From assembly GCF_028532485.1 (NCBI RefSeq), contig NZ_CP116942.1, forward strand, positions 434,001-498,000: a DNA stretch of 64,000 nucleotides, in the 5' to 3' direction. A program made the position numbers and the translations under genes. The notes beneath the pieces are model-generated. The model was given only the letters and a program-made list of their open reading frames with translations. It was not told the DNA's origin and did no database searches. The DNA comes from Iamia majanohamensis. GTDB lineage: Bacteria > Actinomycetota > Acidimicrobiia > Acidimicrobiales > Iamiaceae. Of this stretch, positions 1 through 64,000 are shown piece after piece (within the stretch, counting starts at the first letter, position 1; each line of letters begins with the position of its first letter).

Positions 1-251
1 ACGGGGTGGATGCGGGGATCCGCCGAGGCCACGTCGAGGAGGGCGTCGACGCTCACCCCGAGGGCCCGGGCCAGGGCGGCCAGGTGGTCGACGCTCAGGC
101 GGCGGGCGCCGGACTCGAGGCGGCTGAGGAGCGAGGCCGACATCCCGGCCCGCCGGCCCAGGGTCTCGAGGGAGAGGCCGGCGTCGGTGCGCAGGGCCCG
201 GATGCGGGCCCGGACCCGGGCCTCGAAGTCGGGGTCGTCGTCGGGGGCCAT
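1..251 (-). CDS. XRE-family helix-turn-helix regulator (3' end outside window)
   Basis: Read on the minus strand from the ATG at 251, the protein starts MAPDDDPDFEARVRARIRAL and runs off the left edge after about 83 residues. Residues 12-70 form an HTH_3/Cro-C1 domain: LRTDAGLSLETLGRRAGMS for helices 1-2, then SLLSRLESG as recognition helix. Regulators of this size class often carry a C-terminal cupin domain, but that part lies outside the window. It is divergent from a flavoprotein gene, and an inverted repeat sits in the 67-base gap, so autoregulation and control of the neighbour are plausible. Confidence 0.85.
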   Translation of the reverse strand, partial: MAPDDDPDFEARVRARIRALRTDAGLSLETLGRRAGMSASLLSRLESGARRLSVDHLAALARALGVSVDALLDVASADPRIHP

Positions 252-259
252 CGCGCCAC

Positions 260-276
260 CTTGCCACATGGGCAAG
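260..276. promoter_or_regulatory. Candidate operator: inverted repeat CTTGCC-N5-GGCAAG
   Basis: A perfect 6-bp inverted repeat with a 5-base spacer lies between the divergent XRE and oxidoreductase genes. It overlaps CAAGGT (263-258 on the minus strand), a candidate -10 for the XRE gene ending 6 bases before its ATG, and lies upstream of the oxidoreductase -10. This is the position expected for an autoregulatory XRE operator. Confidence 0.5.
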
Positions 277-305
277 TGCCGTTGCCGCCGGAGGGGGGCC
301 GTCCG

Positions 306-311
306 TACCGT
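306..311 (+). promoter_or_regulatory. -10 element TACCGT, leaderless start
   Basis: TACCGT ends 7 bases before the ATG at 319, so transcription should begin at or next to the start codon. It selects this ATG over the upstream in-frame ATG at 10. Confidence 0.55.
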
Positions 312-318
312 CGCCCCC

Positions 319-1227
319 ATGGACACCACCCCGGACCCCACCACCCCCCACGACGTCGTCATCGTCGGCGGCTCCGTCGCCGGGCTCTCGGCCGCCCTCG
401 TCCTGGGCCGGGCCCGCCTCCGGGTCGCGGTCGTCGACGCCGGCCACCCGGTGAACGAGGGCGTCGCCCACTCGCACGGCTTCCTCACCAACGACGGCGC
501 CCCGCCCGCCGACCTGGTGGCCCGCGGGCGCGCCGAGGTCGCGGCCTACGGCGTGGACCTCGTCGACGACGCCGTCACGGGTGTCCGGCGCGCCGACGAC
601 GGCACCTTCGTGGTGGCCCGGGCGGGCGGCCCCGACCTGGTCGGACGGCGCCTCGTACTGGCCACCGGCATGCGCATCCCCCTCCCGGAGCTGCCCGGGC
701 TCGACGAGGTGTGGGGCGGCGACGCCGCCAGCTGCCCGTTCTGCCACGGCTGGGAGGCCCGCGACCGGCCCATCGGGGTCCTCGGCGACCCCGCGGGGGT
801 GGCCCACCTGGCCGGGCTCCTGACCCAGTGGAGCGACGACGTGGTGGCCTTCCTCCCCGACGGCGCCGAGGGTGCGCCCCCCGGGGTTGTCGTCGACCAC
901 AGGGAGCCCACCCGCGTGGTCGTCGAGGACGGGCACGTGCGTGGCGTCGAGGTCGCCGGCGGCGACGTGGTGGCCCGGGAGGCCCTGTTCGTGGGGGCCT
1001 GGCCCGGGCCCGCCTCGTCCCTCGCCGCCGACCTCGGCTGCGAGGTCAACGACGGCGGCTTCCCGGTCACGACCGACGAGGGCCTCACGTCGGTGCCCGG
1101 CCTCTGGGCCGTCGGCAACGCCGTGACCATGGCCCGGGGCCTGGTGGAGTCGGCGGCCAGCGGGTCGGTGGCGGCCCGCATGGTGGTCGTCGACCTCGTC
1201 CAGGAGCGCCTCGCCACCCCCGCCTGA
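319..1227 (+). CDS. Thioredoxin-reductase-like NAD(P)/FAD oxidoreductase
   Basis: A 302-residue flavoprotein. The N-terminal FAD-binding Rossmann motif is VIVGGSVAG (about residues 14-22), a CPFCHGWE redox motif has cysteines C139 and C142, and the C-terminal FAD segment reads GLWAVGNAVT. Length and layout match the small TrxB-like class II pyridine nucleotide-disulfide oxidoreductases. The CPxCHGWE variant is typical of TrxB-like family members whose substrate is often unknown, rather than housekeeping TrxB. No thioredoxin gene is adjacent. It probably transfers electrons from NAD(P)H via FAD in the cytoplasm and is likely controlled by the divergent XRE regulator. The start is set by the leaderless -10 element just upstream. 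Confidence 0.85.
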   Translation: MDTTPDPTTPHDVVIVGGSVAGLSAALVLGRARLRVAVVDAGHPVNEGVAHSHGFLTNDGAPPADLVARGRAEVAAYGVDLVDDAVTGVRRADDGTFVVARAGGPDLVGRRLVLATGMRIPLPELPGLDEVWGGDAASCPFCHGWEARDRPIGVLGDPAGVAHLAGLLTQWSDDVVAFLPDGAEGAPPGVVVDHREPTRVVVEDGHVRGVEVAGGDVVAREALFVGAWPGPASSLAADLGCEVNDGGFPVTTDEGLTSVPGLWAVGNAVTMARGLVESAASGSVAARMVVVDLVQERLATPA

Positions 1228-1286
1228 CCCCCTCTGTCCTGACCCCCTCCCCTCCCGCGCCTCCCGACGCGCCCGCGACCCCCGCC

Positions 1287-1322
1287 CCACTGGCACGCGA
1301 TCACGACGGGTCGCGCCAGTGG
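1287..1322. terminator. Hairpin between convergent genes
   Basis: CCACTGGC pairs with GCCAGTGG and, after a 2-base bulge, GCGA pairs with TCGC around a 10-base loop. The hairpin lies in the 231-base gap between the oxidoreductase and the GH2 gene, which converge. There is no T-tract. The rest of this gap shows no gene. Confidence 0.45.
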
Positions 1323-1458
1323 ACGCGTGCCACGTCGGGGGTGGGAGACGTGACGCTGGTGGGCACGCGCGGGTGTGGGCTCGGGCGAGACGGTTGCAGG
1401 GGCGCGAGGGGCGGTGCCGGGGGCGCTCGGTCGGTCGGTGGGTCCGGGCACCGACCTG

Positions 1459-3657
1459 TCAGGCGGGGCGGACCACCACGGTGCGGTCGACGTTGTCGGC
1501 CAGGGCACCGCCGTCGGCATCGGCCAGGCGGAGCTCGAGCTCCAGGGGCCCGGGCGCGTCGGGCACCACCAGCTGGACGGTGCCGACCCGCACGCAGGCG
1601 TCGGCGGGCACGTCGCCGGCGAAGCGCCAGGTGTGGTGGCCGCCGGCCCACGTGGCCCGGACCTCGGCCCGCACCCCGGGCACCTCGTCGCGCCGGTCCG
1701 ACACCACGTGCACGTCGAGGGCCAGCGGGTCCCCGGGGGCCACCGCCGCGGGGAGGCGGTCGGCGACCACGATGACGGGCCGGCACGCGGCCCGCAGCGC
1801 CGACCACGCCTCCTTGGGCACCCGGCGGTGGTCGAGCAGGGCGAAGGACACGGCCGGGTGGCTGTCGGCCAGGGAGAGCACGGCCACGCCCCCGGTGGGC
1901 CGGTACTTCAGCCGGCGCAGCTCCTCGACCTGCCGGCGCACGACGAGGGCCTGGTAGCGCTGGGTGGCGGCCTTCCAGCCCTCGTAGGTGGGGTGGTCCC
2001 CGGGGGGGACGTGGCGGGCGAAGGCGTCGCGCTGGAGGCCGTGGGCCCGGGCCAGGTGGTCCCAGTCGAGGTCGGGCCAGCGGGCCGCCTCCATGAACCC
2101 GTCGCTCTCGGGGACCGACTGGGCCCCGAGCTGGGTGACGAAGCGGACCATGCGGGGCACGAGCCGGGCGAAGGCGGGCAGGCGTCGCTCGTCGCCGTGG
2201 CCCCACCCGAACGACAGGTGGGTGTCGGTGCCGTCGAGCAGCGGCGGGTGGGGGACGACGCCGGAGTGGGCGATCACCGGGCGGGTCTCGTCGTGGCGCT
2301 GGAGGCTGCGCTTGATCGAGCGGTCGAGGACGGTGCGGTTCCAGGTGGGCAGCTGCTGGGAGGCCAGGCGGCGGGGCGTGGCCCCCACCGGGTCGCCCGT
2401 GGCGGGGTCGACGGCCACCGCCACGGGCTCGTCGTGGCCGCACCAGATGGCGAGCGCCGGGTGGTGGCCCAGCAGGTCGACCGCCTCGCGGGCCTGGCGC
2501 ACGGCCTGCTTGCGGACCTGGCGGGAGTAGCCCCACTGGAGGGGCATGTCCTGCCACAAGAGGACGCCGGCCTCGTCGGCCGCGTCGTAGAGCTCGGGCC
2601 GGGCGATGTGGGCGTGGACCCGCAGGAGGTCGAGCCCGGCGACCACCGCGAGGTCGACGTCGCCCCGCACCTCCTCCGCGGTGGCCTCGCCCAGGGCCAT
2701 GCGGGTGGGCCCGTGGTCGGCCCCCTTGAGGAAGAGGCGCTCGCCGTTGACCGAGGCGACCCACCCCCGGAGGTCGACGGAGCGGAACCCGGTGCGGCGC
2801 ACCCGGCGGTCGCTGAGCCGGGTGGGCCCGGCCCCGTCCCCGGAGGCGTCAGCCCCGTCCGCGTCGTCGGTCTCGGCCGACGCCGATCCCGCCCCCGCCT
2901 CGGGGACGTGGACCTCCACCACCACGTCGTGGAGGGGCTGGTCGCCCAGGACGTGGGGCCACCACAGGTCGGGGTCGGCGACGGTGACCGACCAGCTGAG
3001 CTGGTTCTCCCCGGCCGCGAGGGTGTGGGCCTCGGCCACCTCCACCCCGGCGACGGTCGTGCGGACCGTGGCGCCGCCGGCGTCGGCTGCGTCGAGCACG
3101 GCGCGGATGCCCACCACGGCCCGCTCGGCGGTCGCCTCGGTGCACACCACCCGGAGGTGGCGGATGCGCACCGGGCCGCTGCGCTCGATGCGCACCGGGC
3201 GCCAGATGCCGCCGGGGTTCCAGTCCGGGTCGAGGGCGCCGCTCTGGAACGAGCCGGTGAGGTTGCGCTTGGCCGTGCGGTCGCCGGCCGGGCTGCAGGT
3301 GAGGTCGACGCCCAGCGTGTGCTCGGTCCGGGCCGCGAGGGCGCCGGTGACCTCGAAGCCGTGGGGGAAGAAGTAGCCCTCGGTGTCGCCCACGTAGGCG
3401 CCGTCGAGCCAGACGTCGCCCTGGTAGAAGCAGCCCTCCAGCACCAGCCAGGCCCGCTCGTCGCCCGCCAGGCGGTCGTGGGCGAAGCGGGTGCGGTGGA
3501 GGAGGGGACCGTCGCTCTCGGCGAAGGCGGGGGCGGAGCGCCAGTGGCCGGGCACGTCGATCGGCTCCCACCCGGACTCGTCGACGTCGTCGTCGAGCCA
3601 GGTGCGGCGCAGGTCCTCGTCGGCGACCAGGGCGTGCCAGCGGCCGGACAGGTCCAT
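1459..3657 (-). CDS. Glycoside hydrolase family 2 (beta-mannosidase-like) protein, nucleophile site altered
   Basis: A 732-residue protein with the GH2 order: jelly-roll sugar-binding domain (about 1-170), Ig-like domain (about 180-290), TIM barrel (about 300-600) and a C-terminal beta domain. The acid/base motif is present as WCGHDEP with E410. At the spacing where beta-mannosidases carry the nucleophile in SEFGxQS, this protein reads TQLGAQS with Gln509, so the expected Glu is missing. No signal peptide is visible, so it would act in the cytoplasm. The start ATG is preceded by a leaderless -10. It may be inactive, use another residue, or bind sugar without hydrolysis. The family is secure; substrate and activity are not. 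Confidence 0.8.
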   Translation of the reverse strand: MDLSGRWHALVADEDLRRTWLDDDVDESGWEPIDVPGHWRSAPAFAESDGPLLHRTRFAHDRLAGDERAWLVLEGCFYQGDVWLDGAYVGDTEGYFFPHGFEVTGALAARTEHTLGVDLTCSPAGDRTAKRNLTGSFQSGALDPDWNPGGIWRPVRIERSGPVRIRHLRVVCTEATAERAVVGIRAVLDAADAGGATVRTTVAGVEVAEAHTLAAGENQLSWSVTVADPDLWWPHVLGDQPLHDVVVEVHVPEAGAGSASAETDDADGADASGDGAGPTRLSDRRVRRTGFRSVDLRGWVASVNGERLFLKGADHGPTRMALGEATAEEVRGDVDLAVVAGLDLLRVHAHIARPELYDAADEAGVLLWQDMPLQWGYSRQVRKQAVRQAREAVDLLGHHPALAIWCGHDEPVAVAVDPATGDPVGATPRRLASQQLPTWNRTVLDRSIKRSLQRHDETRPVIAHSGVVPHPPLLDGTDTHLSFGWGHGDERRLPAFARLVPRMVRFVTQLGAQSVPESDGFMEAARWPDLDWDHLARAHGLQRDAFARHVPPGDHPTYEGWKAATQRYQALVVRRQVEELRRLKYRPTGGVAVLSLADSHPAVSFALLDHRRVPKEAWSALRAACRPVIVVADRLPAAVAPGDPLALDVHVVSDRRDEVPGVRAEVRATWAGGHHTWRFAGDVPADACVRVGTVQLVVPDAPGPLELELRLADADGGALADNVDRTVVVRPA

Positions 3658-3664
3658 CCGGCCG

Positions 3665-3670
3665 ACGCTA
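3665..3670 (-). promoter_or_regulatory. -10 element TAGCGT, leaderless start of GH2 gene
   Basis: On the minus strand TAGCGT ends 7 bases before the ATG at 3657, supporting that start and a leaderless transcript. Confidence 0.55.
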
Positions 3671-3708
3671 GCGGCGCCCCCTCCCGGACCGTCCGGGGCC
3701 CACCCTGA

Positions 3709-4548
3709 TCACGTGGCGGCGAGGGCCTCGGCGATCATGCGGTGGCCCTGGGCCTCGAAGGCGGCGTCCCCCACCTGGTGGGCCCACACCGCGGTGCCGA
3801 TGGCCTCGCGCACCCGGTGGCGGCGCCAGGCGCCCGGCTCCCGTGGGTCGGGGCCATAGCCCGCGAGGAACGCGGCCTCGAGCTCGGGCCGCCGCCGGAA
3901 GTCCTGGGCGGCCAAGCGGACCAGGTCGGACATCGCCGATCGCAGCGCGGCCCGCCCGAGGTCGATGGCGCGCACCACCCCGTCCTCGACCAGCCAGTTG
4001 CGGGGCTGCCAGTCGCCGTGGGTCGGCACCACCGTGGTCGGCGTGGTGGGCCAGCCCTCGATCTCCGCGCGCAGACGGGCCTCGGTCGACGGGTCGATGC
4101 GGTGGTCCCGGTCGAGCCAGCGGAGGGCGCTGGCCCGCTCATCGGTCGGCTGCACCTCCGACGTCTGGCCGTGGAGCGCGGCGAGGAGGCGGCCGGCCTG
4201 GACGTAGGTGTCGGGCTCGTCCTGGGCCGGCGTGCCGAGGACGAGGCGCCCGGGGACGAAGGTGGCCACCAGGATGCGGGCCTGCGCGTCGCCGTGCAGC
4301 AGCGTCGCCGCCCGTCCGGTCGCCCGCCACGGGCCCAGCCAGTGCCGGTGGGCGTGGAGCTCGCGTGCGAGGTGGTGGTCGGTCGGCCCCCCGGCCTTCA
4401 CGATCAGCCGTCGACCGTCGGCCACCACCTCGAGCACGGTGGTCTCGACCAGTCCCCAGCTGTGGTCGGCCTCGACCCGGAGGTCGGGCAGCCACCGCAG
4501 GAGCAGCTGGCGCTGGCGCGCGTCGAGGCGGTCGAGGTCGTGGGCCAC
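3709..4548 (-). CDS. Aminoglycoside phosphotransferase-family kinase
   Basis: A 279-residue APH-fold kinase. The Brenner motif HGDWQPRN starts at H177, with catalytic D179 and N184, and is followed by AIDLGRA supplying the metal-binding Asp (about D196). These proteins phosphorylate small molecules (aminoglycosides, choline, hydroxyalkyl amines, fructosamine and others); the substrate cannot be told from sequence, and resistance should not be assumed. The N-lobe contains LIVKAGG, with the probable ATP-contacting Lys. It starts with GTG at 4548 and lies 57 bases downstream of the small amidohydrolase-like gene on the same strand. Confidence 0.8.
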   Translation of the reverse strand: MAHDLDRLDARQRQLLLRWLPDLRVEADHSWGLVETTVLEVVADGRRLIVKAGGPTDHHLARELHAHRHWLGPWRATGRAATLLHGDAQARILVATFVPGRLVLGTPAQDEPDTYVQAGRLLAALHGQTSEVQPTDERASALRWLDRDHRIDPSTEARLRAEIEGWPTTPTTVVPTHGDWQPRNWLVEDGVVRAIDLGRAALRSAMSDLVRLAAQDFRRRPELEAAFLAGYGPDPREPGAWRRHRVREAIGTAVWAHQVGDAAFEAQGHRMIAEALAAT

Positions 4549-4605
4549 CGGGTCACCCGCCGCGGTCGCAGGGCCGGTGGCGGCCCGTCCGTCCGGGCCC
4601 GCCGG

Positions 4606-4812
4606 TCACCGGGGGGTGAGCCACTGGCGGGCGGCGAGGTACATGGCCTCCACGCCGGCGGCGAGGGTGGGGTCCTGCACCGGGGCGAAGTGGGGGGAGT
4701 GGTGCGACGGGACGTCGTCGCGGGCCCGCAGGGCGGCGCCGCGCTCGCCCAGCTCGGGGCGCAGCTCGTCCACGCCGCGTCGGAGGGCCTCGGTGTCGAT
4801 GGCGACCGGCAT
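4606..4812 (-). CDS. Small protein resembling the C-terminal end of an M20 amidohydrolase
   Basis: A 68-residue protein. The segment DDVPSHHSPHFAPVQDPTLA, then a Gly-Val-Glu-Ala helix, matches the extreme C-terminus of M20-type amidohydrolases/aminoacylases, where such proteins have a (S/N)HSPxFAP motif and a final GVEA helix. The rest of the enzyme, including all metal ligands except a possible C-terminal His, is absent. It has an ATG and a TACCGT -10 element 6 bases upstream, so it looks expressed rather than simply decayed. It could be a remnant with a captured promoter, or a small protein derived from this domain. Confidence 0.5.
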   Translation of the reverse strand: MPVAIDTEALRRGVDELRPELGERGAALRARDDVPSHHSPHFAPVQDPTLAAGVEAMYLAARQWLTPR

Positions 4813-4818
4813 GGGCGG

Positions 4819-4824
4819 ACGGTA
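4819..4824 (-). promoter_or_regulatory. -10 element TACCGT, leaderless start of the small amidohydrolase-like gene
   Basis: TACCGT on the minus strand ends 6 bases before the ATG at 4812. Confidence 0.45.
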
Positions 4825-4967
4825 CCCCCGGGCCGGCAGGGGTGTCCGGCGACCCGTGGCCGACCCGGCGGCGAGGCCGACCCGACCGGCGAGGTCGTCC
4901 CGAGCGGCGAGGCCGACCCGACCGGCGCGCCGCCGGCAGCGCGGGCGCGACCGGGGCGGGCCGCCTC

Positions 4968-4973
4968 TAGGTT
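4968..4973 (+). promoter_or_regulatory. -10 element TAGGTT, leaderless start
   Basis: TAGGTT ends exactly 7 bases before the ATG at 4981; no ribosome binding site is visible between them. Confidence 0.6.
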
Positions 4974-4980
4974 GGGCCGC

Positions 4981-6384
4981 ATGTCGAACCGTCCCGCCAC
5001 CCTCGGCCAGCTGCGAGCGTCGGGCTGGCGCTCGGTCCCCGTCAAGCAGGAGATGCAGCGCAACGCGCTGGCGAAGGTGCGGGCCGGCGAGCCCCTCGTC
5101 GAGGGCGTGCGGGGCTACGAGGAGACCGTCCTGCCCCAGCTCGAGAACGCGGTGCTGGCCGGCCACGACATCGTCTTCCTGGGGGAGCGGGGCCAGGCCA
5201 AGACCCGCATGATCCGCTCGCTCACCGGCCTGCTCGACGAGTGGCTGCCGATCGTCGCCGGAAGCGAGATCCTCGACGACCCCTACGGCCCGGTCTCCCG
5301 CCCGGCCCGGGACCTCGTCGCCGACAAGGGCGACGACACGCCGATCGAGTGGGTCCACCGCGACGACCGCTTCGGGGAGAAGCTGGCCACGCCGGACACG
5401 TCCATCGCCGACCTCATCGGCGAGGTCGACCCCATCAAGGTGGCCGAGGGCCGCTACCTGGCCGACGAGCTCACCCTCCACTACGGCCTGGTGCCCCGCA
5501 CCAACCGCGGCATCTTCGCCATCAACGAGCTGCCCGACCTCTCCGAGCGCATCCAGGTCGGCCTCCTCAACGTGCTCGAGGAGCGCGACATCCAGATCCG
5601 GGGCTACAAGGTCCGCCTCCCCCTCGACGTCCTGCTCGTCGCCTCGGCCAACCCCGAGGACTACACCAACCGCGGCCGCATCATCACCCCGCTGAAGGAC
5701 CGCTTCGGCGCCCAGATCCGCACCCACTACCCGCTGGAGGTGGCCACCGAGGTCGCCATCGCCCAGCAGGAGGCCCGGCCCTTCGAGGTCGAGGGCGTGG
5801 CCGCCACGGTGCCGGCGTGGATGGACGAGGTGGTGGCGACGTTCAGCCAGCTGGCCCGCCAGTCCTCGAACATCAGCCAGCGCTCCGGCGTCTCGGTGCG
5901 CCTCACCGTCACCAACCGGGAGACGCTCGTCGCCAACGCCGTGCGCCGGGCGCTGCGGCTGGGCGAGGACGCCGTCGCGCCCCGCGTGTCGGACCTCGAC
6001 GCCCTGGCCAGCTCGACCATGGGCAAGGTCGAGGTCGAGTCCTTCGAGGAGGGCCGAGAGGGCGAGATCGTGGAGAAGCTGCTCCGCCAGGCCGTCCTCG
6101 TCGTCTTCCGCGCGCGGGTCGGCACCGGAGCCGCAGCCTCTGTCGTCGAGTCCTTCGACGACGGTGAGGTCCTCCACGTCGGCGAGGACGTCACCGTGGC
6201 CGACTACGAGGCCCGCCTGGCCGAGCGCCCCGGCCTCGCCGCCCTGGTCGACGAGCTGGCCGGCGACGGTGCCGACGCCGCCACCCGGGCCAGCGCGGCC
6301 GAGCTCGTCCTGGAGGGGCTCCACCTCTCCAAGCGCCTCAACAAGGACGCCGTCGGCGCCCGCGCCTCCTACCGCGCCCGCTGA
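4981..6384 (+). CDS. AAA+ ATPase, MoxR / magnesium-chelatase ChlI-like
   Basis: A 467-residue ATPase. The Walker A region is GERGQAKT (68-75), a form common in ChlI/MoxR-type proteins. The Walker B region is GIFAINELPDL with E183, followed by LLNVLEERDIQIRG and the sensor-1 region LLVASANPEDYTNRGR. These ATPases work with a VWA-domain protein as metal-chelatase-like or protein-remodelling pairs. The matching VWA gene lies at 12000-14006, separated by five unrelated-looking genes. No porphyrin biosynthesis genes are nearby, so a role in chlorophyll or cobalamin is unlikely. The start is fixed by a leaderless -10. Confidence 0.88.
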   Translation: MSNRPATLGQLRASGWRSVPVKQEMQRNALAKVRAGEPLVEGVRGYEETVLPQLENAVLAGHDIVFLGERGQAKTRMIRSLTGLLDEWLPIVAGSEILDDPYGPVSRPARDLVADKGDDTPIEWVHRDDRFGEKLATPDTSIADLIGEVDPIKVAEGRYLADELTLHYGLVPRTNRGIFAINELPDLSERIQVGLLNVLEERDIQIRGYKVRLPLDVLLVASANPEDYTNRGRIITPLKDRFGAQIRTHYPLEVATEVAIAQQEARPFEVEGVAATVPAWMDEVVATFSQLARQSSNISQRSGVSVRLTVTNRETLVANAVRRALRLGEDAVAPRVSDLDALASSTMGKVEVESFEEGREGEIVEKLLRQAVLVVFRARVGTGAAASVVESFDDGEVLHVGEDVTVADYEARLAERPGLAALVDELAGDGADAATRASAAELVLEGLHLSKRLNKDAVGARASYRAR

Positions 6385-6528
6385 GGGCCTGTCCGGGTCG
6401 CGTCCGTCCCGAACGCCGGGGCCGCCCCCAGGGCTGCGTCCCGCTCCGGGTGCTGGGTCCGTCCTCCAGGGCCCGCCTGAAGCTCAGGACGCCCTGGCCG
6501 TCGTGCTCTGAGCGCTGAGAGCGCCATC

Positions 6529-6547
6529 GAGGGCCCGCGTGGCCCTC
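6529..6547. terminator. Hairpin GAGGGCC-N5-GGCCCTC
   Basis: A 7-bp perfect inverted repeat with a 5-base loop in the 213-base gap between the convergent AAA+ and membrane-protein genes. No T-tract. Nothing else is recognisable in the gap. Confidence 0.4.
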
Positions 6548-6597
6548 AGGCCGGACTCGGAGGTCCGGCCGACCGGGGGGCCGACGGGTGAGGTCGA

Positions 6598-7944
6598 TCA
6601 GTCGGCCCAGGGCTTGGCGCAGTCCCAGACGGCATCGAGGCGGGACCGCTCGGGCTCCGGCGTCGCCGGGTCATCGGCGACGGCCAGGGGAGCGGTCCAC
6701 GCGCCGGTGTCGTCGAGGCGGCACTGGGTGTCGACCACCAGCGCGCCCCAGCGGGGCTCGAAGGTGAGCCGGCCGCCGGTGGCCGCGTTGGGGTTGTCGG
6801 GGGCGAGGAGCTGCACGCTCACCAGCCCGTAGAGCACCTGGGTGGCGACCAGGGCGGCCAGCAGGCGGGGGCGGTCGCCCAGGACCCGGGCCAGCACCAG
6901 CGCGAGGCCGACGAGGGTGGGCAGGAGGTGGCCCATCTTCCACGGGAACCGCAGGAACAGCAGCTGCGAGACCAGGACGGTCAGCACCCCCAGGCGGACC
7001 AGCCAGTCGACCCGCACCCGGCCCAGGGCCCGGCCGAGGGCGGGCAGGGTGAGCAGGAGGACCACGGCCGCGAAGGGGCCGACGAAGTAGAGGTCCTTGG
7101 CCAGGAAGCGGCCCAGCTGCACGAGCGGTGAGGAGGTGGGCACGTCGTTCTGGGCGAAGGCGAGCGACGACTCGGCGGCCAGGAACGGGGGCAGGAACAC
7201 GACCAGCCCCACCACCGCCGCCACCCCGGTGAGCACCGCGGCCCGCACCACCGCGGTGGGCGCCCGCGCCGCCACCACGTCGTCGGTGCCGTCGACCGCA
7301 GCGGGCGACCAGCGGTCCACGGCCTCGGCCAGGGCCAAGGCCCCGACGAGGAAGGCGGTCGACGAGCGGGCCCCCACGGCCAGGCCGCACAGCGCCCCGG
7401 CCGCCGCCGCCCCGGCGAGGGTGGGCCACCGTCGCACCACCACCGCAGCACCCAGCCACAGGGCGAGGGCCCACAGGAAGTCCACCGTCGACGTGGCTGC
7501 GACCAGGAACCACGGGTTGGCCACCACCACGGCGACCGAGAGCCCGACGCGCCCGACCCCCTCGCCCCGCAGCAGCACGGCCAGGAGGACGGCGACGGCG
7601 ACGCCGGCGGCCAGGGAGCCGAGGTTCGGTCCCACCGTGCCGCCCACGGCCTCGAGCACGCCCACCGCGGCCTCGTGGACGGGCGCCCCGGGAGCCCGGC
7701 TGGCGACGTAGTCCCCGTCGAGGATCGAGCGCCCGGAGCGGATGACCGCTCCCACGTCGAGGTCGGTGCCCGGGCCCATGAGGGTGAGCGGGACCAGTCC
7801 CAGCACCACCAGGACGCCGGCGAGCCACCACCCCGGCCCGGCCCCGACGTCCCGCCACGACGCCGCCGGGGGCGGTCGGTCGCCGCCGGCCTCCGGCCCG
7901 CCCACGCCCGGCGGGGCCGGGGCGCGGGTGGGTCCGGTGCTCAC
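6598..7944 (-). CDS. Polytopic membrane protein, possible GT-C-type glycosyltransferase
   Basis: A 448-residue protein with a proline-rich cytoplasmic N-terminus (about 1-35) and roughly ten hydrophobic segments. The segment after the first membrane helix, with DLDVGAVIRSG and DGDYVASRAPGAP, is acidic and loop-like, as in GT-C-fold glycosyl/mannosyltransferases, where the catalytic Asp lies in the first extracytoplasmic loop. A soluble C-terminal tail of about 80 residues follows. GTG start at 7944; a weak GATGAT hexamer lies 6 bases upstream. No sugar-nucleotide genes are adjacent. The glycosyltransferase assignment is tentative. Confidence 0.55.
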   Translation of the reverse strand: MSTGPTRAPAPPGVGGPEAGGDRPPPAASWRDVGAGPGWWLAGVLVVLGLVPLTLMGPGTDLDVGAVIRSGRSILDGDYVASRAPGAPVHEAAVGVLEAVGGTVGPNLGSLAAGVAVAVLLAVLLRGEGVGRVGLSVAVVVANPWFLVAATSTVDFLWALALWLGAAVVVRRWPTLAGAAAAGALCGLAVGARSSTAFLVGALALAEAVDRWSPAAVDGTDDVVAARAPTAVVRAAVLTGVAAVVGLVVFLPPFLAAESSLAFAQNDVPTSSPLVQLGRFLAKDLYFVGPFAAVVLLLTLPALGRALGRVRVDWLVRLGVLTVLVSQLLFLRFPWKMGHLLPTLVGLALVLARVLGDRPRLLAALVATQVLYGLVSVQLLAPDNPNAATGGRLTFEPRWGALVVDTQCRLDDTGAWTAPLAVADDPATPEPERSRLDAVWDCAKPWAD

Positions 7945-8008
7945 CCCGCCATCATCGCCCCCACCCCCGGCGACGGCGAACCACCCTCGCGCTCCGGGCC
8001 CCGGTGCC

Positions 8009-8023
8009 CGGTCGCAACGACCG
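8009..8023. terminator. Weak hairpin CGGTCG-CAA-CGACCG downstream of acylphosphatase
   Basis: A 6-bp stem with a 3-base loop in the 171-base gap after the acylphosphatase stop. Short and without a T-tract. No gene is visible in this gap. Confidence 0.25.
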
Positions 8024-8115
8024 AGGACGGAGCGCGCCGGCTCGCCGGCAGGTGACCCGACGTCGTGGTGGACCTGGTCGTGCCCGCCCGACGGAGCGCC
8101 CCGGAGGCGTCGACC

Positions 8116-8403
8116 TCACGCCCGCACGGTGAAGTCGGCCGCGCCCACCGGGTCGAGCTCTGTCACCTCCACCCGGTCGACCCGTCCGGCCCGAGGCCCC
8201 GTCCGGCACCAGGCCAGCACGGCGTCGACCGCTCCCGGGTCGCCCTCGACCTCGGCCTCCACCGCGCCGTCGGCGAGGTTGCGGACCCACCCGCCGGTGC
8301 CCGCCCGCTCGGCGGCTCGGGCGCACCCGGCCCGGAAGCCGACCCCCTGCACCACCCCCTCGACGCGCAACCGCCGTCGCACCGTGCTGTCCTGGTCCGT
8401 CAC
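8116..8403 (-). CDS. acyP: Acylphosphatase
   Basis: A 95-residue protein with the acylphosphatase signature VEGVVQGVGFRAGC (catalytic Arg in VGFR) and the second motif GGWVRNLADGAVEAEVEG (catalytic Asn in RNLADG). Length matches the family (about 90-100). It hydrolyses acyl phosphates such as acetyl phosphate in the cytoplasm. The GTG start at 8403 is preceded by a GGAGG ribosome binding site about 7 bases upstream. It is divergent from the LuxR gene. Confidence 0.93.
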   Translation of the reverse strand: MTDQDSTVRRRLRVEGVVQGVGFRAGCARAAERAGTGGWVRNLADGAVEAEVEGDPGAVDAVLAWCRTGPRAGRVDRVEVTELDPVGAADFTVRA

Positions 8404-8478
8404 CGGCGCACCTCCGAGGTCGGGCGACGCCTCCGGCGCGCCGCAGGGGCGGCCCCGGACCGTCGCAGGGTCCTTCGC

Positions 8479-8484
8479 TACCCT
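8479..8484 (+). promoter_or_regulatory. -10 element TACCCT, leaderless start of LuxR gene
   Basis: TACCCT ends 7 bases before the GTG at 8492 and decides this start within a much longer open frame. Confidence 0.5.
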
Positions 8485-8491
8485 CCCCATC

Positions 8492-10723
8492 GTGGAGCGC
8501 GGAGAGCCGGCGCGCCCCGTCCAAGCGGCGGCCGCGCGCATCGAGCGGGCCACTGGCTGGCGCGTCGACGTCGAGGTGGTCCAACCGCTGCTGCGCGCCG
8601 TGCACGGGGACCTCGACGGGGTGGATGCCGTGGCCCGAGGTGTGGCCGACCAGACCGAGCTGCTTGCCCGCCCCTTCCGCCCGCTCGACGCGCTGGCCCC
8701 GGCCTGCGCGCGGGCCCCCGCCGGCGCCCCCGGCGACGCGGTCGTCGTCGCCCTGCTGCACGCCATCGGCGCCGAGGACCCCCTCGCCCTCCGCGCCGCC
8801 CTCGAGGACCTCGACGGCAGCGACGCGGCGTGCACCGCCGCGCTCGATGCGGGGCTCCTACGGCGGGTCCCCGGCGGGGTGGCGCCGGCCGACCCGGCCG
8901 TCGCCGCCCGGACGTGGGTCGACGCGACCGACGAGCAGCGGACCCGCGCCCTCGCGGCGCTGGCCTCCAGGACGCCCGACCCCGAGGCCCGGGCCTGGTA
9001 CGACGCTTGGGCCGCCACCGGACCCGACGCGGGGTGCGCCCAGGCGCTCGTCGCGGCCGGCGAACGGGCCCTCGGTGGGGGCCGCGCGGTGCGCGCCGGC
9101 TCCGCCTACGAGGTCGCGGCCGCGCTGCACCCGGATCCGGGCGCAGCCGACGCCCTCGCCGTGCGGGCCGCCGAGGTCTTCTTCGTCGCCGGCCTGCTAC
9201 GCCACGCCCTCGCCCTGCTCCGCCGCCGGGCGGACGAGACCCGCGACCCCGCCACCCTCGCCACGGTGCACCGCATGGTCGGGCGGGTGCTGCTGTTCGA
9301 GGGCGAGCTCGCCGACGCCGAGGCCCACCTCCTGGCCCACGCCGGTCCGGTGGCGGCGCGCCACGCCGACCTGGGCCTGCTCCTGCGCGCCGAGGCCCTC
9401 TGGGTCCGGGCGGTCGACGGCCGCCTCGCCACGGCCCTGCCCCTGATCGCGGAGGGCGGACCGCCGGACGACGACTCCCCGCGCTTCGTGAAGGCGTGCT
9501 GGACCGGCCTCCGCAACATGCTTGGCACCGGCGTGGAGCGGACCGAGCTGGAGGAGCGCGCCGCCGAGTTCAGGGCCATGCCGGCCGATGACCCCGAGGC
9601 GACGATGGTCGGCTACGTCATCCTCCACGCCGCCATGCTGATGGACGCTCGCGACATCGCCGACGAGGTGCTCGAGGTGCTGCGCCACCGCCAGGTGCGG
9701 GAGGGCGCAGCGGCCAACCGGGCCTTGGTGCTGGCCGGCGCGTCCGAGCTGGCGTGGTGGCGGGGCGACTGGGCCCTCGCCCGGTCCTCGGCCCAGGAGG
9801 CCCTCGACCTGGCCAGCCTCCGGGGCGACACGATCAGCCCGGCCCGGGCGGTGCTCACCCTCGCCCGGTGCTTCTACGCCGGGGACGGGGCGGCGGCGGC
9901 GGACGAGCTCCTCGAGCGCTACCTGCCCAGCGTCCCCGGCTGGTCCCACCCGGCCCTGCTCGCAGCCCGGGGCCACGGGCACCTGGTGCGCGGCCGCACC
10001 GACCAGGCGGTGGCCGAGCTCCGAGCCGCCATCGAGGCCGAGACCCAGCCCGAGTCCGGGCTCCCGCACGCCAAGATGAGCGCCGCCGGCGGCGACCACG
10101 TCACCGCCCTCGTGCTCGCCGGGCGCCTCGACGAGGCCGCATCGTTCCTCGATCGGTGGCGCAGCGACCCCGGGGCGTCGGGACGGTGGGCGCAGGGGGC
10201 GGCCCGCCGCTGCGACGCTCTGCTCCTCGAGGGTGAGGAGGCCGATGACGCGACGGCGGAGGCGGTCGCCCTGCTCCAGGACTTCCCGCTCGAGCAGGGC
10301 CGGGCGCTGCTCGAGCAGGGCTGGCGCCAGCTCCACGGCCACGACGCCGAGGCCGCCCTCTCGTCGTTCCGGGCCGCGCTCCGTCGGTTCGTCGGGCTGG
10401 GCGCCACCGCATGGGCCCGACAGGCCGAGGCCGGCCTCGCCGACCCGGCCATCAGCGACGACGGGGTCCGCCACGCCCTGGGGCGGCTCTCGCCCCAGGA
10501 GCGCCAGCTCGTCGGGCTCGTGGCCGAGGGGCTCACCAACCGGGAGGTGGCGACCGCGCTCCACCTGTCACCCAAGACCGTCGAGAACCGGCTCACGGGG
10601 ATCTACGCCGCGCTCGGGGTGCGCAGCCGGGTCGACCTGGTGCGTCGGGTGGGAGAGGGGCGGGGGGGTCCCCTCCGGAACCAGGGGGACATCCCTCTAC
10701 CGGGGCGATCGGCGACTCCGTAG
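8492..10723 (+). CDS. Large LuxR-family transcriptional regulator with TPR-like core
   Basis: A 743-residue protein. The C-terminal LuxR/GerE helix-turn-helix (about 665-730) reads LSPQERQLVGLVAEGLTNRE followed by VATALHLSPKTVENRL. The centre (about 180-640) is Ala/Leu-rich helical repeats resembling TPR arrays, as in LAL/MalT-type regulators. Unlike true LAL proteins, no N-terminal Walker A/B ATPase is visible. The ligand and targets are unknown. The downstream lipoprotein pair has its own promoter and could be a target, but nothing in the sequence proves it. The GTG start is chosen from the leaderless -10. Confidence 0.8.
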   Translation: MERGEPARPVQAAAARIERATGWRVDVEVVQPLLRAVHGDLDGVDAVARGVADQTELLARPFRPLDALAPACARAPAGAPGDAVVVALLHAIGAEDPLALRAALEDLDGSDAACTAALDAGLLRRVPGGVAPADPAVAARTWVDATDEQRTRALAALASRTPDPEARAWYDAWAATGPDAGCAQALVAAGERALGGGRAVRAGSAYEVAAALHPDPGAADALAVRAAEVFFVAGLLRHALALLRRRADETRDPATLATVHRMVGRVLLFEGELADAEAHLLAHAGPVAARHADLGLLLRAEALWVRAVDGRLATALPLIAEGGPPDDDSPRFVKACWTGLRNMLGTGVERTELEERAAEFRAMPADDPEATMVGYVILHAAMLMDARDIADEVLEVLRHRQVREGAAANRALVLAGASELAWWRGDWALARSSAQEALDLASLRGDTISPARAVLTLARCFYAGDGAAAADELLERYLPSVPGWSHPALLAARGHGHLVRGRTDQAVAELRAAIEAETQPESGLPHAKMSAAGGDHVTALVLAGRLDEAASFLDRWRSDPGASGRWAQGAARRCDALLLEGEEADDATAEAVALLQDFPLEQGRALLEQGWRQLHGHDAEAALSSFRAALRRFVGLGATAWARQAEAGLADPAISDDGVRHALGRLSPQERQLVGLVAEGLTNREVATALHLSPKTVENRLTGIYAALGVRSRVDLVRRVGEGRGGPLRNQGDIPLPGRSATP

Positions 10724-10726
10724 GTT
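10721..10726 (+). promoter_or_regulatory. -10 element TAGGTT within a shared CTCCGTAGGTTCC motif
   Basis: The 13-mer CTCCGTAGGTTCC at 10716-10728 is identical to the -10 regions of pstS2 and pstC further downstream. It should drive the lipoprotein pair with a leader of about 45 bases. No PHO-box repeats are seen upstream. Confidence 0.5.
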
Positions 10727-10776
10727 CCCCGCCGCTCGCCAACGGGCGGGCGGACGTGCGACCCACGGAGCGGACG

Positions 10777-11067
10777 ATGAGACGGAACCTGCTGGCCCTC
10801 CTGTGCGCCCTGGCCCTCGCTGCCGGGGCCTGCGGCGACGACGACGGCGGGGGTGACGATGCCGAGGGCGGTGCGGAGCGCGAGGCCACGGTCACCGCGA
10901 TCATGGACTCCACCGGAGCCAGCGAGGACGAGGCCGACTGCATCGTCGACGGCGCCGTCGAGGAGTTCGGCGACGAGGCCCTGGACCCCGCCTTCCAGCC
11001 CGGACCGGAGCAGGAGGAGGCCTTCACGGCTCTCTACTCCGAGTGCGGCGTGGACCTCGGGGGCTGA
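10777..11067 (+). CDS. Small secreted lipoprotein, unknown function
   Basis: A 96-residue protein with a lipoprotein signal peptide: MRRNLLALLCALALAAGAC with lipobox AAGAC and lipidated C19. A short acidic DDDGGGDD linker is followed by a small domain with two further cysteines (DCIVDG and SECGVD), which could form a disulfide outside the cell. I do not recognise the family. It is followed 6 bases later by another lipoprotein gene, so the two likely form an operon. Confidence 0.7.
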   Translation: MRRNLLALLCALALAAGACGDDDGGGDDAEGGAEREATVTAIMDSTGASEDEADCIVDGAVEEFGDEALDPAFQPGPEQEEAFTALYSECGVDLGG

Positions 11068-11073
11068 GGGTCG

Positions 11074-11835
11074 ATGGTGCCCACCACCCGCACGATGCGG
11101 ACCCGCCTCCTGGTGACGGCGGTGGCCACGGCCCTCCTCGTCGCGTCCTGCGGAGGCGACGGGGGAGGTGAGGACGCCACGGCGGACGCGGTCGCGGCCG
11201 ACACCCCCACGGCCGACGCCGGCGCCGCCGACGAGGGCGGTGACGCCGAGGATGCCGACGAGGGCGGGGACGCCGACGGCGCCGGGACCGGTGACGAGGC
11301 GGTCGAGGGCTGCCCCGAGGAGACCCGTCTCGGCGTCACCGTCGAGACGACCTACGAGGGCGACCGTGAGGTGGTCCCGGCCGACACGGCCTTCCCCGCC
11401 GGCCACTTCACCTTCGACCTCGACGGCTCGGGCTACGGCCCGATCCTCCACGGCGTGCTGTCGACGGCGGGCGATGAGGACGCCGAGTCCCTCGCCGTCG
11501 GGGAGCCCGACCCGCCCGAGGCGGGCACCTTCCGCGTCCTCGTCCTCCTCGAGGGCCCGCCGGAGGGCACGACCGAGCCCCCTCTAGGCGTCTACGACGT
11601 CACCTACGAGGACGGGACGGTGGACGCCACCGAGGGCATGGGCCTGGCCGAGCTCGACGTGCAGGAGGGCGACGGCCAGCTCCAGGCCGGGAACTTCAAC
11701 GAGCTGGAGATCACCCACGTCGGCGAGGGGCTGATCTGCGGGGAGATCCGCCCCGTCGACCGCAGCGAAGAGACGTCCCAGGCGCCCACCACGATCGAGG
11801 GCGAGTTCGTGGCCACCTACTCCGAGCAGCCCTGA
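11074..11835 (+). CDS. Secreted lipoprotein, unknown function
   Basis: A 253-residue protein with a lipoprotein signal (TRLLVTAVATALLVASC, lipobox LVASC). An acidic Asp/Ala/Gly-rich low-complexity linker (about residues 30-75) is followed by a compact domain of about 170 residues with alternating beta-rich segments. No enzyme motif is visible. An alternative start at the internal ATG (11095) would give a more conventional short n-region. It probably sits on the outer face of the membrane and is co-transcribed with the preceding lipoprotein. Confidence 0.7.
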   Translation: MVPTTRTMRTRLLVTAVATALLVASCGGDGGGEDATADAVAADTPTADAGAADEGGDAEDADEGGDADGAGTGDEAVEGCPEETRLGVTVETTYEGDREVVPADTAFPAGHFTFDLDGSGYGPILHGVLSTAGDEDAESLAVGEPDPPEAGTFRVLVLLEGPPEGTTEPPLGVYDVTYEDGTVDATEGMGLAELDVQEGDGQLQAGNFNELEITHVGEGLICGEIRPVDRSEETSQAPTTIEGEFVATYSEQP

Positions 11836-11839
11836 GGCG

Positions 11840-11870
11840 GACCGGCCCCCGGTGCGGGCGAGGGCCGGTC
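11840..11870 (+). terminator. Hairpin after the lipoprotein pair
   Basis: GACCGGCCC pairs perfectly with GGGCCGGTC (9 bp) around a 13-base loop, starting 5 bases after the stop codon. Confidence 0.5.
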
Positions 11871-11986
11871 GTCCCGGGCGGCGGTCCGACGTCGGGGTGG
11901 CCTCCGGCGCGCAGAGGCAGGGCCGCACCGCAGTCTGGCGGGAGAGCGGCCACGGGAGCGCCGGCACGGCCGGTCCCGGTCGCCGG

Positions 11987-11992
11987 TAGCGT
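11987..11992 (+). promoter_or_regulatory. -10 element TAGCGT, leaderless start of VWA gene
   Basis: TAGCGT ends 7 bases before the ATG at 12000, choosing it over the in-frame GTG at 11991, which overlaps the hexamer. Confidence 0.6.
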
Positions 11993-11999
11993 GGCGGCC

Positions 12000-14006
12000 A
12001 TGTCGTCGAGCTTCCGCTACAGCCGGTGGGACGGCACCCAGAAGGGCTTCGAGTTCGACGCCGACGACGTGCTGGGCGAGGTCACCGACGACCTGCTGTA
12101 CCACGGCGACCTGAACGCCTCCCTCCGGCGCCTCATGCAGCAGGGCTTCACCGACCGCGACGGGGAGCAGGTGCAGGGCATCCGCGACCTCATCGAGCGC
12201 CTCCGCGAGGCCCGCCGGGAGCGGCTGGAGCAGCACGACCTGGGCGGGGCCTACGAGGACATCGCCCAGCGCCTCCGCGACGTCATCGAGAAGGACGCCG
12301 AGGCCATCGACGACTTCGAGCAGGAGGCGCGCGACTCGGGCGACGCCCGCCGCCAGGAGCTCACCGAGGAGGTGGCCCAGCAGCGTCGCGACGACCTGGC
12401 CGCCCTCCCCCCGGACCTGGCCGGCCAGGTGCGGGCCCTGCAGGAGCACGACTTCACCTCCGACGAGGCCCGCGACCAGTTCGACTCCCTCATGGACGAG
12501 CTCCGCCAGGAGATGGTCGACTCCTGGTTCGGCGGGATGTCCGAGGCCATGGCGAACCCGGACCCCGAGCAGATGGCCCGGGTCAAGGACATGCTGGCCG
12601 AGCTCAACGAGATGCTCTCCCAGCGGGCGGCGGGCCAGGAGCCCGACTTCGACGGGTTCATGGAGCGCTACGGCGACATGTTCCCGGAGAACCCGAGGGA
12701 CCTCGACGAGCTGCTGGAGGCCATGGCCCAGCGCATGGCGGCCATGCAGTCGATGCTCGCCTCCATGAGCCCCGAGCAGCGGGCCCAGCTCCAGTCGCTG
12801 TCGGACTCCCTCATGGAGGACATGGACCTCCGTTGGCAGATGGACCAGCTGGGCGCCAACCTGCGCCAGCTGTTCCCCGACGCCGGGTGGGGCCGTCGCT
12901 ACGAGTTCGAGGGCACCGACCCGCTGAGCTTCGCCGAGGCCGCCGGGGTGATGGACGAGCTGGGCGACCTCGACCAGCTCGAGCAGCTGCTCACCCGGGC
13001 CAGCCAGCCCGGGGCCCTGGGCGACGTCGACCTCGACCGGGCCCGCCAGCTCCTCGGCGACGACGCGGCCCAGAGCCTGGAGAAGATGTCCGAGCTGGTG
13101 GAGATGCTCACCGAGGCCGGGCTCATCGAGCAGCGCGAGGGCCGCCTCGAGCTGACCCCCCACGGGCTCCGACGCATCGGCCGCAACGCTCTGCGCGACA
13201 TCTTCCGGCGCCTCGACCCCGACCAGCTCGGCCGCCACCAGATGGAGCAGTCGGGCACCGGCCACGAGCGGGCCGACGAGACCAAGGCCTACGAGTTCGG
13301 CGACCCGTTCAACCTCCACATCGAGCGCACCATCCGCAACGCCCTGGCCCGCCAGGGCGGGGGGACGCCGGTGCAGCTCACGCCGGAGGACTTCGAGGTC
13401 GAGCGCACGGAGCGCACGGTGCAGGCGTCGACGGTGCTGATGATCGACCTGTCGCTGTCGATGCCCATGCGCGACAACTTCCTGCCGGCCAAGAAGGTGG
13501 CCATGGCCCTCCACCACCTGATCTCGACCCAGTACCCCCGGGACTTCCTGGGCCTGGTCGGCTTCAGCGAGGTGGCCCGCCCGATCGTGGCCCACGAGCT
13601 GCCCGAGGTGTCGTGGGACTTCGTCTACGGCACCAACATGCAGCACGGCTTCATGCTCGCCCGCAAGATGCTGGCCGGCCGGTCCGGCACCAAGCAGATC
13701 ATCATGGTCACCGACGGCGAGCCCACCGCCCACCTGACCGCTGGCGGGTCGCCGGTGTTCCACTACCCGCCGGTGCAGGAGACGATCGACGCCACCCTCA
13801 CCGAGGTGCTCCGGGCCACCCGCGACGGCATCAAGATCAACACCTTCATGCTCGACGCCACGCCCTACCTCCAGCGCTTCATCGAGCGCCTGACCGAGCT
13901 CAACCGGGGCCGGGCCTTCTTCACCACCCCCGAGACCCTGGGCGACTACGTGCTGGTCGACTTCCTCGACCAGCGCCGGGAGATGACCCGCCGCCGCGCC
14001 GGCTGA
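12000..14006 (+). CDS. VWA-domain protein, probable partner of the AAA+ ATPase
   Basis: A 668-residue protein. The C-terminal von Willebrand A domain (about 475-660) has the MIDAS motif DLSLS (D483, S485, S487) and a VTDGEP segment with D572. The N-terminal 470 residues are charged and helical with many Gln/Glu/Met-rich stretches. This architecture matches the CoxE/ChlD-like partners of MoxR/ChlI ATPases, in which the VWA protein binds substrate through its metal site and the ATPase drives remodelling. No signal peptide or membrane segment is seen, so it is cytoplasmic. It has its own leaderless promoter, about 5.6 kb from the ATPase gene at 4981-6384. Confidence 0.85.
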   Translation: MSSSFRYSRWDGTQKGFEFDADDVLGEVTDDLLYHGDLNASLRRLMQQGFTDRDGEQVQGIRDLIERLREARRERLEQHDLGGAYEDIAQRLRDVIEKDAEAIDDFEQEARDSGDARRQELTEEVAQQRRDDLAALPPDLAGQVRALQEHDFTSDEARDQFDSLMDELRQEMVDSWFGGMSEAMANPDPEQMARVKDMLAELNEMLSQRAAGQEPDFDGFMERYGDMFPENPRDLDELLEAMAQRMAAMQSMLASMSPEQRAQLQSLSDSLMEDMDLRWQMDQLGANLRQLFPDAGWGRRYEFEGTDPLSFAEAAGVMDELGDLDQLEQLLTRASQPGALGDVDLDRARQLLGDDAAQSLEKMSELVEMLTEAGLIEQREGRLELTPHGLRRIGRNALRDIFRRLDPDQLGRHQMEQSGTGHERADETKAYEFGDPFNLHIERTIRNALARQGGGTPVQLTPEDFEVERTERTVQASTVLMIDLSLSMPMRDNFLPAKKVAMALHHLISTQYPRDFLGLVGFSEVARPIVAHELPEVSWDFVYGTNMQHGFMLARKMLAGRSGTKQIIMVTDGEPTAHLTAGGSPVFHYPPVQETIDATLTEVLRATRDGIKINTFMLDATPYLQRFIERLTELNRGRAFFTTPETLGDYVLVDFLDQRREMTRRRAG

Positions 14007-14068
14007 GCCCGCCCCTCACCCTTCCGGGCTAGGTCGGAGGGCCCGTACCCACCGGGCGACCCGTCACC

Positions 14069-14074
14069 TACTGT
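14069..14074 (+). promoter_or_regulatory. -10 element TACTGT
   Basis: TACTGT lies about 30 bases before the ATG at 14105; the leader contains GACGAGGGG as a possible ribosome binding site. Confidence 0.4.
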
Positions 14075-14104
14075 CACCTCATCGCGACGGGACGAGGGGT
14101 CGAC

Positions 14105-15301
14105 ATGGCGGGTGCGGTGCGGACGGGCCTGGTGGCCCTGCTCCTCGGAGGCCTCCTGGCCGTCGGTGCCCCGGCGGCGACGCCGGTGGCCGCAACCCCC
14201 GCCGGGATGCACGCGGTCCGCGGCCGGATCGTGGTCGACGACGTCGCCGGGCGCGTGGTCGCGACCGAGGAAGGGGTGCTGCGCACCGGGACCCTCGAGC
14301 GACCCACTGCGCCCACGGGCGTCGAGGCGGCCTGGGGGGCCGACCGGGCGACGGTGTCGTGGACGCCGCCCGCCCTGGACGGCGGCCACCCGATCACCGG
14401 CTACGTCGTGACACCGATCAGGGAGGGCGAGCCCGAGCCGGCGGTCACCGTGGGCCCGGGTGCCACCAGCACCGTCGTGACCGGCCTCTCCCCGGAGCGC
14501 GTCTACGCCTTCACCGTGGCCGCCCTCAACCAGGTCGGGGCCGGCCCGCCCTCGGCGCCGTCCGACGAGGTCCTCCTCCGCACCATGGCGCCCTTCTCGT
14601 CCTGGGAGGAGGAGGTCGACAGCCTCTTCCGGTGGATGATCGGCCGGCCCCCGACGGCCGGCGAGATGTCGGTCTGGGCCGGCGGCCTCGCGGCCGGCAC
14701 CAAGGCCCCCGGCGACCTCCTCTCGGTGCTGCGCGGCGAGTTCTTCGAGGGGGATCCCTGCGCCGTGGCGCCCGACAGCCTGACCTGCGAGGGGAGCCAG
14801 GCCCACCTCGTCGACCCGGTGCTGCGCCTCTACGCAGCCTCGTTCCAGCGATCGGCCGACCGTGACGGGACCCAGTACTGGCTGGCCCGGCGCCGGTCGG
14901 GCACGAGCCTGCGCTCGGTGGCGGCGTTCTTCGTGGCGTCCCGCGAGTTCCGGGCCCGCTACGGGACCCTGTCCGACGGCGCCTTCGTCGACCGGGTGTA
15001 CCGCAACGTCCTCGGCCGGGCGCCGGACCCGTCGGGTCGGGCGTTCTGGGTGGGCGAGCTGGCCTCCGGCCGCCGCAGCCGGGCCCTGGTGATGGTCGGG
15101 TTCGCCGGGTCGCGCGAGCACCGCGTGGCCCAGGCCGCCGAGACCGCCGCCTCCGCCCTGTGGATCACCCTGGCCGACGTGACCCCCACCCCCGCGCAGA
15201 GGGAGCAGGTCACCGGTGCCCTGGCCCGAGGCGTGCCGCTCGTCGACGTGGCCCGCACCGTCCTCGCCGATCCCCTCGTCGCCGCCCACGCGGGCGGCTG
15301 A
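14105..15301 (+). CDS. Secreted FN3-DUF4214 protein
   Basis: A 398-residue protein with a Sec signal peptide (VRTGLVALLLGGLLAVGAPA, likely cleaved near AAATP). A fibronectin type III domain (about 60-155) carries PTGVEAAW, SWTPPALDGGHPITGY and FTVAALNQVGAGPPS. It is followed by a DUF4214-like region (about 165-365) with repeats such as LYAASFQRSADRDGTQYWL and VYRNVLGRAPDPSGRAFWV. DUF4214 domains are common in secreted surface proteins, and its exact role is unknown. Probably extracellular, for adhesion or envelope association. Confidence 0.8.
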   Translation: MAGAVRTGLVALLLGGLLAVGAPAATPVAATPAGMHAVRGRIVVDDVAGRVVATEEGVLRTGTLERPTAPTGVEAAWGADRATVSWTPPALDGGHPITGYVVTPIREGEPEPAVTVGPGATSTVVTGLSPERVYAFTVAALNQVGAGPPSAPSDEVLLRTMAPFSSWEEEVDSLFRWMIGRPPTAGEMSVWAGGLAAGTKAPGDLLSVLRGEFFEGDPCAVAPDSLTCEGSQAHLVDPVLRLYAASFQRSADRDGTQYWLARRRSGTSLRSVAAFFVASREFRARYGTLSDGAFVDRVYRNVLGRAPDPSGRAFWVGELASGRRSRALVMVGFAGSREHRVAQAAETAASALWITLADVTPTPAQREQVTGALARGVPLVDVARTVLADPLVAAHAGG

Positions 15302-15313
15302 GGCCGGGCCGCC

Positions 15314-15913
15314 TCAGCGGGGGTCGCGGGCGCGGGGGACCCAGCAGCCGTCGACGTGGTCGTCGACCACGCCCATCGCCTGGAGGAAGGCGTAGACCGT
15401 CGTGGGCCCGACGAAGCGCCAGCCCCGCCGCTTCAGGTCCCGGCTGAGGGCGGTGGACTCCGGGGTGGAGGCGGGCACCTCCGCGAGCGACGCCGGCCGC
15501 GGGGCACCGGCCACCTCGGCGGGGACGAAGGACCGCACGTGGTCCGACAGCGACCCCACCTCGGCCTCGAGCTCCAGGGCCCGGGCCGCGTTGGAGATGG
15601 CTGCGGTGATCTTCCCCCGGTGGCGGACGATGCCGGCGTCGCCCAGCAGGCGCTCCACGTCGGCGTCGTCGAACGCGGCCACGGTGGCGGGGTCGAAGTC
15701 GGCGAAGGCGGCCCGGAAGGCGGGGCGCTTGCGGAGGATGGTGAGCCAGCTGAGCCCGGCCTGGAAGCCCTCGAGGCACAGCTTCTCGAACAGCCGGGTG
15801 TCGTCGGTGACGGGGCGTCCCCACTCGTCGTCGTGGTACGCGACGTACAGGGGGTCGGTGCCGCACCACCCGCAGCGGGCGCGCCCGTCGGCGCCGGTGA
15901 CGAGGTCGTCCAC
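15314..15913 (-). CDS. tag: DNA-3-methyladenine glycosylase I
   Basis: A 199-residue base-excision repair enzyme that removes 3-methyladenine from alkylated DNA. It has the N-terminal RCGWCGTDPLYVAYHDDEWG signature and the core LCLEGFQAGLSWLTILRKR. The zinc-binding set fits E. coli Tag: C14 and H27 at the N-terminus, H186 and C190 near the C-terminus (DDHVDGC). It starts with GTG one base after the macrodomain stop, so it is third in a translationally coupled alpha/beta hydrolase-macrodomain-tag operon. This is a recognisable but not universal pairing of nucleic-acid and ADP-ribose repair functions. Confidence 0.95.
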   Translation of the reverse strand: MDDLVTGADGRARCGWCGTDPLYVAYHDDEWGRPVTDDTRLFEKLCLEGFQAGLSWLTILRKRPAFRAAFADFDPATVAAFDDADVERLLGDAGIVRHRGKITAAISNAARALELEAEVGSLSDHVRSFVPAEVAGAPRPASLAEVPASTPESTALSRDLKRRGWRFVGPTTVYAFLQAMGVVDDHVDGCWVPRARDPR

Positions 15914-15914
15914 C

Positions 15915-16421
15915 TCAGCCGCCGAGCAGCCGCTGGTAGCGGTCGAGGTCGGCCGGGCTGAAGGCGACCAGGACCACCTCGTCGAGGTCGGTGGCCGGCA
16001 GGGTGGCCCGCACCGTGTCGACGGCCAGGGTCGCCGCCTGGTCGGGCGGGTAGCCGTACACGCCGGTGGAGATGGCGGGGAAGGCGGCGGACCGGGCCCC
16101 GAGCCCGTGGGCCACCTCCAGGCTGCGCCGGTAGCAGGAGGCCAGCAGGTCGGGCTCGCCGCGGTCGCCGCCGTGCCAGACGGGCCCGACGGTGTGGACC
16201 ACCCAGCGGGCCGGCAGGTCGTGGCCGGCGGTGGCCTTGGCCTCGCCGGTGGCGCACCCGCCGAGGCCCCGGCACTCCTCGAGCAGGCCGGGACCGGCGG
16301 CGCGGTGGATGGCGCCGTCGACCCCGCCGCCGCCGAGGAGCGAGGTGTTGGCCGCGTTCACCACCACGTCGACCGCGAGGGTGGTGATGTCGGCCCGCAC
16401 GGCCCGCACCGAGCCGCTCAC
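15915..16421 (-). CDS. Macrodomain protein, probable O-acetyl-ADP-ribose deacetylase
   Basis: A 168-residue single macrodomain of MacroD/YmdB type. It contains [34 protein letters not shown], given here by its key parts: the VNAAN substrate motif and [10 protein letters not shown] loop, then [12 protein letters not shown] and [11 protein letters not shown] for the phosphate-binding loop. It should hydrolyse O-acetyl-ADP-ribose or remove ADP-ribose from proteins in the cytoplasm. The GTG start at 16421 overlaps the hydrolase stop in a GTGA arrangement. Confidence 0.92.
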
Positions 16422-17425
16422 CGGACGCCCCCGGCGGCCTCGTCGGCCCCCTCGCGGGCCGCCACCCGCCGGGTGTGCCACTCGTCGATCGCCTCGACGA
16501 TCTGGTCGGGCTCCTCGATGGGCAGGGTGTGGTGGGCCTCGGGGAACCACTGGACCTCGGCGGTGGGGATGCGCTCGAACATGCGGGCCGAGCAGCGCGG
16601 CGGGGTGAAGGTGTCGCGACCGGCGGCCAGCACCAGCGTCGGGGCCCGGACGTGGCGGAGGTGGTCGGCGGCCGAGTGGCGGCGCATGGCGTCGAGGGTG
16701 CGGATCATCACCGCGGTGTCGGCGCTGGCGATGTGGCGGAGGTAGGGCGCCATGTCGTCGGTGGTCGCCTTGGGCCCCGCGGCCCGGGCCTGGCGGGCCA
16801 GCCACGCGGCCAGCGCCGAGGCCCGGGCCGGGGCCATGGCCAGGCGCAGCACCGGCGCCGGGGTGGACAGCACGGCCGCCTTGCCCAGCGGGAAGACCAG
16901 GTCGGCGAGGGGCAGGCCCATGAAGGTCTTGAGCGGGTTCTCGTAGCTGCCGGCGATCAGCACCAGCCCCGCCACCCGCTCGGGGGCGAGCCGGTCGACC
17001 TCGAGGCCGACCTGCACCCCCATGGAGTGCCCCATGACCACGGCCCGGTCGACGTCGGCCTCGTCGAGCACCGCCCGGAGGTCGCGGGCCAGGCGACCGA
17101 TGGTGATGTCGCCCCGCTCCAGGTCGCGCGCCCCGCGCCCGGGGTGGCGGGGGAGCCCGGAGGCCCCGTGGCCCCGGGCGTCCACCAGCACGACGGGGTG
17201 GCCCAGGGCGGCCAGGGCCGGGGCGATGTGGACCCAGTAGGCGTCGCTGCACGACCAGCCGTTCACGGCGAGCACCGGCGTCCGGGCACGGGCGTCGGGG
17301 GCGGGCTCGAGCACCGTCCAGGCGATGCGGGTGCCGTCGTCGACGCGGGTGGTGCGGTCCTTGGCGAACACCGCGTACCCGGCATCGGCGCCGGCGGGCG
17401 GGTCGAAGGGGGTGGCGGTGCTCAC
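16418..17425 (-). CDS. Alpha/beta-fold hydrolase
   Basis: A 335-residue hydrolase. The nucleophile elbow is GHSMG with S134, the oxyanion/cap segment [13 protein letters not shown] precedes it, the acid lies in [13 protein letters not shown] and the catalytic His in [11 protein letters not shown]. Substrate is unknown; the family spans esterases, lipases, epoxide and haloperoxidase-like enzymes. It is first gene of the hydrolase-macrodomain-tag operon. The GTG start at 17425 has a TAGGTT -10 element 9 bases upstream. Confidence 0.85.
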
Positions 17426-17434
17426 GGGCCCGGG

Positions 17435-17440
17435 AACCTA
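17435..17440 (-). promoter_or_regulatory. -10 element TAGGTT before alpha/beta hydrolase
   Basis: TAGGTT on the minus strand ends 9 bases before the GTG at 17425, giving a leaderless or near-leaderless transcript for the three-gene operon. Confidence 0.45.
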
Positions 17441-17480
17441 CCCGCCCTTGCATCCGGGCCGCCGAGAGGTCAAGATCACA

Positions 17481-17506
17481 CCGTTGTAATTACCAATGTG
17501 CTATCA
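17481..17506 (+). promoter_or_regulatory. AT-rich promoter/operator island upstream of whiB
   Basis: This short run is strikingly AT-rich for the window and holds the 8-bp palindrome GTAATTAC (17486-17493) within TTGTAATTACCAA. CAATGT (17494-17499) is a possible -10, giving a leader of about 33 bases before the GTG at 17540. The palindrome is a candidate regulator site. Confidence 0.45.
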
Positions 17507-17539
17507 GGCCGTTGGACGACGCCGGTCGAGGAGGTCGTC

Positions 17540-17833
17540 GTGCACATCTCAGACGAGACAGCTGAGCAGCCGGGGTGGCAGGACTTCGCGAACTGCCTGG
17601 GTGTCGACCCCGACCTCTTCTTCCCCGAGAGGGGGGCCTCCACCCGCGAGGCCAAGGAGGTCTGCCGGGGCTGCGTGGTCCGCGAGGACTGCCTCGAGTA
17701 CGCCCTCGACAACGGCGAGAAGTTCGGCATCTGGGGTGGCATGAGCGAGCGCGAGCGGCGCCGCCTGCGTCGCCAGCGGGCCCTCGCCCGCCGGGCCGCG
17801 GCCGAGGCCGGCGCAGCCGCCGGCGGGGCCTGA
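17540..17833 (+). CDS. WhiB-family iron-sulfur transcriptional regulator
   Basis: A 97-residue Wbl protein. Four cluster-ligand cysteines C19, C42, C45 and C51 (CX22CX2CX5C) bind a [4Fe-4S] cluster. The GIWGGM turn and a basic tail RERRRLRRQRALARR follow for DNA or sigma-factor contact. The GTG at 17540 is preceded by GAGGAGG five bases upstream; an in-frame GTG at 17498 is a longer alternative. Wbl proteins control development and redox or antibiotic stress responses in Actinobacteria. This one resembles the WhiB1/WhiB2 type in size, but the exact subclass is not settled. Confidence 0.93.
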   Translation: MHISDETAEQPGWQDFANCLGVDPDLFFPERGASTREAKEVCRGCVVREDCLEYALDNGEKFGIWGGMSERERRRLRRQRALARRAAAEAGAAAGGA

Positions 17834-17840
17834 CCCACCC

Positions 17841-18632
17841 TCACCCACCGTCGGCCCGGGCCACCCGGGCCTCGATGGTGCGCTCGGGCGCCAGGTCGAG
17901 CTCCGCCCAGCGGTCCTCGGGCTCGGCCCGGAGCACGGCGTCGGGCACCAGGCCCACCAGCTCGGCCCCCGCCACGTCGGCCCGCGCCGCGACCGCGTCC
18001 CACGCCGCCCCGGGACCCACCTCGTGGGGCCGGACCAGGTTGAGCGATACCTGCACGGCGTCGCCGACGGCCAGGCCCAGGGCCCGCACCGCCGGGCTGC
18101 GGAGCTCCCGGGCCACGGCCCGGGCCCGCTCAAGGTCCGGGTCGGCCAGCCACAGGTTGTAGGCCACGAGCAGGGGGCGGGCCCCGACGGCCGCGGCCCC
18201 GGCGGTCGGGTGGGGGCGGTCCGGCCCGGCGACCGGGGCCAGGGCACCGAACGCGTCCCGGCGCACCTCGGGCAGCGTGCGCTCGGGCCCGTAGGCGAAG
18301 CAGGGGAGGGCCAGCTCCGCGCCGGCCCAGGCGCAGAACCGGTCCCGCGCCGCGACGGCGTCGGCGGCCGAGGACCCGGCGAGGGCCACGAAGGGCACCA
18401 CGTCGACCACCCCGATGCGGGGGTGGACCCCGGCGTGGGCGCGCAGGTCGAGGCGGGCCACCGCCTTTCGGGCCAGGCGGCGGGGGGCGGCCTCGCCCCG
18501 CAGCGTCCACACGCTGCGGTGGTGGTGGGGGTCGGTGTGCAGGTCGAGCAGGTCGGGCCCGGCGGCGGCGGCGAGGGCGTCGAGCGCGGCGGGGTCCCGC
18601 CCCTCGCTCAGGTTGACCACGCACTCCAGCAC
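17841..18632 (-). CDS. Glutamate formimidoyltransferase-like (FtcD N-terminal domain)
   Basis: A 263-residue stand-alone formiminotransferase domain. Recognisable parts are the start VLECVVNLSEGRDP, DLHTDPHHHRSVWTLRG, the AHAGVHPRIGVVDVVPFVAL core with the conserved histidines, and LLVAYNLWL near the centre. The family moves the formimino group from formiminoglutamate to tetrahydrofolate in histidine breakdown. No cyclodeaminase domain and no other hut genes are present, so a different folate-linked role is possible. The GTG start at 18632 has CACACT 7 bases upstream. Confidence 0.88.
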   Translation of the reverse strand: MLECVVNLSEGRDPAALDALAAAAGPDLLDLHTDPHHHRSVWTLRGEAAPRRLARKAVARLDLRAHAGVHPRIGVVDVVPFVALAGSSAADAVAARDRFCAWAGAELALPCFAYGPERTLPEVRRDAFGALAPVAGPDRPHPTAGAAAVGARPLLVAYNLWLADPDLERARAVARELRSPAVRALGLAVGDAVQVSLNLVRPHEVGPGAAWDAVAARADVAGAELVGLVPDAVLRAEPEDRWAELDLAPERTIEARVARADGG

Positions 18633-18639
18633 GCCGGCG

Positions 18640-18645
18640 AGTGTG
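18640..18645 (-). promoter_or_regulatory. -10-like element CACACT before the formimidoyltransferase
   Basis: CACACT on the minus strand ends 7 bases before the GTG at 18632; it fits the xANNNT leaderless pattern but lacks the first T. Confidence 0.35.
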
Positions 18646-18709
18646 GCAGCGAAGAGGAGGGGTCCGGCGCCGGGGCCGGTCCCGCCTGTCGCTCACGGGG
18701 AGGGACCGG

Positions 18710-18715
18710 TAGGGT
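18710..18715 (+). promoter_or_regulatory. -10 element TAGGGT, leaderless start of tatA
   Basis: TAGGGT ends 7 bases before the ATG at 18723. Confidence 0.6.
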
Positions 18716-18722
18716 TCACCCC

Positions 18723-18983
18723 ATGGCCGGCATCGGGGCCCCTGAGCTCATCATCATCCTCGTCATCCTCTTGGTGATCTTCGGTGGCGCCAAGCTGCCG
18801 AAGCTGGCCAAGTCGCTGGGCGAGGCCAAGCGCGAGTTCGAGAAGAGCGTCGACGACGAGCCGCCCCGCAAGGCGGTCGAGCCGTCGTCGCTGTCCTCCA
18901 AGGAGGAGGAGCTCCGCCAGCGCGAGGAGGCGCTGCGGCGCCGCGAGGACGAGGTGCGCCGCTCCGGCGGCGAGCACGCCTAG
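18723..18983 (+). CDS. tatA: Twin-arginine translocase subunit TatA/TatE
   Basis: An 86-residue TatA-family protein: short N-out segment MAGIGAPE, one membrane helix LIIILVILLVIFGG, the hinge FGGAKLPKLAKSLGEA and an amphipathic helix KREFEKSV. The charged, helical tail ends with EEELRQREEALRRREDE. TatA multimers form the passage for folded proteins carrying twin-arginine signals. TatB and TatC are not in the window, so the system is split. The leaderless start is well supported. Confidence 0.95.
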   Translation: MAGIGAPELIIILVILLVIFGGAKLPKLAKSLGEAKREFEKSVDDEPPRKAVEPSSLSSKEEELRQREEALRRREDEVRRSGGEHA

Positions 18984-19020
18984 ACCTCGTCACCGGCCTC
19001 CCCCGGCCGCCGAGACCGCA

Positions 19021-19042
19021 CGGCCCGCCCCGCGGCGGGCCG
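19021..19042. terminator. Hairpin CGGCCCGCC-N4-GGCGGGCCG
   Basis: A perfect 9-bp stem and 4-base loop 38 bases after the tatA stop. First of two hairpins between the convergent tatA and whiB genes. Confidence 0.55.
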
Positions 19043-19067
19043 TCGTCGCGCCCGGGGTGGCGCGCGG

Positions 19068-19097
19068 CGACGGCCGGTGCGGGGGCACCGGCCGTCG
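19068..19097. terminator. Strong hairpin, 13-bp stem with GGGG loop
   Basis: CGACGGCCGGTGC pairs perfectly with GCACCGGCCGTCG around a GGGG loop. It sits 19 bases beyond the whiB stop and can terminate transcription from both sides. Confidence 0.6.
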
Positions 19098-19115
19098 GGG
19101 AGGGGTGGGGCGGGG

Positions 19116-19406
19116 TCAGCCGGGCTGACGGACCAGGGTGCCGTCGGCCTCCGCGGCCGCCTCGGCCGCCGCCAGGCGGCGACGACGCAGGATGCGACGG
19201 CGCTCCCGCTCGGAGCAGCCGCCCCAGACACCGTGCTCGATCCGGTGCTCCAGGGCGTACTCCAGGCAGGGCTCGACGACGGGGCAGGTCGCGCAGATCC
19301 GTCGGGCCACCTCGACGCCGACGCCGTCGCTCGGGAAGAACGTCGACGGGGACTGGTGGGCGCAGTTGCCCTCCTGCATCCACTTGGCGATCTCGTACTC
19401 GTTCAC
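19116..19406 (-). CDS. WhiB-family regulator (second copy)
   Basis: A 96-residue Wbl protein with cluster cysteines C15, C38, C41 and C47, plus an extra Cys in the GVWGGCSERERRR turn (C64), where most Wbl proteins have M or T. A basic tail RILRRRRLAAAEA follows. The GTG at 19406 is preferred because AGAGG lies 10 bases upstream. The GTG at 19415 would leave only one base to that site but adds VTF to the N-terminus and cannot be excluded. It is divergent from htrA. Confidence 0.92.
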   Translation of the reverse strand: MNEYEIAKWMQEGNCAHQSPSTFFPSDGVGVEVARRICATCPVVEPCLEYALEHRIEHGVWGGCSERERRRILRRRRLAAAEAAAEADGTLVRQPG

Positions 19407-19680
19407 GAAGGTCACACCTCTCTGGTCCCGCCCGACCTCTCGAGGAGAGGTTCGCAGGGGCGTCGTGTCCGGATGGGTTTCTCGCAGAGGCAGGGTCAAG
19501 CGGGCGTAAAGACGCAGGTCGGGACGTCGCGGGCCTGCTCCGGCCCAGGTCACGGCGGTCGCCGCCGAGGGGGGACCCCTCCCCGGGGCGCCCGGGGGCG
19601 CCGTCCGCAGGGCGGGGGACGGCGGGTAGCGTGACGGCGCCCCGGTGCGGCGACCCGGGGCGCCCACCGAAGGAGACCTC
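19407..19680. other. Divergent intergenic region whiB / htrA
   Basis: A 274-base gap without a gene. On the plus strand TAGCGT (19627-19632) is a good -10 for htrA. On the minus strand TTGACC (19499-19494) resembles a -35, but no matching -10 is found at the right distance for whiB. Confidence 0.4.
19627..19632 (+). promoter_or_regulatory. -10 element TAGCGT of htrA
   Basis: TAGCGT is followed by a leader of about 41 bases that ends with the ribosome binding site GAAGGAGA just before the GTG at 19681. Confidence 0.5.
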
Positions 19681-21153
19681 GTGGCCCAGCCCCCCCCAGC
19701 ACCGTCCCCGGGCGGGACCCCGGACCCCTGGGCCCCGCGCGGGCCGGGGGCGGGCGGGACCTCGAGCTGGTCACCCCAACAGGGAGGGCGCCCGACCGGC
19801 ACCACGCCGAGCGGCGGCGCCTGGGCCCCGGCCGGCGGCGGCGCCCGGCCCGGCGCCGGCACCCCGGCGCCCTGGGCCCCCGGTGGCTGGCAGGGCGGGT
19901 CGGCCCAGCCGGCCGCGCCCCCCGCCGCCGGCGGTGGGGGCGTGCCCCCCTACCCACCGGGCTACGCCCCGGTGCGACCCGAGCCCGCCCCCGGGGGCGG
20001 CAGCGGCGCCGGCGGGGCCGGCACCCCACCGACGCCGTCGTCCGACCGCGGCGGCCGCCTCACCGCGGCGCTGGTGGGCGGCATCGTGGGCGCGGTGGTC
20101 GCCGCCCTGGTGGCCTCGGGCCTGGTCCTGGCCACCGACGACGGCGACACCGCGTCGCCGGCCACGACCACCACCTCGCCGCCGCCCAGCGTGGCGCCGG
20201 GCGAGGCCCTCGACATCCAGCAGCTGCTCGACGTGGCCCAGCCGTCGGTGGTCTCGATCGACACCGGCGTCTCGTCCCAGCCCGGGGCCACCGGCGCGGG
20301 CAGCGGCTTCATCCTCGACGCCGCGGGGCTGATCCTCACCAACGCCCACGTCATCCAGGGCGCGGACGAGATCTCGGTGACCTTCTTCGACGGCTCGTCG
20401 GTCGACGCCGAGCTGGTCGGGTCCTTCCCCGAGGACGACGTGGCCATGATCCGGGTCGAGGGCAAGGAGGACCTCCGGGCCGCCTCGCTCGGGTCCTCCA
20501 CCGACCTCCAGGTGGGCGAGGACGTCGTGGCCATCGGCAACGCCCTGGGCCTCGGCGGCCAGCCCACCGTCACCAGCGGCATCGTGTCGGCCAAGGACCG
20601 GCCCCTCAGCGGCCCCACCCAGGACGGCGGCACCATCGAGCTCGACAACCTGATCCAGACCGACGCAGCCATCAACCCGGGCAACTCGGGCGGCCCCCTC
20701 CTCAACGCCCGGGGCGAGGTCGTGGGCATCAACACCGCGGTGATCCCGGGGGCCTCCAACATCGGCTTCGCCCTCTCGATCGACCCGCTGCGGCCCCTCA
20801 TCGAGGAGCTGCGCAACGGCGACGGCGACGTCAACCCGGACCAGGCCGTCCTCGGCGTCACCACCATCGAGGCCAGCAACCCGGACCTTCCGCCCGAGGT
20901 GCTCGACCAGTTCGGCATCACCCGGCCCGAGGGCCTCATCGTCGACACCGTCTCGCCCGACTCCGGCGCCGCGGAGGCCGGCCTCCAGCGCGGCGACGTG
21001 ATCCTGGTGGTCGAGGGCCAGACCACCGACACCCAGGCCGCCCTGAGCGAGGTCATCCGGTCCAAGGCCCCGGGCGACACCATCGCCATCTCCTACGAGC
21101 GCGAGGGCGTGCCCATGGAGACCGAGGCCACCCTCACCCGTCGCGGCGGCTGA
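19681..21153 (+). CDS. htrA: HtrA/DegP-type membrane-anchored serine protease with PDZ domain
   Basis: A 490-residue S1C protease. A long Pro/Gly-rich cytoplasmic N-terminus (1-125) precedes one membrane helix (about 127-150, AALVGGIVGAVVAALVASG). The protease domain has an intact triad: H223 in LTNAHVI, D253 in DDVAMIRVE and S336 in GNSGGPL. A PDZ domain follows (about 390-485). It should degrade or process misfolded envelope proteins outside the membrane, as in actinobacterial HtrA/PepD. The start is GTG with a GAAGGAGA site. An inactive relative is encoded at 40581-41738. Confidence 0.92.
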   Translation: MAQPPPAPSPGGTPDPWAPRGPGAGGTSSWSPQQGGRPTGTTPSGGAWAPAGGGARPGAGTPAPWAPGGWQGGSAQPAAPPAAGGGGVPPYPPGYAPVRPEPAPGGGSGAGGAGTPPTPSSDRGGRLTAALVGGIVGAVVAALVASGLVLATDDGDTASPATTTTSPPPSVAPGEALDIQQLLDVAQPSVVSIDTGVSSQPGATGAGSGFILDAAGLILTNAHVIQGADEISVTFFDGSSVDAELVGSFPEDDVAMIRVEGKEDLRAASLGSSTDLQVGEDVVAIGNALGLGGQPTVTSGIVSAKDRPLSGPTQDGGTIELDNLIQTDAAINPGNSGGPLLNARGEVVGINTAVIPGASNIGFALSIDPLRPLIEELRNGDGDVNPDQAVLGVTTIEASNPDLPPEVLDQFGITRPEGLIVDTVSPDSGAAEAGLQRGDVILVVEGQTTDTQAALSEVIRSKAPGDTIAISYEREGVPMETEATLTRRGG

Positions 21154-21215
21154 GCGCCGCGAGGTGCCAGGCCCACGGTGACCACCCGCTCTGCAGGGGC
21201 GGGGCGGCCGCGCCC

Positions 21216-21221
21216 TAGGCT
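21216..21221 (+). promoter_or_regulatory. -10 element TAGGCT
   Basis: TAGGCT lies 39 bases before the GTG at 21261; the leader contains a GGAGGAGA ribosome binding site. Likely promoter of the small protein and ROK kinase genes. Confidence 0.45.
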
Positions 21222-21260
21222 GGTCGGCCGCACCAGGCCCCCCGGCCGGAGGAGACGACC

Positions 21261-21533
21261 GTGACCTACACCGAGTTCGAGCGCGACCCCAACGAGCCGC
21301 CCCGCGGCCACGCCCGGGTCATCTACCTCGGTCCGGTCGCGCCGCACTGGGAGATCGGCTCCGACTTCGGCGATCGGGCCCTGATCGACGGCTTCCGCGA
21401 CCGGGTCCAGGCCCGCCTCCAGCTGGTCCCGCCGCACGACCCGCAGTTCCGCCGGAACCGGGAGCGGGTGATCCGCGACGCCGAGCGCGAGGGCCTCCTG
21501 CTCGACTGGGACCTCGGCGAGCCCGAGGAGTAG
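21261..21533 (+). CDS. Small conserved-looking protein, unknown function
   Basis: A 90-residue soluble protein starting with GTG. Notable segments are ARVIYLGPVAPHWEIGSDFG and RDRVQARLQLVPPHDPQFRR, rich in charged and aromatic residues. There is no signal peptide, membrane helix or known motif. I do not recognise the family. It has a ribosome binding site and ends 4 bases before the ROK kinase start, so the two are probably one operon. Confidence 0.6.
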   Translation: MTYTEFERDPNEPPRGHARVIYLGPVAPHWEIGSDFGDRALIDGFRDRVQARLQLVPPHDPQFRRNRERVIRDAEREGLLLDWDLGEPEE

Positions 21534-21537
21534 GGCC

Positions 21538-22461
21538 GTGGCCAAGCCCACCGTGGGGGTCGACCTGGGCGGCACCAAGGTGCTCGCCGCGGTGGTCGAC
21601 GGGCGCGACGTGGGCGAGAGCACCAAGCGTCCCACCCCCACCGACGGCCCCGAGGCCGTGGTGTCCGCCATCGCCGAGATGGTCGAGGAGCTGGGCGGCG
21701 CCCACCGCCTGGGCGTGGGGACGCCCGGCTACGTCGACGACGACGGCGTGGTCGGCGGCGTGCCCAACCTCCAGGGCTGGGACCCGCCCGTGCCCCTGCG
21801 CGCCATGCTGCGCGAGGCCACCGGCGTGGCGCACCTGGCCGTCGACAACGACGTGAACGCAGCCGCCCTCGGCGAGGTCGCCCACGGGGCGGCCGAGGGC
21901 CACCACGACGTGCTCTGCGTGTTCATGGGCACCGGCGTCGGCGGCGGCCTGGTGCTCTCCGGCGAGCTCCGGCGCGGCCCCCGGGGCCTGGCCGGCGAGA
22001 TCGGCCACCTGGTGGTGCGCCACGGCGGCCGGGCGTGCGCCTGCGGGGGCAACGGCCACGTGGAGGCCTACGCGGGACGGGCCGGCATGGAGGCCGAGGC
22101 CCGCCGCCGCCACGCCGCCGGCGAGGAGACCGCCCTGGTCGACATCGCCGGCGACGACCGCATGAAGTCCTCGGTGTTCGACAAGGCCCTGAAGAAGGGC
22201 GATCGCGTCGCCGAGGAGCTCATGGAGGAGGCCGTGGTCGCGGTGGGCACCGCCATCGCCTCGGCGGTGATGCTCGTCGACGTCGACCTGGTGGTCGTCG
22301 GCGGCGGCGTGGCCGACAAGCTGGGCCCCGAGCTGGTGGCCCGGGTCGGCGCCGAGTCCTCCGGCCTCTTGGGCGAGGCCCTGGCCGTCCCGGTCGTGCC
22401 CGCCGCCCTGGGCGACGACGCCGGCGTGGTCGGCGCCGCCCTCCTCGGCGAGCGGGCCTGA
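21538..22461 (+). CDS. ROK-family sugar kinase (glucokinase-like)
   Basis: A 307-residue ROK protein. The N-terminal phosphate-binding motif is GVDLGGTKVLAAVVDG, the catalytic segment is VDNDVNAAALGEV with the general-base Asp, and GTGVGGGLV follows. The ROK zinc motif reads CACGGNGHVEA with C167 and C169, but the last Cys is His174, a deviation from CxCGxxGCxE. It should phosphorylate a hexose such as glucose. Because it lies directly upstream of ppk1, use of polyphosphate as donor is possible; sequence alone does not show this. It starts with GTG 4 bases after the small upstream gene. Confidence 0.85.
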   Translation: MAKPTVGVDLGGTKVLAAVVDGRDVGESTKRPTPTDGPEAVVSAIAEMVEELGGAHRLGVGTPGYVDDDGVVGGVPNLQGWDPPVPLRAMLREATGVAHLAVDNDVNAAALGEVAHGAAEGHHDVLCVFMGTGVGGGLVLSGELRRGPRGLAGEIGHLVVRHGGRACACGGNGHVEAYAGRAGMEAEARRRHAAGEETALVDIAGDDRMKSSVFDKALKKGDRVAEELMEEAVVAVGTAIASAVMLVDVDLVVVGGGVADKLGPELVARVGAESSGLLGEALAVPVVPAALGDDAGVVGAALLGERA

Positions 22462-22559
22462 GGCCACCCGCGCCGAGGTCGGCACCGGCGTCACCCGGCG
22501 TCCACCTGGCGTCGACCGTGGGGCCACCGGGGCGTGGGTCCCGCGTCGGCGGGCGCCGG

Positions 22560-22565
22560 TAGCAT
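22560..22565 (+). promoter_or_regulatory. -10 element TAGCAT, leaderless start of ppk1
   Basis: TAGCAT ends 8 bases before the ATG at 22574. Confidence 0.5.
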
Positions 22566-22573
22566 CGACGGCC

Positions 22574-24724
22574 ATGTCGACGACCACCGCGCCGGAGAGC
22601 ACGCCGGGGGCCGACGACGAGCAGGCGCCCGGCACCATCGCCGCCGACGACCCGGAGCGCTTCCTCAACCGCGAGCTGTCGTGGCTCGACTTCAACGAGC
22701 GGGTGCTGGCCCTGGCCGACGACCCCTCGATCCCGCTGCTGGAGCGGGCCAAGTTCCTCGCCATCTTCAGCCAGAACCTCGACGAGTTCTTCCAGGTCCG
22801 GGTGGCGGGCCTCCTCGACCAGGTCGCTGCGGGCATCCGCCTCCGGGCGCCCGACGGCCGCTCGCCCACCGCCCAGGTGCGCGAGCTGGCGGCCCGGGCC
22901 CGCGACCTCGTGGAGCGCGAGGAGCGCCTCTTCCTCGAGCACGTGGCCCCGGAGCTGGCCGCCAACGGCATCGTCCTCTCCTCGTGGGAGGAGCTCGACG
23001 ACGACGACCGCCAGCACATGGTGGGGGTCTTCCAGGACCGCATCTTCCCGGTGCTCACCCCCCTGGCCGTCGACCCCGGCCACCCCTTCCCCTACATTTC
23101 CAACCTGTCGCTCAACCTGGCCGTCACCGTCCGCGACCCGGTCACCGACGAGCGCCGCTTCGCCCGGGTCAAGGTGCCGCCGGTGCTGTCGCGCTTCGTC
23201 GTCATGCCCGACGGCGAGCGCTTCGTGCCCCTCGAGCAGGTCATCGCCGCCCACCTCGACGAGCTCTTCCCCGGCATGGCCATCGACGACGTGGTGGCCT
23301 TCCGAGTGACCCGCAACGCGGACCTCACCCTCGAGGAGGAGGAGGCCGACGACCTCCTCGCCGCGGTGGAGATGGAGCTGCGCCGGCGCCGCTTCGGGCG
23401 GGCGGTGCGCCTGGAGATCGACGCCGAGGCCTCGCCCGAGGTCCGCGAGCTGCTGATGCGGGAGCTCGACGTCGACGAGCACGCCGTGTTCGAGCACCAG
23501 GGGCCCCTCGACCTCGGGGGCCTGTGGGCGGTGCACGCCCTCGACCGGCCCGACCTCCGCGACGAGGACTGGCCCTCGGTCACCCAGGCCCGCCTGTCGG
23601 CACCCGAGGGCGAGCCCTTCGACATCTTCGCCGCCGTCGCCGAGGGCCCGATCCTCGTCCACCACCCCTACGACTCCTTCGTCACCTCGGTCGAGGAGCT
23701 GGTCCGCCGGGCGTCGCGGGACCCCAAGGTCCTGGCCATCAAGATCACCCTCTACCGCACGTCGGGCGACAGCCCCATCGTGCGCTCGCTGGTGCGCGCC
23801 GCCGAGCGGGGCAAGCAGGTGGCCGCCCTGGTGGAGCTGAAGGCCCGCTTCGACGAGGCCAACAACATCGAGTGGGCCAAGGTGCTGGAGGAGGCGGGCG
23901 TCCACGTCACCTACGGGCTGCTCGGGCTCAAGACCCACACCAAGACCCTGCTCGTCGTGCGCGACGAGGAGGACGGCATCCGCCGCTACTGCCACGTCGG
24001 CACCGGCAACTACAACAGCAAGACCGCCACCCTCTACGAGGACCTCGGCATCCTCAGCGCCGACGCGGACCTGGGCACCGACCTCACCCAGCTCTTCAAC
24101 TACCTCACCGGCTACGGCCGCAACGTCGACTACCGCCGGCTGATGGTGGCGCCCCACTCGATGCGGGCCGGCATCGTCGAGCTCATCCGCGGCGAGGTCG
24201 CGGCCGGGCCCGGCCGGGGCCGGATCGTGATGAAGATGAACAGCCTGGTCGACCCCCAGATGATCGACGTGCTCTACGAGGCGTCGGCCGCCGGGGTCGA
24301 GATCGATCTCATCATCCGGGGGATCTGCTGCCTGCGCCCCGGGGTGCCCGGGCTGTCGGAGAACATCCGGGTCCGCTCGCTGGTGGGCCGCTTCCTCGAG
24401 CACTCCCGCATCTACTGGTTCGCCAACGGCACCGAGGACGACCGCCCCCTCGTCGCCATCGGCTCGGCCGACCTCATGCCCCGGAACCTGGACCGCCGGG
24501 TCGAGGCCCTGACGGTGATCACCGACCCCGCCGTCGAGGCCCAGGTCCGCCAGGTGCTCGACGTCAACCTCGAGGACGACACCCTGGCCTGGACCCTCCA
24601 CGCCGACGGCTCCTGGCACCCCGTGGCCGGCGAGGGCCACGTCAACGCCCACGAGCGCTTCCGGGCCCTCGCCCTGGCCCGCACCCGTCGGCTCGAGCCG
24701 GCCGACGTCGACGACGCCCTCTGA
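22574..24724 (+). CDS. ppk1: Polyphosphate kinase 1
   Basis: A 716-residue PPK1. The N-terminal domain has RFLNRELSWLDFNERVLALA and the FSQNLDEFFQVRVAGL signature. The phospholipase-D-like C-terminal domains carry the two essential histidines: H455 (LKTHTK) as the phosphorylation site and H610 (LEHSRIYWF). The length equals the family norm (about 690-720). It makes long-chain polyphosphate from ATP, reversibly, in the cytoplasm. It has its own leaderless start and is followed by CYTH-CHAD and NUDIX genes. Upstream lies a ROK kinase, downstream the Pst/Pho genes. Confidence 0.97.
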   Translation: MSTTTAPESTPGADDEQAPGTIAADDPERFLNRELSWLDFNERVLALADDPSIPLLERAKFLAIFSQNLDEFFQVRVAGLLDQVAAGIRLRAPDGRSPTAQVRELAARARDLVEREERLFLEHVAPELAANGIVLSSWEELDDDDRQHMVGVFQDRIFPVLTPLAVDPGHPFPYISNLSLNLAVTVRDPVTDERRFARVKVPPVLSRFVVMPDGERFVPLEQVIAAHLDELFPGMAIDDVVAFRVTRNADLTLEEEEADDLLAAVEMELRRRRFGRAVRLEIDAEASPEVRELLMRELDVDEHAVFEHQGPLDLGGLWAVHALDRPDLRDEDWPSVTQARLSAPEGEPFDIFAAVAEGPILVHHPYDSFVTSVEELVRRASRDPKVLAIKITLYRTSGDSPIVRSLVRAAERGKQVAALVELKARFDEANNIEWAKVLEEAGVHVTYGLLGLKTHTKTLLVVRDEEDGIRRYCHVGTGNYNSKTATLYEDLGILSADADLGTDLTQLFNYLTGYGRNVDYRRLMVAPHSMRAGIVELIRGEVAAGPGRGRIVMKMNSLVDPQMIDVLYEASAAGVEIDLIIRGICCLRPGVPGLSENIRVRSLVGRFLEHSRIYWFANGTEDDRPLVAIGSADLMPRNLDRRVEALTVITDPAVEAQVRQVLDVNLEDDTLAWTLHADGSWHPVAGEGHVNAHERFRALALARTRRLEPADVDDAL

Positions 24725-24818
24725 GGGTGGTCGGCCGTGAGGTGCGCCGCCGGCGCCGGGCGGTGCGAGAGGATGACGTGGTGACCGCGCCCGCCGACCG
24801 ACGAGGGGAGACCCGCCC

Positions 24819-26324
24819 GTGATCGAGCGGGAGGTGAAGCTGTCGGCCTGGCCCGGGTTCAGCCTGCCCGACCTCGACGGCATCGCCGAGGGGGCCCGCA
24901 CCCGGCGCCGGGAGACCGTCGACCTCGACGCCACCTACCACGACACGCAGGACCTCCGCCTGGCCCGCCGCGGCATCACCCTGCGCCACCGCCGCCGGGG
25001 GGCCCGGGAGACCTGGACGCTCAAGCTGCCCCTCGACGATGCGCTCGCCGGGGGCCTCACCCGCGACGAGGTCGAGGTCCGCGGCCCAGCCGACCGGGTG
25101 CCCGACGAGCTGGCCCTGCTGGTGGCGTGCCACGTCCGCACCGGGGCCCTCGGGCCGGTGGCCCGGCTCACCACCGTCCGCCGTCGCACCGTGGTCGAGG
25201 GCCCCGACGGGCCGTTGGCCGAGATCGACGACGACGAGGTCTCGATCATGGACCGGGGCCGGGTCGCGGCCCGCTACCGCGAGCTCGAGGTGGAGGTCGC
25301 GGCCGACGCCGACGCCGCGGTGGCCGAGGCCCTCGTCGCCCGCCTGGCCCGGGCCGGGGCCGAGCCCGCCCCGCCCCGGCCCAAGGTGCACCACGCCCTC
25401 GGCCCCCCGGCCTCGGCCCCGCCCGAGCTGCCGCCGCTCGAGCTGGGTGACGAGGCGACCGCCGGGGACGTCGTCACCGACGCCCTGCGGGGCTCGGTGG
25501 TGCAGCTCTTCGACCACCACCCCGTCGCGGTGCAGGGGGAGGACCCCGAGGGGGTCCACAAGATGCGCACCGCGGCCCGCCGGCTGCGCTCGGACCTCCG
25601 CACGTTCCGCCCCCTGCTCGACCGCGACGTCACCGACCCGCTGCGCGACGAGCTCAAGCGCCTGGGCGAGGTCCTGGGCGACGTGCGCGACCCCGACGTC
25701 CTGGCCGAGCGGCTCCGGACCTCGGCCGCCCGCGTGCTCGACCCCGGCGACGGCGACGCCCTCGACGAGGTCCTGGAGCGACTCGACGCCGACCGCGACG
25801 CATCCGTGGCCGTGCTCCACCGGGCCCTGGGCTCCGGGCGCTACCGCCGGATGCTCGACGCCCTGGTCGCGGTGGCCGAGGCCCCCCCTCTGCGGGGCGA
25901 CGCCGACCAGCCCGCGGCCGAGGTCCTCCCCGCCCTGGTCCGCAAGCCGTGGAAGGACCTCCGGGGCATGGTGGCCGACCTCGACGACGACCCCACCGAC
26001 ACCGCCCTCCACGAGGTGCGCAAGCAGGCCAAGGCGGTGCGCTACGCGGCCCAGGCGGTGCAGCCCGCGGTGGGGAAGCCGGCCAAGCGGGGCGCCAAGG
26101 GGGCCCGCGCCGTGCAGGACCTCCTCGGCGACCACCAGGACACCGTCGAGGCCGAGGCCTGGTTGCGGGAGGCGGCCGCCGCCGAGGCCCTCGGCCCCCG
26201 GTCCGCCTTCGTCCTCGGCGCCCTGGTCGCCGACGAGCGGGCCCAGCGCCGGTCCCTCCGCGAGCGGTGGGCGGACACCTGGGACGACGCCTCGGACCCG
26301 GAGCGCTGGGACTGGGTCCCGTGA
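24819..26324 (+). CDS. CYTH-CHAD domain protein
   Basis: A 501-residue protein. The N-terminal CYTH domain (about 1-190) begins with the EREVKL signature (ExExK) and should bind triphosphate or polyphosphate in its tunnel. The C-terminal CHAD domain (about 215-495) has HKMRTAARRLRSDLRTFRPL and HEVRKQAKAVRYAAQ, with the conserved His and basic residues that bind polyphosphate. CYTH-CHAD fusions are known to be linked to polyphosphate. The gene starts 94 bases after ppk1 and overlaps the NUDIX gene, pointing to polyphosphate binding or triphosphate hydrolysis together with PPK1. GTG start with GAGGGGAG upstream. Confidence 0.93.
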   Translation: MIEREVKLSAWPGFSLPDLDGIAEGARTRRRETVDLDATYHDTQDLRLARRGITLRHRRRGARETWTLKLPLDDALAGGLTRDEVEVRGPADRVPDELALLVACHVRTGALGPVARLTTVRRRTVVEGPDGPLAEIDDDEVSIMDRGRVAARYRELEVEVAADADAAVAEALVARLARAGAEPAPPRPKVHHALGPPASAPPELPPLELGDEATAGDVVTDALRGSVVQLFDHHPVAVQGEDPEGVHKMRTAARRLRSDLRTFRPLLDRDVTDPLRDELKRLGEVLGDVRDPDVLAERLRTSAARVLDPGDGDALDEVLERLDADRDASVAVLHRALGSGRYRRMLDALVAVAEAPPLRGDADQPAAEVLPALVRKPWKDLRGMVADLDDDPTDTALHEVRKQAKAVRYAAQAVQPAVGKPAKRGAKGARAVQDLLGDHQDTVEAEAWLREAAAAEALGPRSAFVLGALVADERAQRRSLRERWADTWDDASDPERWDWVP

Positions 26325-26743
26325 GCGGGGATCGCGCCGCCGGTGCCGATGTGGAGGTCCGGGCCGCGGGCGGGCTCGTCCTCCGCCCCGGGGCCGAGGG
26401 GCCCGAGGTCGTCCTCGTCCACCGCCCCCGCTACGACGACTGGAGCCTGCCCAAGGGCAAGGTCGACCCCGGGGAGACCGACGAGGAGTGCGCCCGGCGC
26501 GAGGTCGAGGAGGAGACCGGCCTCCGCTGCACCCTCGGCCGGGAGCTGCCGTCGACCCGCTACACCGACCGCAAGGGCCGGTCCAAGCAGGTGCGCTACT
26601 GGGAGATGGAGGTCGTCGACGGCGCCTTCGCCCCCAACGACGAGGTCGACGAGCTCCGCTGGCTCGCGCCCGACGACGCCGTCGCCCTCCTGTCCTACGA
26701 CCACGACCGGGTCCTCGTCGGCGCCGTCCTGACCGGCGGCTGA
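26321..26743 (+). CDS. NUDIX hydrolase (MutT-like)
   Basis: A 140-residue NUDIX protein. The NUDIX box GKVDPGETDEECARREVEEE continuing TGL fits GX5EX7REUXEEXGU. It is preceded by LVHRPRYDDWSLPKGK, where the substrate-facing residues lie. It resembles the MutT1/RenU-like actinobacterial NUDIX hydrolases that act on diadenosine polyphosphates or 8-oxo-dGTP; a histidine phosphatase fusion is absent. The GTG start at 26321 overlaps the CYTH-CHAD stop (GTGA), so the pair is translationally coupled. Confidence 0.9.
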   Translation: MSGDRAAGADVEVRAAGGLVLRPGAEGPEVVLVHRPRYDDWSLPKGKVDPGETDEECARREVEEETGLRCTLGRELPSTRYTDRKGRSKQVRYWEMEVVDGAFAPNDEVDELRWLAPDDAVALLSYDHDRVLVGAVLTGG

Positions 26744-26782
26744 GAGCCGCCGGGCGGCGGTCGGTGCCGGGGACCCGGGTCC

Positions 26783-26788
26783 TACAGT
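26783..26788 (+). promoter_or_regulatory. -10 element TACAGT of pstS1
   Basis: TACAGT is followed by a leader of about 35 bases with AGGAGG (26821-26826) before the GTG at 26832. No PHO-box repeats are seen upstream. Confidence 0.4.
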
Positions 26789-26831
26789 TGACGCCGTCGC
26801 ACACCCGGTGCGGCGCGTCGAGGAGGTGTGT

Positions 26832-27881
26832 GTGCGGTCCCCGACCACGAGGTGGGTCGCGACGGCGATGGTCGTCGCCGTCGCCTGGATCGCCGCCTGC
26901 GGCAACGACAACTCCGACGCCTACGCCGACCTGACCGACGCCCGCGTCGACACCAGCGTCGAGGGCAGGGTCACCGTCACCGGCTCGTCGACGGTGGAGC
27001 CCGTCTCGACCTTCGCGGCCCAGGCCCTCCGGGGCCAGACCGGCGCCATCGACATCTCGGTCGAGGGCCCGGGCACCGGCGACGGCCTGGAGAAGCTCTG
27101 CGGTGGGGATGCCGACATCGCCGGGGCGTCCCGCCCCATCACCGACGAGGAGCTCTCGGCGTGCGCCGAGGCGGGGATCGACCTCATCGAGCTCCCGGTG
27201 GGCCTCGACGGCGTCGCCGTCGTCGTCGAGGGATCCGACCCGCCGAGCTGCCTCTCCTTCGCCGACCTCTACGCCCTCGTGGGACCGGAGGCCGTCGGTG
27301 TGGGGCGCTGGTCCGAGGCGACCGAGGTGGCGCGCCAGCTCGGGTCCGACACGGTCCTCCCCGACCGTCGCCTGGTCGTGGCCGGCCCGGGGGAGGAGTC
27401 GGGGACCTTCGACAGCCTGGTCGAGCAGGTCATCGAGCCGGTGGCCGAGCGCCGCGTGGCCGACGGCGAGGTCGACCCCGACGAGGCCGGCACGATCCGC
27501 TCGGACTACGCCTCCAGCGCCAACGACAACACCATCATCGAGGCCGTGGGCAGCGACGACGGCGGGCTGGGTTGGGTCGGCTTCGCCTTCGCCGCCGAGT
27601 CCCCGGACGTGGCGAGCGTGCCGATCGCCGTCAGCCCCGACGGGCCCTGCGTCGCGCCCTCCGAGGAGACGATCCGCGACGGGTCCTACCCCATCGCCCG
27701 CACGCTCTTCCTCTACGTCGACGCGGCCCGCGCCGCCGAGGATCCCGCCGTGGCCGCCTACGTCGACTTCTACCTGGCCGGCCTGGACGACTTCGTCGAC
27801 CTGGCCGGGTACGTGGAGCTGGAGGACCCGCAGGCGACGCGGGAGCTGTGGGCGGCCCGGGAGACGATCGGACCGGCCTGA
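26832..27881 (+). CDS. pstS: Phosphate-binding lipoprotein PstS (paralogue 1)
   Basis: A 349-residue substrate-binding protein with a lipoprotein signal (VATAMVVAVAWIAAC, lipobox IAAC). The PstS signatures are VTVTGSSTVEPVS, GPGTGDGLEKLCGGDADIAG, PGEESGTFDS and SSANDNTIIEAV, supplying the phosphate-binding Ser/Thr/Asp contacts. The GTG at 26832 is chosen over an upstream in-frame GTG at 26808 because AGGAGG lies five bases before it. It binds phosphate outside the membrane and hands it to PstCA. It is similar throughout to pstS2 and looks like a tandem duplication. Confidence 0.92.
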   Translation: MRSPTTRWVATAMVVAVAWIAACGNDNSDAYADLTDARVDTSVEGRVTVTGSSTVEPVSTFAAQALRGQTGAIDISVEGPGTGDGLEKLCGGDADIAGASRPITDEELSACAEAGIDLIELPVGLDGVAVVVEGSDPPSCLSFADLYALVGPEAVGVGRWSEATEVARQLGSDTVLPDRRLVVAGPGEESGTFDSLVEQVIEPVAERRVADGEVDPDEAGTIRSDYASSANDNTIIEAVGSDDGGLGWVGFAFAAESPDVASVPIAVSPDGPCVAPSEETIRDGSYPIARTLFLYVDAARAAEDPAVAAYVDFYLAGLDDFVDLAGYVELEDPQATRELWAARETIGPA

Positions 27882-27992
27882 GCGACGGTCCCCCGGGGCG
27901 GAGGGCCACGGCCCCCACCGGTGAGGCCGCGGTCGACCGGGGACGCCACCCGGCAGAGCGTCGCAGGCACCCTGCGGGGCCGGGAGGTGAAC

Positions 27993-28025
27993 GTTGGGAA
28001 GCCGTTCACGGCTCGTTCACCAGGA
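27993..28025 (+). promoter_or_regulatory. PHO box: three 11-bp direct repeats upstream of pstS2
   Basis: Units in tandem: GTTGGGAAGCC (degenerate), GTTCACGGCTC and GTTCACCAGGA. The GTTCACC core and the 11-base period match the actinobacterial PhoP operator. The last unit ends 27 bases before the TAGGTT -10. An inverted GGTGAAC half-site lies just upstream at 27986-27992. Confidence 0.8.
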
Positions 28026-28052
28026 GCGGGGACGGCCGCCACCTGCCCTCCG

Positions 28053-28058
28053 TAGGTT
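28053..28058 (+). promoter_or_regulatory. -10 element TAGGTT of pstS2
   Basis: Part of the 13-mer CTCCGTAGGTTCC (28048-28060), shared with pstC and the lipoprotein pair. The leader ends with GAGGAG before the ATG at 28116. Confidence 0.6.
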
Positions 28059-28115
28059 CCGCGCCGGGTCCGCACGGACCCTCCCCCGGACCCTCCAGAG
28101 GAGACCCACAGCACC

Positions 28116-29174
28116 ATGCACCACCGAGTCCGCAAGGCCGGCGTGGCCGTCGCCGCCGCCGCCCTCCTGCTCAGCGCCGCCGCCTGCGGCAACGACAACA
28201 CCGACGAGGCCGGCGGTGACACCGACGCCCAGGCCGACACCGAGGTGTCCGGCAGCGTCGCCGTCTCCGGCTCCTCGACCGTCGAGCCCATCTCGACCGC
28301 GGTCGCCGAGGCCTTCCGGGGCCAGAACTCCGAGGTCGACATCACCGTCGAGGGCCCCGGGACCGGCGACGGCTTCGAGCAGTTCTGCGGCGGCGAGACC
28401 GACATCTCCGATGCCTCCCGCCCGATCGCCGAGGACGAGATCGCCGCCTGCGAGGAGGCCGGCATCGAGTTCGTCGAGCTCAAGGTCGGCATCGACGGCA
28501 TCAGCGTCATCACCTCGCCGGACAACCCGCTGGAGTGCATGAACTTCTCGGACCTGTACGCCCTGATCGGGCCGGAGTCCGAGGGCATCGACAACTGGTC
28601 GGGCGCCCAGGAGCTGGCCACCGAGCTGGGCTCGGAGACCGAGCTCCCGGACGAGAACCTGGTCATCACCGCGCCCGGTGAGGAGTCGGGCACCTTCGAC
28701 AGCTTCATCGAGATCGTCATCGAGACCGCGGCCGAGCCGCGGGTCGAGGCGGGCGACATCACCGAGGACCAGGCCGCCACCGTGCGGAGCGACTACTCCT
28801 CGAGCGCCAACGACAACACCATCATCGAGGGCGTGGCCGCCGAGCCCGGTGGCCTGGGCTGGGTCGGGTTCGCCTTCGCCGACCAGGCCGAGGGCGTCGG
28901 GCTCATGCCCATCTCCGAGGAGCCCGGCGGCGAGTGCGTCGAGCCCACGCCGGAGACCATCCAGGACGGCAGCTACCCGATCGCCCGTGACCTGTTCATC
29001 TACGTGAACAAGGCCAAGGCCGAGGAGAACGCCGCCGTCGCCGCCTACGTGGACTTCTACCTGGACGGCCTGGCCGGCTTCGTCGAGGGGGCGGACTACA
29101 TCCCCCTCGAGGACGACGCCGAGACGGTCGCCACCTGGGAGGACATGACCACGGGGACCCAGGTCGAGGGCTGA
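28116..29174 (+). CDS. pstS: Phosphate-binding lipoprotein PstS (paralogue 2, PHO-box controlled)
   Basis: A 352-residue lipoprotein: signal VAVAAAALLLSAAACGND with lipobox SAAC. The phosphate-binding segments are VSGSSTVEPIS, GPGTGDGFEQFCGGETDISD, PGEESGTFDSFIE and SSANDNTIIEGV. It is highly similar to the preceding PstS, but has its own PHO box and strong promoter and is closed by a 14-bp hairpin, so it can be made in large amounts during phosphate starvation separately from the membrane subunits. Confidence 0.95.
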   Translation: MHHRVRKAGVAVAAAALLLSAAACGNDNTDEAGGDTDAQADTEVSGSVAVSGSSTVEPISTAVAEAFRGQNSEVDITVEGPGTGDGFEQFCGGETDISDASRPIAEDEIAACEEAGIEFVELKVGIDGISVITSPDNPLECMNFSDLYALIGPESEGIDNWSGAQELATELGSETELPDENLVITAPGEESGTFDSFIEIVIETAAEPRVEAGDITEDQAATVRSDYSSSANDNTIIEGVAAEPGGLGWVGFAFADQAEGVGLMPISEEPGGECVEPTPETIQDGSYPIARDLFIYVNKAKAEENAAVAAYVDFYLDGLAGFVEGADYIPLEDDAETVATWEDMTTGTQVEG

Positions 29175-29186
29175 CGCCCGGTCGAC

Positions 29187-29217
29187 GAGGGGACCCGGCC
29201 GCCGGCCGGGTCCCCTC
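29187..29217 (+). terminator. Strong hairpin after pstS2, 14-bp stem
   Basis: GAGGGGACCCGGCC pairs perfectly with GGCCGGGTCCCCTC around a 3-base loop, 12 bases after the pstS2 stop. It separates pstS2 from the pstC operon. Confidence 0.7.
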
Positions 29218-29257
29218 TCCGGACGCGGGGGCCCTCGCCCCGGGGCCGGCGACCGCT

Positions 29258-29290
29258 GTTCCGCCCCTGTTCACCCCCCGTTCACCCCCG
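29258..29290 (+). promoter_or_regulatory. PHO box: three 11-bp direct repeats upstream of pstC
   Basis: Units in tandem: GTTCCGCCCCT, GTTCACCCCCC and GTTCACCCCCG. The last unit ends 27 bases before the -10 TAGGTT, the same spacing as at pstS2. Confidence 0.82.
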
Positions 29291-29317
29291 TCGGTCCCTG
29301 CCGACACCCTCGCTCCG

Positions 29318-29323
29318 TAGGTT
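29318..29323 (+). promoter_or_regulatory. -10 element TAGGTT of the pstC operon
   Basis: Part of CTCCGTAGGTTCC (29313-29325). It should start the long pstC-pstA-pstB-phoU-phoU-surE-phoR-phoP transcript, with a leader of about 70 bases. Confidence 0.6.
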
Positions 29324-29399
29324 CCCGGCGACGGGCGCCGACGGGGTCGGCGCCATCGGGCGCCGCCCGACCACCCCTCGATCGCTCTCCGAGGCCCGG

Positions 29400-30329
29400 A
29401 TGACCGCTCTGCCCCCCGAACCCCGCGTCACCCTGGCGGACCTGAGCCGCCAGGACGGCCGCACCGCCGTCGACCGGGTCGTCTCCCGCCTCCTGGCCGG
29501 CGCCGGGCTGCTCGCCATCGTGATCAGCCTGCTGATCATCTGGACGCTGACCCGCGACGCCCTCGCCTTCCTCACCGACGTCGACCTGAGCCTGCTCTGG
29601 GGCGACGTCTGGAGCCCGCGCAGCGGTCGCTACGGGATCCAGGCCCCGCTGACCGGCACCCTGTGGGTGACGTTGGTGGGGACCATGATCGCCGGGCCGC
29701 TCGGCCTCGGCGCCGCGATCTACCTCTCCGAGTACGCCTCGTCGAGGGTCCGGCGCATCGTGAAGCCGGTGATCGAGGTGCTGGCCAGCATCCCGTCCGT
29801 GGTCGTCGGCGTGTTCGCCTTCCGCTTCATCGCCCCCCAGATCACCCAGCGCCTCTTCTCCGGCAGCCCGACCCTCAACCTCATGGTCGCCGGCATCGGT
29901 GTGGGGCTGCTCTCCATCCCGCTCATGGCCTCGGTCTCCGAGGACGCCCTGCGGGCCGTGCCGGCCCAGCTCCGCGAGGCCTCCTACGGCCTGGGCGCCC
30001 GCAAGATCACCACCGTCACCAAGGTGGTGGTGCCGGCCGCCATCTCCGGCCTGGTGGCCGCCCTCATCCTCACCATCTCCCGGGCCGTGGGCGAGACCAT
30101 GGTGGTGTTCCTGGCCGCCGGCGGGAGCCCGACCACCTCCTCCACGCCGCTGGAGTCGGGCATCACCATCACCTCGGCCATGACCGGCGTGCTGAGCGGC
30201 AGCGACCAGCAGGTCGGCGGCACGCCCTACCAGTCCGTGTTCTTCCTCGGGCTGTGCCTCTTCTTCCTGACCCTCGTGCTGAACCTGGTGGCCGACCGGT
30301 TCGTGCGTCGGGTCCGCCAGACCTACTGA
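29400..30329 (+). CDS. pstC: Phosphate ABC transporter permease PstC
   Basis: A 309-residue permease with about six membrane helices; the first covers VVSRLLAGAGLLAIVISLLI. The BPD_transp_1 (EAA) loop reads VSEDALRAVPAQLREASYGL and GARKITTV, the site that docks onto PstB. The TSPD/GIQAPLTGTLWVTLVGT segment is typical of PstC. It imports phosphate with PstA in the cytoplasmic membrane. First gene of the PHO-box operon; pstA follows after 13 bases. Confidence 0.96.
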   Translation: MTALPPEPRVTLADLSRQDGRTAVDRVVSRLLAGAGLLAIVISLLIIWTLTRDALAFLTDVDLSLLWGDVWSPRSGRYGIQAPLTGTLWVTLVGTMIAGPLGLGAAIYLSEYASSRVRRIVKPVIEVLASIPSVVVGVFAFRFIAPQITQRLFSGSPTLNLMVAGIGVGLLSIPLMASVSEDALRAVPAQLREASYGLGARKITTVTKVVVPAAISGLVAALILTISRAVGETMVVFLAAGGSPTTSSTPLESGITITSAMTGVLSGSDQQVGGTPYQSVFFLGLCLFFLTLVLNLVADRFVRRVRQTY

Positions 30330-30342
30330 TGCGAGGCCCGCG

Positions 30343-31272
30343 ATGACCCTGATCCCCGCCGACATCACGCGCGACGTGGTCGAGGCCAAGCTGCGCGGCC
30401 AGAAGGCCGACGTGGCCGGCGCCGCGTTCCGGTACCTGCTCCTCGCCTGCCTCGGCCTGGTGCTGGCCGCGCTGATGGCGCTGCTCTGGAACGTGTCCAG
30501 CGTCGGCGTCCCCTACCTCGCCGACCGCGGCCTGGTGGACTTCCTGTCCCGCTACGGGTCCAGCCAGGCCGACATCGCCGGCGTGTACCAGGCCCTGGCC
30601 GGCACCATCCAGATGGGCATCATCATCATGGTGGTGGCCTTCCCGCTGGGCGTGGCGACCGCGGTGTACATGGAGGAGTACGCGAGCGACACCATCTTCA
30701 CCCGGGCCGTCGGCGTGGTGATCCGCAACCTGGCCGGCGTCCCCGCCATCGTCTACGGCCTCCTCGGCGCCGCCCTCTTCGCCCGGGGCGGCCTCGAGGG
30801 CCTCACCGGCCGGGAGTCCCTCCTGTCGGCCGGGCTGACCCTGTCGATCCTGGTCCTCCCGATCGTCGTGATCACCTCGGCCGAGGCCCTGCGCTCGGTG
30901 CCCGCCTCGCTCCGCGAGGGTGGCTTCGGCGCCGGGGCCACCCGGTGGGAGGTGGTGCGCACCCTCGTGCTGCCCAACGCCTTCCCCGGCATCCTCACCG
31001 GCACGATCCTGTCGCTGGCCCGCGGCCTCGGCGAGGCCGCCCCGCTCCTCCTGATCGGGGCCAAGGACTTCTTCAGCGGGGGCGAGTTCGGGGACCTGAC
31101 GGGCAACTTCACGTCCCTCCCGTACCTGATCGCCCGCTGGTCGAAGCTGCCCTCCACCCAGGGCTGGCCGGACAACACCCAGGCCGCCATCGTGGTGACC
31201 CTCGTGGTGATCCTCGGCATCAACGTGGTGGGCATCCTCCTCCGCAACCACTACGAGAAAAGGACCCGGTGA
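30343..31272 (+). CDS. pstA: Phosphate ABC transporter permease PstA
   Basis: A 309-residue permease with about six membrane helices. The N-terminal soluble stretch [20 protein letters not shown] precedes the first helix. The EAA loop reads [20 protein letters not shown], followed by [31 protein letters not shown] is a typical PstA segment. It pairs with PstC to form the channel. Its stop overlaps the pstB start (GTGA). Confidence 0.95.
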
Positions 31273-32171
31273 CGTCCATGTCCCAGACCCCCACCCCCGC
31301 AGGGACCACGATGCCCGACCACACGAGCCCCGAGCACGCGCCGGCGCCGGACCCCGTCCACCACCAGGGCGAGCGCCCCGAGGGCACCGTCGTGTTCGAC
31401 GTGGAGGACCTGGCCGTCTACTACGGCGACTTCCGCGCCGTGCGCGACGTCCGCATCCAGGTCCGCCAGCACGAGGTCACGGCCTTCATCGGCCCCTCCG
31501 GCTGCGGCAAGACCACCGTCCTGCGCTGCTTCAACCGCATGAACGACCTCATCGACATCGCCCGGGTGGAGGGTCGGCTCACCTACCACGGCGTCGACCT
31601 CTACGACGCCAAGGTGAACCCGGTCGAGGTCCGGCGCCGCATCGGCATGGTGTTCCAGAAGCCCAACCCGTTCCCGAAGTCGATCTACGACAACGTGGCC
31701 TACGGACCCCGCACCGCCGGGCTGGCCAAGAAGGGCAGCGCCCTCGACGACATCGTCGAGCAGAGCCTGCGCCGGGCCGCCCTGTGGGACGAGGTCAAGG
31801 ACCGCCTCAAGGCCTCGGGCCTCGGGCTGTCCGGCGGTCAGCAGCAGCGCCTGTGCATCGCCCGGGCCCTGGCCACCGACCCCGAGGTCATCCTCATGGA
31901 CGAGCCCTGCTCCGCCCTCGACCCCATCGCCACCGGGCGCATCGAGGACCTCATGGAGGAGATCAAGGAGCAGTACACGATCATCATCGTCACCCACAAC
32001 ATGCAGCAGGCGGCGCGCGTCAGCGACCGCTGCGCCTTCTTCACCACCGAGGTGAACGAGCACAGCGACACCCGCACCGGCCTGCTCGTGGAGTACGACG
32101 CCACCGAGACCATGTTCTCCAACCCCTCCGACGAGCGGACCGAGAACTACGTCACCGGACGGTTCGGCTGA
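31269..32171 (+). CDS. pstB: Phosphate ABC transporter ATPase PstB
   Basis: A 300-residue ATPase: Walker [11 protein letters not shown]-loop in [15 protein letters not shown], signature LSGGQQQRL, Walker [14 protein letters not shown] and switch His in VTHNMQQA. An N-terminal extension of about 45 residues rich in Pro/His/Thr precedes the ATPase core, longer than the usual ~260-residue PstB. The GTG at 31269 overlaps the pstA stop and has AAAGGA five bases before it; the ATG at 31278 is an alternative. It powers high-affinity phosphate import. Confidence 0.96.
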
Positions 32172-32173
32172 CG

Positions 32174-32851
32174 GTGGCGGAGCTGGACGGACCGGTGCGG
32201 CAGGGCTTCGCCGCCGAGCTGGAGCAGCTCCGGCTCCAGGTGGAGCTGATGGGGGTCCGCGTCGACGAGAACCTCGAGCGCATGCGGGAGGTGCTGGCCC
32301 ACGGCGACGCCGAGGTGGCCCGCCGGGCGGTGGCGGCCGACGACGACATCGACGCCATGAACGTCTCGCTCACCGAGCGCTGCTACGACCTCCTCTCGCG
32401 CGAGAGCCCGGTGGCCGGCGACCTCCGCTTCGTGGTGTCGGTCCTGCGGGTGCTGTCCGAGCTGGAGCGCATCGGCGACCTGTCCCTGCGGGTGGTGAAG
32501 CTGGTCCCGGACTGGGAGCTGCTGCGCGGCAACGCCGCCACCTACGACATCCTCGTGGCCATGGCCGACGCCGCGGTCGAGCAGTTCCGCACCGCCCTGC
32601 GGGCCTGGTCGACCCAGGACCTGGGGCTGGCCACCGAGCTGGCCGAGGGCCACCCGATGGAGGGCTTCACCGAGCGCTTCAGCCGGGAGGTGATCGGCAT
32701 CGACGGTCCCGATGCGGTCCTCTGCGCGGTGCGTACGCTGGTGGCCGGCCGGTCCCTCGACCGCATCGCGGACCACGCCGCGGTGATCGGGGCCCGGCTC
32801 CGCTACCTCATCACCGGGGACCCCGCCCACCTGACGTCGGAGATCCGGTGA
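32174..32851 (+). CDS. phoU: PhoU-family phosphate regulator (copy 1)
   Basis: A 225-residue two-repeat PhoU protein. Repeat motifs are AVAADDDIDAMNVSLTERCY with DLRFVVSVLRVLSELERIGD in the first half, and LVAGRSLDRIADHAAVIGARLRYL in the second, carrying the ExxxD-type metal-binding residues. PhoU links the PstSCAB transporter to the PhoR kinase and limits uptake when phosphate is high. The GTG start lies 2 bases after pstB, and the stop overlaps the second phoU gene. Confidence 0.93.
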   Translation: MAELDGPVRQGFAAELEQLRLQVELMGVRVDENLERMREVLAHGDAEVARRAVAADDDIDAMNVSLTERCYDLLSRESPVAGDLRFVVSVLRVLSELERIGDLSLRVVKLVPDWELLRGNAATYDILVAMADAAVEQFRTALRAWSTQDLGLATELAEGHPMEGFTERFSREVIGIDGPDAVLCAVRTLVAGRSLDRIADHAAVIGARLRYLITGDPAHLTSEIR

Positions 32852-33612
32852 TGACCGACATCCCGGGGGACCAGATGGAGACGCGGCGGACCTACCACCA
32901 GCAGCTGGAGGACATCCAGGCCGACATCGTGCGCATGGCCGCGCTCGTCACCGAGGGGGTGCCTCGCACCACCCAGGTGCTGCTCGACCACGACCTCGGC
33001 GGGGCCCAGGAGATCATCGACGGCGACGACCCGCTCGACGCCCTGGCGGTCGAGACCGAGGAGCGCTGCTACACCGTCTTCGCCCTCCAGCAGCCGCTGG
33101 CCAGCGACCTGCGGGGCCTCATCACCGCGGTGCGCATGGTGGCCGAGATCGAGCGCAGCGGCGACCTGGTGGTGAACATCGCCAAGGGCACCCGCCGGAT
33201 CTACGGCACCGAGTACACCCCGCGGCTCCGCGGCCTCATCAGCCGCATGGGCGAGGAGGCGGCCCGCCTGTTCCGCCTGGCGATCGACTCCTACGCCGAG
33301 GGCGACGCGGCCATGGCGGCGGCCCTCGACGACCTCGACGACCGCCTCGACGACCTCCACCAGGACTACATCGCCGAGATCTTCGAGGCCTCCGCGGCCG
33401 GGGTCATCGAGGTGCAGGCGGCGGTGCAGCTGGCCCTCATCGGGCGCTACTACGAGCGCATCGGCGACCACGCCGTCAACATCGGCGAGCGGGTCCGGTA
33501 CATGGTCACGGGCTGGCTGCCGGAGCAGACCGGCGCAGCCCGGGAGGCGGCCCGCCAGCGCGCCGCCGACGAGTCCGAGCCGCCCCCGCTGCGGAGCGAC
33601 GAGGGGGTCTGA
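32851..33612 (+). CDS. phoU: PhoU-family phosphate regulator (copy 2)
   Basis: A 253-residue PhoU with both repeats: DPLDALAVETEERCYTVFAL, DLRGLITAVRMVAEIERSGDL and, in the second half, LALIGRYYERIGDHAVNIGERVRYM. It is less like copy 1 than a recent duplicate would be, and it has an acidic C-terminal tail of about 30 residues. Translation is coupled to copy 1 (the stop and ATG overlap; a GTG at 32848 is also possible). Two PhoU proteins in one operon suggest divided roles, for example one for PstB/PhoR and one for another partner. Confidence 0.93.
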   Translation: MTDIPGDQMETRRTYHQQLEDIQADIVRMAALVTEGVPRTTQVLLDHDLGGAQEIIDGDDPLDALAVETEERCYTVFALQQPLASDLRGLITAVRMVAEIERSGDLVVNIAKGTRRIYGTEYTPRLRGLISRMGEEAARLFRLAIDSYAEGDAAMAAALDDLDDRLDDLHQDYIAEIFEASAAGVIEVQAAVQLALIGRYYERIGDHAVNIGERVRYMVTGWLPEQTGAAREAARQRAADESEPPPLRSDEGV

Positions 33613-33615
33613 CCG

Positions 33616-34419
33616 GTGCGCGTGCTCGTCACCAACGACGACGGGATCGAGGCCCCGGGCCTCCACGCCCTGGCCGCCGCCCTCGACCGCGCCGGCTACC
33701 AGGTGCTGGTGGCCGCCCCCGACCGGGACCACAGCGGCTACTCCGCCGCCCTGGGCGACGTCGGCGGCGACCCCCACCTGCGGATCGCCGAGGCCCGCAT
33801 CCCCGGCGTCGAGCACATCCCGGCGTGGAGCGTCGCCGGCCCACCGGCCCTCTGCGTGCTGTCGGCCCGCCTGGGCGGCTTCGGCGAGGCGCCCGACATC
33901 GTCGTGTCCGGCATCAACCCCGGCAACAACACGGGCCGGGCCGTGCTCCACTCGGGCACCGTGGGCGCCGCCCTCACCGGCGCCAACCTGGGGATCACGG
34001 GCGTGGCCGTGAGCGTGGCCGTCACCCCCGAGCCCCGCTTCGACACCGCCGCCGCGGTCGCGGTGGCGGCGCTGGGGTGGGCGGCCACCGCCCCCACCCG
34101 CACCGTGCTCAACGTCAACGTGCCCGCGGTCGACCTCGCCGCCCTGGGGGGCACCCGGTGGGCCGCGCTCGCCCCGTTCGGCACCGTCCGCTCCACCCTC
34201 GACCCGAGCGGCCCGGGTCGGCTCACCATGACCCTGGTGGAGACCAACGTCGAGCTCCCGCCGGACTCCGACACCGCCCTCGTGGGGGCCGGCTACGTGG
34301 CGGTCACCTGCCTGAGCGGCATCCGCCAGGCCGAGTGGCAGCCGGTGGCCGCGGATGTCGACCGGCGCCTGGCCGCGACCCAGCGGCGTCACCGACCGGC
34401 GACCGGGGAGACGGCCTGA
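33616..34419 (+). CDS. surE: 5'/3'-nucleotidase SurE
   Basis: A 267-residue SurE phosphatase. The metal site is formed by LVTNDDGIEAPG (Asp-Asp), the HSGYSAA segment, VVSGINPGNNTGRAVLHSGTVGA with the conserved Asn and Ser/Thr. SurE removes phosphate from nucleoside monophosphates and can act on short polyphosphate in some species. It begins with GTG 3 bases after phoU copy 2 and ends 1 base before phoR, so it is inside the phosphate operon. That places it as a salvage enzyme used in phosphate starvation. Confidence 0.93.
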   Translation: MRVLVTNDDGIEAPGLHALAAALDRAGYQVLVAAPDRDHSGYSAALGDVGGDPHLRIAEARIPGVEHIPAWSVAGPPALCVLSARLGGFGEAPDIVVSGINPGNNTGRAVLHSGTVGAALTGANLGITGVAVSVAVTPEPRFDTAAAVAVAALGWAATAPTRTVLNVNVPAVDLAALGGTRWAALAPFGTVRSTLDPSGPGRLTMTLVETNVELPPDSDTALVGAGYVAVTCLSGIRQAEWQPVAADVDRRLAATQRRHRPATGETA

Positions 34420-34420
34420 C

Positions 34421-35611
34421 GTGGCCCTCCTGCTGGGTGCGCTCGTCGTCACCCTGGCCGGCGTCGCCGTGCTCCTCGCCGTCCGGGTCCAGGCCCTGGG
34501 GCGGGAGGTCGGGCGCGTCGCCCCGCTGGAGCGGGAGCGGGCCGAGGCACGCGACCGGGAGGAGGCGGCCCGCGAGGCCTTGGCCCGGGTCCAGCAGGCC
34601 CTCGACGCCCTGCCCCCGGCGGTGGTCGTGGTCGACGCGGCCGGTCGGGTCGTGGCCCGCAACCGGGCCTCGGTCGACGACGACGGCGGCCGCCACGGGG
34701 CCGCCCTCGTCAGCGGCGCGGTGGAGGAGCTGCTGGAGGCCGCCCTCCGGGGCGAGCCCGGCGAGCGCCAGCTCGACCTCTTCGGCCCGCCCCGCCGCAC
34801 CGTCGAGGTCCGGGCCCGCCCGCTGCCCGACGGCGCCCTCGTGGTCACCGAGGACGTCACCGAGGCCCGCCGGGTCGAGGCCATGCGGCGCGACTTCGTG
34901 GCCAACCTGAGCCACGAGCTGAAGACGCCCGTCGGCGCCATCGGGCTCCTGGCCGAGACGCTGCTCGCCGAGCCCGACCCCGAGGTGGCCGAGCGGCTGG
35001 CCGAGCGGGTCGTCAACGAGTCGTTCCGGGTCAGCCGCACCATCGACGACCTGCTCGAGCTCAGCCGCATCGAGGCCGGTGCCGACGCCGTGCAGGAGGC
35101 GGTGCCCGTCCACCTCGTCCTGGAGGAGGCGGCCGACCGCCTGCGCCCGGCGGCCGAGCAGCGGGGCATCGACCTCCGGGTCGAGGAGGTCTCCCCGCGG
35201 GTCCGGGCCCTTGGCGACCGGCGCCAGCTGGTCTCGGCCGTCGCCAACCTGCTCGACAACGCCATCAAGTACTCCGACCCCTCCACCGCCGTCGAGCTCC
35301 GGGCCCGGGCCGACGGCGACCGGGTCTCCATCGACATCGAGGACCACGGGCTCGGGATCCCGGCCCGGGACCTGGAGCGGGTGTTCGAGCGCTTCTACCG
35401 GGTCGACCGGGCCCGCAGCCGGGAGACCGGGGGCACCGGACTGGGCCTCGCCATCGTCCGCCACGTGGTGGCCAACCACGAGGGCGAGGTCACCGTGGAG
35501 TCCGTCGAGGGCGAGGGCTCCACCTTCACCATCGCCGTGCCCGCCGGCCCCGGCCCCCACCCCGTCAGCGACGTGGCCGAGAGCCGGCCCGTCCCCAGGA
35601 GGACCGCATGA
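34421..35611 (+). CDS. phoR: Phosphate sensor histidine kinase (PhoR/SenX3-like)
   Basis: A 396-residue kinase. One N-terminal membrane helix (about 2-22) is followed by a helical linker and a PAS-like region (about 62-145, PPAVVVVDAAGRVVARN). The HisKA box FVANLSHELKTPVGAIGLL carries H165. The HATPase has N box NLLDNAIKYS, G1 DHGLGIP, F box FERFYRVDRARS and G2 GTGLGLAIV. The single-helix plus PAS layout is like SenX3. It autophosphorylates H165 and passes the phosphate to the overlapping response regulator. PstSCAB and PhoU likely control its activity. Confidence 0.93.
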   Translation: MALLLGALVVTLAGVAVLLAVRVQALGREVGRVAPLERERAEARDREEAAREALARVQQALDALPPAVVVVDAAGRVVARNRASVDDDGGRHGAALVSGAVEELLEAALRGEPGERQLDLFGPPRRTVEVRARPLPDGALVVTEDVTEARRVEAMRRDFVANLSHELKTPVGAIGLLAETLLAEPDPEVAERLAERVVNESFRVSRTIDDLLELSRIEAGADAVQEAVPVHLVLEEAADRLRPAAEQRGIDLRVEEVSPRVRALGDRRQLVSAVANLLDNAIKYSDPSTAVELRARADGDRVSIDIEDHGLGIPARDLERVFERFYRVDRARSRETGGTGLGLAIVRHVVANHEGEVTVESVEGEGSTFTIAVPAGPGPHPVSDVAESRPVPRRTA

Positions 35612-36312
35612 GCTCATCGCCCACCGTGCTGGTGGTGGAGGACGAGGACTCCTTCGTCGAGGCCCTCACCGTCGGCCTCGGCCGCGAGGGCTTCCGGGTC
35701 CAGGTGGCCAAGGACGGGGCCCAGGCCCTCGACCTCTTCGACGCCGTCGACCCCGACCTGGTCCTGCTCGACGTGATGCTGCCCAAGGTGTCGGGCATCG
35801 ACGTGTGCCGCGAGCTCCGCTCCCGCTCGCAGGTGCCCATCATCATGGTGACGGCCAAGGGCGCCGAGATCGACACCGTCGTCGGCCTCGAGGTGGGCGC
35901 CGACGACTACGTCACCAAGCCCTACCGGATGCGCGAGCTGGTGGCCCGCATGCGGGCCGTCATGCGGCGCTCGCCCAACGGCGAGACCCCCGCCCCGCCC
36001 GCCGACGGCGGCGAGGTGCTCCAGGTCGGGGAGGTCGTGCTCGACCCCGAGCGCCACGAGGTCCGCATCCGGGGCGAGGAGGTCGCCCTGCCGCTGAAGG
36101 AGTTCGAGCTGCTCGCCCTCCTGCTGGCCCACGCCGGGCGGGTGCTCACCCGCGACACCCTCATCGACCGGATCTGGGGCCACGACTACGTGGGCGACAC
36201 CAAGACCCTCGACGTCCACATCAAGCGCCTCCGCGCCAAGGTCGAGCCCGACCCGGGCAACCCGGCGTCGATCATCACGATCCGCGGCCTCGGCTACAAG
36301 TACGCGACCTGA
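35608..36312 (+). CDS. phoP: Phosphate response regulator (PhoP/RegX3-like)
   Basis: A 234-residue OmpR-family regulator. The receiver domain has EDED for Mg2+, phosphorylated D55 (LLDVMLPKVSG), the Thr in MVTAKG and the Lys in VTKPYRM. The winged-helix DNA-binding domain (about 135-232) ends with DVHIKRLRAKVE and TIRGLGYKY. AGGAGG precedes the ATG, which overlaps the phoR stop (ATGA). It is the expected protein binding the two PHO boxes; because it lies at the end of the PHO-box operon, it would activate its own expression. Confidence 0.95.
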   Translation: MSSSPTVLVVEDEDSFVEALTVGLGREGFRVQVAKDGAQALDLFDAVDPDLVLLDVMLPKVSGIDVCRELRSRSQVPIIMVTAKGAEIDTVVGLEVGADDYVTKPYRMRELVARMRAVMRRSPNGETPAPPADGGEVLQVGEVVLDPERHEVRIRGEEVALPLKEFELLALLLAHAGRVLTRDTLIDRIWGHDYVGDTKTLDVHIKRLRAKVEPDPGNPASIITIRGLGYKYAT

Positions 36313-36344
36313 TCCCCCCGGGCGTCACCACCACGGGTGAGGGG

Positions 36345-36367
36345 CCCCGGCGCACCGGGATCCGGGG
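36345..36367 (+). terminator. Weak hairpin after phoP
   Basis: CCCCGG and CCGGGG form a 6-bp stem around an 11-base loop shortly after the phoP stop; low stability and no T-tract. Confidence 0.25.
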
Positions 36368-36378
36368 GTGGGTGGTCG

Positions 36379-36384
36379 TACGAT
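36379..36384 (+). promoter_or_regulatory. -10 element TACGAT, leaderless GTG start
   Basis: TACGAT ends 7 bases before the GTG at 36392 and decides this start rather than the ATG at 36401 or the upstream ATG at 36368, which precedes the promoter. Confidence 0.5.
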
Positions 36385-36391
36385 GGGGGGA

Positions 36392-38131
36392 GTGGAGAGG
36401 ATGACCTCCGGCCGGCGGCCGACCAGCGGGGCGCGGGTGAACGCGGCGTTCGCGGTGACCCCCTTCATGCGCCTGGCCCGCACCCACGCCGGGTCCACCG
36501 CCGGCGACGCCATGGTCGCCGCCTCCCTCGCCGGCACCATCTTCTTCGGGGCCGCCACCTCCGAGGCCCGGGGCCAGACCTTCCTCTACCTGGTGCTCAC
36601 CATGGCCCCCTTCGCCGTGGTCGCCCCCCTCATCGGCCCCGCCCTCGACCGGGCCCGCAGCGGCCGGCGCTGGATCGTCATCGGCACCGCCGTGGCCCGG
36701 GCCCTGCTCTGCTTCGCCCTCATCGGCCGCAGCGACTCCCTCCTGCTCTACCCGGTGGCCTTCGCCCTGCTCGTCATCCAGAAGGGCTACGGCATCGCCC
36801 GGTCGTCGCTCGTCCCCGGCGTGGTGGCGAGCGACGAGGAGCTGGTGGAGGCCAACTCCAAGCTCCAGCTGCTGTCGGGCATCATGAGCTTCGTCGGGGC
36901 CGCCCCCGCGGCACTGCTGTTCGGCCTCTTCGACAGCCCCTCGCCGGCGCTGGCCCTGGCCGTGCTCACCTTCGCCGCCACCGCCGGGATGGCCACCCGG
37001 ATCCCCAAGGTGGCGGTGGCCCCCACCGCGCCGTCGGCCCAGGAGAAGGCCGAGCTGCGCAGCATCGGGGTCCTGCTCGCGGCGGGCGGCATGGGCCTGC
37101 TGCGCGGCATCGTCGGCTACCTCACCGTCTACTTCGCCTTCCACTTCCGCGAGGAGGACCAGCTCGTCGCCTTCGGCTTCGTCGCCGCGGTCAGCGTCGG
37201 GGGCACGCTCCTGGGCTCGGTGGTGGCGCCCCGGCTGCGCCAGCTGTGGGCCGAGGAGCGCATGCTCATCTCGGTGCTGGTGCTCACCGTCGGCACCGGC
37301 GTGCTGGCCCTGGCCATCGGGGGCGTCGTCGGCGCCGCCGCCCTCGGCTTCGTCGTCGGCGTGTCCAACACGGCGGGGAAGCTGGCCTTCGACTCGATCG
37401 TCCAGCGCGACGCCCCCGACGCCAACCGGGGTCGCCTCTTCGCCAAGTTCGAGACGCGCTTCCAGCTCATCTGGGTGGTGGGGGCCATGATCGGCCTCGT
37501 CCCCCTCGGCGAGATCCGGCTCTCCTTCACGGCCGTGGCCCTGGTGGCCGGCTTCGCCACCTTCTCCTACGTCGTCGGCCTCAACGCCTGGCGGCACCGG
37601 TCCGGCCACGAGGACGCCACCTTCGGCCCCCAGGCCGTGCTCATCGACCAGGCCATGGCCCAGGGCAAGGACCGGGTGCGGACCTCGTCGCGGCGGCTGG
37701 CCCGGCGGGTCATCCCCCGGGGCCGCCGGGCCGACGGCCGGCTCCCCGCGGCCGACCCCGACGCGACCATGGTCGCCGGGCCCGGCATCGGCGCCGCCCT
37801 CTCGGGCGACGACGTCGTCCCGGTCCCGGTGCCGGCTGCGCCGCCGACCATCGAGGCGCCCGTCCCGCCGCCGCCGCCCGATCCCGAGGGGGGCGCGCCG
37901 GTCCCCCCGCCGCCTGGCCCCGAGGGGGGCGCGCCCGCCGCCCCGCCTCCGGCGACCGGGCCCGAGGGGGGCGCGCCCGCCGCCCCGCCTCCGGCGAGCG
38001 GGCCCCCGCCGCCCCGCGACCCCACCCGGTTCGACCCCGCCCCGGCCCCGCCGGCCCCCGACGCCGCCGCCCCGGACCCCGACGCGCCCACCGCGCCCTG
38101 GTCCGACGACGCCTCCCACCACCCGGCCTGA
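36392..38131 (+). CDS. MFS-type transporter with Pro-rich C-terminal tail
   Basis: A 579-residue protein. Residues about 10-420 hold roughly 12 membrane helices of the major facilitator type (AGDAMVAASLAGTIFFG, APFAVVAPLIGPALDRARSGRR for the loop between helices 2 and 3). The last about 150 residues are cytoplasmic, with a Pro/Ala-rich repeat tail PEGGAP. The RARSGRR loop is the MFS motif-A position. Substrate is unknown; drug or metabolite export is possible. Leaderless start, directly downstream of the phosphate operon but with its own promoter. Confidence 0.8.
   Translation: MERMTSGRRPTSGARVNAAFAVTPFMRLARTHAGSTAGDAMVAASLAGTIFFGAATSEARGQTFLYLVLTMAPFAVVAPLIGPALDRARSGRRWIVIGTAVARALLCFALIGRSDSLLLYPVAFALLVIQKGYGIARSSLVPGVVASDEELVEANSKLQLLSGIMSFVGAAPAALLFGLFDSPSPALALAVLTFAATAGMATRIPKVAVAPTAPSAQEKAELRSIGVLLAAGGMGLLRGIVGYLTVYFAFHFREEDQLVAFGFVAAVSVGGTLLGSVVAPRLRQLWAEERMLISVLVLTVGTGVLALAIGGVVGAAALGFVVGVSNTAGKLAFDSIVQRDAPDANRGRLFAKFETRFQLIWVVGAMIGLVPLGEIRLSFTAVALVAGFATFSYVVGLNAWRHRSGHEDATFGPQAVLIDQAMAQGKDRVRTSSRRLARRVIPRGRRADGRLPAADPDATMVAGPGIGAALSGDDVVPVPVPAAPPTIEAPVPPPPPDPEGGAPVPPPPGPEGGAPAAPPPATGPEGGAPAAPPPASGPPPPRDPTRFDPAPAPPAPDAAAPDPDAPTAPWSDDASHHPA
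37883..38002 (+). repeat. Tandem PEGGAP-type repeat in the MFS tail
   Basis: Three in-frame units begin CCCGAGGGGGGCGCGCC at 37883, 37919 and 37961 (12, 14 and 14 codons) and encode PEGGAPVPPPPG, PEGGAPAAPPPATG and PEGGAPAAPPPASG. This region is prone to slippage and is expected to vary between strains. Confidence 0.8.
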
Positions 38132-38173
38132 CCGCGGGGCGCGGCCCCGGCGGGGCGGCGCCGGCCGCCGGGC

Positions 38174-39397
38174 TCAGCCCGTGGGGTCGTCGTCGATGTC
38201 GATGCGGGCCAGCCAGAGGCCCGGGGCCTCCAGCTCGGCCGGCGTGGGCAGGTCCGTCGGCCGGGACCAGAGCCGGCCCAGGCCCTCCTCGCCGGCCCGC
38301 TCGACCACCCCGTCGACGAAGGCCGAGCCCAGGTCGATGCGGGACTGGGTGAGGTTGAGCCCGAAGATGCGCTCCACGAAGCGGTCGGCCTGGCTGGTCT
38401 CCACCCGGCGGCGGCGCACCGCCTCGGTGACCTGCGGGTAGCTGCCGACGAGGGTGCCGCCCACGCGGTCCATCACGTGGTCGACCCAGCCCACGAGGGC
38501 GGCGACCAGGGTGTCGAGCCGGGGCCGGACCTCGTCCTGGGCGGGGGAGGGGGCGGCGCCGAGGAGGACCTCGGGATCGGAGAACACCCGCTGCACGGCG
38601 GCCAGGCCGGCCGGGTCGGCGGGGTCGATCTCCCCGAGCGCCCGCTCGAAGCCCATGGGGTCGGGGCGGAAGCCGGCCACGAAGGCCTCGACCAGGCGGG
38701 TCATCTCGGCCCGCACGTGGGGCACGTTCAGCACCGCGTGGTGGGCCACCTCGTGGAGGCAGACCCACAGCCGCACGTCATCGGTGCCCAGGCTCCACTC
38801 CTCGGCGAAGGCGTCGATGGCCGGCACCTGGACCATGACCTCGTCGCCCGGGGGCCGGGGGATGGGGAGGTCGTACTGGCCGAAGGCGCGGGTGGCGAGG
38901 TGGCCCACCATCGACCCGGCGGCCATGCCCAGGGTCATGGGCTGGAGCATCCCCATGAGCTGCTGCATCCAGGCGCCGGCCTCGCTGCCGAGCGGGTCGT
39001 CGGGGTCGGGGACCGCGGGCGGGGCCGCCGGCGCGCCGGTGGCCGGGTCGGTGCCCTCGGAGCCGAGCGAGCGGGCCAGCTGCTCGAAGCGGGGCCTGTG
39101 GTCCTCGAGGGTCCGGGTGACCCACTGGGTGCGGGTGACCGGCACGATGGTGATGCCGGCCCCCGAGGGGGACGGCTCCAGCCCGGTGGCGTTGGCCACC
39201 TGGAGCTCGGCCACCCGGGACAGCTGCTCGAGCTGCATCCGCGCCAGCGGGTCGACGTTGGCCTCGGGGGCGCCCTCGGTGGCGATGCTGTGGGCGATCT
39301 GGCGGGCCGCGTCCCAGGAGATGGGACCCTGGCGGCCGATCATCTTGGCCAGGTCGCCGAAGAACGGCATGCCCCCGAAGGGATCGCCGCCGCTCAC
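38174..39397 (-). CDS. DUF2342-type zinc metalloprotease-like protein
   Basis: A 407-residue protein of the actinobacterial family annotated as zinc-dependent metalloprotease or F420-biosynthesis-associated (DUF2342). The zinc motif is LHEVAHH (HEXXH), followed by VPHVRAEMTRLVEAF. The C-terminal GLNLTQSRIDLGSAFVDGVV and RLWSRPTDLPTPAEL are family-conserved segments. No signal peptide is visible, so it is likely cytoplasmic or peripheral. The GTG start is divergent from an epimerase gene; no clear -10 is seen on its side. Confidence 0.85.
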   Translation of the reverse strand: MSGGDPFGGMPFFGDLAKMIGRQGPISWDAARQIAHSIATEGAPEANVDPLARMQLEQLSRVAELQVANATGLEPSPSGAGITIVPVTRTQWVTRTLEDHRPRFEQLARSLGSEGTDPATGAPAAPPAVPDPDDPLGSEAGAWMQQLMGMLQPMTLGMAAGSMVGHLATRAFGQYDLPIPRPPGDEVMVQVPAIDAFAEEWSLGTDDVRLWVCLHEVAHHAVLNVPHVRAEMTRLVEAFVAGFRPDPMGFERALGEIDPADPAGLAAVQRVFSDPEVLLGAAPSPAQDEVRPRLDTLVAALVGWVDHVMDRVGGTLVGSYPQVTEAVRRRRVETSQADRFVERIFGLNLTQSRIDLGSAFVDGVVERAGEEGLGRLWSRPTDLPTPAELEAPGLWLARIDIDDDPTG

Positions 39398-39497
39398 GAC
39401 GGACCGGCCCGGTCGGCGCCCCGCACCACGGTCGCACCCACCGCCCCGGCGGGTGACGGGCGGACGACGCGATGTGGCGGATCCAGGCGCACGGGGG

Positions 39498-39503
39498 CAT
39501 CGT
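39498..39503 (+). promoter_or_regulatory. -10-like element CATCGT before the epimerase
   Basis: CATCGT ends 7 bases before the ATG at 39511; it fits xANNNT but lacks the first T, so support is weak. Confidence 0.3.
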
Positions 39504-39510
39504 ATTGCCC

Positions 39511-40566
39511 ATGGCCTCCGACTCCCTCCGCGACCCCGGCGAGACGTCCGCCACCCCGGCCACGGTCGTCGTCACCGGGGCCGACGGGGGCCTGGGCCGG
39601 CGGGTCGTCGCCCTGCTGGAGGCGGCCCCGGGCCCGGTGCGGGTGCGCACCGTCGACGACGACGCCCTCCTCGGCGCCGACCTCAAGCCCCTGCTCGAGG
39701 GGGCCGACGTGGTCGTCCACCTGGCCTCGGTGTTCCGCTCCGCCCTCGACGGCGACCCCGCGGTCGACCGGGCCGACGACGTCACCGCCGCCCAGCGCGT
39801 GCTCGACGCGGCCGGCGACGTCGGCGTCGCCCACCTGGTGCTCCTGTCGTCGGCCACCGTGTACGGGGCGTGGGCCAACAACCCCATGCCGCTCACCGAG
39901 GACGCGACCCTCCGCCCGGTGCCCGAGCTGGCCTTCGCGGTGCAGCGGGCCGAGATCGAGCGCCGCCTGTCCGAGTGGCGCCACGACCACCCGGCGGCCA
40001 CGGCCACCGTGCTCCGCCCCGTCCCGGTCGTGGGCGACGAGGGCGCCGCCGGCTGGCTGGCCCGGGCCCTGCACGAGGCCCGCCGGGTGGCCGACCTCGA
40101 GGGCGACCCGCCGGCCCAGTTCCTCCACGTCGACGACCTCGCCGGCGCCGTGGCGCTGGCCGCCACCGCCCGCCTCGACGGGGCCCGCAACGTCGCCCCC
40201 GACGCCTGGCTGCGCGGCTCGGAGTACACCGCGCTCGACGCCGGCACGCCGAAGCTGCGCCTGCCCGAGAAGGCCGGCGACCGCGTCTCCCGGGTCCGGT
40301 GGCGGCTGCGCCTCGCCCCCACGCCGCCCGGGCTCCAGCCCTACGCCCGCCACCCGTGGGTGGTGGCCAACGACCGCCTGCGCGCCGAGGGCTGGGAGCC
40401 GGAGCACTCCCACGAGGAGGCCTTCGTCGACGGGACGCCCGCCACCGCGCTGGCCACGCTCAGCCCTCGTCGGCGCCAGGAGATCGCCCTGGGCGTCACC
40501 GGGGGCGCGCTGGCCGCCGGGGCCGCCGCCGGCATCTGGGCCCTCGTCCGCCGGGCCCGCCGCTGA
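39511..40566 (+). CDS. NAD-dependent epimerase/dehydratase (SDR), membrane-anchored tail
   Basis: A 351-residue extended SDR. The Rossmann motif is VVVTGADGGLGRRVV (TGxxGxxG), the dinucleotide region includes VVHLASVFRS, and the active-site Ser/Thr and Tyr lie in LVLLSSATVYGAW, although the usual YxxxK reads FAVQRAE in the later segment, so the Lys/Tyr pair is not clear. The C-terminus has one membrane helix GVTGGALAAGAAAGIWALV followed by RRARR. Substrate is unknown. The ATG at 39511 was chosen from the CATCGT position; an in-frame ATG at 39472 lies upstream. Confidence 0.75.
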   Translation: MASDSLRDPGETSATPATVVVTGADGGLGRRVVALLEAAPGPVRVRTVDDDALLGADLKPLLEGADVVVHLASVFRSALDGDPAVDRADDVTAAQRVLDAAGDVGVAHLVLLSSATVYGAWANNPMPLTEDATLRPVPELAFAVQRAEIERRLSEWRHDHPAATATVLRPVPVVGDEGAAGWLARALHEARRVADLEGDPPAQFLHVDDLAGAVALAATARLDGARNVAPDAWLRGSEYTALDAGTPKLRLPEKAGDRVSRVRWRLRLAPTPPGLQPYARHPWVVANDRLRAEGWEPEHSHEEAFVDGTPATALATLSPRRRQEIALGVTGGALAAGAAAGIWALVRRARR

Positions 40567-40580
40567 GGCGCCCCGGGCCG

Positions 40581-41738
40581 TCAGCCCGGCGCGGCGGCCA
40601 GCACGACGTCGACCTCGGCCACCTGCTCGTCGCGCGCCCGGCGCAGACTGATCTCCTGCTCGGGTCGGGTGAGGCCGAGGGCCGCCTGCACGTCGGCGAC
40701 CGAGCTCACCCGCTGGCCGGCGACGGAGGTGACCACGTCGCCCGGCTCGAGGCCGGCCTCCTCAGCCGGGGAGCCGGGGGCCACCTGCGCGACCTCGAGG
40801 CCTGCGGGCCCGGCGTCGGTGGGGTCCGACGGCGCCCCGCTCACGCCCAGCCACCCGCGGTCGACGTGGCCCGAGCGGCGGAGGTCGTCGGCGACCCGCT
40901 CGGCCACCTCGGCCGGGACGGCGAAGCCGCTCGTGGCCTGGTCGGCCACCGAGAGGCAGACGCCGAGCAGGTGGCCGTCGCCGTCGACGAGGGCGGCCCC
41001 GTCGGCCCGGTCGGGTACGGGCTGATCGGTCTCGATCATGCCCAGGAGCCGCCCCTCCTCGGGGTCGGCGTGGGACCCGGTCGCGCTCACCACGCCCTGG
41101 GTGACCATGGGCCCCGAGTCCGACGACCCGGCCACGGTGATGGCCGTCTCGCCCGGCAGGGGCGCGGCGGCGCCGACCTGGGCCACGGGGTGGCCCGAGC
41201 CCTCCACGGTGAGGGCGGCCAGGCCGGTGACGTCGTCGTGGCCCTCGTCGGTGGCCGTCGTCGACCGGCCCGAGGGCCAGGTGACCACCAGGGCGTCGGC
41301 CCCGGCCACCAGGGCCCCGCTGGTGAGGATCAGGCCGTCCTCGCGCACCACCACGCCCGAGCCGCTCCTGCGGACCTCGCCCACCGTCGCCGTGACCTCG
41401 ACCACCGCGGGGGCGATGGAGGCCGCGACCGAGCTGGCGGTGCGCACCGACGCGGTGGTCGCCACGGTGGGCGCAGCACGGGCCTGCTCGACGCGCTCGA
41501 TGGTGCGGGGCGACAGGCTGCCCACCGCGGCCAGGGCCACGACGGTGGCCGCGGCGCCGGTGAGGCCGGACAGGACGGCCACGGCCACGAGCCGACGGCG
41601 GCCCCGGCGGGGACGGGCCGGCGCGGGGGGCGGGGTGCTGCGAGCCGCCCGCGCCACCTCGGACGGGTGGCGCCAGAGCCGGTCGTCCGGGGGGAGCGGC
41701 GGGGTGGGGTCCGACCAGTCGTCGGGCTCGTCAGGCAC
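40581..41738 (-). CDS. Catalytically inactive HtrA-like protein with PDZ domain
   Basis: A 385-residue membrane-anchored protein: charged/Pro-rich N-terminus, one membrane helix (about 49-72), a trypsin-like domain (about 100-285) and a PDZ domain (about 298-380, with LEPGDVVTSVAGQRVSSVADV). Aligned to the active HtrA encoded at 19681, ILTNAHV becomes ILTSGAL, so the catalytic His is Ala142. GNSGGPL becomes RADGAAL, so the catalytic Ser is Asp246. Asp169 is kept. It is therefore probably a pseudoprotease, perhaps a PDZ sensor or adaptor. The start is GTG with a TACGCT -10 8 bases upstream. Confidence 0.8.
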   Translation of the reverse strand: MPDEPDDWSDPTPPLPPDDRLWRHPSEVARAARSTPPPAPARPRRGRRRLVAVAVLSGLTGAAATVVALAAVGSLSPRTIERVEQARAAPTVATTASVRTASSVAASIAPAVVEVTATVGEVRRSGSGVVVREDGLILTSGALVAGADALVVTWPSGRSTTATDEGHDDVTGLAALTVEGSGHPVAQVGAAAPLPGETAITVAGSSDSGPMVTQGVVSATGSHADPEEGRLLGMIETDQPVPDRADGAALVDGDGHLLGVCLSVADQATSGFAVPAEVAERVADDLRRSGHVDRGWLGVSGAPSDPTDAGPAGLEVAQVAPGSPAEEAGLEPGDVVTSVAGQRVSSVADVQAALGLTRPEQEISLRRARDEQVAEVDVVLAAAPG

Positions 41739-41746
41739 GGGTCGAG

Positions 41747-41752
41747 AGCGTA
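41747..41752 (-). promoter_or_regulatory. -10 element TACGCT, leaderless start of the HtrA-like gene
   Basis: TACGCT on the minus strand ends 8 bases before the GTG at 41738. Confidence 0.45.
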
Positions 41753-41813
41753 CCGACGGCACCCCCGGCGCTGGCCGCGGCCCCCGGGACCCTCGCCGGG
41801 GGGCCCGGGCCAA

Positions 41814-41819
41814 TACCAT
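41814..41819 (+). promoter_or_regulatory. -10 element TACCAT, leaderless start of moaE
   Basis: TACCAT ends 6 bases before the GTG at 41826 and fixes this start within a far longer open frame. Confidence 0.5.
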
Positions 41820-41825
41820 GGCCGG

Positions 41826-42377
41826 GTGCCTCCCGGGTCCGCACCTGCCGCGCCGGCCGCCACCGCGGCCCCGCCGCGCCGCGCCCGCCCGGCCGGCGTC
41901 GTCCTGCCCCCCTCCGGCGACACGTGGGTCGACGTCACCTCGGCCCCCCTGGGCGCCGCCGCGGTGGGCCCCTGGGCCACCACCGCCGACTGCGGCGCGG
42001 TGGTCACCTTCAGCGGCACCGTGCGCGACCACGCGCCGGGCCGCGACGCGGTGAGCGCGCTCACCTACGAGGCCTACGTCGAGGCCGCGGTCGACCGCAT
42101 GGCGGCGGTGGTCGACGACGTGCGCACCCGCTGGCCCGACGTGCGCCGGGTCGCCGCCCTGCACCGCACCGGGCGCCTGGAGGTGGGCGACGTCGCCGTG
42201 GTCGTCGCCGTCTCCGCCCCCCACCGGGAGGCCGCCTTCGCCGCCGCCGCCCACTGCATCGACACCCTCAAGGCCACGGTCCCGCTCTGGAAGAAGGAGA
42301 CCTGGGCCGAGGGCGAGGAGTGGGGCACCGACGCCACCCCCCTCGCCGACCCGGGTGGGGAGGCGGACCGCCGGTGA
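41826..42377 (+). CDS. moaE: Molybdopterin synthase catalytic subunit MoaE
   Basis: A 183-residue MoaE. After a 30-residue Pro/Ala-rich extension come VDVTSAPL, CGAVVTFSGTVRDHA and LTYEAYVEAAVDRM. HRTGRLEVGDVAVVVAVSAPHR and the catalytic-lysine segment ATVPLWKKETW follow. MoaE with MoaD inserts the dithiolene sulfurs of molybdopterin. No other molybdenum-cofactor gene is in the window. It shares a GTGA overlap with the next small gene. Confidence 0.93.
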   Translation: MPPGSAPAAPAATAAPPRRARPAGVVLPPSGDTWVDVTSAPLGAAAVGPWATTADCGAVVTFSGTVRDHAPGRDAVSALTYEAYVEAAVDRMAAVVDDVRTRWPDVRRVAALHRTGRLEVGDVAVVVAVSAPHREAAFAAAAHCIDTLKATVPLWKKETWAEGEEWGTDATPLADPGGEADRR

Positions 42378-42592
42378 GCCCCTTCGTCTTCCTCCTCGTG
42401 CCGGTGGTGATCATCCTCCTGGCGTCGCTCCTCATGTGGCTGCGGGGCCGGAACCCGACCACCCTCAAGTCGGGCATCGACGGGTTCAACCGCGAGATGC
42501 GGGCCCTGTCGCCCGACGACGCCCCCCGGTCCCCGCGGCGGTTCGAGGCCGAGCGCCCGAGCGAGCCGGCCCCGAGGGACCGGGACCGCTGA
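42374..42592 (+). CDS. Small single-helix membrane protein
   Basis: A 72-residue protein: one N-terminal membrane helix (FVFLLVPVVIILLASLLMWL) and a basic, proline-rich cytoplasmic tail with DGFNREMRALSPDD. It is translationally coupled to moaE (GTGA) and ends just before mreB. The family is unknown; its neighbour suggests a cell-shape role, but only by position. Confidence 0.65.
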   Translation: MSPFVFLLVPVVIILLASLLMWLRGRNPTTLKSGIDGFNREMRALSPDDAPRSPRRFEAERPSEPAPRDRDR

Positions 42593-42593
42593 G

Positions 42594-43598
42594 GTGGCCC
42601 GCGACCTCGCCATCGACCTCGGCACCGCCAACACCCTGGTGTACGCCCGGGGGCAGGGCATCGTCCTGAACGAGCCCTCGGTCATCGCCCTCAACCAGAA
42701 CACGGGCGACGTGCTGGCCATGGGCCACGAGGCCTGGCAGATGATCGGGCGCACGCCCGGGTCCATCGTCGCCGTCCGGCCCCTCCGCCAGGGCGCCATC
42801 ACCGACTTCGACATCACCCAGCGGATGATCCGCCTGCTCCTCCACCGGGCCGGGGTCAGCCGCTTCAACCGGCCCCGGGTGGTCATCTGCGTGCCGTCGG
42901 CCATCACCGAGGTCGAGCGCCGGGCCGTGACCGAGGCCGCCCGCCGGGCCGGGGCGGCCGAGGCCCAGCTCATCGAGCAGCCCATGGCCGCCGCCCTCGG
43001 CGCCGGGCTCACCATCAACGAGCCGGTCGCCAACATGGTGGTCGACGTCGGCGGCGGCACGTCGGAGACGGCGCTCATCTCGCTCGGCGGGGTCGTCGCC
43101 CTCCAGGCCGTGCGGGTCGGGTCCTTCGACATCGACGCCGCCATCCAGGGCTTCATCCGGCGCGAGTACGGCATCGCCATCGGCGAGCGCACGGCCGAGG
43201 AGATCAAGGTCTCCATCGGCTCCGCCTTCCCGGTCAACGACGGGGTGAAGGCCGAGGTCCGGGGTCGCGACCTGATGACCGGCCTGCCCAAGACGGTGAT
43301 CCTCTCGCCGGTCGAGGTGCGCACGGCCATCTCCGAGCCGGTCACCGCCATCGTCGACTCCGTCATCGCCTGCCTGGGCGAGGCGCCCCCGGAGCTGGCC
43401 CACGACCTCATCGTGCGGGGCATGCACCTGGTCGGCGGCGGCGGCATGCTCGCCGGCCTGGCCCAGCGCATCGCCAACGAGACCGAGATCCCCGTCTACC
43501 TCGTGGACGCCCCGCTCGAGTGCGTGGTGCTCGGCGCGGGCAAGTGCGTCGAGGCCTACGACCAGCTCAAGGTCATGTTCATGGGCGAGCGGATGTAG
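42594..43598 (+). CDS. mreB: Rod-shape-determining protein MreB
   Basis: A 334-residue actin-like protein. The phosphate-1 motif is IDLGTANTLVY, phosphate-2 is VVDVGGGTSETALISLGG, and the adenosine motif is MHLVGGGGMLAGLA; LNEPSVIALNQNTG is a typical MreB segment. The length fits the family (about 330-345). It organises cell-wall synthesis below the membrane, implying rod-like growth; mreC and mreD are not present here. It starts with GTG 1 base after the small membrane protein. Confidence 0.94.
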   Translation: MARDLAIDLGTANTLVYARGQGIVLNEPSVIALNQNTGDVLAMGHEAWQMIGRTPGSIVAVRPLRQGAITDFDITQRMIRLLLHRAGVSRFNRPRVVICVPSAITEVERRAVTEAARRAGAAEAQLIEQPMAAALGAGLTINEPVANMVVDVGGGTSETALISLGGVVALQAVRVGSFDIDAAIQGFIRREYGIAIGERTAEEIKVSIGSAFPVNDGVKAEVRGRDLMTGLPKTVILSPVEVRTAISEPVTAIVDSVIACLGEAPPELAHDLIVRGMHLVGGGGMLAGLAQRIANETEIPVYLVDAPLECVVLGAGKCVEAYDQLKVMFMGERM

Positions 43599-43605
43599 CA
43601 CCGCC

Positions 43606-43627
43606 CGGGGCCCGTCGGCGGGCCCCG
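43606..43627 (+). terminator. Hairpin after mreB: CGGGGCCCG-TCGG-CGGGCCCCG
   Basis: A 9-bp perfect stem with a TCGG tetraloop, 7 bases after the mreB stop. Confidence 0.6.
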
Positions 43628-43757
43628 CCGCCCGACCTGCGCGCGCCGGCCCGGCCCGCGTGGTTAGATGGCGCCCGCATCGGTGACCGATGCCACAGTC
43701 CACAGGGGGGGCGGTCGCGGCCGCCGGGGACCACCTCGAGGAGAGCCGACCGCCAGG

Positions 43758-44585
43758 ATGACCGGCACCGACGACGACATGGCCCACGAGCCCGGGACGG
43801 CCGCGGCACCGACGGCCCCCTCGGGCCCCGCGCTGCTCGACGTGGACCGCGTCGGGGTCCGCTTCGGCGGCGTCATCGCCCTCGACGAGCTGTCGTTCCA
43901 GATCCGGCCCCAGGCCATCTGCGCCCTCATCGGCCCGAACGGGGCGGGCAAGACCACCCTGTTCAACGTCATCAGCCGCCTCTACACGGCGTCGTCGGGG
44001 TCGGTGACCTTCGACGGCCGCGACCTGCTCGCGGTGCCGCCCCACCGCATCGCCGAGGTCGGCATCGCCCGCACCTTCCAGAACGTGGCCCTCTTCCCCG
44101 GCCTGTCGGTGCTCGACAACGTGCGGGTGGGCGCCCACACCGAGGGCAGCAACGGCTTCGTCAAGGGCCTGCTCGGCCTGGGTCGGGGCGAGGAGCGCCG
44201 CCTGCGCGACGAGGCCATGGGCATCCTCGAGCGCCTCGAGCTGGCCCACCTGGCGGCCAAGCCGGCGGCGGGGCTGCCGTTCGGGACGCTCAAGCGCATC
44301 GAGCTGGCCCGGGCCCTCGCCGCCCGCCCCCGCCTGCTGATGCTCGACGAGCCCGCCAACGGCCTCACCCACGGCGAGGTCGACGAGCTGGCCGAGACCA
44401 TCCGCCACCTCCGCGCCGAGCTCGACCTCACGGTGCTGCTCGTCGAGCACCACATGTCGATGGTGATGGCCGTGTCGGACCACATCGTGGTGCTCGACTT
44501 CGGCCGGCGCATCGCCGAGGGCCCGCCCGAGGTCGTGCAGAACGACCCGGCCGTGATCGAGGCCTACCTGGGGACCAGCGAGTGA
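43758..44585 (+). CDS. livG: Branched-chain-amino-acid-type ABC transporter ATPase (LivG-like)
   Basis: A 275-residue ATPase: Walker A GPNGAGKTT, Q-loop RTFQNVALFPGLSVLDNV, signature region LPFGTLKRIELARALA (a variant without canonical LSGGQ), Walker B LLMLDEPANGL and VLLVEHHMSMVM as switch His. This variant signature occurs in LivG-like proteins. The first gene of a complete Liv cluster. The ATG at 43758 was chosen for its distance to a GAGGAGAG site; a TTAGAT element (43664-43669) is a weak promoter candidate. Confidence 0.92.
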   Translation: MTGTDDDMAHEPGTAAAPTAPSGPALLDVDRVGVRFGGVIALDELSFQIRPQAICALIGPNGAGKTTLFNVISRLYTASSGSVTFDGRDLLAVPPHRIAEVGIARTFQNVALFPGLSVLDNVRVGAHTEGSNGFVKGLLGLGRGEERRLRDEAMGILERLELAHLAAKPAAGLPFGTLKRIELARALAARPRLLMLDEPANGLTHGEVDELAETIRHLRAELDLTVLLVEHHMSMVMAVSDHIVVLDFGRRIAEGPPEVVQNDPAVIEAYLGTSE

Positions 44586-44601
44586 GCGGGGGCGGCCGGC
44601 G

Positions 44602-45309
44602 ATGAGCAGCATGCTGGAGGTCGAGGGCGCGTCGGGCGGCTACGGGCCGGTCACGATCCTGCGCGACATCGACATGCACGTCGACGAGGGCGAGGTCGTC
44701 GTCGTGCTGGGCGCCAACGGGGCGGGCAAGACCACCCTGCTGCGGGCCATCTGCGGCGACATCCGCACCGAGGGCCGCTTCGCCTTCGAGGGGGTCGACC
44801 TGCCCCGGTCGCCGGAGAAGGTGGCGCGGGCCGGGATCGCCCACGTCCCCCAGGGGCGGGGCACCTTCGCCGAGATGACCACCGACGAGAACCTCCGCCT
44901 CGGGGCCGTCACCCGCTCCGACCGCGAGGTCCGGGCCGACATCGACCACTGGTACGAGGTCTTCCCCCGGCTGGGCGAGCGGCGCGACCAGGCCGCGGGC
45001 TCGATGAGCGGGGGCGAGCAGCAGATGCTCGCCATCGCCCGGGCCATGATGCTGCGGCCCCGCCTGCTGCTGCTCGACGAGCCGTCGCTGGGCCTGGCCC
45101 CGCTGATCACCAAGGACCTGTTCGAGCGGCTGGGCCGGCTCAACCGGGACGAGGGGCTCACCGTCCTGGTCGTGGAGCAGAACGCCAACCTCGCCCTCGA
45201 CATCGGCCAGCGGGCCTACGTGATCGAGACCGGGCGCATCGTCGCCACCGGGGCGGCCGAGGACCTGCGCCGCGACGACGCCATCCGCAAGTCCTACCTG
45301 GGGTTCTGA
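44602..45309 (+). CDS. livF: Branched-chain-amino-acid-type ABC transporter ATPase (LivF-like)
   Basis: A 235-residue ATPase with Walker A GANGAGKTT, the Q-loop region HVPQGRGTFAEMTTDENL typical of LivF, signature MSGGEQQMLAIARAMM and Walker B LLLLDEPSLGLAP. It pairs with LivG to drive the importer. It follows livG by 16 bases and precedes livH by 3 bases. Confidence 0.94.
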   Translation: MSSMLEVEGASGGYGPVTILRDIDMHVDEGEVVVVLGANGAGKTTLLRAICGDIRTEGRFAFEGVDLPRSPEKVARAGIAHVPQGRGTFAEMTTDENLRLGAVTRSDREVRADIDHWYEVFPRLGERRDQAAGSMSGGEQQMLAIARAMMLRPRLLLLDEPSLGLAPLITKDLFERLGRLNRDEGLTVLVVEQNANLALDIGQRAYVIETGRIVATGAAEDLRRDDAIRKSYLGF

Positions 45310-45312
45310 GCC

Positions 45313-46236
45313 GTGGACCTGTTCGTCAGCTTCATCCTGAACGGCATCGGCAACGGCGCCATCTACGCGTCGGTGGCCCTGGCCCTGGTGCTCATCTTCC
45401 GGACCACGGGCCTGCTCAACCTGGCCCAGGGCGAGATGGCGCTGTTCTCCACCTACTTCGCCTGGTGGCTGACCTCCAGCTTCGGGATGTCGATCTTCCT
45501 CGCCATCCCGGTGACGATCGTGGCCAGCATGGCGGGCGGCGCAGCGATCGAGCGCACCCTCATCCGGCCCGTCTACGGCCCCGGCAAGAGCCAGCTCAAC
45601 GTGCTCATCGTGATGCTGGGCATGTTCCTCGCCCTCAACGCCCTGGCCCAGCTGCTCTTCAGCGACCAGGCCGAGCCCATGCCCAAGCCGTGGCCCACCA
45701 ACTCCTCGGCCGGCGACCCCACCGGCAGCAGCCAGATCGTCGAGGTCCTGGGCCAGCGCATCTCGTGGGCCACCATCGCCCTCGCCATCGCCCTGGTCGT
45801 CGAGTGCGTCGTGCTCTACGTGCTCTTCCAGCGGACCAAGCTGGGGCTGAAGCTGCGGGCCGTGGCCAACAACACCGAGTCGGCCCGCCTGGTGGGCATC
45901 AACTCCTCGGCCATGCTCATGCTCGGCTGGGCCCTCTCCGCCGGCCTGGGCGCCTTCGCCGGCACGCTGGCCGCCTCGGCCCGCGGGTCGGTCAACCCCG
46001 GCCTCATGGCCATCATCCTCGTCTACGCCTTCTCCGCCGCCGCCCTGGGCGGCTTCGACAGCCCGGTGGGGGCGGTGGTCGGCGGCATGGTCGTGGCCAT
46101 CGCCGAGGCCCTGACCATCGGCTACGTCGACGCCCTGTCGGGCATCGAGCTGGTGGTGCCCTTCGGCATCATCCTGCTGGTGCTGCTGGTCAGACCCCAG
46201 GGGCTGTTCGGCCGGAGGGAGGTGGAACGGGTATGA
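45313..46236 (+). CDS. livH: Branched-chain-amino-acid-type ABC permease (LivH-like)
   Basis: A 307-residue permease with about eight hydrophobic helices. The N-terminus FILNGIGNGAIYASVALAL and the segment TTGLLNLAQGEMALFSTYF are typical of LivH. RAVANNTESARLVGINSSA is the cytoplasmic coupling loop. GTG start; the stop overlaps the livM ATG (ATGA). Confidence 0.94.
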   Translation: MDLFVSFILNGIGNGAIYASVALALVLIFRTTGLLNLAQGEMALFSTYFAWWLTSSFGMSIFLAIPVTIVASMAGGAAIERTLIRPVYGPGKSQLNVLIVMLGMFLALNALAQLLFSDQAEPMPKPWPTNSSAGDPTGSSQIVEVLGQRISWATIALAIALVVECVVLYVLFQRTKLGLKLRAVANNTESARLVGINSSAMLMLGWALSAGLGAFAGTLAASARGSVNPGLMAIILVYAFSAAALGGFDSPVGAVVGGMVVAIAEALTIGYVDALSGIELVVPFGIILLVLLVRPQGLFGRREVERV

Positions 46237-47333
46237 CGCGCACCCGCCTCCGCATCCTCGTCGGCATCCTCGTCGCCGCCGCGGCCCTGTACGCGCCGTA
46301 CTACTTCCAGGCGCCCACCAACGCCGACCTGTCGATGGCCATCTACTTCGCCATCGCGGCCATGGGCCTCAACCTGCTCACCGGCTTCAACGGCCAGATC
46401 TCGATCGGCCACGGCGCCTTCTTCGGCGTGGGCGCCTTCACCTCCGCCATCCTCGTCGACAGCTACGGCTGGTCCTACGAGCTCACCCTGCCGGTGGCCG
46501 CCCTCCTCGCCGCCGGGCTGGGCGTGCTCGTCGGCATCCCGGCCCTGCGGGTGCGCGGCCTCTACCTCGCCCTGGTCACCCTGGGCCTGGCCGTGCTCTT
46601 CCCGCGCGTCGCGCTCAAGTACGTCGACGGCACCGGCGGCACCGCGCTCGTGCGCCCGGACCGCGACTCGTTCGACTCCCTGCTCACCTTCCTGGCCAAC
46701 GACCAGTGGGAGTACGTCGAGTGCCTGGTGGTGGCGGTCGTGCTCTTCGTGCTGGCCTGGAACCTCAGCCGGTCGCGCATCGGGCGGGCCATGGTGGCCG
46801 TCCGCGACCAGGAGTTGGCCGCGTCCACGGTGGGCATCCACCTGGCCCGCGTGAAGGTCGGCACCTTCGCCCTGTCGGCCGCCTACGCCGGCATCGCCGG
46901 GGGCCTGTCGGTGATGGTCGACAAGGCCGCCGACGCCACCGACCCCACCCTCGCCTTCCGGAACTCCATCGAGTTCCTCGTCGCCGTCGTCATCGGGGGC
47001 ACCGCCACCATCCTCGGCCCGGCCGTGGGGGCCCTGATCCTCGTGTTCCTGCGCACCCGGACCGACGGGCTCATCGAGGGCAAGGAGATCCTCTCGCCCG
47101 CCATCTTCGGCGCGGCCCTGATCGCCGTGGTGTTCGTGCTGCCCGACGGCGTGGTCGGCGGCCTGCGCCGCCTGACCGACCGCCTCCTGCCGGCCCGCGC
47201 CGGCGAGGAGGCCAACCTGGCCGGCGCCACCGCCATGCGTGGCGACGCCGTCGCGGGGTCCGACGACGCCGTCGACGACCCCGACCCACCGGGCGCGCCG
47301 CCCGGTCCACCCCCAACCAAGGAGAACCCATGA
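46233..47333 (+). CDS. livM: Branched-chain-amino-acid-type ABC permease (LivM-like)
   Basis: A 366-residue permease. MGLNLLTGFNGQISIGHGAFFG is a LivM hallmark in the third helix region, and AVRDQELAASTVGIHLARVKV is the coupling loop. GGTATILGPAVGALIL and the remaining helices complete the channel. A 45-residue Asp/Pro-rich cytoplasmic tail is longer than usual. GGAGGGAGG precedes the start, and the stop overlaps the next gene. Confidence 0.93.
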   Translation: MTRTRLRILVGILVAAAALYAPYYFQAPTNADLSMAIYFAIAAMGLNLLTGFNGQISIGHGAFFGVGAFTSAILVDSYGWSYELTLPVAALLAAGLGVLVGIPALRVRGLYLALVTLGLAVLFPRVALKYVDGTGGTALVRPDRDSFDSLLTFLANDQWEYVECLVVAVVLFVLAWNLSRSRIGRAMVAVRDQELAASTVGIHLARVKVGTFALSAAYAGIAGGLSVMVDKAADATDPTLAFRNSIEFLVAVVIGGTATILGPAVGALILVFLRTRTDGLIEGKEILSPAIFGAALIAVVFVLPDGVVGGLRRLTDRLLPARAGEEANLAGATAMRGDAVAGSDDAVDDPDPPGAPPGPPPTKENP

Positions 47334-48700
47334 GACGATCCCGCAACCGGGCCCTGCTCGCGATCCTGGCCGCGCTGGTCCTGCTCTTCGGCGCCTGCAG
47401 CAGTCGGGACGACGACTCCGCCAGCAGCGGCGGCGACGGCGGCGGGGGCGAGGACGGCGCCGAGGTCGAGGGCATCGACACCTCCGAGTGCGCCTCGGAC
47501 CCGACCGCCGAGATCGAGGGCGACACCATCAAGATCGTGTCCTCCTACCCCCAGTCCGGGCTCACCGCGGCCTTCGCCGAGATCGCCCGGGGCTGGACGG
47601 CGTACTTCGAGAAGGTCAACGCCGAGGGCGGCGTGACCATCGGGGACCGCACCTTCCAGCTCGAGTACGAGGACCTCGACGACGAGTACAACCCGCAGCA
47701 GACGGCCTCGAACATCGAGGAGCTTGTCGGCACCGACGGCGAGGGCGCCTTCGCCGTCTTCAGCGTCGTGGGCACCGCCAACAACATCAACATCCGCGAC
47801 TTCCTCGGCGACCTCTGCGTCCCCGACCTGTTCGCGGCGACCGGCTCGGTGGCGTGGGGCAACCCCGACTACCCGTGGCTCACGGGCTCGACCCTGTCGC
47901 CCTACAGCCTCGAGTCCCAGGCCTTCGTCCAGTACCTGGAGGAGAACCAGCCCGGCGCCAAGGTCGGCATGCTCCGCCAGGCCGACGAGTTCGGCGAGAC
48001 CTACGAGGAGAGCTTCCGCAACGCCATCGAGGGCACCGACATCGAGCTGGTCGAGGTCCAGGAGTACCCCGTCGGCTCCGACGAGGTGAGCTCCCAGGTC
48101 ACGGCGCTGGCCGGCAGCGGGGCCGACGCCTTCTTCAACGGCGGCACCCTTCTGGCCTGCCCCAGCGCCCTCACCGCGCAGCAGCAGGAGGGCTGGGACG
48201 TCCCCACGTGGGTCTCGGGCACCTGCATCTCCAAGACCCTCACCGGCATCGCCGGGGCCGCGGCCGACGGGGTGATCAGCATGACCAACCTCAAGGACCC
48301 GCAGAACCCCAAGTACGACGACGACCCGGACATGGTCGAGTTCCAGGAGGTCGTGGCCGAGTACGCCTCGGACTTCAAGGGCCGTGAGCTCGACCCGGAG
48401 AACGCCATCATCGGCTACGGCTACACCCAGGCCGAGCTGTTCGTGATGGCCATGGAGGAGGCCGAGGCCCCGACCCGGCTGGCCATCATGGACAGCGTCC
48501 GCAACATGGAGGACGTCAGCACCGGGCTCATGCTCGACGGCGTCTCGGTGACCAACGGCCCCGAGGACAACTTCCTCGGCGAGACCGTGCAGCTGGTCCA
48601 GTACGACGCGGCCGAGGTCCACTTCGACGAGATCGGCGAGCTGATCGACTTCGAGGGCCAGACCGCCGAGCTCACCCCCGAGGAGCTCATCAACGGCTAG
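47330..48700 (+). CDS. ABC transporter substrate-binding lipoprotein (Leu/Ile/Val-binding-like)
   Basis: A 456-residue periplasmic-binding-protein type I lipoprotein: signal LLAILAALVLLFGAC with lipobox LFGAC, an acidic/Ser/Gly-rich linker, then a Peripla_BP_6 domain (about 60-450). It includes SSYPQSGLTAAFAEIARGW, FAVFSVVGTANNINIRDFL and LLRQADEFGETYEESF-like segments. The ligand may be a branched-chain amino acid, urea or another small compound; sequence does not decide it. The last gene of the cluster, overlapping livM by 4 bases and ending at a strong hairpin. Confidence 0.92.
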   Translation: MRRSRNRALLAILAALVLLFGACSSRDDDSASSGGDGGGGEDGAEVEGIDTSECASDPTAEIEGDTIKIVSSYPQSGLTAAFAEIARGWTAYFEKVNAEGGVTIGDRTFQLEYEDLDDEYNPQQTASNIEELVGTDGEGAFAVFSVVGTANNINIRDFLGDLCVPDLFAATGSVAWGNPDYPWLTGSTLSPYSLESQAFVQYLEENQPGAKVGMLRQADEFGETYEESFRNAIEGTDIELVEVQEYPVGSDEVSSQVTALAGSGADAFFNGGTLLACPSALTAQQQEGWDVPTWVSGTCISKTLTGIAGAAADGVISMTNLKDPQNPKYDDDPDMVEFQEVVAEYASDFKGRELDPENAIIGYGYTQAELFVMAMEEAEAPTRLAIMDSVRNMEDVSTGLMLDGVSVTNGPEDNFLGETVQLVQYDAAEVHFDEIGELIDFEGQTAELTPEELING

Positions 48701-48719
48701 CGGGCCCACCCGCCGACAC

Positions 48720-48752
48720 CGGACCCCGGGGCGCCACGCGCCCCGGGGTCCG
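48720..48752 (+). terminator. Very strong hairpin, 15-bp stem, end of Liv cluster
   Basis: CGGACCCCGGGGCGC pairs perfectly with GCGCCCCGGGGTCCG around a CAC loop, 20 bases after the substrate-binding protein gene. Confidence 0.75.
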
Positions 48753-48799
48753 TCGCGTCGGGGCGGCGACCGTCCCCGGCGGCCGCGACGGGCCGTCGG

Positions 48800-48805
48800 T
48801 AGGGT
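48800..48805 (+). promoter_or_regulatory. -10 element TAGGGT, leaderless start
   Basis: TAGGGT ends 6 bases before the ATG at 48812. Confidence 0.5.
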
Positions 48806-48811
48806 CCGGCC

Positions 48812-49861
48812 ATGGCGACCGCCCGCACCGCACCCTCCGGCCGCGCCGGTCGGGGGCGTCGCCGGCGGGGCCTGACCGTGGCCGTCACCGGCCCCACCGG
48901 GACCTTCGGCGCCGGCCTGCTGCCGCTGCTCGAGGCCGACGACCGCGTCGACCGGGTCGTCGGGGTCGCCCGGCGGCCCTTCGACCCGGCGGCCCGGGGC
49001 TGGACGAAGATGGAGTACCGCCGGGGGGACGTGCGCGACCCCGAGGTGCTGGAGGAGGCCTTCGCCGGGGCCGACGTGGTCGTGCACCTGGCCTTCCTGA
49101 TCACGGGGACCTCGGGCCGCGAGGTCACCCGGGCGGTCAACGTCGAGGGGAGCCTCAACGTGGTCCGGGCCGCCGCTGCGGTCGGCGCCCGGCGGCTCGT
49201 CTACGCCTCGTCGGTGGCCGCCTACGGCTTCCACGCCGACAACCCCGTGGGCCTCACCGAGGACTGGCCCACCCGCCCCGCGGCGCGCCTCTTCTACGCC
49301 CAGGAGAAGGCCGAGCTGGAGCGCCTGCTCGGCGAGGAGGTCGACGCGCTCCCCGACCTCGACCTCTTCCTGCTGCGCCCGCCGATCGTGCTCGGCCCCC
49401 ACGCCGTCGGCGGCAAGGAGCTCCCCGCCCCGCTCATGGCCCTGGGCCGGGCCGCGGCCGGGCTGCTCGACCGCCTGCCCGTGGCCCTGCCGGTGCCGGC
49501 GCCGGCCATCCCGATCCAGCTCGTGCACGAGGACGACGTGGGCCGGGCCCTCCAGCTCTGCGTGGTGGGCGCGGGCCCGCCGGGCGCCTACAACATCGCC
49601 GGCGACGGCGTGGTCACCGGGGCCGACGTGGCCCGCGAGCTGGGCCTCACCCCGCTCCCGGTGCCGGCCGGGGTCGCCCACCGGGTGGCCCGGGGCCTGG
49701 CCGCCCTGCCGGCCCCGCCGTTTCTGCCGCCCGTCCTCGACTGGGTCGAGGCCGGGGCCCAGCCGTCGATCATGGACACCACCAAGGCCCGCGAGCTGCT
49801 CGGCTGGGAGCCCCGGGTGACCGCCCTCGAGGCCCTCCGCTCCACCCTCCACCCCGACTGA
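48812..49861 (+). CDS. NAD-dependent epimerase/dehydratase (SDR)
   Basis: A 349-residue extended SDR. The cofactor motif is VAVTGPTGTFGAG (TGxxGxxG), with VVHLAFLI and the active-site Ser and Tyr/Lys in LVYASSVAAYGF and ARLFYAQEKAELE. The Y-x-x-x-K pattern is complete (YAQEK). Typical of nucleotide-sugar or steroid/terpenoid SDRs; substrate unknown. It converges on bioD; a 67-base gap shows no obvious terminator. The 39511 epimerase is a distant relative. Confidence 0.85.
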   Translation: MATARTAPSGRAGRGRRRRGLTVAVTGPTGTFGAGLLPLLEADDRVDRVVGVARRPFDPAARGWTKMEYRRGDVRDPEVLEEAFAGADVVVHLAFLITGTSGREVTRAVNVEGSLNVVRAAAAVGARRLVYASSVAAYGFHADNPVGLTEDWPTRPAARLFYAQEKAELERLLGEEVDALPDLDLFLLRPPIVLGPHAVGGKELPAPLMALGRAAAGLLDRLPVALPVPAPAIPIQLVHEDDVGRALQLCVVGAGPPGAYNIAGDGVVTGADVARELGLTPLPVPAGVAHRVARGLAALPAPPFLPPVLDWVEAGAQPSIMDTTKARELLGWEPRVTALEALRSTLHPD

Positions 49862-49928
49862 CCGGCCCCTCAGAAGACCGCCACCCCCACGCGCTCCCTG
49901 CGCCCACCAGGGTCGCGGTCCCGGGGGG

Positions 49929-50582
49929 TCAGCGGAGGCGGGCGACGAGGGCGGGCACGTCGGTGACGAGGTCGACGCCGTCGCGGGCGGCCAGCCAGTC
50001 CCGGTTGGCCCGGTGCAGGGCGTCGTCGGGGTCGAAGCGGTTGAGCACGACGACGGTGGGCCACGTCTCCCCGGCCAGGGCGGCCAGGCAGAGCCGGACG
50101 CTGTTCAGGGTGCCGAGGCCGGCGTCGGCGACGAGCACGGCGAGGTCGCAGCCCACCGCCCGGGCCAGGTCGACCGCCGTGCCGTCGTCGGCCGCGGGCG
50201 AGAGCAGCCCGCCCGCCGTCTCGACCAGCCCCACGGCGACGCCCTCGGGCCAGGTCAGCTCGCCGGCCAGCTCGGCCACCGAGGGCACGGGCCGGCCCAG
50301 GGCGGCGGCGGCCATCGGCGGGGCCATGGCCACCTCGTAGCGGCGGTGGGCCGGGCACACGGCCAGGGGGTCCTCGCCCGAGCCCCCGGCCAGGACGTCG
50401 GCGTCGGAGGGGGAGGTGTCGTCGGGGTCGGCCGACTGGCCCGGCTTGCGGGCCGCCACCGCCACCCCGGCCCCGCGCAGGGCCTCGAGCAGCCGGGCGC
50501 CGACCCACGTCTTGCCCACCTCGGTGCCGGTGCCCAGCACCACCACCACCCGGTCCGGGCGGGGCCCGCCCGTCGTGCTCAC
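49929..50582 (-). CDS. bioD: Dethiobiotin synthetase
   Basis: A 217-residue ATPase with Walker A GTGTEVGKTW, the substrate-binding segment ARKPGQSADP, and VETAGGLLSPAADDGTAVDL (VEGAGG-type Walker B region, here VETAGG). It closes the ureido ring by adding CO2 to diaminopelargonate with ATP. The GTG start at 50582 overlaps the bioF stop. Last gene of the biotin cluster. Confidence 0.93.
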   Translation of the reverse strand: MSTTGGPRPDRVVVVLGTGTEVGKTWVGARLLEALRGAGVAVAARKPGQSADPDDTSPSDADVLAGGSGEDPLAVCPAHRRYEVAMAPPMAAAALGRPVPSVAELAGELTWPEGVAVGLVETAGGLLSPAADDGTAVDLARAVGCDLAVLVADAGLGTLNSVRLCLAALAGETWPTVVVLNRFDPDDALHRANRDWLAARDGVDLVTDVPALVARLR

Positions 50583-51730
50583 CCGACCGTCCCCGGGGCC
50601 AGGGCGCCCAGGCCGGCCACCAGGGCGTCGACCTGGGCGTCGGTGTGGGCGGCCGAGAGCGTGACCCGCAGCCGCGACGTGCCGGCCGGGACCGTCGGGG
50701 GTCGGATGGCGGGCACGAGCAGCCCCTGGTCGAGGAGGGTCGCGGCGGCGGCCACGGCGGCGTCCTCCTCGCCCAGCACCACCGGCACGATGGGCGACGG
50801 GTGCCCGGGGCGGAGCCGGTCCACGTGGGCCCGCACCCGCGTGCGCAGGACCTCGCCCTCGGCCGAGCGCACCACGCCCAGCGCGGCCCGCCCGGCGGCG
50901 GCGTCGGCGGGCGAGAGCCCGGTGGTGAAGATGAAGGGCCGGGCCGCGTTCACCAGCAGGTCGCGGAGCGCACCCGAGCAGGCGACGAACCCGCCCAGCG
51001 CGCCCAGGGCCTTGGAGAGCGTGCCGACCCGGACCACCTCGGCGCCGGCGGGCCACGGGCCGGGGTCCGGGCCCAGCACGGCGTGGGCCTCGTCCAGGAC
51101 GAGGAGGGCGTGGTGGCGGGCGCAGACCTCGGCCAGCCCCTCGACGTCGGCCACGTCACCGTCCATGGAGAACACCGCGTCGGTGACCACCACGGCCGGG
51201 CGGTCGTCGGCGGCCAGGAGGCGGTCGACGGCGGCCACGTCGGCGTGCGGCGCGATGGCCAGCTCCCCCCGGGCCAGCCGGCAGCCGTCGACGATGGAGG
51301 CGTGGTTGAGCTCGTCGCTCACGATCCGGGTGCCGGGCCCGGCCAGGGCGGTCAGCACCCCGAGGTTGGCCATGTAGCCCGTGGGGAAGACGAGGGCGGC
51401 GTCGGTGCCCTTCCACGCAGCCAGGTCCTCCTCCAGGGCGTGGTGCGGGGGCCGCGAGCCCACCACCAGCCGGGACGCGGTGGCCCCCGCCCCCCACCGG
51501 TCGAGGGCCTCGTGGGCCGCGGCCAGCACCGCCGGGTGGGCCGAGAGCCCGAGGTAGTCGTTGGACGCGAAGGAGGTGACGGCACGGTCCGCGCCGTCGC
51601 CGTCGAGGTGGCCGGCGGGCCCCAGGGCGTCGAGGCGCCGCACGGTCCGCCAGCGGCCCTCGGCCCGCACCCGGTCGAGGCGGTCGTCGACGGCGGCGGC
51701 CCACGGGGTGGGGTGGTCGGGGAGGGCCAC
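50579..51730 (-). CDS. bioF: 8-amino-7-oxononanoate synthase
   Basis: A 383-residue PLP enzyme. The early FASNDYLGLSAHP segment, the GSRPPHHALEEDLA stretch, DELNHASIVDGCRLARG, the aspartate in LVLDEAHAVLG and the Schiff-base lysine in GTLSKALGALGG are all present. It condenses pimeloyl-ACP or CoA with alanine. The best start is GTG at 51730, 20 bases after bioA; no clear ribosome binding site is seen there, so coupling to bioA is likely. Confidence 0.93.
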   Translation of the reverse strand: MALPDHPTPWAAAVDDRLDRVRAEGRWRTVRRLDALGPAGHLDGDGADRAVTSFASNDYLGLSAHPAVLAAAHEALDRWGAGATASRLVVGSRPPHHALEEDLAAWKGTDAALVFPTGYMANLGVLTALAGPGTRIVSDELNHASIVDGCRLARGELAIAPHADVAAVDRLLAADDRPAVVVTDAVFSMDGDVADVEGLAEVCARHHALLVLDEAHAVLGPDPGPWPAGAEVVRVGTLSKALGALGGFVACSGALRDLLVNAARPFIFTTGLSPADAAAGRAALGVVRSAEGEVLRTRVRAHVDRLRPGHPSPIVPVVLGEEDAAVAAAATLLDQGLLVPAIRPPTVPAGTSRLRVTLSAAHTDAQVDALVAGLGALAPGTVG

Positions 51731-51750
51731 GGTGCGGAGGGGCGCGCCGC

Positions 51751-53079
51751 TCAGGCGCAGACCTCGGTCACGGCCGCCACCAGCACGTCGAGGATCCGCT
51801 CCACCTCGTCCTCGGTGGTGGTGAGCGGGGGCACCACCACGACCACGTCGCCCAGCGGCCGGATGAGGACGCCCCGCTCGACGCAGGCGGCCGACACCCG
51901 TCGGCCCCAGCGGAGGCCGTCGGCGGGCGGGTCCAGCTCGATGCCCGCCATCAGCCCCTGGTGGCGGGCCGCGGCCACGCCCGGGAGCCCGGCCACGCGG
52001 GCGTCGAGGCCGGCGGCCAGCTGGGCCGCCCGGGCCCGGACGTTGGCCAGCACGTCCCACTCCTCGATCAGCTCCAGGTGGCGCCGGGCCACCGCCGCGC
52101 AGAGGGCGTTCCCGCTGAAGGAGTGGCCGTGGTAGAGGGTCCGCTCCGAGAGGTCCTCGCCCAGGAAGGCCCGGTGCACGGGGCCGGCGGCCACCGTGGC
52201 GGCCATGGGCAGGTAGCCGCCGGTGAGGCCCTTGCCCAGGCACAGCAGGTCGGGGCGGACCCCGGCCTGCTCGCAGGCAAAGAGGGTGCCGGTGCGCCCG
52301 AACCCGGTGGCCACCTCGTCGGCCACGAGGAGCACGTCGTGGGCCCGGCACGCCTCGGCCACCGCCCGCAGCGCCTCGGGCGGGTGGGGCCGGATGCCGG
52401 CCGCCCCCTGCACCAGGGGCTCGACGACGACGGCGGCCAGGCTGCTCGCGTGGGTGGCGATGGCGGAGGTGGCCGCCTCCACCGCGCCGGGCCGGTCGAG
52501 GCCCGGGGTGCGCCGGCAGGGGAAGCGCAGCGGGTCGAACACGTCGGTGCCGAACCCGCCGTCGCCGACCGAGAGGGTGCCGACGGTGTCGCCGTGGTAC
52601 GCCTCGCCGAAGGCCAGGTAGGTGGTCCGGGTCGTGATCCCCTGGTTGGTCCAGTGCTGGAACGCGATCTTGAGGGCCTGCTCCACCGCGGCGGCCCCGT
52701 CGGAGGCGAAGAGGGTGCGGGGGTCGTCGACCGGGACCACCCGGGCCAGGGCCTCGCCCAGCTCGATGGCCGCTACGTTCCCGTTGCCGAGCAGGGTGGT
52801 GTGGGCGACCCGGTCGAGCTGGTCGCGCAGGGCGGCGTCGAGCTCGGGGACCCGGTGGCCGAGGGTGGTGACCCAGAGCGAGGAGATGGCGTCGAGGTAG
52901 CGCCGTCCCTCGACGTCGATGACCTCGCGGCCCTCGGCCCGGTCGACGACGACGGGCCGGTTGTCGGCGTAGGCGGCCATCTGGGTGAAGCCGTGCCAGA
53001 GCACGTCGGCGTCGCGGGCGACCCAGGCGTCGTGGGTGGGGGCCGGACGGGTCGAGGGGCGCGACGACGGGGCGGGCAT
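51751..53079 (-). CDS. bioA: Adenosylmethionine-8-amino-7-oxononanoate aminotransferase
   Basis: A 442-residue class III aminotransferase: DADVLWHGFTQMAAY is the BioA-specific N-terminal segment, DGAAAVEQALKIAFQHW binds PLP, DEVATGFGRTG holds the PLP-contacting Asp, and LCLGKGLTGGYLP has the Schiff-base Lys. It makes 7,8-diaminopelargonate with SAM as donor. ATG at 53079 with a TAGCGT -10 7 bases upstream; the upstream in-frame ATG at 53118 lies beyond the promoter. Confidence 0.95.
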   Translation of the reverse strand: MPAPSSRPSTRPAPTHDAWVARDADVLWHGFTQMAAYADNRPVVVDRAEGREVIDVEGRRYLDAISSLWVTTLGHRVPELDAALRDQLDRVAHTTLLGNGNVAAIELGEALARVVPVDDPRTLFASDGAAAVEQALKIAFQHWTNQGITTRTTYLAFGEAYHGDTVGTLSVGDGGFGTDVFDPLRFPCRRTPGLDRPGAVEAATSAIATHASSLAAVVVEPLVQGAAGIRPHPPEALRAVAEACRAHDVLLVADEVATGFGRTGTLFACEQAGVRPDLLCLGKGLTGGYLPMAATVAAGPVHRAFLGEDLSERTLYHGHSFSGNALCAAVARRHLELIEEWDVLANVRARAAQLAAGLDARVAGLPGVAAARHQGLMAGIELDPPADGLRWGRRVSAACVERGVLIRPLGDVVVVVPPLTTTEDEVERILDVLVAAVTEVCA

Positions 53080-53086
53080 CGGCCGC

Positions 53087-53092
53087 ACGCTA
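53087..53092 (-). promoter_or_regulatory. -10 element TAGCGT, leaderless start of bioA
   Basis: TAGCGT ends 7 bases before the bioA ATG. Its TAG is also the stop codon (53092-53090) of the upstream membrane-protein gene. Confidence 0.55.
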
Positions 53093-53713
53093 CCGAGGCG
53101 TCCCCTCCGGGGGCCCATCCCCGCCGGCGTCCGCCGGGGGCGGGGGGCCTCCTGCGGCCTCGGCCAGGCGACGGCGCAGGTGGGCGATCTCGGCCGCCTC
53201 CAGCAGGCGCCGGGTGAGGCCGCCCAGGTCGCCGAGGGCGCGGGCGTGGGGCCGCCGCCCCCGGGCCAGGGCCCAGGTGAACCCCAGGGCCTCGCCGAGG
53301 GACACGGGGACGCCGGCGTCGGCCAGCACGTCGCCCAGCCGGCCGCGCGCCGCGGCCGCGTCGGCCCGCAGGTGGCGGGCCCGGCGGGGCAGGGCGAGTC
53401 GGCGGAGGACCACCACGGCGAGCAGCAGGCCGAGCCGGACGGCCACCGCGACCACCACCAGCAGGGCGCCGAGGGCGATCAGCGGCCACCCCGGGTCGAC
53501 CGGGATGCTGAGGCCCATGGCGGCGAGGCCGAGGGCGCCGAGCACCCAGGCCAGCCAGGCGAACCCGTCGACGCGCGCGGCCGCCACCTCGCCCGCGACC
53601 CAGCGGGCCAGCAGCAGGCCCTGGGCCGAGGTCGACCGCCAGCCGCCCCGGTCGGTGCGGTGGGCCGGCAGGGGCGCGGCGTCGGTCGGCCCGTCTGGCG
53701 TCCCGGTGCTCAC
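53090..53713 (-). CDS. Small membrane protein, unknown function
   Basis: A 207-residue protein with two membrane helices near residues 48-65 and 75-105 (FAWLAWVLGALGLAAMGL and LIALGALLVVVAVAVRLGLLLAVVV) and a long basic/Pro-rich C-terminal tail that looks helical. No known domain is recognised. It overlaps the HEAT-repeat gene by 4 bases (GTGA) and its TAG stop forms part of the bioA promoter, so it is bound to this arrangement. Confidence 0.65.
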   Translation of the reverse strand: MSTGTPDGPTDAAPLPAHRTDRGGWRSTSAQGLLLARWVAGEVAAARVDGFAWLAWVLGALGLAAMGLSIPVDPGWPLIALGALLVVVAVAVRLGLLLAVVVLRRLALPRRARHLRADAAAARGRLGDVLADAGVPVSLGEALGFTWALARGRRPHARALGDLGGLTRRLLEAAEIAHLRRRLAEAAGGPPPPADAGGDGPPEGTPR

Positions 53714-54372
53714 CGGGCCAGGTCCTCGGCCGCCTGGCGCACCTGCCAGTCGCGGTCGTCGGCCGCCCGGGCCAGGGCGGCCTCGACCTCGGGGCCGTCG
53801 AACGGGGCCAGGGCCAGCACCGCCCGGCGGCGCACGGTGGCCTTGTCGCGCGTGGCGGCCAGCACCGCGGGCAGGGCCCGGGCGTCGCCGATGGCCCCCA
53901 GCGCGGCCACCGCGGCCTCCCGCACCAGCGCGTCGTCGTGCTCGGTGGCCAGTCCGGCCAGGCGGTCGACGGCGCCGGCCTCGGGCGGGACCCGCTCGCC
54001 GCTGGCCCACGCCGCGGTCTCGACCACGCCGGGGTCGGGGTCGTCGAGCAGGCCGAGGATCGTCACCGCCGCCGCCGGTCCGCGACCGGGTGCGCCTTCG
54101 GCCGCGCCGGCGAGGGCGGCGACCTCCTCGGCGGCCCGGCGCCGCACCCTCGGGTCGGGGTCGGCCACCGCCGCGGCCAGGTCGTCGCCGTCGAGGGCCC
54201 CGGCCCGGCGCAGCCCGCCCAGGGCGGTGGCCCGGACCCCCGGGTCGCGGTCGGAGCGGGCCCGGCGCAGCGCGCCCACGTCCCCCCGGTGACCGGCCTC
54301 GGCCGCCGCCGCCCGACGCTCGGGCGCGGGCGCGCCGGGGCCCCCTCCGCTGCCCTCGTCCTCGCCGGCCAC
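53710..54372 (-). CDS. HEAT-repeat protein
   Basis: A 220-residue protein composed of PBS-lyase-type HEAT repeats: RDPGVRATALGGLRRAG, ADPDPRVRRRAAEEVAAL, LVREAAVAALGAIGDA, KATVRRRAVLALAPF and DRDWQVRQAAEDLAR. No catalytic motif; such arrays bind proteins or act as adaptors. The GTG at 54372 was chosen because it precedes the first repeat closely; no clear promoter was found. It is translationally coupled to the downstream small membrane protein. Confidence 0.75.
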   Translation of the reverse strand: MAGEDEGSGGGPGAPAPERRAAAAEAGHRGDVGALRRARSDRDPGVRATALGGLRRAGALDGDDLAAAVADPDPRVRRRAAEEVAALAGAAEGAPGRGPAAAVTILGLLDDPDPGVVETAAWASGERVPPEAGAVDRLAGLATEHDDALVREAAVAALGAIGDARALPAVLAATRDKATVRRRAVLALAPFDGPEVEAALARAADDRDWQVRQAAEDLAR

Positions 54373-54450
54373 CGGACCAGTGGAGCACGCGGGGCGGGGC
54401 CCGGCCACCGCCCGCCCCGGGCCCGCCGGGTCTGGCAGGCTCTCAGGCTC

Positions 54451-55602
54451 GTGGAGACCGACGACGCCCCGCCCCCGGTCGCGCCCGGCGCGCCCGCCGT
54501 CGCGGACCCCGTCGCCCCGCCCCCGCCCCTGCGCCCGCCCCGGGCGCGGTGGCATCCGATCTGGTGGGTGCTGGGGACCTGCCTGGTGCTGGTCGCCCTC
54601 CTGGTGGGGGCGGCGGGCGTGGTGCGCGCTCCCTACGTCGTGTTCGCCCCCGGGTCGGCCTTCGACACCGAGGAGGCCATCTCCACGCCGGGCACCGAGT
54701 CCTACCCCTCCGACGGCGAGGTGCTCTTCCTCACCGTGTCGCTGCGGGGCGCCAGCCGCCAGATCGGCTACGTGGAGGCGGCCGTGGGGTGGCTGCGGGG
54801 CGACTACGACGTGGCCCCCCGCAAGGCGATCATCGGTGACCAGACCGGGGCCGAGAACCGCCAGCAGAGCCTCCAGGCCATGACCGGCTCCCAGGAGGTG
54901 GCGAGCAAGGTCGCCCTCGAGCACCTCGGCTACGACGTGCCCACCGAGGGCACCGGCGCCCAGGTCCTGAGCGTGGTCCGGGACGCGCCGGTCGCCGAGG
55001 TGCTTGCCCCCGGCGACGTCATCGTCGGCGTCGACGGCGAGGAGATCGACCTCGACTCCCAGCTGCGCGCCGCGCTGGCCGACGAGGCGCCGGGCGACGA
55101 GGTCGCGCTGGCCGTGCAGCGCGGGGGCGAGGGTGACCCGGTCGACGTCGCCACCGAGCTGGTGGCCGACCCCGAGGACACCGAGCGGGCCCTGCTCGGC
55201 GTGGGCGTGGCGACCCGTGACCTGTCCTACGAGCTCCCCTTCCCGGTCGACATCGACACCGAGGACGTGGGCGGGCCCTCGGCCGGGCTGGCCCTCACCC
55301 TGGGCATCCTCGACCACCTGACGCCGGGGTCGCTGACCGGCGGCATCGACGTGGCCACCACCGGCACCATGGAGCCCGACGGCACCGTGGGCGAGGTCGG
55401 GGGCGTGGCCCAGAAGGCGGTGGCCGCCCGCGCCGCCGGGGCCACGCTCATGCTCGTCCCCGAGGCCGAGCTCGACGACGCCACCCGCCTCGCCCCCGAG
55501 GACCTCCGGGTGGTGGGGGTCGCCGACCTCGACGACGCCCTGGCGGCCCTGGCCGAGGTGGGGGGCAACGCCCTGGAGCTCGACACCAGCGGCGGCGGTT
55601 GA
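54451..55602 (+). CDS. PDZ-Lon-like protease (YlbL family)
   Basis: A 383-residue protein: Pro-rich N-terminus, one membrane helix (about 33-54), a PDZ-like domain (about 165-245) and a Lon-type protease domain at the end. The catalytic dyad is S277 in GGPSAGLA and K322 in VAQKAVAA. The intact dyad and layout match the S16 YlbL proteins. It acts outside the membrane or at its surface, perhaps processing envelope or signalling proteins. GTG at 54451; a CAGGCT 9 bases upstream is a poor -10. Confidence 0.88.
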   Translation: METDDAPPPVAPGAPAVADPVAPPPPLRPPRARWHPIWWVLGTCLVLVALLVGAAGVVRAPYVVFAPGSAFDTEEAISTPGTESYPSDGEVLFLTVSLRGASRQIGYVEAAVGWLRGDYDVAPRKAIIGDQTGAENRQQSLQAMTGSQEVASKVALEHLGYDVPTEGTGAQVLSVVRDAPVAEVLAPGDVIVGVDGEEIDLDSQLRAALADEAPGDEVALAVQRGGEGDPVDVATELVADPEDTERALLGVGVATRDLSYELPFPVDIDTEDVGGPSAGLALTLGILDHLTPGSLTGGIDVATTGTMEPDGTVGEVGGVAQKAVAARAAGATLMLVPEAELDDATRLAPEDLRVVGVADLDDALAALAEVGGNALELDTSGGG

Positions 55603-55614
55603 CCCCGCCCGGCC

Positions 55615-58290
55615 ATGACGACCACCGCCACCCTCGTCCAGCTGGCGGCGGAGCTGACCCTGTTCCTCGTCGCCCTGGCCGGGGCGGGCCTGTCGCTGCG
55701 CCACGGGTTGCTCGGCCTCGACCGGGCCGCCCGCCTCCTGCTGGTGGTCGGCTTCGCCGTCCTCGCCGTCGCCGCCTTCCTGGTCGGCTCGCTCACCGTC
55801 GACCGGGCCTCCGACCCCGCCGCCCTGGCCGCGGTGCGCGTGGCGGGGGCGGCCATCGTGGCCCTGGGGGCGCTCCGGTGGGCGGGGAGCCGGGTCGGCC
55901 GCCCCGTGCTCCTGGCCGGCCTGGGCCTGCTGGCGGTGGCCGCGGTGCTCGACGCCCAGGGGGTCGAGGTGGGCGACGGCGGGGTGGGGGCCGAGCCCCT
56001 GGTGCTGGCCGCGGCCCTGGTGATGGGGGCCGCGGTGGTGGTGGCCGGGCGCCACACCATCCCGGGCCGCATCGGCACGAGCGTGGCCGCCATCCTCCTT
56101 GCCGTCATCCTGCTCGTCTCGGTGGCCCTGTCCACGGTGATCAGCGCCACGGTGGAGGACGAGGCCCTCCGCCGCGACGGCATCCAGGTCGAGGCCGAGG
56201 CCGAGGCGGCGCGGCGCGAGGCCGAGGCCGCCCTCGACGAGGCCACCCTCGCGGCCGCCTCCCTCGCTGCCGGGCGCGGCGACCAGCTGCGGGCCCTCGC
56301 CACCGACCCCGGCGGCCCCGCCGCCCCGGCCGCCCGCCAGGAGCTGGGCTCGGCCCTCGCCGTCCTGGCCGGACCCGACGGCCTGGCGGTCTCGGGGCCG
56401 GTCGTCGTGGTCGGGCCCACGGGTGTGCCCGAGGCGGCGGCGCCCGCCTCGCTCGACGGGTCGACCCGCCTGGCCCTCGGGGGCGACCCCGTGGTGGAGG
56501 AGGCGCGCGAGCTCGACGCGCCCCGCCAGGGCGTGACCGCGGTGGGGACCGACGCCTACGCGCTGGCCGCGGCGCCGCTCCGCGTCGACGGGGAGGAGGG
56601 GCGGACCACCGCGGGCGTCCTGGTGGTGGCCCGGCCCCTCGACGCCACCTTCCTCCGGCGCCAGGGGGGCGACGAGGCCGACGGCCGGGCCCTCGTGACC
56701 CGCGAGGGGGTGGTGGCCGAGGAGGGGCCCCAGCCGACGCCCGAGGTGGTGGCCGAGCAGGCGGCCACCGCCCTCGGCTCCGACGCGCCCCAGGAGGCGG
56801 TGGTGGGCGGGCGCATCGTCGTGGCCCGCCCGGTGGGCTCCGAGGGCCTGCCGCCGGAGCTGGCCCTGGTGCTCTCGGGGCCCACCGATCGCGTCGGTCG
56901 CACCCGGGAGGACATCTACCGGTCCCTCTTCCTCGTGGCCCTGGCCGCGGGCCTGGGCGGCATGGCCCTGGCCACGCTGGTCGGCGAGCGCATCGGGGGC
57001 GGCATCCGGCGCCTCACCGCGGCGGCGTCGCGGATCCGGGAGGGCGACCTCGAGGCCCGGGCCGCGGTCGACCGCGAGGACGAGCTGGGCGAGCTGTCCT
57101 CCACCTTCGACGCCATGGCTGGGTCGCTGCGGGGCCTCACCGGCGAGCTCCGGGAGACGGCCGCCTCCGAGGCCCGCCTGCGCGCCCGGCTGGAGACGGT
57201 GTTCGCCGGGGTCACCGAGGCGGTGGTGGCCACCGACGGCGACGGGCGGGTGACCGAGGCCAACCGGGCCGCCGAGGAGCTGCTCGGGGGCCGCCGGGCC
57301 GACCTCGTCGACCGTCCCCTCGTGGAGGTGGTGGCCCTGCGCGACGCCGAGGGGGCGTCGGTCGTGCTCGAGGCCCCGCCGTCGGGCCCCGTCGTGGTGG
57401 CCGGCGACCTCGACCCCACCGACGGCTCCGACCCGGTCCCGGTGGTCGGGACCCTGGCCCGCCTGCGCGACGAGGACGGCGCCGGGGCGGGCACCGTCGT
57501 CGTGCTGCGCGACGTCCGCCGGGAGCGGGCCCTGGAGGTGGCCAAGCGCGACTTCCTGGCCAACATCGGCCACGAGCTCCGGACCCCCCTCACCCCCATC
57601 AAGGGCTACGCCGGGGTGCTGCGCCGTCGGGCGCCGACCCCCGACCAGGCCCGCGACTGGGCCGAGGGCATCTCCGCCGGGGTCACGCGCCTCGAGCACC
57701 TCGTCGACCGCCTGGTGGCCTTCTCGGCCCTCTCGGCCGGGGCCGAGGTCGGCGGCGGCCCCGCGCCCGACGCGGTCGACGCCTCGGCCCTGGTCCGGGA
57801 GGTGGCGGCGGCCTGGACCGCCCGGGTCGACGGGGACCGGACGGTGCGGGCCCCCGCGGGGGGCGAGGAGCTGGCGGTGGAGGGGGTCCGGGACCAGCTC
57901 CGCCTGGCCCTCGACGAGCTGGTCGACAACGCCGTCCGCTTCTCGCCCGCGGGGTCGCCGGTGCGGGTCGAGGCCGCCGCCGAGGACGACGTCGACCTCG
58001 GTCCCGTGGTCGCCCTCACCGTCGGCGACCAGGGCACCTCGGACGCCACCGTGCTGGAGGAGGCGGTCGCCGCCTTCCGCCAGGGCGACGCCTCCGCCAC
58101 CCGCGCGCGGGACGGCCTGGGCCTGGGCCTGGCGCTCAGCGAGCGCATCGCCGTGGCCCACGGGGGGCGGCTGCGCATCGTCGCCCCTTCCTCGGGGGGC
58201 ACCGACGTCTCTATTCTCGTGCCCGTGGTCACGCGCGCGCCGGGGGCCGTCGACGCCCCGCCCGACCCCGATCCGGGGGGCGCGCGGTGA
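55615..58290 (+). CDS. Orphan sensor histidine kinase (HAMP-PAS-HisKA)
   Basis: An 891-residue kinase. The first about 170 residues have several membrane helices, followed by an extracytoplasmic sensor domain (about 185-430), a further helix, HAMP (about 460-510), PAS (about 530-630), HisKA with H653 (FLANIGHELRTPLTP) and HATPase (LDELVDNAVRFSPAGSP, GLGLGLALSERIAVAHGG). The G1 box reads VGDQGTS, unlike the usual DxGxG. No response regulator is near, so it is an orphan. It follows the Lon-like protease by 12 bases and overlaps the FecR-like gene by 4. Confidence 0.88.
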   Translation: MTTTATLVQLAAELTLFLVALAGAGLSLRHGLLGLDRAARLLLVVGFAVLAVAAFLVGSLTVDRASDPAALAAVRVAGAAIVALGALRWAGSRVGRPVLLAGLGLLAVAAVLDAQGVEVGDGGVGAEPLVLAAALVMGAAVVVAGRHTIPGRIGTSVAAILLAVILLVSVALSTVISATVEDEALRRDGIQVEAEAEAARREAEAALDEATLAAASLAAGRGDQLRALATDPGGPAAPAARQELGSALAVLAGPDGLAVSGPVVVVGPTGVPEAAAPASLDGSTRLALGGDPVVEEARELDAPRQGVTAVGTDAYALAAAPLRVDGEEGRTTAGVLVVARPLDATFLRRQGGDEADGRALVTREGVVAEEGPQPTPEVVAEQAATALGSDAPQEAVVGGRIVVARPVGSEGLPPELALVLSGPTDRVGRTREDIYRSLFLVALAAGLGGMALATLVGERIGGGIRRLTAAASRIREGDLEARAAVDREDELGELSSTFDAMAGSLRGLTGELRETAASEARLRARLETVFAGVTEAVVATDGDGRVTEANRAAEELLGGRRADLVDRPLVEVVALRDAEGASVVLEAPPSGPVVVAGDLDPTDGSDPVPVVGTLARLRDEDGAGAGTVVVLRDVRRERALEVAKRDFLANIGHELRTPLTPIKGYAGVLRRRAPTPDQARDWAEGISAGVTRLEHLVDRLVAFSALSAGAEVGGGPAPDAVDASALVREVAAAWTARVDGDRTVRAPAGGEELAVEGVRDQLRLALDELVDNAVRFSPAGSPVRVEAAAEDDVDLGPVVALTVGDQGTSDATVLEEAVAAFRQGDASATRARDGLGLGLALSERIAVAHGGRLRIVAPSSGGTDVSILVPVVTRAPGAVDAPPDPDPGGAR

Positions 58291-59920
58291 CGCCCCTGCT
58301 CGCGCCCGACCGGGCCGACCCCGGCGACCCGGCCGGTCCGGCCGGTCGGGCCGAGGGCGAGACGGCCGCGGGGTCGACCGGGCGCGTCGACCGGCTGCGC
58401 CGCCTCTGGGTCGTGCCCGCCGCCGTGGTCGTGGTGGCGGCGCTGGCGCTCCTCCCGCGGGTCGGCGACGGGGGGCCGGGTCCGGGCGAGGCCCGCGTCG
58501 AGGTCGACGGGACGGCCGCCGTGGTCCGCGACGACGGGGTGGCCACCACCGTCACCGACGACACCGTGGCCCTCGGCCCCGGCGACGTGCTCGAGGTGGT
58601 GGAGGGCCAGGCCCGCTTCACCCTCGCCGAGGAGGTGCGCCTCGAGGGACGGGCCGAGCCGTCCGTGGGTGGGCGCTCGGGCACCACCGTGGAGATGGGC
58701 TCCGTGCCCGAGCTCCTCGCCGGGCCCCTGCTCGTCGAGGCGCCCACCCCCGTCCGGGTCGCGGCCGCCGGCTCCACCACCACCGTCGGTCCGGACGCCG
58801 ACGGCGACGGTGCCGCGCACCTCCTCCGCCGGCTGGGCCTGGGCGTGGGCTCCTACGCCGGGGCGGTCGAGGTCGACTCCGCCGGCCGCACCGTCGACCT
58901 GCCGCGCTGGCGCCGGGTGGAGGTGGCCGCCGTCGGGGCCCCGGGCCCCGCCGACCTGCCCCTGCGCTACTCCGCCACCGACCCCTGGGACCGCCGGTTC
59001 CTCGGCGACGCCCTGGCCATCGACCGCCAGCTGGCCCCGCTCCTGCGGGGCCTGTCGGCCACCGGGGCGCCCGACCTCACCGACCCCGCCGCCCTGCGCA
59101 CCGTGGTCGCCGGCCTGCCCGGTCCGGCCACCCTGGCCCCGCTGCTCGCCGACCTCCCGGCCGCCGACGACGCCCTCGTGCTCGGGGCCGTGGCCGCGGC
59201 CGGCACGGGCGGCACCTTCACCGAGCGGTGGGAGGCGGCCGCCGCCTTCCGCGCCGACGGCGCCGAGTGGGGGCTGGTCGCGACCGACCAGGGCGTGGGC
59301 CCCGCCGCGCTCCTCGACCGGGTGCGCGACGCCGTCGACGAGGCCTTCGCCGGGGCGGTCGACGCCGACCCCGACGAGGTGGCCGCGGGCCCGCCCGCCG
59401 CCGACGGCGGGGCCGGCGCGCCCACCGCCGACGCGGCCCTCAGCCCGGCGCCGACCACCGCCCCGCCCGCGGGCGCGGCCGGGACCGCCGGGGGCGCCGA
59501 CACCGGGACCGGCAGCGACGGGGCCGCCGGGGCGCGCCCGCCGGCGGCGCCACGGGGGGTGGGTCCGCGGGCACGGGTGCCGGCGGCCCCGGCTCGGGGT
59601 CGGGCGGGGCCGGGTCCGGTGGCGTCGGCGGGGCCACCGACGGCCTCGGCGGGGTGGTCGACGGGGTCGGCGGCGGGGTCGAGGGGGCCACCGACGGCCT
59701 GGGTGGCGTGGTGACGGGGGCCGGCGAGACGGCCGGTGGCGTCGTCAGCGGGGCCGGCGGCACCGTCGGCGGCCCGGTCGGCGGCGTGGTGAGCGGGGCC
59801 GGGGGTGCGGTGTCCGGGGCCGGGGGCACCGTCGGGGGCGTGGTCGACGACGCCGGCGACCTGCTCGGCGGGGTGGTGGGCGGGCTCGGCAGCGCCGGGT
59901 CCGGCCTGCTCGGGGGCTGA
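58287..59920 (+). pseudogene. FecR-like membrane protein with a probable -1 frameshift in its Gly-rich tail
   Basis: The reading frame starts with GTG at 58287, overlapping the kinase stop (GTGA). It has a cytoplasmic stretch, one membrane helix (WVVPAAVVVVAALALLP) and a FecR-like extracytoplasmic beta domain (GEARVEVDG and LEVVEGQARFTLAEEVRLEG), then an Ala/Pro/Thr linker. At about 59515-59550 the coding signal passes from this frame to the -1 frame. In the first frame the tail turns into Arg/Pro-rich sequence and stops at 59714. In the other, a Gly/Ala/Val repeat tail (GLGGVVDGVGGGVEGATDG) ends with GSGLLGG at 59920. One missing base in a GC-rich run, a true frameshift or programmed slippage would explain this. 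Confidence 0.6.
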
Positions 59921-59970
59921 AGGGGCCCGACCGCCCACCCGTCCGGGGCGTGTGACCGGTGCCGCACCAG

Positions 59971-59997
59971 GGCGGGTGCCCGGTCCGGCCACCCGCC
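59971..59997 (+). terminator. Hairpin GGCGGGTG-N11-CACCCGCC
   Basis: An 8-bp perfect inverted repeat with an 11-base loop, about 50 bases after the FecR-like tail, before the DivIVA-like gene. Confidence 0.4.
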
Positions 59998-60031
59998 GCG
60001 CGATTGCCCTCATCCGACGTGACCCCGGTCG

Positions 60032-60037
60032 TAGCAT
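60032..60037 (+). promoter_or_regulatory. -10 element TAGCAT, leaderless start
   Basis: TAGCAT ends 7 bases before the ATG at 60045; TTGCCC (60004-60009) is a distant -35-like sequence. Confidence 0.5.
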
Positions 60038-60044
60038 CGAGGCG

Positions 60045-62501
60045 ATGGCCTCCTCGTCCGACCACAGCGCGACCTCGATCACCGGCCGGTCCTTCGCCGT
60101 CCGCCGCAAGGGGTTCGACCCCGACGAGGTGCGGGCCTACCTGGGCCAGCTGGCCGAGGTCATCAGCCGCCTGACCACCGAGCGCGACGGTGCCCGGGCC
60201 GAGGTCGGCAGCCTGCGGGCGTCGGCCGAGAGCCGCCCGGAGATCGACGAGGACCAGCTCACCGAGGTGCTGGGGGAGGAGACCGCCCGGGTGCTCTCCT
60301 CGGCCCGGCGGGCCGCCACCGAGATCAAGGACCGGGCCGAGGAGACGGCGGCGCGGATGCGGCGGGAGGCGGCCGAGGAGGCCGGCGCCGTCCGGCGGGC
60401 GGCCGAGGACGACGCCGCCCGGGTGCGCGAGGAGGCCGCCGCGGTCCGGCTCGACGCCGACGAGGCCCGCCGCCGGGCCGTGGAGGCGGCCGAGGAGGCG
60501 GCCGCCCGCCTTCGCGCCGAGGCCGAGGCCGAGGCCACGGCCACCCGCGAGGCCGCCGAGCAGGAGCGGGCCGCGGCGCAGGAGGAGGCCGCGACGGTCC
60601 GGTCCGAGGCCGACGAGGCCGCCACCGCCACCCGCGCCGCGGCCGACGCGGTGCTGGGCGAGCGGACGGCCGAGGCCGAGGCGGCCGCGGCCGAGCTGGT
60701 GGCCCAGGGCCGAGTCGACGCCGACGCCATCCGCGAGGCGGCCGAGGGCGAGGCGGCCGACATCCGGGCCCGGGCCGAGGCCGACCGGGACGCCCTCCAG
60801 GACGAGGGCCGGGAGATGGTGGCCGAGGCCCAGCGGGTCCGGGAGCGGATGCTCGCCGACCTGTCCCGACGCCGGAAGGCCGCCCGGGTGCAGCTGGAGC
60901 AGCTCCAGGCCGGTCGCGACCGGCTGCTCGAGTCCTACGAGGCCGTGCAGCGCGAGGTCGACGCCGCCACCAGCGGGCTCCGCAGCGCCCTGCCCGAGGC
61001 CCGCCAGGCGGCCGAGGCGGCCCGGGTCCGGGCCGAGGCCGAGCCGGCCGACAGCGTCGACCAGCTGGAGGCCCAGATCGCCGCGGCCCGGAGCGCGGGC
61101 CTGCCCCTGGTGGCCCCGGAGGCCGCCGACACCGAGGCCGCCGCCGAGGGCGAGGGGGCGGACGGCGAGGGGCCCGTCCCCGACGGGGGCGAGGAGGCCG
61201 TCGACGCGATCGCCGCCGGCATGGCCGGGGCGGTCGAGGCCGTCGACCTCACCGAGCCGGTCGACGACACCCCCGAGGACGGCGAGCCCGCGGTCGACCT
61301 CACCGGCCCCCTCGACCTGACCGACGACGGTCCCGCCCCCGACGAGGGCGACGGGGCACCGGTCGCCGACCTCGGGGCCGAGGAGTGGCGACCCGAGGAC
61401 GACGACGGCGTGGCCGCCGAGCACGCGTCGGCCGAACCCGCGGCGGCCGAGCCCGCGCCGGAGGACGCCCCGCCGGAGGACGCCCCGCCGGAGGCGGTCG
61501 AGGTCGCCCCCGCGGCGGCAGACGAGTCGGTCGCCGGCGACCGGCCCGAGGACGAGGAGGTCGACGAGCTCTTCGCCCGGCTGCGGGCCTCGCAGGAGGG
61601 GGCGGGCGCCACCGACGGGGACGACCTCGTCGCCGACGTCGCCGACGTCGCCGACGACGCCGACGACACCGACGAGGCCGCGCCGACGGCGGCGGCGGGG
61701 GAGCACGAGGCCGAGCCCGACGGCGCCGTCGCCGGCGGCGCCCCCGACGTGGGTGCCCCCGTCGCCGCCCACGACGCACCGGCCCCGTCCGAGGGCGGGG
61801 CCGACGGGGCCGGTCCGGCCGACGGGGACGACGGCGACCCCGGCCTGGTCGACCTGCTCGAGCGGCGCGACGGCGCCATCGAGCCCATCGAGACCCGGGT
61901 CGCCCGGCGGCTGAAGCGGGTGCTGGCCGACGAGCAGGGTCGGGTGCTCGACGCGGTGCGACGGGCCAAGCGGGCCCCGGCCCTCGACGACGTCCTGCCC
62001 CTCGACGAGCAGGTCGCGGCCTACAGCGAGGCCGTCCGCGAGGACCTCCACGCCGCAGCCGAGGAGGGCGCCGCCTTCGAGGGCGCGGCCTTGCCCACCG
62101 GGTCCTCGATCGTCGGCGTCGCCGACGAGCTGGCCCGCTCCCTGGCTGCGGTGGTGCGGCCCCGGCTCGAGCGGTGCTTCGCCGCCGGCGAGGACCCCGA
62201 CGACACCTCCGACCGCCTGCGGGCCACCTACCGCGAGTGGAAGACCGACTCCCTCGTCGACGCCACCCGGCACCACGTGCTGGCCGCGTTCGGCGAGGGC
62301 CAGGGGGCGGTCCGCCCCGCCGGGGCCGCGGTGCGCTGGGTGCCCGACCCCTCGACGCCGGCCTGCCCCGACTGCGAGGACGACGCCCTCGCCAGCGCCG
62401 TCCCGTCGGGCGACGCCTTCCCCACCGGGCACTCCCACCCGCCGGCGCACCCCGGCTGCCGGTGCCTCGTCGTCACCGAGCGGGTGGGCGCACCGGCCTG
62501 A
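60045..62501 (+). CDS. DivIVA-like coiled-coil protein fused to a phage-head-protein-like C-terminal module
   Basis: An 818-residue protein. Residues 1-60 contain a DivIVA-type N-terminal motif (FAVRRKGFDPDEVRAYLGQL). A long coiled coil (about 70-350) is rich in Ala/Glu/Arg heptads. An acidic linker of about 250 residues follows (about 360-610). The last 130 residues differ: helices (RVARRLKRVLADEQGRVLDAV), then a module with C774-x-x-C777 (ACPDCEDD), an FPTGHSHPPAHPGC stretch and HPGCRC with C805 and C807. This Cys/His arrangement resembles the C-terminus of Mu gpF/SPP1 gp7-type minor head proteins. The rest resembles polar-growth proteins, which are usually about 260-400 residues, so this one is at least twice as long. 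Function of the fusion is unknown. Confidence 0.8.
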   Translation: MASSSDHSATSITGRSFAVRRKGFDPDEVRAYLGQLAEVISRLTTERDGARAEVGSLRASAESRPEIDEDQLTEVLGEETARVLSSARRAATEIKDRAEETAARMRREAAEEAGAVRRAAEDDAARVREEAAAVRLDADEARRRAVEAAEEAAARLRAEAEAEATATREAAEQERAAAQEEAATVRSEADEAATATRAAADAVLGERTAEAEAAAAELVAQGRVDADAIREAAEGEAADIRARAEADRDALQDEGREMVAEAQRVRERMLADLSRRRKAARVQLEQLQAGRDRLLESYEAVQREVDAATSGLRSALPEARQAAEAARVRAEAEPADSVDQLEAQIAAARSAGLPLVAPEAADTEAAAEGEGADGEGPVPDGGEEAVDAIAAGMAGAVEAVDLTEPVDDTPEDGEPAVDLTGPLDLTDDGPAPDEGDGAPVADLGAEEWRPEDDDGVAAEHASAEPAAAEPAPEDAPPEDAPPEAVEVAPAAADESVAGDRPEDEEVDELFARLRASQEGAGATDGDDLVADVADVADDADDTDEAAPTAAAGEHEAEPDGAVAGGAPDVGAPVAAHDAPAPSEGGADGAGPADGDDGDPGLVDLLERRDGAIEPIETRVARRLKRVLADEQGRVLDAVRRAKRAPALDDVLPLDEQVAAYSEAVREDLHAAAEEGAAFEGAALPTGSSIVGVADELARSLAAVVRPRLERCFAAGEDPDDTSDRLRATYREWKTDSLVDATRHHVLAAFGEGQGAVRPAGAAVRWVPDPSTPACPDCEDDALASAVPSGDAFPTGHSHPPAHPGCRCLVVTERVGAPA

Positions 62502-62548
62502 GCCGCGACGTCGATCGCCGCGACCCCTGGCGCCGTAGGGGGCGTCGG

Positions 62549-62554
62549 TAGGCT
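62549..62554 (+). promoter_or_regulatory. -10 element TAGGCT, near-leaderless start
   Basis: TAGGCT ends 9 bases before the ATG at 62564; a second ATG at 62582 is in frame. Confidence 0.4.
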
Positions 62555-62563
62555 GCCGCCGGT

Positions 62564-64000
62564 ATGCGCCCCCCCTCGGACATGCCCCGCCGCTCGTCGG
62601 GCAAGCGCCGCCTCCGCCTGCCGTCGGGCCGCGGGCGCGTCGTGCTCATCGTCGCCCTCGTCCTCCTGTTCGTCCTCGCCACCTCGCTGCGGGGCATCGC
62701 CGGCTTCTACACCGACTACCTCTGGTTCGACTCGCTCGACCTGAGCAGCGTCTGGCGGGGCGTCCTCGGCGCCAAGGTGTCGCTCGTCGTCATCTTCACG
62801 CTCGTCTTCTTCGCCCTGATGTGGGTGAACCTCACCCTCGCCGAGCGCCTCAGCGGGCGGACCGTGCGCTTCGGCGGCTCCAGCGAGGACGAGCTCGTCC
62901 TCCGCTACCGCGAGCTGGTGGGCCGGCGGTCGCTGCTGATCCGCGGGGCCACCGCCGGCCTGCTGGCCATCATCGCCGGCAGCGGCACCTCGTCGCAGTG
63001 GAACAACTGGATCCTGTTCACCAACCACACCGACTTCGGCGCCGAGGACGCCACCTTCGGCGTCGACATCGGGTTCTACGTCTTCCAGCTCCCGTTCCTG
63101 CGCTTCGTGGCCAGCTGGTTCTTCTCCGCCCTCATCGTCGTGCTGGTGGCCACGGTGGTGGCCCACTACCTGAACGGCGGCATCCGGATGCAGGCCAGCC
63201 GCGACCGGGTCAGCTCCCAGGTCAAGGCGCACGTCTCGGTGCTGCTCGCCCTCCTCGCCCTGGTGCGCGCCGGGCAGTACCTGCTCGACCGCTACGAGCT
63301 GGTCTTCTCCGGCCGGGGCCCCGTCGACGGCGCCACCTACACCGACGTGAACGTGCAGGAGAGGGCGATCCTCCTGCTCATCATGATCAGCGTCTTCGCC
63401 ACGATCCTGTTTATCGTCAACATCTGGCGGCGGGGCTGGGTGCTGCCGGCCATGGCGGTCGGGCTGTGGGCCCTGGTCGCGGTGCTCGCCGGCGAGGCCG
63501 TGCCCTCGTTCGTGCAGCGCTTCCGCGTCCCGCCCCAGGAGGCCGCCCTCGAGCGCCCGTACATCGAGAACAACATCGAGGCCACGCGCTTCGCCCTCGG
63601 CCTCGACCAGATCGACGAGCGCCCCCTCGAGGTGAACTACGACCTCACCGGCGAGGACCTGGTCGAGAACGCGGAGACGGTCAACAACATCCGGCTGTGG
63701 GACACGGCCCAGCTGCAGCGCACCTTCCAGCGCTTCCAGGCCGTGCGCGACTTCTACGACGTGCCCGACGTCGACGTCGACCGCTACGTGATCCAGGACG
63801 GACCCCAGGAGGGGTCGGTCCAGCAGGTGATGGTCGCCTCCCGCCAGATCGACGACGCCAACCTGCCCAGCGACACCTGGGAGGCGTCCCGCCTCGTCTA
63901 CACCGCCGGCTACGGCGTGATCATGGCGCCGGCCAACGCCAAGACCAGCAACGGCCAGCCCTCCCTCGTCGAGCGGGACATCCCGATCGAGACCGACGAG
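62564..64000 (+). CDS. UPF0182-family membrane protein (3' end outside window)
   Basis: The first 479 residues of a long protein that runs off the right edge. A basic N-terminus (RRSSGKRRLRLPSGRGR) precedes about seven membrane helices (residues 27 to about 310), with FYTDYLWFDSLDLSSVWRG and GVDIGFYVFQLPFLRFV between early helices, features of UPF0182. After about 320 the extracytoplasmic part starts (FRVPPQEAALERPYIENNIE, YDVPDVDVDRYVI). Members are usually 900-1000 residues; function is unknown. Confidence 0.88.
   Translation, partial: MRPPSDMPRRSSGKRRLRLPSGRGRVVLIVALVLLFVLATSLRGIAGFYTDYLWFDSLDLSSVWRGVLGAKVSLVVIFTLVFFALMWVNLTLAERLSGRTVRFGGSSEDELVLRYRELVGRRSLLIRGATAGLLAIIAGSGTSSQWNNWILFTNHTDFGAEDATFGVDIGFYVFQLPFLRFVASWFFSALIVVLVATVVAHYLNGGIRMQASRDRVSSQVKAHVSVLLALLALVRAGQYLLDRYELVFSGRGPVDGATYTDVNVQERAILLLIMISVFATILFIVNIWRRGWVLPAMAVGLWALVAVLAGEAVPSFVQRFRVPPQEAALERPYIENNIEATRFALGLDQIDERPLEVNYDLTGEDLVENAETVNNIRLWDTAQLQRTFQRFQAVRDFYDVPDVDVDRYVIQDGPQEGSVQQVMVASRQIDDANLPSDTWEASRLVYTAGYGVIMAPANAKTSNGQPSLVERDIPIETDE

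Follow-up and report, generated by a model that had tools for sequence, protein, structure and literature searches.

The pst locus and its two promoters

The window, a stretch of 64,000 nucleotides of Iamia majanohamensis DNA (NCBI RefSeq assembly GCF_028532485.1, contig NZ_CP116942.1, positions 434,001 to 498,000 of the forward strand), carries a pst locus with two pstS genes in tandem. One of these, pstS2, is followed by pstC, and further downstream the cluster contains ORFs whose translations read like pstA and pstB and then PhoU, the last recognised by family search. pstS2 and pstC are each preceded by a PHO box, and these boxes lie, as the first-pass annotation had it, before phosphate-uptake genes: PstC scores above its NCBIfam cut-off and PstS2 just below that of its family (Table 1).

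A regulator of the RegX3/PhoP type, one of the marks by which PHO boxes are assigned here, is also encoded in the genome. The protein at 35608-36312 has RegX3 (2oqr, E 9e-83) as its best match among solved structures, at 280 bits, with MtrA second at 211 bits; its best NCBIfam match is MtrA, below cut-off. Between pstS2 and pstC lies a GC-rich hairpin, possibly an attenuator or terminator, which would be consistent with the need for a second promoter at pstC.

Table 1. Features of the pst locus and of the ppk promoter (positions in the window)
Feature	Position	Strand	Remarks
ppk promoter, likely weaker member	22489-22565	+	four degenerate GTTCACC-like units at 22489, 22500, 22511 and 22522; TAGCAT at 22560, offset 38 from last unit
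pstS2 promoter, unit 1	27993-28003	+	GTTGGGAAGCC; weak, core GTTGGGA
pstS2 promoter, unit 2	28004-28014	+	GTTCACGGCTC
pstS2 promoter, unit 3	28015-28025	+	GTTCACCAGGA
pstS2 strong PHO box (units 2 and 3)	28004-28025	+	box search and profile match
pstS2 gap, 27 bases	28026-28052		
pstS2 promoter, unit 4	28026-28036	+	GCGGGGACGGC; sequence not conserved; usual -35 position
pstS2 promoter, unit 5	28037-28047	+	CGCCACCTGCC; degenerate half-site in 11-base register, core end 9 bases before -10
pstS2 -10, TAGGTT	28053-28058	+	within CTCCGTAGGTTCC, 28048-28060
pstS2, phosphate-binding lipoprotein	28116-29174	+	TIGR02136, E 9.9e-60, 202.2 bits, just below cut-off of 206.6
GC-rich hairpin between pstS2 and pstC	29187-29217	+	-43.9 kcal/mol for 29178-29238, z -2.54; without T-run
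pstC promoter, unit 1	29258-29268	+	GTTCCGCCCCT; core GTTCCGC
pstC promoter, unit 2	29269-29279	+	GTTCACCCCCC
pstC promoter, unit 3	29280-29290	+	GTTCACCCCCG
pstC strong PHO box (units 2 and 3)	29269-29290	+	box search and profile match
pstC gap, 27 bases	29291-29317		
pstC promoter, unit 4	29291-29301	+	TCGGTCCCTGC; sequence not conserved
pstC promoter, unit 5	29302-29312	+	CGACACCCTCG; degenerate half-site in register
pstC -10, TAGGTT	29318-29323	+	within CTCCGTAGGTTCC, 29313-29325
pstC, phosphate ABC transporter permease	29400-30329	+	TIGR02138, E 5.4e-65, above cut-off
Sensor kinase, SenX3/PhoR type	34355-35611	+	PAS, HisKA, HATPase_c; PnpS and PhoR models below cut-offs
Response regulator, RegX3/PhoP/PhoB type, presumed activator	35608-36312	+	Response_reg and Trans_reg_C

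Both promoters consist of three 11-base units, a gap of 27 bases and the hexamer TAGGTT within the 13-mer CTCCGTAGGTTCC, a layout pointed out by the first-pass annotation and borne out by coordinates and letters alike. Set out in 11-base steps, the pstS2 promoter (27993-28060) reads GTTGGGAAGCC GTTCACGGCTC GTTCACCAGGA GCGGGGACGGC CGCCACCTGCC CTCCGTAGGTTCC, and the pstC promoter (29258-29325) reads GTTCCGCCCCT GTTCACCCCCC GTTCACCCCCG TCGGTCCCTGC CGACACCCTCG CTCCGTAGGTTCC. Units 2 and 3 form two 11-base direct repeats, GTTCACC-N4-GTTCACC, with no and one mismatch in the two promoters. Unit 1 is weak in both arrays, agreeing with GTTCACC at three of seven letters before pstS2 and at five of seven before pstC, and relatives show little conservation here, with a mean of 3.76 of 7 core letters. 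The unit 5 cores, CGCCACC and CGACACC, are likewise weak.

In many relatives an inverted repeat, approximately GCSAAC-GTTSGC, can be seen by eye, uncounted, at the border of unit 1 and the preceding unit. The same border in the window, at 27983-27999, reads GGAGGTGAAC-GTTGGGA, and an oppositely oriented half-site may be present there.

Occurrence within the genome

The first-pass annotation had proposed a genome scan for the composite pattern, and this singles out the two promoters. At up to three mismatches, GTTCACC-N4-GTTCACC-N31-TAGGTT has three matches in the 4.58-Mb genome, namely, the two pst promoters (0 and 1 mismatch) and one other place (3 mismatches); the reversed control has none.

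The shared 13-mer is less specific. CTCCGTAGGTTCC has three exact copies and one copy with a single mismatch in the genome. The third exact copy, at 10716-10728, lacks a PHO box; 48 bases separate it from the downstream ATG (10777) of a small lipoprotein-like ORF. Neither Pfam nor NCBIfam matched this ORF, and its matches within the family are weak. Thus, while the identity of the 13-mers noted in the first-pass annotation holds, their role as a second regulatory signal is rejected. The sole one-mismatch copy (2579579-2579591 of the genome, minus strand) precedes the ATG of a 227-residue ORF by 6 bases, and GTTCACA falls exactly on its unit 5 position. No Rfam element was found in the window at these places.

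Forty-four boxes with at most two mismatches occur in the genome, of which 30 were inspected. Besides the pst promoters and one shifted reading of them, only the box at 1402657, seen in two overlapping readings, has a -10 in register; it precedes an ORF of no assigned identity, and its membership of the regulon is uncertain.

A further candidate is the ppk promoter, which is likely to be a weaker member of the class. With 8 bases between its -10 and the ATG at 22574, a leaderless transcript is possible. ppk is present in all 24 of 24 genomes, and the upstream regions of 12, the genome's own included, were read. Among the 11 relatives, one shows a pair of units in the same register that includes GTTCACC, one a weak array, and one, of the same genus, GTTCACC at unit 5; the remaining 8 of the 12 regions show nothing convincing. 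In the same-genus genome, CGTCACC stands one unit upstream of that GTTCACC, which gives the two-unit layout of E. coli phoA.

Conservation of the spacing

A PstC search of 118 genomes of the order found a match in 101, and 30 loci were taken, one of them the window's own. In this selected set, 21 of the 29 other pstC loci have a box with at most two mismatches, and 18 of those 21 have TANNNT at offset 38, counted in bases from the start of the second GTTCACC to TANNNT. A sequence-only profile was built from 18 relatives, with the own genome excluded and the training loci picked by eye on register; one locus that was in register only via a three-mismatch reading was dropped after the aligner gapped it. 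When applied to the own genome, this profile ranks the pstC site (E 2.8e-9) and the pstS2 site (E 5.7e-5) as the two best, with a third match at E 0.086.

Counts in the unselected order set, the named genomes, and the phylum sample are independent of this by-eye selection. For the unselected set, all exact GTTCACC-N4-GTTCACC boxes in 198 genomes of the order were collected regardless of any -10. Such boxes are present in 57 of the 198 genomes, compared with a single match for the reversed control. The 77 distinct boxes have TANNNT at offset 38 in 43 cases, at 49 in six, and at 37 and 39 in one each, with an average of about 0.15 per offset for other offsets from 18 to 119; the genomes share ancestry, and hence, the cases counted are not independent of one another. 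A few of the 77 boxes are duplicate or transposon-like copies, and 41 of the 43 offset-38 boxes have distinct gap sequences. In the six offset-49 boxes, the 11-base insert agrees with the core at 7, 6, 6, 5, 4, and 4 of 7 letters; it looks like an extra unit, such that the last unit of the array keeps offset 38.

A -10 at either offset is absent from 28 of the 77 boxes. Next ORFs were picked by script from the 77 boxes, eight of which had no usable or new ORF. Where the -10 lies at 38 or 49 (45 boxes), the ORF that follows is PBP_like_2 (PstS type) in 36, a transport permease in five, PhoU in two, and PhoD and an ABC ATPase in one each. For the 23 boxes without a -10 in register—one duplicate reading being omitted from this group—the next ORFs include four PBP_like_2, two transport permeases, one PhoD, and two PhoX, with no PhoU or ABC ATPase, so that phosphate genes make up a minority of this group. 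Some real PHO boxes therefore depart from the spacing rule.

The same distance is found in other orders too. When one genome per species was scanned for GTTCACC-N4-GTTCACC and TAGGTT, with the gap between them left free from 20 to 50, 57 places matched, with a gap of exactly 31 in 51; each of the other six has a gap of a different length. The 51 include Nocardia, Rhodococcus, Mycolicibacterium, Mycolicibacter, Dietzia, Streptomyces, Marmoricola, Propionibacteriaceae, Acidimicrobiia, and one Thermomicrobiales assembly. In the phylum sample (396 genomes, with TANNNT as the -10), the gap of the 35 distinct matches is 31 in 28, 20 (11 shorter) in two, and 42 (11 longer) in one; outside the own order, a hand count gives a gap of 31 in 20 of 24 rows. 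These figures describe boxes with two perfect units, which the scan pattern requires, weaker boxes being unsampled. The spacing is a conserved design across Actinomycetota and not a coincidence.

A partial literature search, which leaves absence from print unproven, found no work on Pho promoters of this bacterial group and no statement of a fixed box-to-minus-10 distance for Actinomycetota.

What occupies the gap

The first-pass annotation had suggested that the long gap might hold further degenerate units, and this is supported for unit 5 but not for unit 4. At unit 5, 22 bases on from the last GTTCACC, the A of the core is retained by 46 of 48 distinct promoters of the named genomes and by 24 of 28 promoters of the phylum sample. 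Among the 48, the unit matches GTTCACC at five or more of seven letters in 27; the same threshold is reached at unit 4 in two, about the level of control offsets. In 30 of 41 promoters of the order, AC stands at the unit 5 register, whereas in 2000 shuffles no position carried it in more than 10.

A search of 85 promoters for a -35 hexamer in the region 15 to 19 bases ahead of the -10 found none: the mean best match is 2.73 of 6, within the shuffled range of 2.35–2.79, and the best matches in the two window promoters are 3 and 2 of 6. A hidden -35 is thus rejected. The promoters have, in this respect, the PhoB-type character of lacking a recognisable -35, and they also present the CCEUES pattern, in which weaker units continue the 11-base register of two strong core units. 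The combination of a strong upstream pair and a weak proximal half-site without a -35 supports a hierarchical promoter of PhoB type.

Comparison with known phosphate systems

A close parallel is found in E. coli. Measured from the start codon on K-12 DNA, phoA has units at -80 and -69 with TATAGT at -52, and pstS has units at -106, -95, -84, and -73 with TATTTT at -56. In both promoters the -10 lies 14 bases from the last-unit TCA, and for the second-unit TCA of pstS the distance is 36 bases. At the window's pstC, the TCA of unit 3 (29282) lies 36 bases from TAGGTT (29318), and the corresponding position in the unit 5 register (29304) lies 14 bases from it. The E. coli distance of the last half-site is therefore present in register and conserved in the class, although the half-site of the window is degenerate. 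The two systems are alike in their direct 11-base repeats and in a last half-site 14 bases from the -10; they differ in the core, CTGTCAT in E. coli pstS and phoA and GTTCACC in the window. Units 4 and 5 occupy the position of the pair that E. coli phoA uses alone, but this pair is degenerate in the window and the strong pair lies upstream, whereas all four units are readable in E. coli pstS. The window promoters have the E. coli pstS layout with the two proximal units degenerate. Since the E. coli K-12 distances are equal, the proximal pair is in the classical place and differs only in being degenerate, and the different activation geometry entertained in the first-pass annotation is not needed. 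PhoB promoters are without a -35, for which PhoB compensates by recruiting or holding sigma region 4 (PMC4496699).

Among Actinomycetota, the Streptomyces CCEUES operators share both the 11-base direct repeats and the GTTCACC core with the window. At S. filipinensis phoRP-phoU, four units score 3.3, 10.6, -2.8, and 6.3 bits, which is explained by binding to a core followed by extension; with its unreadable third and moderate fourth units, this array resembles units 2–5 of the window. The fourth unit there lies, however, 4 bases from the phoU -35 hexamer, whereas the fifth-unit core of the window lies 9 bases from the -10 and a -35 is not visible (PMC6283541 for the Streptomyces operators).

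The mycobacterial SenX3-RegX3 system offers another likeness, as the regulator of the window is most similar to RegX3 and loci in Mycolicibacterium and Mycolicibacter have the same gap; the RegX3 binding sequence is reported as GT/GTCAcc-n4-cG (PMC7884335). In Microlunatus phosphovorus, the PolR sites (GTTCACnnnnnGTTCaC) have the same core and period as the window, but PolR belongs to a different two-component system (PMC6754071). A Corynebacterium glutamicum review holds that the position of the PhoR motifs in two promoters suggests different mechanisms (PMC3353115), so the geometry is not universal.

Proposed mechanism and alternatives

We read both promoters, with a probability of roughly 0.85, as phosphate-starvation promoters of the PhoB/PhoP/RegX3 type, in which the activator replaces the -35 contact by extending over units 4 and 5 at a fixed distance. 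The observations behind this reading are the layout and its conservation, spacing changes by 11 bases, a unit 5 kept in relatives, the lack of a -35, and the E. coli K-12 distances. The phosphorylated regulator, most likely the RegX3-like protein, would bind units 2 and 3 head-to-tail, and contact with this bound pair would let further protomers spread towards the promoter over units 4 and 5, with unit 5 serving as a weak, conserved half-site. At the position of the missing -35, the activator would then keep sigma region 4 of RNA polymerase at a promoter whose one core element is the -10, and transcription would start about 7 bases after each TAGGTT. We propose that the distance is rigid because activator and polymerase must occupy fixed faces of the DNA; changes in spacing would be tolerated mainly as 11-base steps, that is, as one unit more or fewer. 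Each promoter would drive a separate part of the pst locus, the one pstS2 and the other pstC and the genes after it.

The gap might alternatively be free, with the regulator confined to units 1–3 and touching the alpha or sigma subunit of polymerase from upstream of a normal -35 region, unlike E. coli PhoB. With 27 bases between them and the -10, the strong units do lie upstream of where a -35 usually stands, and in published Streptomyces annotations a -35 directly follows the PHO boxes (PMC6283541, PMC7244524). Such an arrangement is nevertheless improbable, given that a conserved unit 5 stands in register where the classical proximal site lies, that no -35 sequence is detectable, and that E. 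coli pstS has equal distances with four readable units. The choice of activator is a separate matter: it is very unlikely that another OmpR-family regulator, of MtrA or GlnR type, takes the main role from the RegX3-like protein. MtrA is its second-best match among solved structures and its best in NCBIfam, if below cut-off, and, in the family, a related box at equal distance is found at glutamine synthetase-like genes; however, RegX3 is clearly the better structural match, the kinase and regulator genes lie within the same pst-phoU cluster, and the boxes with a -10 in register precede phosphate genes.

The shared layout could also be a functionally meaningless relic of a recent duplication of promoter and pstS together, which the tandem pstS genes and the identical 13-mers would suit, the chance of 13 identical letters in two promoters of the class being about 5e-4 at the letter frequencies of the order. 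Overall, 46 of 68 positions are identical between the two promoters, but outside the motifs only 11 of 31 are, where 9.0 are expected from composition; they are hence not recent copies of each other, and the layout has been maintained by selection rather than by recent copying. The spacing also recurs in other families and orders with diverged gap letters. Recent duplication is accordingly rejected, and we give it next to no weight. The first-pass view that an identical geometry implies function is upheld by this divergence, together with the order-wide and species-wide counts, all of which place the spacing under constraint. The phosphate-starvation reading given above thus makes the spacing functional without making the mechanism new: these are ordinary phosphate-starvation switches.

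Nitrogen-type boxes and a possible shared grid

GlnR boxes consist of GAAAC-type half-sites that alternate with TNAC half-sites, and GAAAC is absent from both window promoters. Elsewhere in the genome, the promoters of amtB (1647126) and of an OmpR-type DNA-binding protein (176452, minus strand) have GAAAC/TTCAC units in the same register before the -10; the weak profile matches at these two genes look like nitrogen-type boxes rather than PHO boxes. In genomes of the family, ORFs named from their translations as glutamine synthetase-like are preceded by GTTCACA-N4-GTTCACA and then GAAAC, at the PHO-box distance to TANNNT.

Phosphate and nitrogen boxes may therefore share one grid. A more general rule can be put forward tentatively, and we hold it to be doubtful: in Actinomycetota promoters activated by the OmpR/PhoB family, half-sites would stand only at fixed positions back from the -10 in an 11-base register, insertions and deletions would add or remove entire units, and one grid would underlie boxes of both the phosphate (GTTCACC) and the nitrogen (GTTCACA...GAAAC) type. 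Unit 4 would be without a readable half-site in phosphate promoters, so that no base-specific contact is made by the protomer or sigma region there, and would be used in nitrogen ones. A strict nitrogen-type pattern has five matches in 298 genomes of the order, all in one genus, which are too few independent cases for the idea of a shared grid. If true, the rule would explain cross-binding between phosphate and nitrogen regulation and make activator promoters findable by arithmetic alone.

Significance of the spacing rule

What appeared as a coincidence between two sites becomes a measured rule: the position of the -10, the register of half-sites, and the 11-base steps are kept across Actinomycetota and equal the distances of E. 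coli pstS. Functional PHO promoters can be called by a box with a -10 at 38 or 49 instead of by the box by itself, as the next gene is of PstS type in 36 of 45 such cases versus 4 of 23 without the -10. The rule also predicts the bases covered by the activator, and the transcription start sites, in bacteria whose promoters are unstudied. It is this quantitative, phylum-wide spacing rule that may be of use to specialists.

Follow-up and report, generated by a model that had tools for sequence, protein, structure and literature searches.

Background

DivIVA proteins such as Wag31 (PF05103) are characterized by an N-terminal RRKGFDPDEV-type motif followed by a coiled coil, and known DivIVA domains oligomerize and settle on negatively curved membrane at the poles or the septum. 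A location in the dcw region beside sepF is typical of the housekeeping DivIVA, although it is not required of every paralogue. The DivIVAs of the Acidimicrobiales were covered by a survey of DivIVA-like proteins in 2023, the text of which contains neither "phage" nor "MuF" (PMC9858780). The MuF domain (PF04233, TIGR01641; for instance, Mu gpF and SPP1 gp7) is among the commonest phage head domains and is of unknown function, apart from the docking of SPP1 gp7 on the portal oligomer (PMC5576092). It also occurs in MuF polymorphic toxins, in which it is an N-terminal transport or docking module with the toxin after it (Jamet et al. 2017, PMC5576092).

The window, i.e. the whole stretch of 64,000 nucleotides of Iamia majanohamensis that was analysed, contains a gene in which both families are joined. 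DivIVA and MuF domains are each already known, but their joint architecture is unusual, and no report of a DivIVA-MuF fusion was found in the open-access literature searched. The encoded protein shares the N-terminal motif and the coiled coil with DivIVA/Wag31, and the helical core followed by W...C..C...F...PPAHPGCRC with phage MuF proteins. It resembles MuF polymorphic toxins in being a multidomain protein with a MuF module, although the latter stands last, with neither a toxin nor a prophage. The MuF domain of PHROG 2662 phage proteins follows a portal protein, whereas that of the window protein follows a DivIVA coiled coil.

Architecture of the fusion protein

Translation of the window sequence showed that the ORF encodes 818 amino acids plus a stop, with the domain order DivIVA N-terminus, long coiled coil, acidic linker and, at the C-terminus, a domain of about 200 residues. 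The features are as follows:

60045..62501, + strand: DivIVA-MuF fusion protein, 818 aa plus stop (translation, profile searches)
60069..60440, + strand: DivIVA domain, residues 9-132 (PF05103 match, homologue alignment)
60441..61049, + strand: Ala/Glu/Arg-rich long coiled coil, about residues 133-335 (sequence, conservation in homologues)
61050..61844, + strand: acidic low-complexity linker, residues 336-600 (composition)
61899..62498, + strand: MuF-like domain, residues 619-818 (AlphaFold, PHROG 2662, BFVD, hhalign)
62364..62465, + strand: Cys/His motif CPDC...FPTGHSHPPAHPGCRC (conservation in 70 homologues, alignments)

The stop-to-stop frame extends beyond this ORF, but the start was taken at the ATG at 60045 because the same-genus homologue L222 shares it (MASSSDHSATSITGRSFAVRRKGFDPDEV versus MATSSDHSAAGISSRAFAVRRKGFDPDEV). 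Long ORFs on the opposite strand (e.g. 59745-62450) were rejected as high-GC mirror frames.

The preliminary description of this DNA had likened the N-terminus to DivIVA/Wag31, which was borne out by a profile search, as PF05103 matched residues 9-132 (E 1.3e-9) with 38.6 bits, above the curated cut-off of 28. The DivIVA score of outgroup homologues likewise exceeded the cut-off. This domain consists of the N-terminal membrane-curvature module (RRKGFDPDEVRAYL) and the beginning of the coiled coil, which holds a segment conserved in the homologue alignment, GREMVxEAxxxRERxLxxLxRRRKxARxQxEQL. The long acidic linker described earlier was confirmed too, residues 336-600 being an acidic Ala/Pro/Gly stretch with 29% D+E and 2% K+R. 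The length of the protein, with its linker and MuF head, and its location outside the dcw/sepF cluster distinguish it from DivIVA/Wag31. Indeed, the same genome encodes a canonical DivIVA of 379 aa directly beside sepF (L031), whereas the DivIVA-MuF gene adjoins a UPF0182 gene. The presence of this separate DivIVA indicates that DivIVA-MuF is a paralogue serving a different function. Most relatives, too, had two or three DivIVA matches.

As a separate observation, the genome contains a third, weakly DivIVA-like protein, encoded by a 366-aa ORF (G000:C1:277953-278048; L033:796-1896, - strand), which has a coiled-coil region and a brief DivIVA motif at its N-terminus; its gene adjoins an acetyl-CoA acetyltransferase-like gene.

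Homology of the C-terminal domain to phage MuF proteins

In the AlphaFold model, residues ~619-818 form a compact domain (pLDDT 94.5, pTM 0.87), the five main helices of which lead into a small strand region with the Cys/His residues. The conserved domain thus spans about 200 residues, more than the C-terminal module of ~130 residues that had been delimited beforehand. In single-sequence searches, the window protein reached 16.4-16.8 bits against PF04233, under the curated gathering cut-off of 29.6, and E 0.09 against TIGR01641; the outgroup homologue L201 reached 24.2 bits against PF04233. Across 54 homologues, PF04233 matched 26 at E<=1, the best at 3.7e-5. Because the score lies under the curated cut-off, the domain is regarded as a divergent MuF homologue rather than a strict PF04233 member. 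The best family match in a whole-domain search was PHROG 2662, a phage portal protein with a MuF end (E 4.2e-10), covering residues 30-193 of the 200-aa domain; it matched 42 of the 54 homologues at E<=0.001, the best at 1.1e-15. Furthermore, profile-profile comparison (hhalign) of the cellular domain with 14 phage MuF proteins gave a probability of 99.1% (E 8e-19) over 116 columns that cover both helices and motif, whereas the DivIVA half of the cellular proteins, used as a negative control, gave 0.1%.

Fold comparison pointed in the same direction. A Foldseek search of the window domain against viral models (BFVD) returned 18 matches at E<=0.001, the named ones being nearly all phage head morphogenesis, minor capsid or MuF-like proteins. 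Similarly, a homologue from another class, modelled separately (pLDDT 93.0), gave 52 BFVD matches at E<=0.001, mainly phage head proteins. The probability was 0.99-1.00 for most BFVD matches, with TMq varying from 0.35 to 0.77. A fold search of the PDB with the domain gave no match, a PDB sequence search yielded nothing useful (best match ZorA, E 0.02, only over a helical stretch), and tblastn of the single sequence against phages gave one match at 1e-4 and otherwise weak ones. The C-terminal domain is homologous to the MuF superfamily, and the earlier claim of a relationship with phage head proteins is upheld by profile, controlled profile-profile and fold comparisons alike. Neither outcome that had been named in advance as refuting it, an N-terminus unlike DivIVA or a C-terminus without similarity to PF04233, was obtained.

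The motifs CPDC, FPTGHSHPPAHPGC and HPGCRC are found at residues 774-807, and the protein stops 11 residues past HPGCRC; its homologues likewise end soon after the motif. As no toxin domain follows MuF, assignment to the MuF polymorphic toxins was rejected. In 70 non-redundant homologues, K624, R625, D629, R705, Y729, R730, W765, G789, P793, P800, H802, C805, R806 and C807 are invariant, and C774 is conserved in 96%. The CPDC noted beforehand needs a correction at its second Cys (C777), which is frequently replaced by Ala among relatives (CPDA). A putative minimal metal-binding set, as judged from sequence conservation, would comprise C774, H802, C805 and C807, the conservation figures of which apply within the Acidimicrobiia; these Cys/His ligands are lost in some divergent members.

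Because these residues are invariant or nearly so across 70 homologues, the Cys/His motifs are not there by chance. A chance motif was rejected on the basis of this conservation, the PHROG 2662 matches and the profile-profile result. A broader form of coincidence would have a Cys/His zinc module evolve independently on a DivIVA protein, without common ancestry with phage MuF, as could fit the PF04233 single-sequence score under the cut-off and the lack of a PDB match. However, the alignment to phage MuF includes the helices as well as the motif, most homologues match one and the same phage family, and both separately modelled domains retrieve mainly phage head proteins, making such convergence very unlikely.

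Distribution and phylogeny

The domain was present in 51 of 61 relatives, in 152 of 247 genomes from a sample of the class Acidimicrobiia, and in 53 of 396 genomes from a sample of the phylum, where families that do not belong to the class were among the carriers; this phylum sample is also what covers the Actinomycetes proper. A contig search retrieved named homologues that all belong to the Acidimicrobiia (Ilumatobacter, Desertimonas and many MAGs). The fusion that the preliminary description proposed to look for in related genomes was indeed found, as the N-terminal 60 residues of DivIVA were present in 112 of 126 MuF-bearing ORFs. The other 14 were mostly cut by contig ends, although two are damaged (L106, L046) and one is a fragment (L214). 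Two ORFs (L205, L206), at the same operon position, contain MuF and the coiled coil but truly seem to lack the DivIVA N-terminal membrane motif, indicating that polar targeting cannot be universal.

Across families, the MuF domain retains 40-50% identity besides its invariant residues. In a tree of 32 DivIVA-linked and 44 phage MuF domains, a single branch separates all the DivIVA-linked ones from the rest (bootstrap 95, SH-aLRT 81). Because the phage rows were picked by motifs of the cellular family, the tree supports a single origin without naming a donor. From the breadth of MuF in phages, we infer a transfer from phage to cell, a direction that goes beyond what the tree proves.

As 96% of the muf genes in bacterial genomes sit in prophages or their remnants (PMC5576092), the MuF part might stem from an integrated phage, read through by accident in recent times. 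However, neither a large terminase (PF03354) nor a second MuF-like protein was matched in the genome, and the same fusion occurs with the same synteny in many families. Instead of portal or terminase genes, in a phage or prophage, the neighbours of this core-like chromosomal gene encode YlbL, a kinase and UPF0182. This conserved synteny refutes a prophage remnant, to which we give practically no credence. The earlier interpretation of the C-terminus as a domesticated phage module is supported by the class-wide conservation, the single clade, the conserved non-phage synteny and the lack of a large-terminase match.

Genomic neighbourhood

The genes that surround the fusion gene are as follows:

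54484..55602, + strand: YlbL-type PDZ / Lon-C membrane protease (PF13180, E 1.4e-11; PF05362, E 2.2e-8)
55615..58290, + strand: membrane histidine kinase, HAMP-PAS-HisKA-HATPase (Pfam)
58287..59920, + strand: membrane-anchored FecR-like protein (read from sequence; conserved gene of relatives)
62564..64000, past the window end, + strand: UPF0182 membrane protein, 1044 aa (PF03699, E 2.7e-236; synteny)

The UPF0182 gene is complete at L221:12565-15696. It was the downstream neighbour on the same strand in all 45 MuF-positive loci examined, at a spacing mostly below ~100 nt or with overlapping stop-to-stop frames. The YlbL-type protease, the histidine kinase and the FecR-like protein were found upstream in 33, 18 and 11 of the 45 loci, respectively, some loci being too short to reveal them. 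This defines a conserved operon: YlbL protease - (histidine kinase - FecR-like protein) - DivIVA-MuF - UPF0182.

Two further observations concern these neighbours. A universal-stress-protein-like gene (L259:3478-3948, + strand) is located between the DivIVA-MuF and UPF0182 genes of one locus. The FecR-like protein, named from its sequence as it gave no Pfam match, is encoded in one frame until near position 59400, after which a Gly-rich end apparently follows in a second frame (ORF 59228-59920); relatives have a single long ORF (L222, 662 aa). The gene may be broken, or its GC-rich repeats may contain an indel or a sequencing error.

UPF0182 was present in 230 of the 247 class genomes, compared with 152 for the MuF domain. 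As lineages that have no fusion still retain UPF0182, the latter does not need it; a fusion away from UPF0182 was never seen among the loci examined. Degraded fusions decay stepwise from the 3' end (Cys/His end, MuF, whole gene) while YlbL and UPF0182 stay adjacent. Five loci kept DivIVA and the MuF helices without the Cys/His part (L251, L252, L254, L257, L258), three had a DivIVA without MuF at the same position (L244, L255, L256), and in the ~1 Mb genomes of family f48 (L241-L243), as well as in L245-L246, YlbL directly precedes UPF0182, the fusion gene being gone. Genome G072 has two UPF0182 genes, and upstream of each lies a DivIVA gene whose MuF part is truncated (L251, L252), the pair seemingly having been duplicated together.

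Two other functions of the MuF head are less consistent with this synteny. DivIVA tethers the chromosome via other partners, and the MuF head could itself be a DNA- or nucleoid-binding module by which the chromosome, or its replication origin, is anchored at the pole or septum. The invariant basic residues K624, R625, R705 and R730 and the HxxCRC end would suit such a role, and a reference cited in PMC5576092 calls SPP1 gp7 DNA-binding in its title. However, the gene adjoins a membrane protein gene rather than parABS genes, and degraded members drop the Cys/His part yet keep the helical core, so that we consider nucleoid tethering unlikely. Several observations speak against the second function, an anti-phage decoy: a spread across the class that looks vertical, a single clade, an unchanging gene neighbourhood with UPF0182 and YlbL, and little turnover across families. 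Defence genes, in contrast, usually vary among strains and sit in islands. A membrane-held host MuF that poisons the capsid or portal assembly of infecting phages might nevertheless be envisaged, as MuF proteins bind the portal (PMC5576092) and defence that blocks virion assembly is known from other systems (PMC10884400); we regard this decoy function as distinctly improbable.

Proposed origin and function

The explanation that we judge, as a whole, to be rather probable is that of a second, non-dcw DivIVA paralogue of the Acidimicrobiia and some related classes that captured a MuF domain of the phage portal-MuF / minor head protein superfamily once, long ago, and that acts as a scaffold docking UPF0182. 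Alongside the domain composition, shared MuF fold, deep conservation, single clade and conserved operon that were observed, we infer the client and localization of DivIVA-MuF. First, the DivIVA half would oligomerize and settle on negatively curved membrane at the poles or septum, like known DivIVAs. Second, the acidic linker may keep the MuF head clear of this scaffold. Third, the MuF head would be reused as a protein-docking module, stabilized by a putative C/H/C/C metal site. Its main client may be the co-encoded UPF0182 membrane protein, which, together with the adjacent protease and sensor kinase, would be recruited to sites of growth or division or clustered there. More tentatively, a single ancient capture might have turned a portal-docking MuF into a dedicated polar or septal receptor that positions a UPF0182 complex in the Acidimicrobiia and related classes.

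Rv3193c, which we take to be the UPF0182 protein of M. tuberculosis, offers a comparison. In its mycobacterial locus, UPF0182 lies near a YlbL-type PDZ protease gene, as in the DivIVA-MuF loci, but to our knowledge that locus contains no DivIVA-MuF gene. In a study that lists Rv3193c solely as a hypothetical protein with 7 TM segments, its transposon mutants are depleted in the absence of the division protein Rv0954 (PMC8093794), which lends indirect support to an envelope or division role of UPF0182. In addition, YlbL of B. subtilis is a cell-division checkpoint protease that acts in checkpoint recovery (PMC6051672).

These results suggest that a viral part was put to use in the bacterial envelope long ago, in a way not described so far. 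It would be unusual for a virion-assembly domain to have become a core part of bacterial morphogenesis, a viral capsid-assembly interface having been made, if the proposal is true, into growth or division machinery. As UPF0182 is uncharacterized, like MuF, the location of DivIVA-MuF beside it provides a direct, testable hypothesis for both families and, if true, would open a tractable route to the functions of both MuF and UPF0182.
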